In this document: piece after piece, positions 1 through 7,192 of the stretch
Layout of the letters: each line of letters opens with the position of its first letter
How positions within the stretch are numbered: position 1 is the stretch's first letter
Assembly (NCBI GenBank): GCA_000961805.1
Contig: LADV01000250.1
Coordinates: 1-7,192 of the forward strand
Reading direction: 5' to 3'
DNA from: Peptococcaceae bacterium BRH_c23
GTDB lineage: Bacteria; Bacillota_B; Desulfitobacteriia; Desulfitobacteriales; Desulfitobacteriaceae
DNA length: 7,192 bases
Position numbers and translations under genes: made by a program
The notes under the pieces: model-generated
Told to the model about the DNA's origin: nothing
The model's database searches: none
The model's input: only the letters and a program-made list of their open reading frames with translations

Positions 1-37
1 TTGTCTGCGTCCAGTAAACCTTATACTTTTTGTTCAC
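1..37 (-). CDS. RelE/ParE-family toxin, copy 1 (5' end only, cut by window edge)
   Basis: Only the first 12 codons lie in the window; the gene runs off the left edge. The bases are identical to the start of the complete toxin gene at 5254-5547, which sits in an exact repeat of this block, so the product is inferred from that copy. The start is taken as GTG at 37 because GAGGTG stands 7 nt upstream. The in-frame TTG at 43 is almost on top of that ribosome binding site. The start overlaps the end of the antitoxin gene by 17 nt, as in copy 2, which implies coupled translation. Whether this copy is intact beyond the window cannot be seen. Confidence 0.7.
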   Translation of the reverse strand, partial: MNKKYKVYWTQT

Positions 38-311
38 GCTCAAACACCTCAGTTTTTTTGCGCAAATAGTCTAGGCCTGCCTGCTGTTCAAACACTCTAT
101 CAGATTTCCGATCATCGCGGCTTTGCTGAATTTGATGAAATAAATTAGCATCTTCAGCTAAAGATTTGATGTCTAAGCTATCAACGATCTGCTCTTCAAT
201 CCAAACGTTGACATCAAATTCATCTTCAATGACTTGAATAAGGTCGGATATATCCAGCATTTCCTTGTGTTTGAATTTATCAAATAGCTGATTTGGTGTA
301 ATGTACTTCAA
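21..311 (-). CDS. Putative antitoxin of type II TA operon, copy 1
   Basis: A small acidic protein of about 96 residues encoded immediately before, and overlapping, a RelE/ParE-like toxin. Position and size give the antitoxin call; I do not recognise the family from sequence. The N-terminal half has an acidic helix-rich stretch (DISDLIQVIEDEFDV). The C-terminal third is highly charged (QQSRDDRKSD, then LDYLRKKTEVFEREQKV), the kind of flexible tail that often wraps a toxin. The start is placed at TTG 311, because AAGGAAGGTGA lies 5 nt upstream. A GTG at 320 is in frame but lies within that ribosome binding site. Against copy 2 (5531-5821), seven bases and four residues differ: F/Y, Q/R, N/T and H/Q. 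If functional, it should neutralise the toxin and probably repress its own promoter at 337-365; both are inferred from TA systems generally. Confidence 0.65.
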   Translation of the reverse strand: MKYITPNQLFDKFKHKEMLDISDLIQVIEDEFDVNVWIEEQIVDSLDIKSLAEDANLFHQIQQSRDDRKSDRVFEQQAGLDYLRKKTEVFEREQKV

Positions 312-336
312 GAAAATCACCTTCCTTTACATTAAC

Positions 337-365
337 ATTATACAGTAAGAGGAAAGCTATTTCAC
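337..365 (-). promoter_or_regulatory. Sigma-70-type promoter of TA operon, copy 1
   Basis: Reading the minus strand, a perfect TATAAT (337-342) is preceded by GTGAAA (360-365, four of six matches to TTGACA) with a 17-bp spacer. It lies 26 nt upstream of the proposed antitoxin start at 311. The same bases are conserved unchanged in copy 2 (5847-5875). The repeat module begins only about 12 bp farther upstream, so repeat and promoter are adjacent. Confidence 0.65.
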
Positions 366-392
366 GTAAAATCTTTGCTCGGGTCGGAAAAT

Positions 393-494
393 GGGACCGG
401 TGCCTAATGGGACCGGTGCCTGACACCAACTTATAACTTATCAACTTATTGTTTAGCTTGTGAAAAGTATACTCGCCTCGCTCCGGGCTTGGTA
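393..494 (+). repeat. REP-like module A (GGTGCCTGACACC family)
   Basis: The head GGGACCGGTGCCT occurs twice in tandem (393-405 and 409-421). The second is complete with the imperfect palindrome GGTGCCTGACACC (415-427), whose GGTG/CACC arms can pair around a 5-nt loop. The tail follows: ACTTATTGTTTAGCTTGTGA, then TATACTCGCCTCGCTCCGGG and a terminal GGTAG. It is preceded by GCTCGGGTCGGAAAA (377-391). Modules B (1795), D (4537) and E (5903) have the same order. No coding sequence is involved. Confidence 0.85.
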
Positions 495-507
495 GGGGAC
501 TGGTTAG

Positions 508-560
508 TGCGACACGTTTCTAGGTCTACTCGCCGGAACGGTTCCCGGTGGTCCCCGTTC
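508..560 (+). other. Possible group II intron 5' end fragment, copy 1
   Basis: The sequence opens GTGCGACACG, which fits the GUGYG start consensus of group II introns. It continues with a GC-rich, hairpin-forming stretch (CTACTCGCCGGAACGGTTCC) reminiscent of the beginning of intron domain I. Homology to the second copy (6018) stops at 560, so at most about 50 bases remain here. No reverse transcriptase gene or domain V is visible. The call rests on recalled resemblance and needs a covariance search. Confidence 0.25.
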
Positions 561-587
561 CAGAAAGGGCCCTGGAACTTTTGTTTT
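557..587 (+). terminator. Candidate Rho-independent terminator at end of duplicated block
   Basis: GTTCCAG (557-563) pairs with CTGGAAC (572-578) around an 8-nt loop and is followed by TTTTGTTTT. The left arm is the last few bases of the duplicated block and the right arm is unique sequence, so the structure formed at the junction. No gene obviously reads into it from the left on this strand, so a chance hairpin is possible. Confidence 0.35.
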
Positions 588-637
588 CCTGGAAAATTCG
601 GCAATACTTAACGTAACATCACTTATAGGACTCAATT

Positions 638-657
638 CGAGCATGAAGTAATGCTCG
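638..657. repeat. Small perfect hairpin
   Basis: CGAGCAT (638-644) and ATGCTCG (651-657) are perfect inverted repeats around a 6-nt loop (GAAGTA). It lies in the gene-free stretch before the Rpn gene, 22 nt before a pair of larger hairpins. There is no T-tract, so it is not a typical terminator. Confidence 0.5.
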
Positions 658-678
658 CGCTAACCGTCATACAATTCT

Positions 679-724
679 GAAGAATACCTGGAGGCCTGTT
701 TAACAGGCATTCCAGGTATTCTTC
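679..724. repeat. Long two-part hairpin upstream of the Rpn gene
   Basis: A 14-bp perfect outer stem, GAAGAATACCTGGA (679-692) with TCCAGGTATTCTTC (711-724), encloses an inner stem, GCCTGT (694-699) with ACAGGC (703-708). Only 1-2 unpaired bases separate the two. The structure is nearly continuous over 46 bases and could extrude as a cruciform or fold in RNA. A second perfect hairpin starts at the next base (725). It resembles miniature-element or attachment-site DNA more than a terminator, because no T-tract follows. Confidence 0.75.
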
Positions 725-753
725 AATGTGACACAAGAAGATTGTGTCACATT
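725..753. repeat. Second perfect hairpin, abutting the first
   Basis: AATGTGACACAA (725-736) and TTGTGTCACATT (742-753) form a perfect 12-bp stem with a 5-nt loop (GAAGA). It directly abuts the hairpin ending at 724 and lies about 110 bases before the Rpn start codon. A TGTGAC/GTCACA dyad is a common form for regulator operators, so an operator for the nuclease gene is possible, but no regulator is identified. Confidence 0.7.
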
Positions 754-860
754 AAGAAAGAGAGTCAATATTTTAGCTGATGATGAAAGAAGAGGTGGAA
801 TAATCACTCTGCCAATGGTAAAATATAACTAAATAAAATATGGGGAAGGAATGAAAAATT

Positions 861-1742
861 ATGGCTATAAAAAAGCTCGTGCGATTTGACTGGGCTATGA
901 AATATATACTGCGTAACAAGGCTAATTTTGATGTACTTGAAGCGTTTATTTCCAACTTGTTAAGAGAAACAATCGTTATAGAAAATATTTTAGAAAGCGA
1001 AAGTAATCGAGAAGCTGAAAATAGAAAATTTAACCGGGTTGACTTAAAGTGCAAAGATTCACAAGGGAAACAAATTATTATTGAAATACAAAACCAACGA
1101 GAGGCAGATTACCTTCAACGATTGCTTTGGGGTACGTCAAAGGCAGTTGTGGAAGGTTTGGAGCTGGGGAAGGGCTATAGCGAAGTTGTGAAAGTTATAT
1201 CTATCAGTATTCTGTATCATACCATGCGAGTGGATGAAAAAGAGAACACGGATTTTATATATTATGGTACAACAGAGCTGATTGGGCTTCATACGAAAAA
1301 ACCGCTTATTCTGCACGAATCTAAAGCGAAACAGATAGAAACACCTGTCGTTACCAGCAAAAATGTATTTCCAGAATACTACATGATTTATGTTGAAAAA
1401 TTTGAAGATATGATAAATGAGGCTATTGACGAATGGGTATATTTCTTCAAGCATGGTGCAATACGTGAGGACTTTAAGTCACCAGGAATCCTGCTGGCGG
1501 CTAAGAAGCTGGACTATCTAATGATGAGCGAGGAAGAACGACGGGGATATGACGACTATCTTGCTTACCTAGGGCAGGAGTTGGGGATATTAGAAACTGC
1601 AAAAGAAGAAGGCAGAGAAGAAGGCAGAGTACTGACAGCCAAGGCGGCTTTAAAGAAAGGGTTAGAGGTCGAACTCATCGCAGAAATAACTGGACTCCCT
1701 CTAGAAGAGATCCTGAAATTGCAAAGCGATATCATTCCCTGA
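861..1742 (+). CDS. rpn: Rpn-family recombination-promoting nuclease / putative transposase (PD-(D/E)XK)
   Basis: A 293-residue protein of the Rpn / PDDEXK_2 family, usually annotated as a PD-(D/E)XK nuclease family transposase. Members characterised in E. coli (RpnA) are DNA endonucleases that raise RecA-independent recombination. The N-terminus has the family-typical RFDWAMKYIL (8-17). The nuclease core is visible as D61 in FNRVDLKC followed by IIIEIQNQ, giving E75 and Q77 (E-x-Q motif). The centre (about 80-240) carries the conserved YLQRLLWG and YTxYVEKFED-like segments. The C-terminus (about 245-261) has the EEGREEGR low-complexity stretch often seen in the family, then a short predicted helical end. 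Length is normal and no frameshift is seen. AAGGA (846-850) stands 10 nt before the ATG. No terminal inverted repeats or partner gene accompany it; tandem hairpins lie upstream and repeat modules begin 53 bases downstream. Confidence 0.88.
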   Translation: MAIKKLVRFDWAMKYILRNKANFDVLEAFISNLLRETIVIENILESESNREAENRKFNRVDLKCKDSQGKQIIIEIQNQREADYLQRLLWGTSKAVVEGLELGKGYSEVVKVISISILYHTMRVDEKENTDFIYYGTTELIGLHTKKPLILHESKAKQIETPVVTSKNVFPEYYMIYVEKFEDMINEAIDEWVYFFKHGAIREDFKSPGILLAAKKLDYLMMSEEERRGYDDYLAYLGQELGILETAKEEGREEGRVLTAKAALKKGLEVELIAEITGLPLEEILKLQSDIIP

Positions 1743-1794
1743 TCGACCGGGGGACCGGTGTTGCGCCAGCAGGAGCTTCCCGATAGGGTCAAAA

Positions 1795-1903
1795 GGGAAC
1801 CCGGTGCCTGACACCAACTAAGGGAACCCGGTGCCTGACACCAACTTATCAACTTATTGTTTAGCTTGTGAAAAGTATACTCGCCTCGCTCCGGGCTCGG
1901 TAG
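1795..1903 (+). repeat. REP-like module B with tandem 27-nt heads
   Basis: Two 27-nt units (1795-1821 and 1822-1848), beginning GGGAACCCGGTGCC and differing by one base near the end, lie head to tail. Each carries GGTGCCTGACACC (1803-1815 and 1830-1842). The common tail follows (ATCAACTTATTGTTTAGC, then TATACTCGCCTCGCTCCGGG and GGTAG at 1899-1903). It starts shortly after the Rpn stop codon, preceded by a degraded GGGGGACCGGTG (1749-1760). Open frames crossing it are artefacts of the GC-rich repeat. Confidence 0.85.
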
Positions 1904-1904
1904 T

Positions 1905-1970
1905 GCTCGGGTCGGAAAAGGCCTTCGAAGTTCGTCTTCGGGGGTCGTCTTTTCCTCCCCAAGGGGACTG
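1905..1970 (+). repeat. GCTCGGGTCGGAAAA module, first full copy
   Basis: Begins GCTCGGGTCGGAAAA (1905-1919) and continues through GGCCTTCGAAG, CGTCTTCGGGGGTCG and TTTTCCTCCCC to AAGGGGACTG. The copy at 6073-6138 matches it with only a few differences. It contains short self-pairing stretches: CGAAG with CTTCG, and TCCCC with GGGGA around two bases. Bare GCTCGGGTC starts also occur at 377, 4646 and 5887. It may be a fragment of the intron-like RNA described at 6018-6469. Confidence 0.75.
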
Positions 1971-1977
1971 TGCGTTG

Positions 1978-2004
1978 CGGAACCCGGTGCCTGACACCAA
2001 CTTA
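1978..2004 (+). repeat. REP-like module C (head only)
   Basis: A single head, GGAACCCGGTGCCTGACACC (1979-1998), with core GGTGCCTGACACC at 1986-1998, followed by AACTTATT. The rest of the family tail is missing. After it, unrelated sequence (TTCGCCGGTTCAGGGCGC) runs to about 2040. Confidence 0.8.
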
Positions 2005-2043
2005 TTATTCGCCGGTTCAGGGCGCTTTGCCAAGGGTCGCTGA

Positions 2044-2188
2044 TCTGCTACAGGAGCCCCGTTCTCAATGTCGTAAACTTAATATGTAATAAAAAGGGAA
2101 TGACAAAAAAGTAAAAATATTTTCTGGAATAATTACAATAAATATAAAAATGCACTTGACAAGTGCTGACTATCCCCATAATCGAATT
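2044..2188. other. AT-rich gene-free stretch before the IS4 transposase
   Basis: Strongly AT-rich, in contrast to the GC-rich repeat mosaic before it. It contains one short dyad, GCACTT (2152-2157) with AAGTGC (2161-2166) around GAC. TTGACA at 2156-2161 could serve as a -35 box; a -10 such as TACCAT (2192-2197), 30 bp downstream, is too far away, so no promoter is called. No RNA gene was recognised. Confidence 0.4.
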
Positions 2189-3515
2189 GGATACCATTAT
2201 TTGGTATATCAATTTGAGATGGGTGACGCCGATGAAAAGAAATGGGTTATTCCTAGAATGTAGCCGACTTATTTATGAAATTATTGAAAACTACGAGTAT
2301 CTTATTAGTGTAAGAAAAGAACCCAACGATTTTTCGAGGATGGGGAAAATGGGATTTAAGAATATGATCTTGTTTATTTTGAATTTTTCAAGAAAGAGTT
2401 TACAGGCTGAATTGAATTCTTTTTTCAAGAACATTCACGGAACAACCGATGGGGTAAGAAAGCAAGCCTTTTCTCAAGGACGACAAAAGATATTACCTGA
2501 AGCATTTATTATTCTTCATGAAGAGCTGATTAAGACGGTGTACACTGCAACCGATCTGAAGTTGTACAAAGGATACAGACTTTGCGCAATTGATGGATCA
2601 ACACTTGAACTACAAAATACTGAAGAATTGAGAAACGTGTTTGGTTATGCGGAAAATGGAAAGGTAGAAATAGCAAGGGCCAGGATATCCGGCCTTTATG
2701 ATGTAGAAAATAACATCATGATCGATGCGATTATCGACAATTATAAATCGTCAGAGAGAGCCCTCGCCATCAGACATGTAGGAAAGCTTAAAAACTATGG
2801 CTTGCAAAACGATCTGATCCTGTTTGATAGAGGCTATCAGTCAAAGGAGCTTATTGCAAAGTTGATTGACAATGACCTTCATTTCGTGATGAGGTGTACC
2901 CTAAATTTTTTAAAGAAAGTTAATAATGTGAAGGGAAGCGACGAAGAGATTACATTTAGACATTCGGGTTACGATTATACAATTAGAGTGCTGAAATTTG
3001 CTCTTGATGACGGTACGATAGAGACGTTAGTCACGAATGTGTTTGATAAAAGCTTTACTGTAGCTGATTTTAAAGTCTTATATTTTAAGAGATGGGGCAT
3101 CGAAATAAAATATGATGAACTGAAACAAAGGCTTCAACTTGAAAATTTTGATGGTGTAAAAGAAATAGCCGTTCTGCAAGATTTCTATGCCACCATATTT
3201 TTGGCGAATATGACTGCGTTAGCAAAAATACAATCCGATGAAATCATACAAGAAAAGCATGAAGAAAAAGAATTAAAATACACCTATAAAACGAATGTAA
3301 ATATTATGGTGAGTGAATTAAAAGACGAATTGGTCCTTATCATGATGGAAAAAAACGAAAAGAAACGTAAACGTAGGTATAATAAACTATTGCAGGAAAT
3401 TGCGAGAAACGTTATTCCCATAAGACCTGATAGGCACAATGAGCGTAACTTTAAAACTACCAGAGACAGATATCCAATGAATGCAAGGCGAGGTTTGTAA
3501 TAATTAATAGTAGCC
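2189..3515 (+). mobile_element. IS4-family insertion sequence, ends provisional
   Basis: The intact IS4-type transposase shows that an insertion sequence is present. The ends proposed here rest on a weak imperfect inverted repeat: GGATACCATTATTT (2189-2202), and on the complementary strand GGCTACTATTAATT (3515-3502), 11 of 14 matching. No target-site duplication is obvious next to them. An alternative pair, TTCTCAAT (2062-2069) and ATTGAGAA (3612-3619), would give a 1.56-kb element closer to the usual family length, but matches over only 8 bases. The element is certain, its boundaries are not. Confidence 0.4.
2232..3500 (+). CDS. IS4-family DDE transposase
   Basis: A full-length transposase of 422 residues that would cut and rejoin DNA at the ends of its own element. 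All catalytic signatures are visible: D121 in AIDGSTLEL, D199 in LFDRGYQS, and E291 within the YREK motif. That motif is Y284-x2-R287-x3-E291-x6-K298 in YFKRWGIEIKYDELKQR and is diagnostic of the IS4 family. The N-terminal 100 residues form the helical, basic DNA-binding part typical of the family, and the C-terminus is lysine/arginine rich (KKRKRR at 357-362). The start is set at ATG 2232, where the product takes its family form (MKRNGLFLEC) and GGGTGA sits 5 nt upstream. A longer in-frame GTG start at 2163 adds 23 unconserved residues. No frameshift or stop interrupts it. Confidence 0.93.
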   Translation: MKRNGLFLECSRLIYEIIENYEYLISVRKEPNDFSRMGKMGFKNMILFILNFSRKSLQAELNSFFKNIHGTTDGVRKQAFSQGRQKILPEAFIILHEELIKTVYTATDLKLYKGYRLCAIDGSTLELQNTEELRNVFGYAENGKVEIARARISGLYDVENNIMIDAIIDNYKSSERALAIRHVGKLKNYGLQNDLILFDRGYQSKELIAKLIDNDLHFVMRCTLNFLKKVNNVKGSDEEITFRHSGYDYTIRVLKFALDDGTIETLVTNVFDKSFTVADFKVLYFKRWGIEIKYDELKQRLQLENFDGVKEIAVLQDFYATIFLANMTALAKIQSDEIIQEKHEEKELKYTYKTNVNIMVSELKDELVLIMMEKNEKKRKRRYNKLLQEIARNVIPIRPDRHNERNFKTTRDRYPMNARRGL

Positions 3516-3580
3516 TTGATTCCCGTGAAAAATTATACCTACATTAATAAACCCTGATTTTACAGGCATTTTGGTGGTTT

Positions 3581-3605
3581 TGCAGGTATAAAAATTATAC
3601 CTGCA
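3581..3605. repeat. Perfect 11-bp hairpin with TATACCTGCA arms
   Basis: TGCAGGTATAA (3581-3591) and TTATACCTGCA (3595-3605) are perfect inverted repeats around AAA, 81 bases after the IS4 transposase stop. The arms belong to the same sequence family as TTATACCTAC at 3532. It has no proper T-tract after it, so it is scored as a repeat and not as a terminator. Confidence 0.75.
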
Positions 3606-3657
3606 AATTGAATTGAGAATCATTATTTTTGTTGACTATTCAGGTACTCAGTTTATC

Positions 3658-3929
3658 AACCACAGATTACACAGATTACACAGATTACACAGAATAAATA
3701 CATTTTTACATTTTGGCTCTAAACTATAAATCGCTTGTAACTCAATTGATATTCGCCAAAGCTGATAAAAGGCCGGTTTAATCCTGTAGCATTGAGATAA
3801 TTGATAATTATCACTTCTTCAATGACTCCCCATCTTCGCCATTTTTCTATACTTAATCCTTCTTAATCTGTGAAATCTGTGTTAATCTGTGGTTTCTCTT
3901 ATCGTTCCTTTCATGTGTAATCTGTGGTT
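3658..3929. repeat. Inverted CACAGATTA array pair
   Basis: The left arm (3658-3692) is AACCACAGATTA continuing as 9-nt units CACAGATTA (3661, 3670, 3679) plus a partial unit. The right arm (3864-3894) is the inverse, TAATCTGTG, AAATCTGTG and TTAATCTGTGGTTT, with an additional TGTGTAATCTGTGGTT at 3914-3929. About 170 bases separate the arms. They contain a nested dyad, CATTGA (3790-3795) with TCAATG (3819-3824) around GATAATT/AATTATC (3796-3812). The pair could form a long cruciform, or be a miniature inverted-repeat element. No protein is encoded. Confidence 0.8.
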
Positions 3930-4014
3930 CCCCATTCAGAATTCCCCAAGGCGTATTTACAGTGTTTCTCCTTGTAGGTATAAAAAAATGCGGAATTTTA
4001 GGTAGTAGGTATAA

Positions 4015-4148
4015 CGAAAATCATAAATTGAGATGGCGGTGATAGAACTCAAAAACTATCTGGTATTGGTTGGTAACTTATTGAAAAATTTGCGCCTTAT
4101 AAGGCTTATTTGAGTGTATGGTTTTTTCGTCAACCTATTATTTTACAA
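4015..4148. other. Gene-free stretch with a 12-bp perfect palindrome
   Basis: Between the TAGGTATAA repeats and the IS3 remnant, the only clear structure is the uninterrupted palindrome GCCTTATAAGGC (4094-4105). It is flanked by AT-rich DNA. It could bind a dimeric protein but no partner is evident. Confidence 0.45.
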
Positions 4149-4373
4149 TTAAGTTCTGATTTCCCTTAATAGATATATGGTAATTAATTGGTATATTAAA
4201 TTGATGACATTGGCCCCGTTCTTACACCAGCGTTGCAATGTTCGTACGGATATACCAATTTCTTCACAAGCCAGCTGTTGACGTGCTCCGCTTGCTACGG
4301 CTATTTCTACCAGCTTAATAATTATGTCGCGATTCACAGTGCTGGTTAGGCTTCCTCGTCCTTTGGTCCCCAA
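4149..4373 (-). pseudogene. IS3-family transposase orfB fragment
   Basis: Translating from TTG 4373, residues about 10-53 (NRDIIIKLVEIAVASGARQQ, then EEIGISVRTLQRW) match the N-terminal helix-turn-helix of the IS3-type orfB proteins that carry such a domain before the integrase core. After RWCKNG the sequence departs from the family (about 4211) and ends in a short unrelated tail. The whole rve integrase domain with its DDE residues is therefore missing. It overlaps the end of orfA by 28 nt in another frame, the arrangement IS3 elements use for programmed frameshifting. It is a decayed 5' fragment. Confidence 0.6.
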
Positions 4374-4540
4374 ATCGCATTGATGTTTTTTCTTAGAACT
4401 AACAAGGCTGCCGTTTCAGCGAGTGCTGACTCTTTTCGCTGAAGTTCCTTCTTAACTCGCTTTAGTTCCTTTTCAGTTTCTTTTTCTCGCCGTTGTGAAG
4501 TGGCTAGTTCCTGAGCAACACCGCCGTTAGCCTGAAGGAA
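4346..4540 (-). pseudogene. IS3-family orfA fragment (coiled-coil C-terminus)
   Basis: This reading frame encodes a charged coiled coil (REKETEKELKRVKKELQRKE) followed by LAETAALLVLRKNINAIWGP and a stop. That order closely resembles the C-terminal half of orfA-type proteins preceding HTH-rve orfB genes in IS3-family elements. The N-terminal helix-turn-helix is missing. At about 4537-4540 the sequence switches to a REP-like module, so the open frame upstream (to 4558) is repeat DNA and its apparent start is accidental. The orfA and orfB fragments together represent about 330 bases of one dead element. Confidence 0.6.
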
Positions 4541-4660
4541 CCCGGTGCCTGACACCAACTTATTAGGGGACCGGTGCCTGACACCAACTTATCTGACACC
4601 AACTTATCAACTTATTGTTTAGCTTGTGAAAAGGTGGGGACAGGTGCTCGGGTCAGAAAA
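4537..4660 (+). repeat. REP-like module D with three tandem partial heads
   Basis: It has GGAACCCGGTGCCTGACACC (core 4544-4556), a second GGGACCGGTGCCTGACACC (core 4573-4585), then a third partial unit CTGACACCAACTTAT (4593-4607). The common tail (CAACTTATTGTTTAGCTTGT) follows to about 4632. It passes into GCTCGGGTCAGAAAAGG (4646-4662) without the CTCGCCTCGCTCC segment seen in modules A, B and E. Its left edge truncates an IS3 orfA remnant. Confidence 0.85.
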
Positions 4661-4853
4661 GGCTGAATATTTCGGTGCGGTAGAACGGCAATCCAAATTC
4701 GTCACGAATTTGACCTACACCCAGGCGGGGCATACTTCTTGGGATCCCTATCGGTGACTGCTCCACACAGTAGTTAAGAAAATCAGTAAGACAACCGTTT
4801 AATTTATCGGTTGTCCTTGCAGTAAATAAGTGTATGTTATTGAAAAATGTGCT
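4653..4853 (-). pseudogene. Possible decayed coding fragment of unknown family
   Basis: The minus strand is open for 66 codons between stops at 4854-4859 and 4653-4655. The translation looks protein-like (TDKLNGCLTDFLNYC, later GQIRDEFGLPFYRTEIF), but no start codon with a ribosome binding site is present. The C-terminal stop is supplied by the GCTCGGGTCAGAAAA repeat. I do not recognise the family. The perfect palindrome AAATTCGT-C-ACGAATTT (4695-4711) lies inside, so the open frame could be accidental. Confidence 0.25.
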
Positions 4854-4910
4854 TTATCAGTAGGAAAACGGTAGTGAAGGTCGAATACTGTATTAGTATT
4901 TTCAGTGTAG

Positions 4911-4996
4911 GGTGCCTGACATTAATTATCTGAATAATTGGATAATTGTTTAGCGCTAAATATTGTAACATGTCAATATTGTTGGTGGGGGTTGTG
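4911..4996 (+). repeat. Diverged REP-like element directly upstream of the RAYT remnant
   Basis: GGTGCCTGACATT (4911-4923) matches the family core in its first 11 bases. It is followed by AATTATCTGAATAATTGG and then ATAATTGTTTAGCGC, which parallels the family tail ACTTATTGTTTAGCTTG. It is the only copy with this level of divergence and the only one next to a Y1 transposase gene start, which lies within 75 bases of the core. Confidence 0.6.
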
Positions 4997-5167
4997 ATGG
5001 GTAGAAGACCAAGAGCAAAATTTAAGGGAGCAATCTTCCATGTAATAAAGAGAGGAAACACTAGAGAGTACATATTTAGAGCAGAAGAAGATAAAGAATA
5101 TTTTTTGACGTATTTAGAAGATGCTAACACAGATGGAGTTTTTAATCTGAATCCCTTCAGGGGTTGA
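4997..5167 (+). pseudogene. REP-associated tyrosine transposase (RAYT, Y1_Tnp) N-terminal remnant
   Basis: The first 40 or so residues (MGRRPRAKFKGAIFHVIKRG, then FRAEEDKEYFLTYLEDA) match the canonical opening of RAYT / Y1_Tnp proteins: M-x-R-x-P-R, then A-x-x-H-V-x-x-R-G-N, then a F-R-x-x-x-D segment. After EDA (about 5130) the sequence leaves the family and meets a stop at 5165-5167. The HUH histidine pair (usually in a NHxHLL motif) and the catalytic tyrosine are missing, out of a normal length of roughly 200-300 residues. It cannot be active. The family single-strand-cleaves REP hairpins, which makes the repeat at 4911 and its relatives likely former substrates. Confidence 0.78.
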
Positions 5168-5189
5168 CTATGTAACTTAATGTGGTTGA

Positions 5190-5253
5190 GTTACATTCAA
5201 GGTAAGGTACAAGAAAACCTCCTGATAGTTTAGGAGGCTTTGCAGAATGTAAC
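5190..5253. repeat. 9-bp inverted repeat flanking the TA terminator
   Basis: GTTACATTC (5190-5198) and GAATGTAAC (5245-5253) are perfect inverted repeats that bracket the terminator hairpin at 5213-5238. The right arm abuts the toxin stop codon. ATGTAACTTA also occurs directly at 5170-5179 and 5248-5257. They may extend the terminator fold or mark an old insertion edge. Confidence 0.45.
5213..5238 (-). terminator. Rho-independent terminator of the TA operon, copy 2
   Basis: On the minus strand, GCCTCCT pairs with AGGAGG around an 8-nt loop (arms at 5232-5237 and 5218-5223) and is followed by TTTTC. It begins 16 nt after the toxin stop codon, which is where the transcript of antitoxin and toxin should end. 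Confidence 0.75.
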
Positions 5254-5547
5254 TTATATTCTTTTCCAATATATATTTTGACGCTTATGTTTAATGCCAT
5301 CAACCCAAATGACTGCATTCAGTTCATCGACATCAAATATAAGTATAACTTGATAGAGTCCAAGTCTTGCCCAATAACCTTCCAGCTTTCCGTATGGAAT
5401 TTGCTTGGCAGTAAGGGTTGGAGTATGAGTTAACCGAGTAAAAGAATCATTGAAAATGCGTTCCTTAACTGCGGGGGGATAAGCTAACATGTTTGCCAGT
5501 TCATTTAAACTTGTCTGCGTCCAGTAAACCTTATACTTTTTGTTCAC
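5254..5547 (-). CDS. RelE/ParE-family toxin of type II TA system, copy 2 (complete)
   Basis: A 97-residue basic protein with the fold pattern of the RelE/ParE superfamily. It has an N-terminal strand (KYKVYWTQ, 4-11), two helices (about 12-39) and then strands with the typical order of K/R-rich core and tail: KLEGYWARLGLYQVILIFD (54-72) and NAVIWVDGIKHKRQNIYW (77-94). R61 and the H87-K88-R89 segment occupy positions where RelE-like toxins carry their basic active-site or terminal motif. Members either cleave mRNA on the ribosome or poison gyrase, and sequence alone does not tell which. GTG 5547 is chosen because GAGGTG lies 7 nt upstream; TTG 5553 lies too close to it. The gene overlaps the antitoxin by 17 nt and is followed by a terminator. 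Confidence 0.85.
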   Translation of the reverse strand: MNKKYKVYWTQTSLNELANMLAYPPAVKERIFNDSFTRLTHTPTLTAKQIPYGKLEGYWARLGLYQVILIFDVDELNAVIWVDGIKHKRQNIYWKRI

Positions 5548-5821
5548 GCTCAAACACCTCAGTTTTTTTGCGCAAATAGTCTAGGCCTGCCTGCTGTTCA
5601 AACACTCTATCAGATTTCCGATCATCGCGGCTTTGCTGAATTTGTTGAAATAAAGTAGCATCTTCAGCTAAAGATTTGATGTCTAAGCTATCAACGATTT
5701 GCTCTTCAATCCAAACGTTGACATCAAATTCATCTTCAATGACTCGAATAAGGTCGGATATATCCAGCATTTCCTTGTGCTTAAATTTATCATATAGCTG
5801 ATTTGGTGTAATGTACTTCAA
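5531..5821 (-). CDS. Putative antitoxin of type II TA operon, copy 2
   Basis: The first gene of a complete two-gene operon: promoter 5847-5875, this gene, overlapping toxin 5254-5547, terminator 5213-5238. It is 96 residues from TTG 5821 (AAGGAAGGTGA is 5 nt upstream; GTG 5830 lies inside that site). It is acidic with a charged tail (LDYLRKKTEVFEREQKV). Sequence family is not recognised, so the role comes from gene order, size and overlap. Compared with copy 1, it differs by Y for F, R for Q, T for N and Q for H at residues 10, 26, 56 and 59 of the TTG-start protein. The C-terminal third, the part most likely to touch the toxin, is unchanged between copies, so cross-neutralisation is likely (inference). 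Confidence 0.72.
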   Translation of the reverse strand: MKYITPNQLYDKFKHKEMLDISDLIRVIEDEFDVNVWIEEQIVDSLDIKSLAEDATLFQQIQQSRDDRKSDRVFEQQAGLDYLRKKTEVFEREQKV

Positions 5822-5846
5822 GAAAATCACCTTCCTTTACATTAAC

Positions 5847-5875
5847 ATTATACAGTAAGAGGAAAGCTATTTCAC
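5847..5875 (-). promoter_or_regulatory. Promoter of the TA operon, copy 2
   Basis: Perfect TATAAT (5847-5852) and GTGAAA (5870-5875) spaced by 17 bp on the minus strand, identical to copy 1. It drives transcription toward the antitoxin start at 5821. Confidence 0.68.
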
Positions 5876-5902
5876 GTAAAATCTTTGCTCGGGTCGGAAA
5901 AT

Positions 5903-6004
5903 GGGACCGGTGCCTAATGGGACCGGTGCCTGACACCAACTTATAACTTATCAACTTATTGTTTAGCTTGTGAAAACTATACTCACCTCACTCCGGGCTC
6001 GGTA
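5903..6004 (+). repeat. REP-like module E
   Basis: Same order as module A: tandem GGGACCGGTGCCT (5903-5915 and 5919-5931), core GGTGCCTGACACC (5925-5937), the tail ACTTATTGTTTAGCTTGTGA, then TATACTCACCTCACTCCGGG and GGTAG. It differs from A by G-to-A or G-to-C changes in the tail and C for T before GGTAG. It is preceded by GCTCGGGTCGGAAAA (5887-5901). Confidence 0.85.
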
Positions 6005-6017
6005 GGGGACTGGTTGG

Positions 6018-6469
6018 TGCGACACGTTTCTGGGTCTACTCGCTGGAACGGTTCCCGGTGGGCCCCGTTCATGCTCGGGTCGGAAAAGGCCTTCGAAGAT
6101 CGTCTTCGGGGGTCATCTTTTCCTCCCGAAGGGGACTGGTATTGCGTCAGGATAAGTCTGGTAAAGGGGAATGCCGGTGGGCTGAAACCTTTAGAAGGAA
6201 CCTAGCAGGGAGGAAGTGACCTGCCCGGTAAAGTCTGGTCAACAGCCGGAAGCGAGTCTTGCATATTAGGAAGCGATTCCTGGTGTGAAGCGTAGACAGC
6301 AAGTGCAAAAGCTGTGTGATTGAGCCTCGAAAACCCTTTTCGTTGGAGCTTTCGTTTTTACCAGGTCGAGAGCAGTACAAGGGTACCTTATAGACCTAGT
6401 GCCATTGTCCGACCGGGGTCGAAGAGCAGAGCAAATGCACAAGAGGTTCCCCAGGAACCTGAGAGAAAC
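6018..6469 (+). other. Structured noncoding segment, possible truncated group II intron domain I
   Basis: This 450-base stretch has no credible gene. It opens with GTGCGACACG (GUGYG-type intron start) and contains several compact hairpins. AGGAA-GCGA-TTCCT (6268-6281) has a GNRA tetraloop, CGAAAA-CCC-TTTTCG lies at 6328-6342, and AGGTTCC-CCA-GGAACCT at 6444-6460. Phrases such as GAACCTAGCAGG and CCGGAAGCGAG recall group II intron domain I, but I cannot verify this without a covariance model. The GCTCGGG module lies inside it (6073-6138). It ends where the IS66 element appears to begin, so the rest of any intron (reverse transcriptase, domains V-VI) would have been displaced or lost. Short open frames on either strand here are artefacts. 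Confidence 0.3.
6073..6138 (+). repeat. GCTCGGGTCGGAAAA module, second full copy
   Basis: Close copy of 1905-1970: GCTCGGGTCGGAAAAGGCC, then TTCGAAGATCGTCTTCGGGG and TTTTCCTCCCGAAGGGGACT. In module B it follows GGTAG directly. Here it follows 66 bases of the GTGCGACACG segment, so either that segment was deleted in the 1905 copy or the modules recombine. Confidence 0.75.
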
Positions 6470-6523
6470 GTAATTGTCAAAAACTCTGCACATACCAAAA
6501 AACATTAGGAATTGAGATAATTA

Positions 6524-6544
6524 CCTCAAGACTATTTGAGGAGG
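6524..6544 (+). promoter_or_regulatory. Hairpin overlapping the tnpA ribosome binding site
   Basis: CCTCAA (6524-6529) pairs perfectly with TTGAGG (6536-6541) around GACTAT. The tnpA ribosome binding site is GAGGAGG (6538-6544), 8 nt before ATG 6553, so its first four bases lie in the stem. Folding would lower initiation, a plausible brake on transposition. The effect is inferred from base pairing only. Confidence 0.45.
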
Positions 6545-6552
6545 AATTATCC

Positions 6553-6858
6553 ATGACTCACGAAGAGCAGTCCATCATCAGACGCCAGCAGATAAACGAT
6601 TACCGTGCATCTGGCCAGACCGCTGCCGCATGGAGCTCAGAAAACAACCTAAGTATCAATACACTCCGGTACTGGTTGACCAAATGCAACCGCGAAGAGA
6701 TAGCTGACCCTCAGCAGGAAAGCTTTATCGAATTGAAGCAGACATCCATTAAGGAAGTTCCGGTTATTGTTAAGATCGGAGCTGTTTCCATAGAGCTGTA
6801 TTCTGGCTTTCAAGTGGAGACTCTGCGCGAGGCTATTGCTACTATTCGTTCCATATGA
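6553..6858 (+). CDS. tnpA: IS66-family accessory protein TnpA
   Basis: A 101-residue protein of the IS66 OrfA/TnpA family, needed with TnpB for transposition by TnpC but not itself the catalytic transposase. Residues 13-45 (QINDYRASGQTAAAWSSENN then TLRYWLTK) form the helix-turn-helix region typical of the family, recognisable by the SGQTAAAW and LRYW motifs. The C-terminal part (about 58-101) contains the conserved FIELK, then VKIGAVSIELYSGF and LREAIATI segments. Length is normal. It has a strong ribosome binding site (GAGGAGG), partly hidden in a hairpin, and its stop overlaps the tnpB start as ATGA. Confidence 0.92.
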   Translation: MTHEEQSIIRRQQINDYRASGQTAAAWSSENNLSINTLRYWLTKCNREEIADPQQESFIELKQTSIKEVPVIVKIGAVSIELYSGFQVETLREAIATIRSI

Positions 6859-7192
6859 GCATAAACGCTGCCGGCCTCAAAATATTTCTTTCATGCAAGC
6901 CCTGCGATATGCGGAAAAGCATCGAAGGTCTTGCGACATTAGTGCAAACGCAACTTCAAATGGATCCATTTGAAAAGTGTCTCTACGTGTTCTGCAACCG
7001 AAACTGTGACAAATGTAAAATTCTTCATTGGTCAAATAACGGTTGGTGGTTGTATTATCGAAAACTGAGTCAAGGAGTCTTCCGATGGAAGTTTCACGAA
7101 AACAAACTAGTCCTTGAGGTTTCCGAACAGCAGTTTAGGTGGCTTTTGGATGGTTTATCTATGGATCAGCCATCGGCACACAAACCAGTTAA
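6855..7192 (+). CDS. tnpB: IS66-family accessory protein TnpB (3' end cut by window edge)
   Basis: Starts at ATG 6855, overlapping the tnpA stop by 4 nt (ATGA), which implies translational coupling. The 112 codons present are open. The family motifs are clear: KPCDMRKSIEGLATLVQ (15-31), DPFEKCLYVFCNRNCDKCKIL (37-57) and GWWLYYRKLSQGVFRW (63-78). IS66 TnpB proteins are usually about 115-120 residues, so only a few codons are missing at the right edge. Its biochemical role in IS66 transposition is poorly known. It is unrelated to the RNA-guided TnpB of IS200/IS605. The cysteines in CNRNCDKC (47-54) are more numerous than I would expect at this site in the family. Confidence 0.92.
   Translation, partial: MSINAAGLKIFLSCKPCDMRKSIEGLATLVQTQLQMDPFEKCLYVFCNRNCDKCKILHWSNNGWWLYYRKLSQGVFRWKFHENKLVLEVSEQQFRWLLDGLSMDQPSAHKPV

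Follow-up and report, generated by a model that had tools for sequence, protein, structure and literature searches.

The window analysed here is the whole stretch of 7,192 nucleotides from Peptococcaceae bacterium BRH_c23 (contig LADV01000250.1). It carries two copies of a block, both on the forward strand, at positions 1–560 (copy 1) and 5511–6070 (copy 2). In an ungapped comparison, the copies differed at 15 of 560 positions (97.3% identity, no gaps), in agreement with the gapless duplication at about 97% described in the initial annotation. At position 561, the identity of the two copies per 20 bases drops from 19 to 7. On the left, copy 1 extends past the edge of the window, which is probably where the contig ends. 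Antitoxins of the copy-1 type (P0011 and P0012) each have a single contig to their name, of 7192 bases at most, so the window is probably an entire contig with copy 1 at its end. The earlier observation that the two sharp limits are seen at one end only, the left end lying outside, holds as an observation.

A gene of the Rpn/PDDEXK_2 family (861–1742, + strand) and an IS4 family transposase (2163–3500, +), both identified by model matches, lie between the copies. As had been proposed, mobile genes separate the copies and a repeat module adjoins a toxin–antitoxin (TA) operon. Copy 2 is followed by the 5' part of a group II intron (6142–6469, +), recognised by a 127-bit match to Rfam RF02005 at 6213–6428, although only this 5' part is present and it is cut near 6469. 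The intron starts near 6140–6142, and its sequence is common to two other loci (L074 and L076) from 6140. IS66-type TnpA and TnpB genes follow (6553–7190, +; model matches), the window stopping before the TnpC position. These genes were probably inserted in the group II intron.

The toxin–antitoxin operon

Antitoxin 1 is encoded at 21–311 on the − strand, with a TTG start at 311–309 in a frame that is open from 320, and has relatives of 96 amino acids. Antitoxin 2 (5531–5821, −) overlaps the gene for toxin 2 (5254–5553, −) by 23 bases, with the antitoxin first. Toxin 2 has 82 relatives, some of which are labelled RelE/ParE by their sources. Its AlphaFold2 model (mean pLDDT 80.3, pTM 0.72) had nine PDB matches with E ≤ 0.001, all of them RelE/YoeB toxins, the best being the RelE structures 3g5o, 9g12 and 2khe. 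Matches by sequence alone were weak (3g5o, E 0.25; 1wmi, E 0.29). As modeled, toxin 2 has a RelE-type fold, and the pair is predicted to be toxic. The TA operon of the initial annotation was thus borne out as a two-gene operon with a toxin of this predicted fold. The small overlapping gene pair, the antitoxin-first order and the RelE-matching toxin model are all features of type II TA systems of the RelE/ParE superfamily; however, neither protein reached the cut-off of any Pfam or NCBIfam model, and the antitoxin is a member of no family named in these collections.

The stretch 5204–5884 is homologous (80% DNA identity) to a TA operon in a Desulfosporosinus genome (G017), which has the same gene order, antitoxin first. 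With the copy-2 antitoxin as query, the two antitoxins were 64% identical in protein sequence (36% differing). In 45 genomes of the family, the antitoxin was found intact once and as a broken remnant twice. Pattern searches returned 29 stretches in genome contigs and 105 in viral contigs, none of which was a relative of the antitoxin. The toxin had no match in plasmids (tblastn), nor did the window match plasmids or phages (megablast).

The 15 differences between the copies are unevenly placed. Seven are in the antitoxin gene and the other eight within 467–552, which bears out the clustering in antitoxin gene and repeat tail noted previously. There are none in 284–466, a run that includes the antitoxin start, the promoter region (described before as free of mismatches) and the repeat module, and none over 1–134. 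If mismatches were placed uniformly, a mismatch-free gap of 183 bases or longer would have P = 0.038, and the joint occurrence of one gap this long and another of at least 134 would have P = 0.0006. Either constraint or gene conversion could be sufficient to cause this clustering. At the seven antitoxin mismatches, the G017 allele agrees with copy 1 at three, with copy 2 at three and with neither at one, indicating that neither copy is simply ancestral; both are equally distant from G017 (292/372 identical each).

Module A and the RAYT/TIRYT transposases

The repeat module, here called module A, is a GGTGCCTGACACC module located at 409–466 in copy 1, with a 12-base partial copy at 393–404, and at 5919–5976 in copy 2. 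Three further copies are found within 1803–2000 (at 1803, 1830 and 1986) and two within 4544–4633 (at 4544 and 4573), the latter two where an IS3-like remnant ends. All are on the + strand, in the same orientation. An A-like terminal repeat (4911–4923, +) is situated 86 bases 5' of the start codon of an N-terminal remnant of a RAYT/TIRYT gene (REP-type tyrosine transposase; 4997–5150, +) beside copy 2. This remnant has DNA similarity to RAYT genes in five other loci (L045, L005, L039, L030 and L066).

Among loci found by protein alone, in seven genomes, a relative of A was present within 170 bp of nine out of ten RAYT genes, compared to 53 of 2000 window pairs chosen at random; when the motif was reversed, the count was 0 of 10. 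A is also associated with RAYTs of at least 62% identity in four other genomes (G442, G011, G443 and G444), which were not counted as proof because they had been reached via module A; the protein-only sample was used instead. For more distant RAYTs, two of 29 whole loci had a match to A with up to two mismatches. We prefer this whole-locus count to the 0 of 25 obtained for Desulfosporosinus RAYTs, a comparison that is weak on the 3' side because the matches span just a portion of the gene. The A copies are inverted on the two sides of the RAYT gene in three loci (L132, L136 and L141) and in direct orientation on both sides in two (L153 and L198); in other loci they occur on one side only. Based on the protein-only sample, module A resembles the terminal repeats of a subgroup of tyrosine transposases (RAYT/TIRYT), which may act on it.

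Several known systems share some of these properties. In its position beside a RAYT-like gene, its scattered solo copies and its inverted flanking arrangement in the three loci above, module A is similar to the TIRtrons of TIRYT transposases, as described in the main text of Di Nocera et al. (2013, PMC3733652). In contrast to these, GGGGWSAS, the motif of part of that paper's TIRs, was not seen in A, and 16 of 17 exact A motifs point one way in loci with several motifs. That main text makes no mention of Clostridi-, Desulfo-, Pelotomaculum or Syntrophomonas. Like the REP/BIME/REPtron elements described by Nunvar et al. (2010, PMC2817692), A is extragenic, dispersed and RAYT-linked, but it has no GT[AG]G head, its hairpin is no more stable than shuffled sequences (z = −0.16), and none of 29 genomes has more than 11 exact motifs. 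We consequently rejected its assignment as a canonical REP. The RAYTs are ≈280 amino acids long with a C-terminal extension past the Y1 core, like TnpA-REP subclass 2.1, which PMC6006769 ties to TIRYTs, and the module-A RAYTs may belong to this subclass. As a point of difference, the authors of that paper did not find REP-like sequences in the neighbourhood of genes of this subclass.

The frame of integron attC sites is RYYYAAC/GTTRRRY; inspection of module A by eye revealed no such frame. The module A 22-mer was absent from viral contigs, and one of four strings related to the motif occurred in four papers, none of them on bacterial repeats as judged by title. A gene trio of RAYT, ComM and DprA recurs in Bacillota, and these repeats flank some of the cases.

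Repeats D and B at the 560/6070 limit

The right limit of the block falls within another repeat. Copy 1 contains the whole of repeat D (≈83 bp; 527–609, +), which spans position 560 and has four whole matches in G017, and D continues unbroken past the limit both in copy 1 and in these four copies. In copy 2, only the left 34 bases of D are present (6037–6070, +), and the right half was not seen downstream within the window. The 50 intron-like bases that the initial annotation had assigned to the block are not intron, since 527–560 is the left part of D. What follows in copy 2 is repeat B, a hairpin element of ≈70 bp within D (6072–6141, +; fold z = −4.3). Its 5' end, TGCTCGGG, is exact and was found preceded by 18 different upstream sequences. 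A second copy of B (1904–1970, +) adjoins module A copies, and a 16-base 5' piece of B lies between the TA promoter and module A (376–391, +; 5886–5901 in copy 2). Because the limit is inside D, at the sharply defined 5' end of B, 560/6070 is the point at which B was inserted in copy 2 and not the end of a unit.

The TA operon and module A are also separable. In G017, the operon passes directly into D, without the B piece or A, and none of the 67 loci fetched by module A encodes the antitoxin. One of these loci (L045) has a toxin remnant near A and a RAYT remnant. The G017 operon adjoins the four D copies and a RAYT. Co-occurrence of TA and RAYT is based on three loci. The combined TA and module A block was not found in the 45 family genomes or, by DNA, among the best candidates (up to 16 per genome) in 29 genomes of the genus.

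Proposed layered insertion and alternative explanations

The best explanation, to which we assign a probability of roughly 0.6, is a local duplication in an accessory region rich in transposases and repeats, in an uncultured bacterium similar to Desulfosporosinus, with layers of insertions before and after it. The starting point would have been a Desulfosporosinus-like chromosome with a RelE-type TA operon and repeat D beside its promoter. B, and then module A as the terminal repeat of a RAYT/TIRYT element, would have been inserted between the operon and D. The stretch would then have been duplicated, most likely via recombination between dispersed repeats, which is one of several possible routes of duplication. 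Junctions diagnostic of recombination would lie beyond the left edge of the window, and on the right are masked by the intron and IS66. Subsequently, copy 2 alone would have received another B within D, then a group II intron behind that B and, inside the intron, IS66-type genes. The nesting and the order of insertion are given by the shared and private insertions: the B piece and the A insertion are nested in both copies alike, at the same bases.

It is unlikely that copy 1 (or its left ≈134 bases) is chimeric, with variants from different strains or paralogues joined during assembly at the contig end. The contig does end within the repeat, the copies are identical over 1–134, and in the close set of antitoxins the copy-1 haplotype (FQNH-K) occurred only in P0011 and P0012, on contigs of at most 7192 bases, and in a fragment without site 13 (P0021), FQNH-E and YRTQ-K being commoner. 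However, copy 1 is set apart by a right flank of its own, 15 differences and a whole D running past 560, so that a second locus is needed anyway; the doubt concerns the left end and whether both copies are on the same molecule. We consider it rather improbable that two TA operons were acquired separately and homogenised by gene conversion. Such a history would account for the clustered mismatches and for the equal distance of both copies from G017, and in 22 rows of close antitoxins (leaving out P0017, P0018, P0022, P0024, P0025 and P0026) all four combinations were present for six of the ten pairs of sites, but false recombinants can arise in metagenome assemblies, and insertion of the B piece and A at the same bases would be unexpected unless conversion had spanned them all. 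Least probable is the composite mobile unit of the initial annotation, in which TA operon and repeat module insert as one and bracket accessory DNA: the combination does occur twice, 5.5 kb apart, near-identical antitoxins are present on many metagenome contigs (P0003 on 10, the longest of 116,099 bases, and P0004 on 13; P0005 is on 41,478 bases), and the G017 operon has D repeats to its left and right, all oriented alike, but the common limit marks where B was inserted, the TA operon occurs without A and A without the antitoxin, the block was not found in the family and genus genomes searched, and no antitoxin relative was found in viral contigs. Since the seemingly sharp edge came from a later insertion, the shared stretch is probably not a self-moving TA unit.

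The window is an example of how a sharp repeat limit can be misread as the terminus of a mobile unit. Its layered insertion history is open to checking by long reads. More tentatively, module A may mark a clade of Bacillota tyrosine transposases that moves together with a second ComM (YifB) ATPase and a DprA of its own, all three of which handle single-stranded DNA, as a repeat-bounded accessory unit. As such units decay and recombine, RAYT N-terminal stubs, solo repeats and RAYT–DprA fusions would be left behind, and this process might then build and duplicate TA-carrying regions like this one. If this linkage is true, it would tie little-studied, domesticated-looking transposases to the proteins that load and move single-stranded DNA in natural transformation, and the role of these transposases in their hosts would become a testable question.

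The duplicated block and its limit

An ungapped comparison of window positions 1–560 (copy 1) with 5511–6070 (copy 2) gave 545 identical positions out of 560 and no gaps, confirming the duplication at about 97% reported in the initial annotation. The block comprises the antitoxin gene, its promoter region, a repeat near that promoter (module A) and the beginning of an ≈83-bp repeat (D), and the similarity between the copies drops abruptly at 560/6070. Copy 1 starts at window position 1. A protein search found copy-1-type antitoxins (P0011 and P0012) each on a single contig no longer than 7192 bases, so the window is probably a whole contig that ends inside the repeat.

In copy 1, D is whole (527–609). 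In genome G017, D directly adjoins the toxin–antitoxin (TA) operon, and four D copies align unbroken across the site matching window 560; these are all the D matches found in G017, and they lie on a single strand within 4.7 kb around the operon. In copy 2, the initial 34 bases of D are followed by B, a ≈70-bp hairpin repeat whose fold is much stronger than that of shuffled sequences (z −4.3) and whose 5′ end is constant (TGCTCGGG or close variants) behind 18 different upstream sequences, a count restricted to alignments beginning no later than the third base of B. After B come a group II intron, represented by its 5′ part and shared from 6140 on with loci L074 and L076, and then IS66-type genes. 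Because D is unbroken in copy 1 and G017, and copy 2 switches from D to the constant end of B and then to the intron and IS66-type genes, the limit is best understood as the site where copy 2 took up an insertion, which argues against the single mobile TA–repeat unit that had been proposed.

A 16-base piece of B and module A lie between the promoter and D, identical in both copies, and are absent from the corresponding site in G017. Since both copies carry them and G017 has neither, they were inserted before the duplication, and the additional B of copy 2, the intron and IS66 arrived after it, judging from the sequence alone.

It is possible that the left end of copy 1 is a chimera, because its K88, otherwise typical of the other antitoxin haplotype, falls in a stretch of 134 bases that is identical between the copies and located at the contig end. 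Among 22 close antitoxin rows (six divergent rows were left out), all four combinations occurred at 6 of 10 pairs of variable sites, a pattern that fits gene conversion, recombination between strains or false joins in metagenome assembly.

The toxin and antitoxin

Of 83 candidate proteins, 82 were relatives of the toxin (gene at 5254–5553, minus strand) at E ≤ 0.001. The best, with 85% identity, comes from Paradesulfitobacterium, and some are named RelE or RelE/ParE toxin in their sources. No Pfam, NCBIfam or PADLOC model named the toxin in profile scans, and two of the scanned relatives matched ParE_toxin weakly, below the cut-off. The predicted structure (AlphaFold2, mean pLDDT 80.3) matched nine PDB chains at E ≤ 0.001, all of them RelE or YoeB toxins. 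The antitoxin had 26 relatives, 17 of which were at least 94% identical in alignments that spanned 97% or more of the antitoxin or covered a form with a shorter N terminus; P0018, from a Desulfosporosinus MAG, matched at 88%. Among 45 family genomes, one intact antitoxin was found, in G017, whose TA operon is 80% identical to window 5204–5884, and remnants with stops were found in two (G004 and G008).

Module A and its link to a transposase

The exact module A 20-mer GGTGCCTGACACCAACTTAT occurred in 67 genome_contigs stretches, whose titles name Desulfosporosinus, Pelotomaculum, Syntrophomonas and Acetobacterium, among others. None of these loci encoded the antitoxin, which also speaks against a single mobile unit; one had a toxin remnant, and eight had a match to a REP-type tyrosine transposase (RAYT). 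Two or more exact 13-mers were present in 17 of the 67, in the same orientation in all but one, and all seven in the window face one way. The exact 13-mer was found in 12 of 29 Desulfosporosinus-genus genomes, compared to 0/29 for the reversed control. As for module A being a REP itself, its fold was no better than that of shuffles, which counts against it. Within the window, module A copies replace the 5′ end of an IS3-like transposase remnant (4149–4558, minus strand). Short CACAGATTA repeats with an inverted counterpart lie downstream of the IS4 gene (3661–3698 and 3853–3891), and a terminator-like, near-perfect palindrome of 48 bases precedes the Rpn gene (678–725).

So that loci would not be chosen by module A, RAYT proteins were searched in 398 Bacillota genomes, yielding 10 loci in 7 genomes at 39–48% identity by tblastn (41–49% in the search table). 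Allowing up to two mismatches, an A-like motif lay within 170 bases in nine of the ten, compared to 53 of 2000 random window pairs and 0/10 for the reversed motif. Two of the ten, L133 and L139, are nearly identical and both lie in genome G164; behind one of them stands ComM, and behind the other just the first codons of ComM and then unrelated repeats. As in the window, AACTTATTAACTTATT-like bases come after the A-like motif at the RAYT loci. At L132, L136 and L141, the motif is inverted on opposite sides of the RAYT gene, resembling the inverted repeats at both sides of the gene in TIRtrons, whose tyrosine transposases are associated with terminal inverted repeats, as described in PMC3733652.

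RAYT, ComM and DprA

The gene order RAYT, second-type ComM (YifB), DprA was found in G017, G034 and one Pelotomaculum contig. The Pelotomaculum proteins exceed the NCBIfam cut-offs, and the G017 RAYT falls slightly under (77.0 vs. 80). Trios at L198:9764–13882, L142:9063–12791 and L101:4916–8873 are distinct from the housekeeping ComM, and repeats A, B or D occur near one or both of their ends. Besides the NCBIfam DprA model, PADLOC ShosA models match the DprA of the trio at L198:9803–10945 (best E 4.6e-55) and at L101:4913–6031 (best E 2e-54).

A survey of the 398 genomes gave 16 ComM matches at E ≤ 1e-150. Five were at least 63% identical, all with DprA close behind; RAYT precedes ComM in four, and the fifth contig begins 97 bases upstream of ComM. 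None of the remaining 11 (47–51%) had a RAYT within 1.5 kb, and five of them had DprA farther away. In the genus Desulfosporosinus, four of 28 ComM matches belong to the trio type, three preceded by RAYT and the fourth on a contig beginning within ComM; no RAYT was present at five inspected matches of the other 24. In the text covered by a literature search, no paper was found combining REP-associated tyrosine transposase or TnpAREP with dprA.

At L045:4926–5871 and L201:3762–4865, N-terminal RAYT stubs of 70 and 78 residues, respectively, lead directly into DprA sequence. The window contains a stub of the same kind without DprA (4997–5150), adjoining TA copy 2; another stub without DprA is at L101:12817–13023.

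The duplication as such is nothing unusual in an accessory region rich in repeats; the transposase family that module A is part of offers the more interesting lead.
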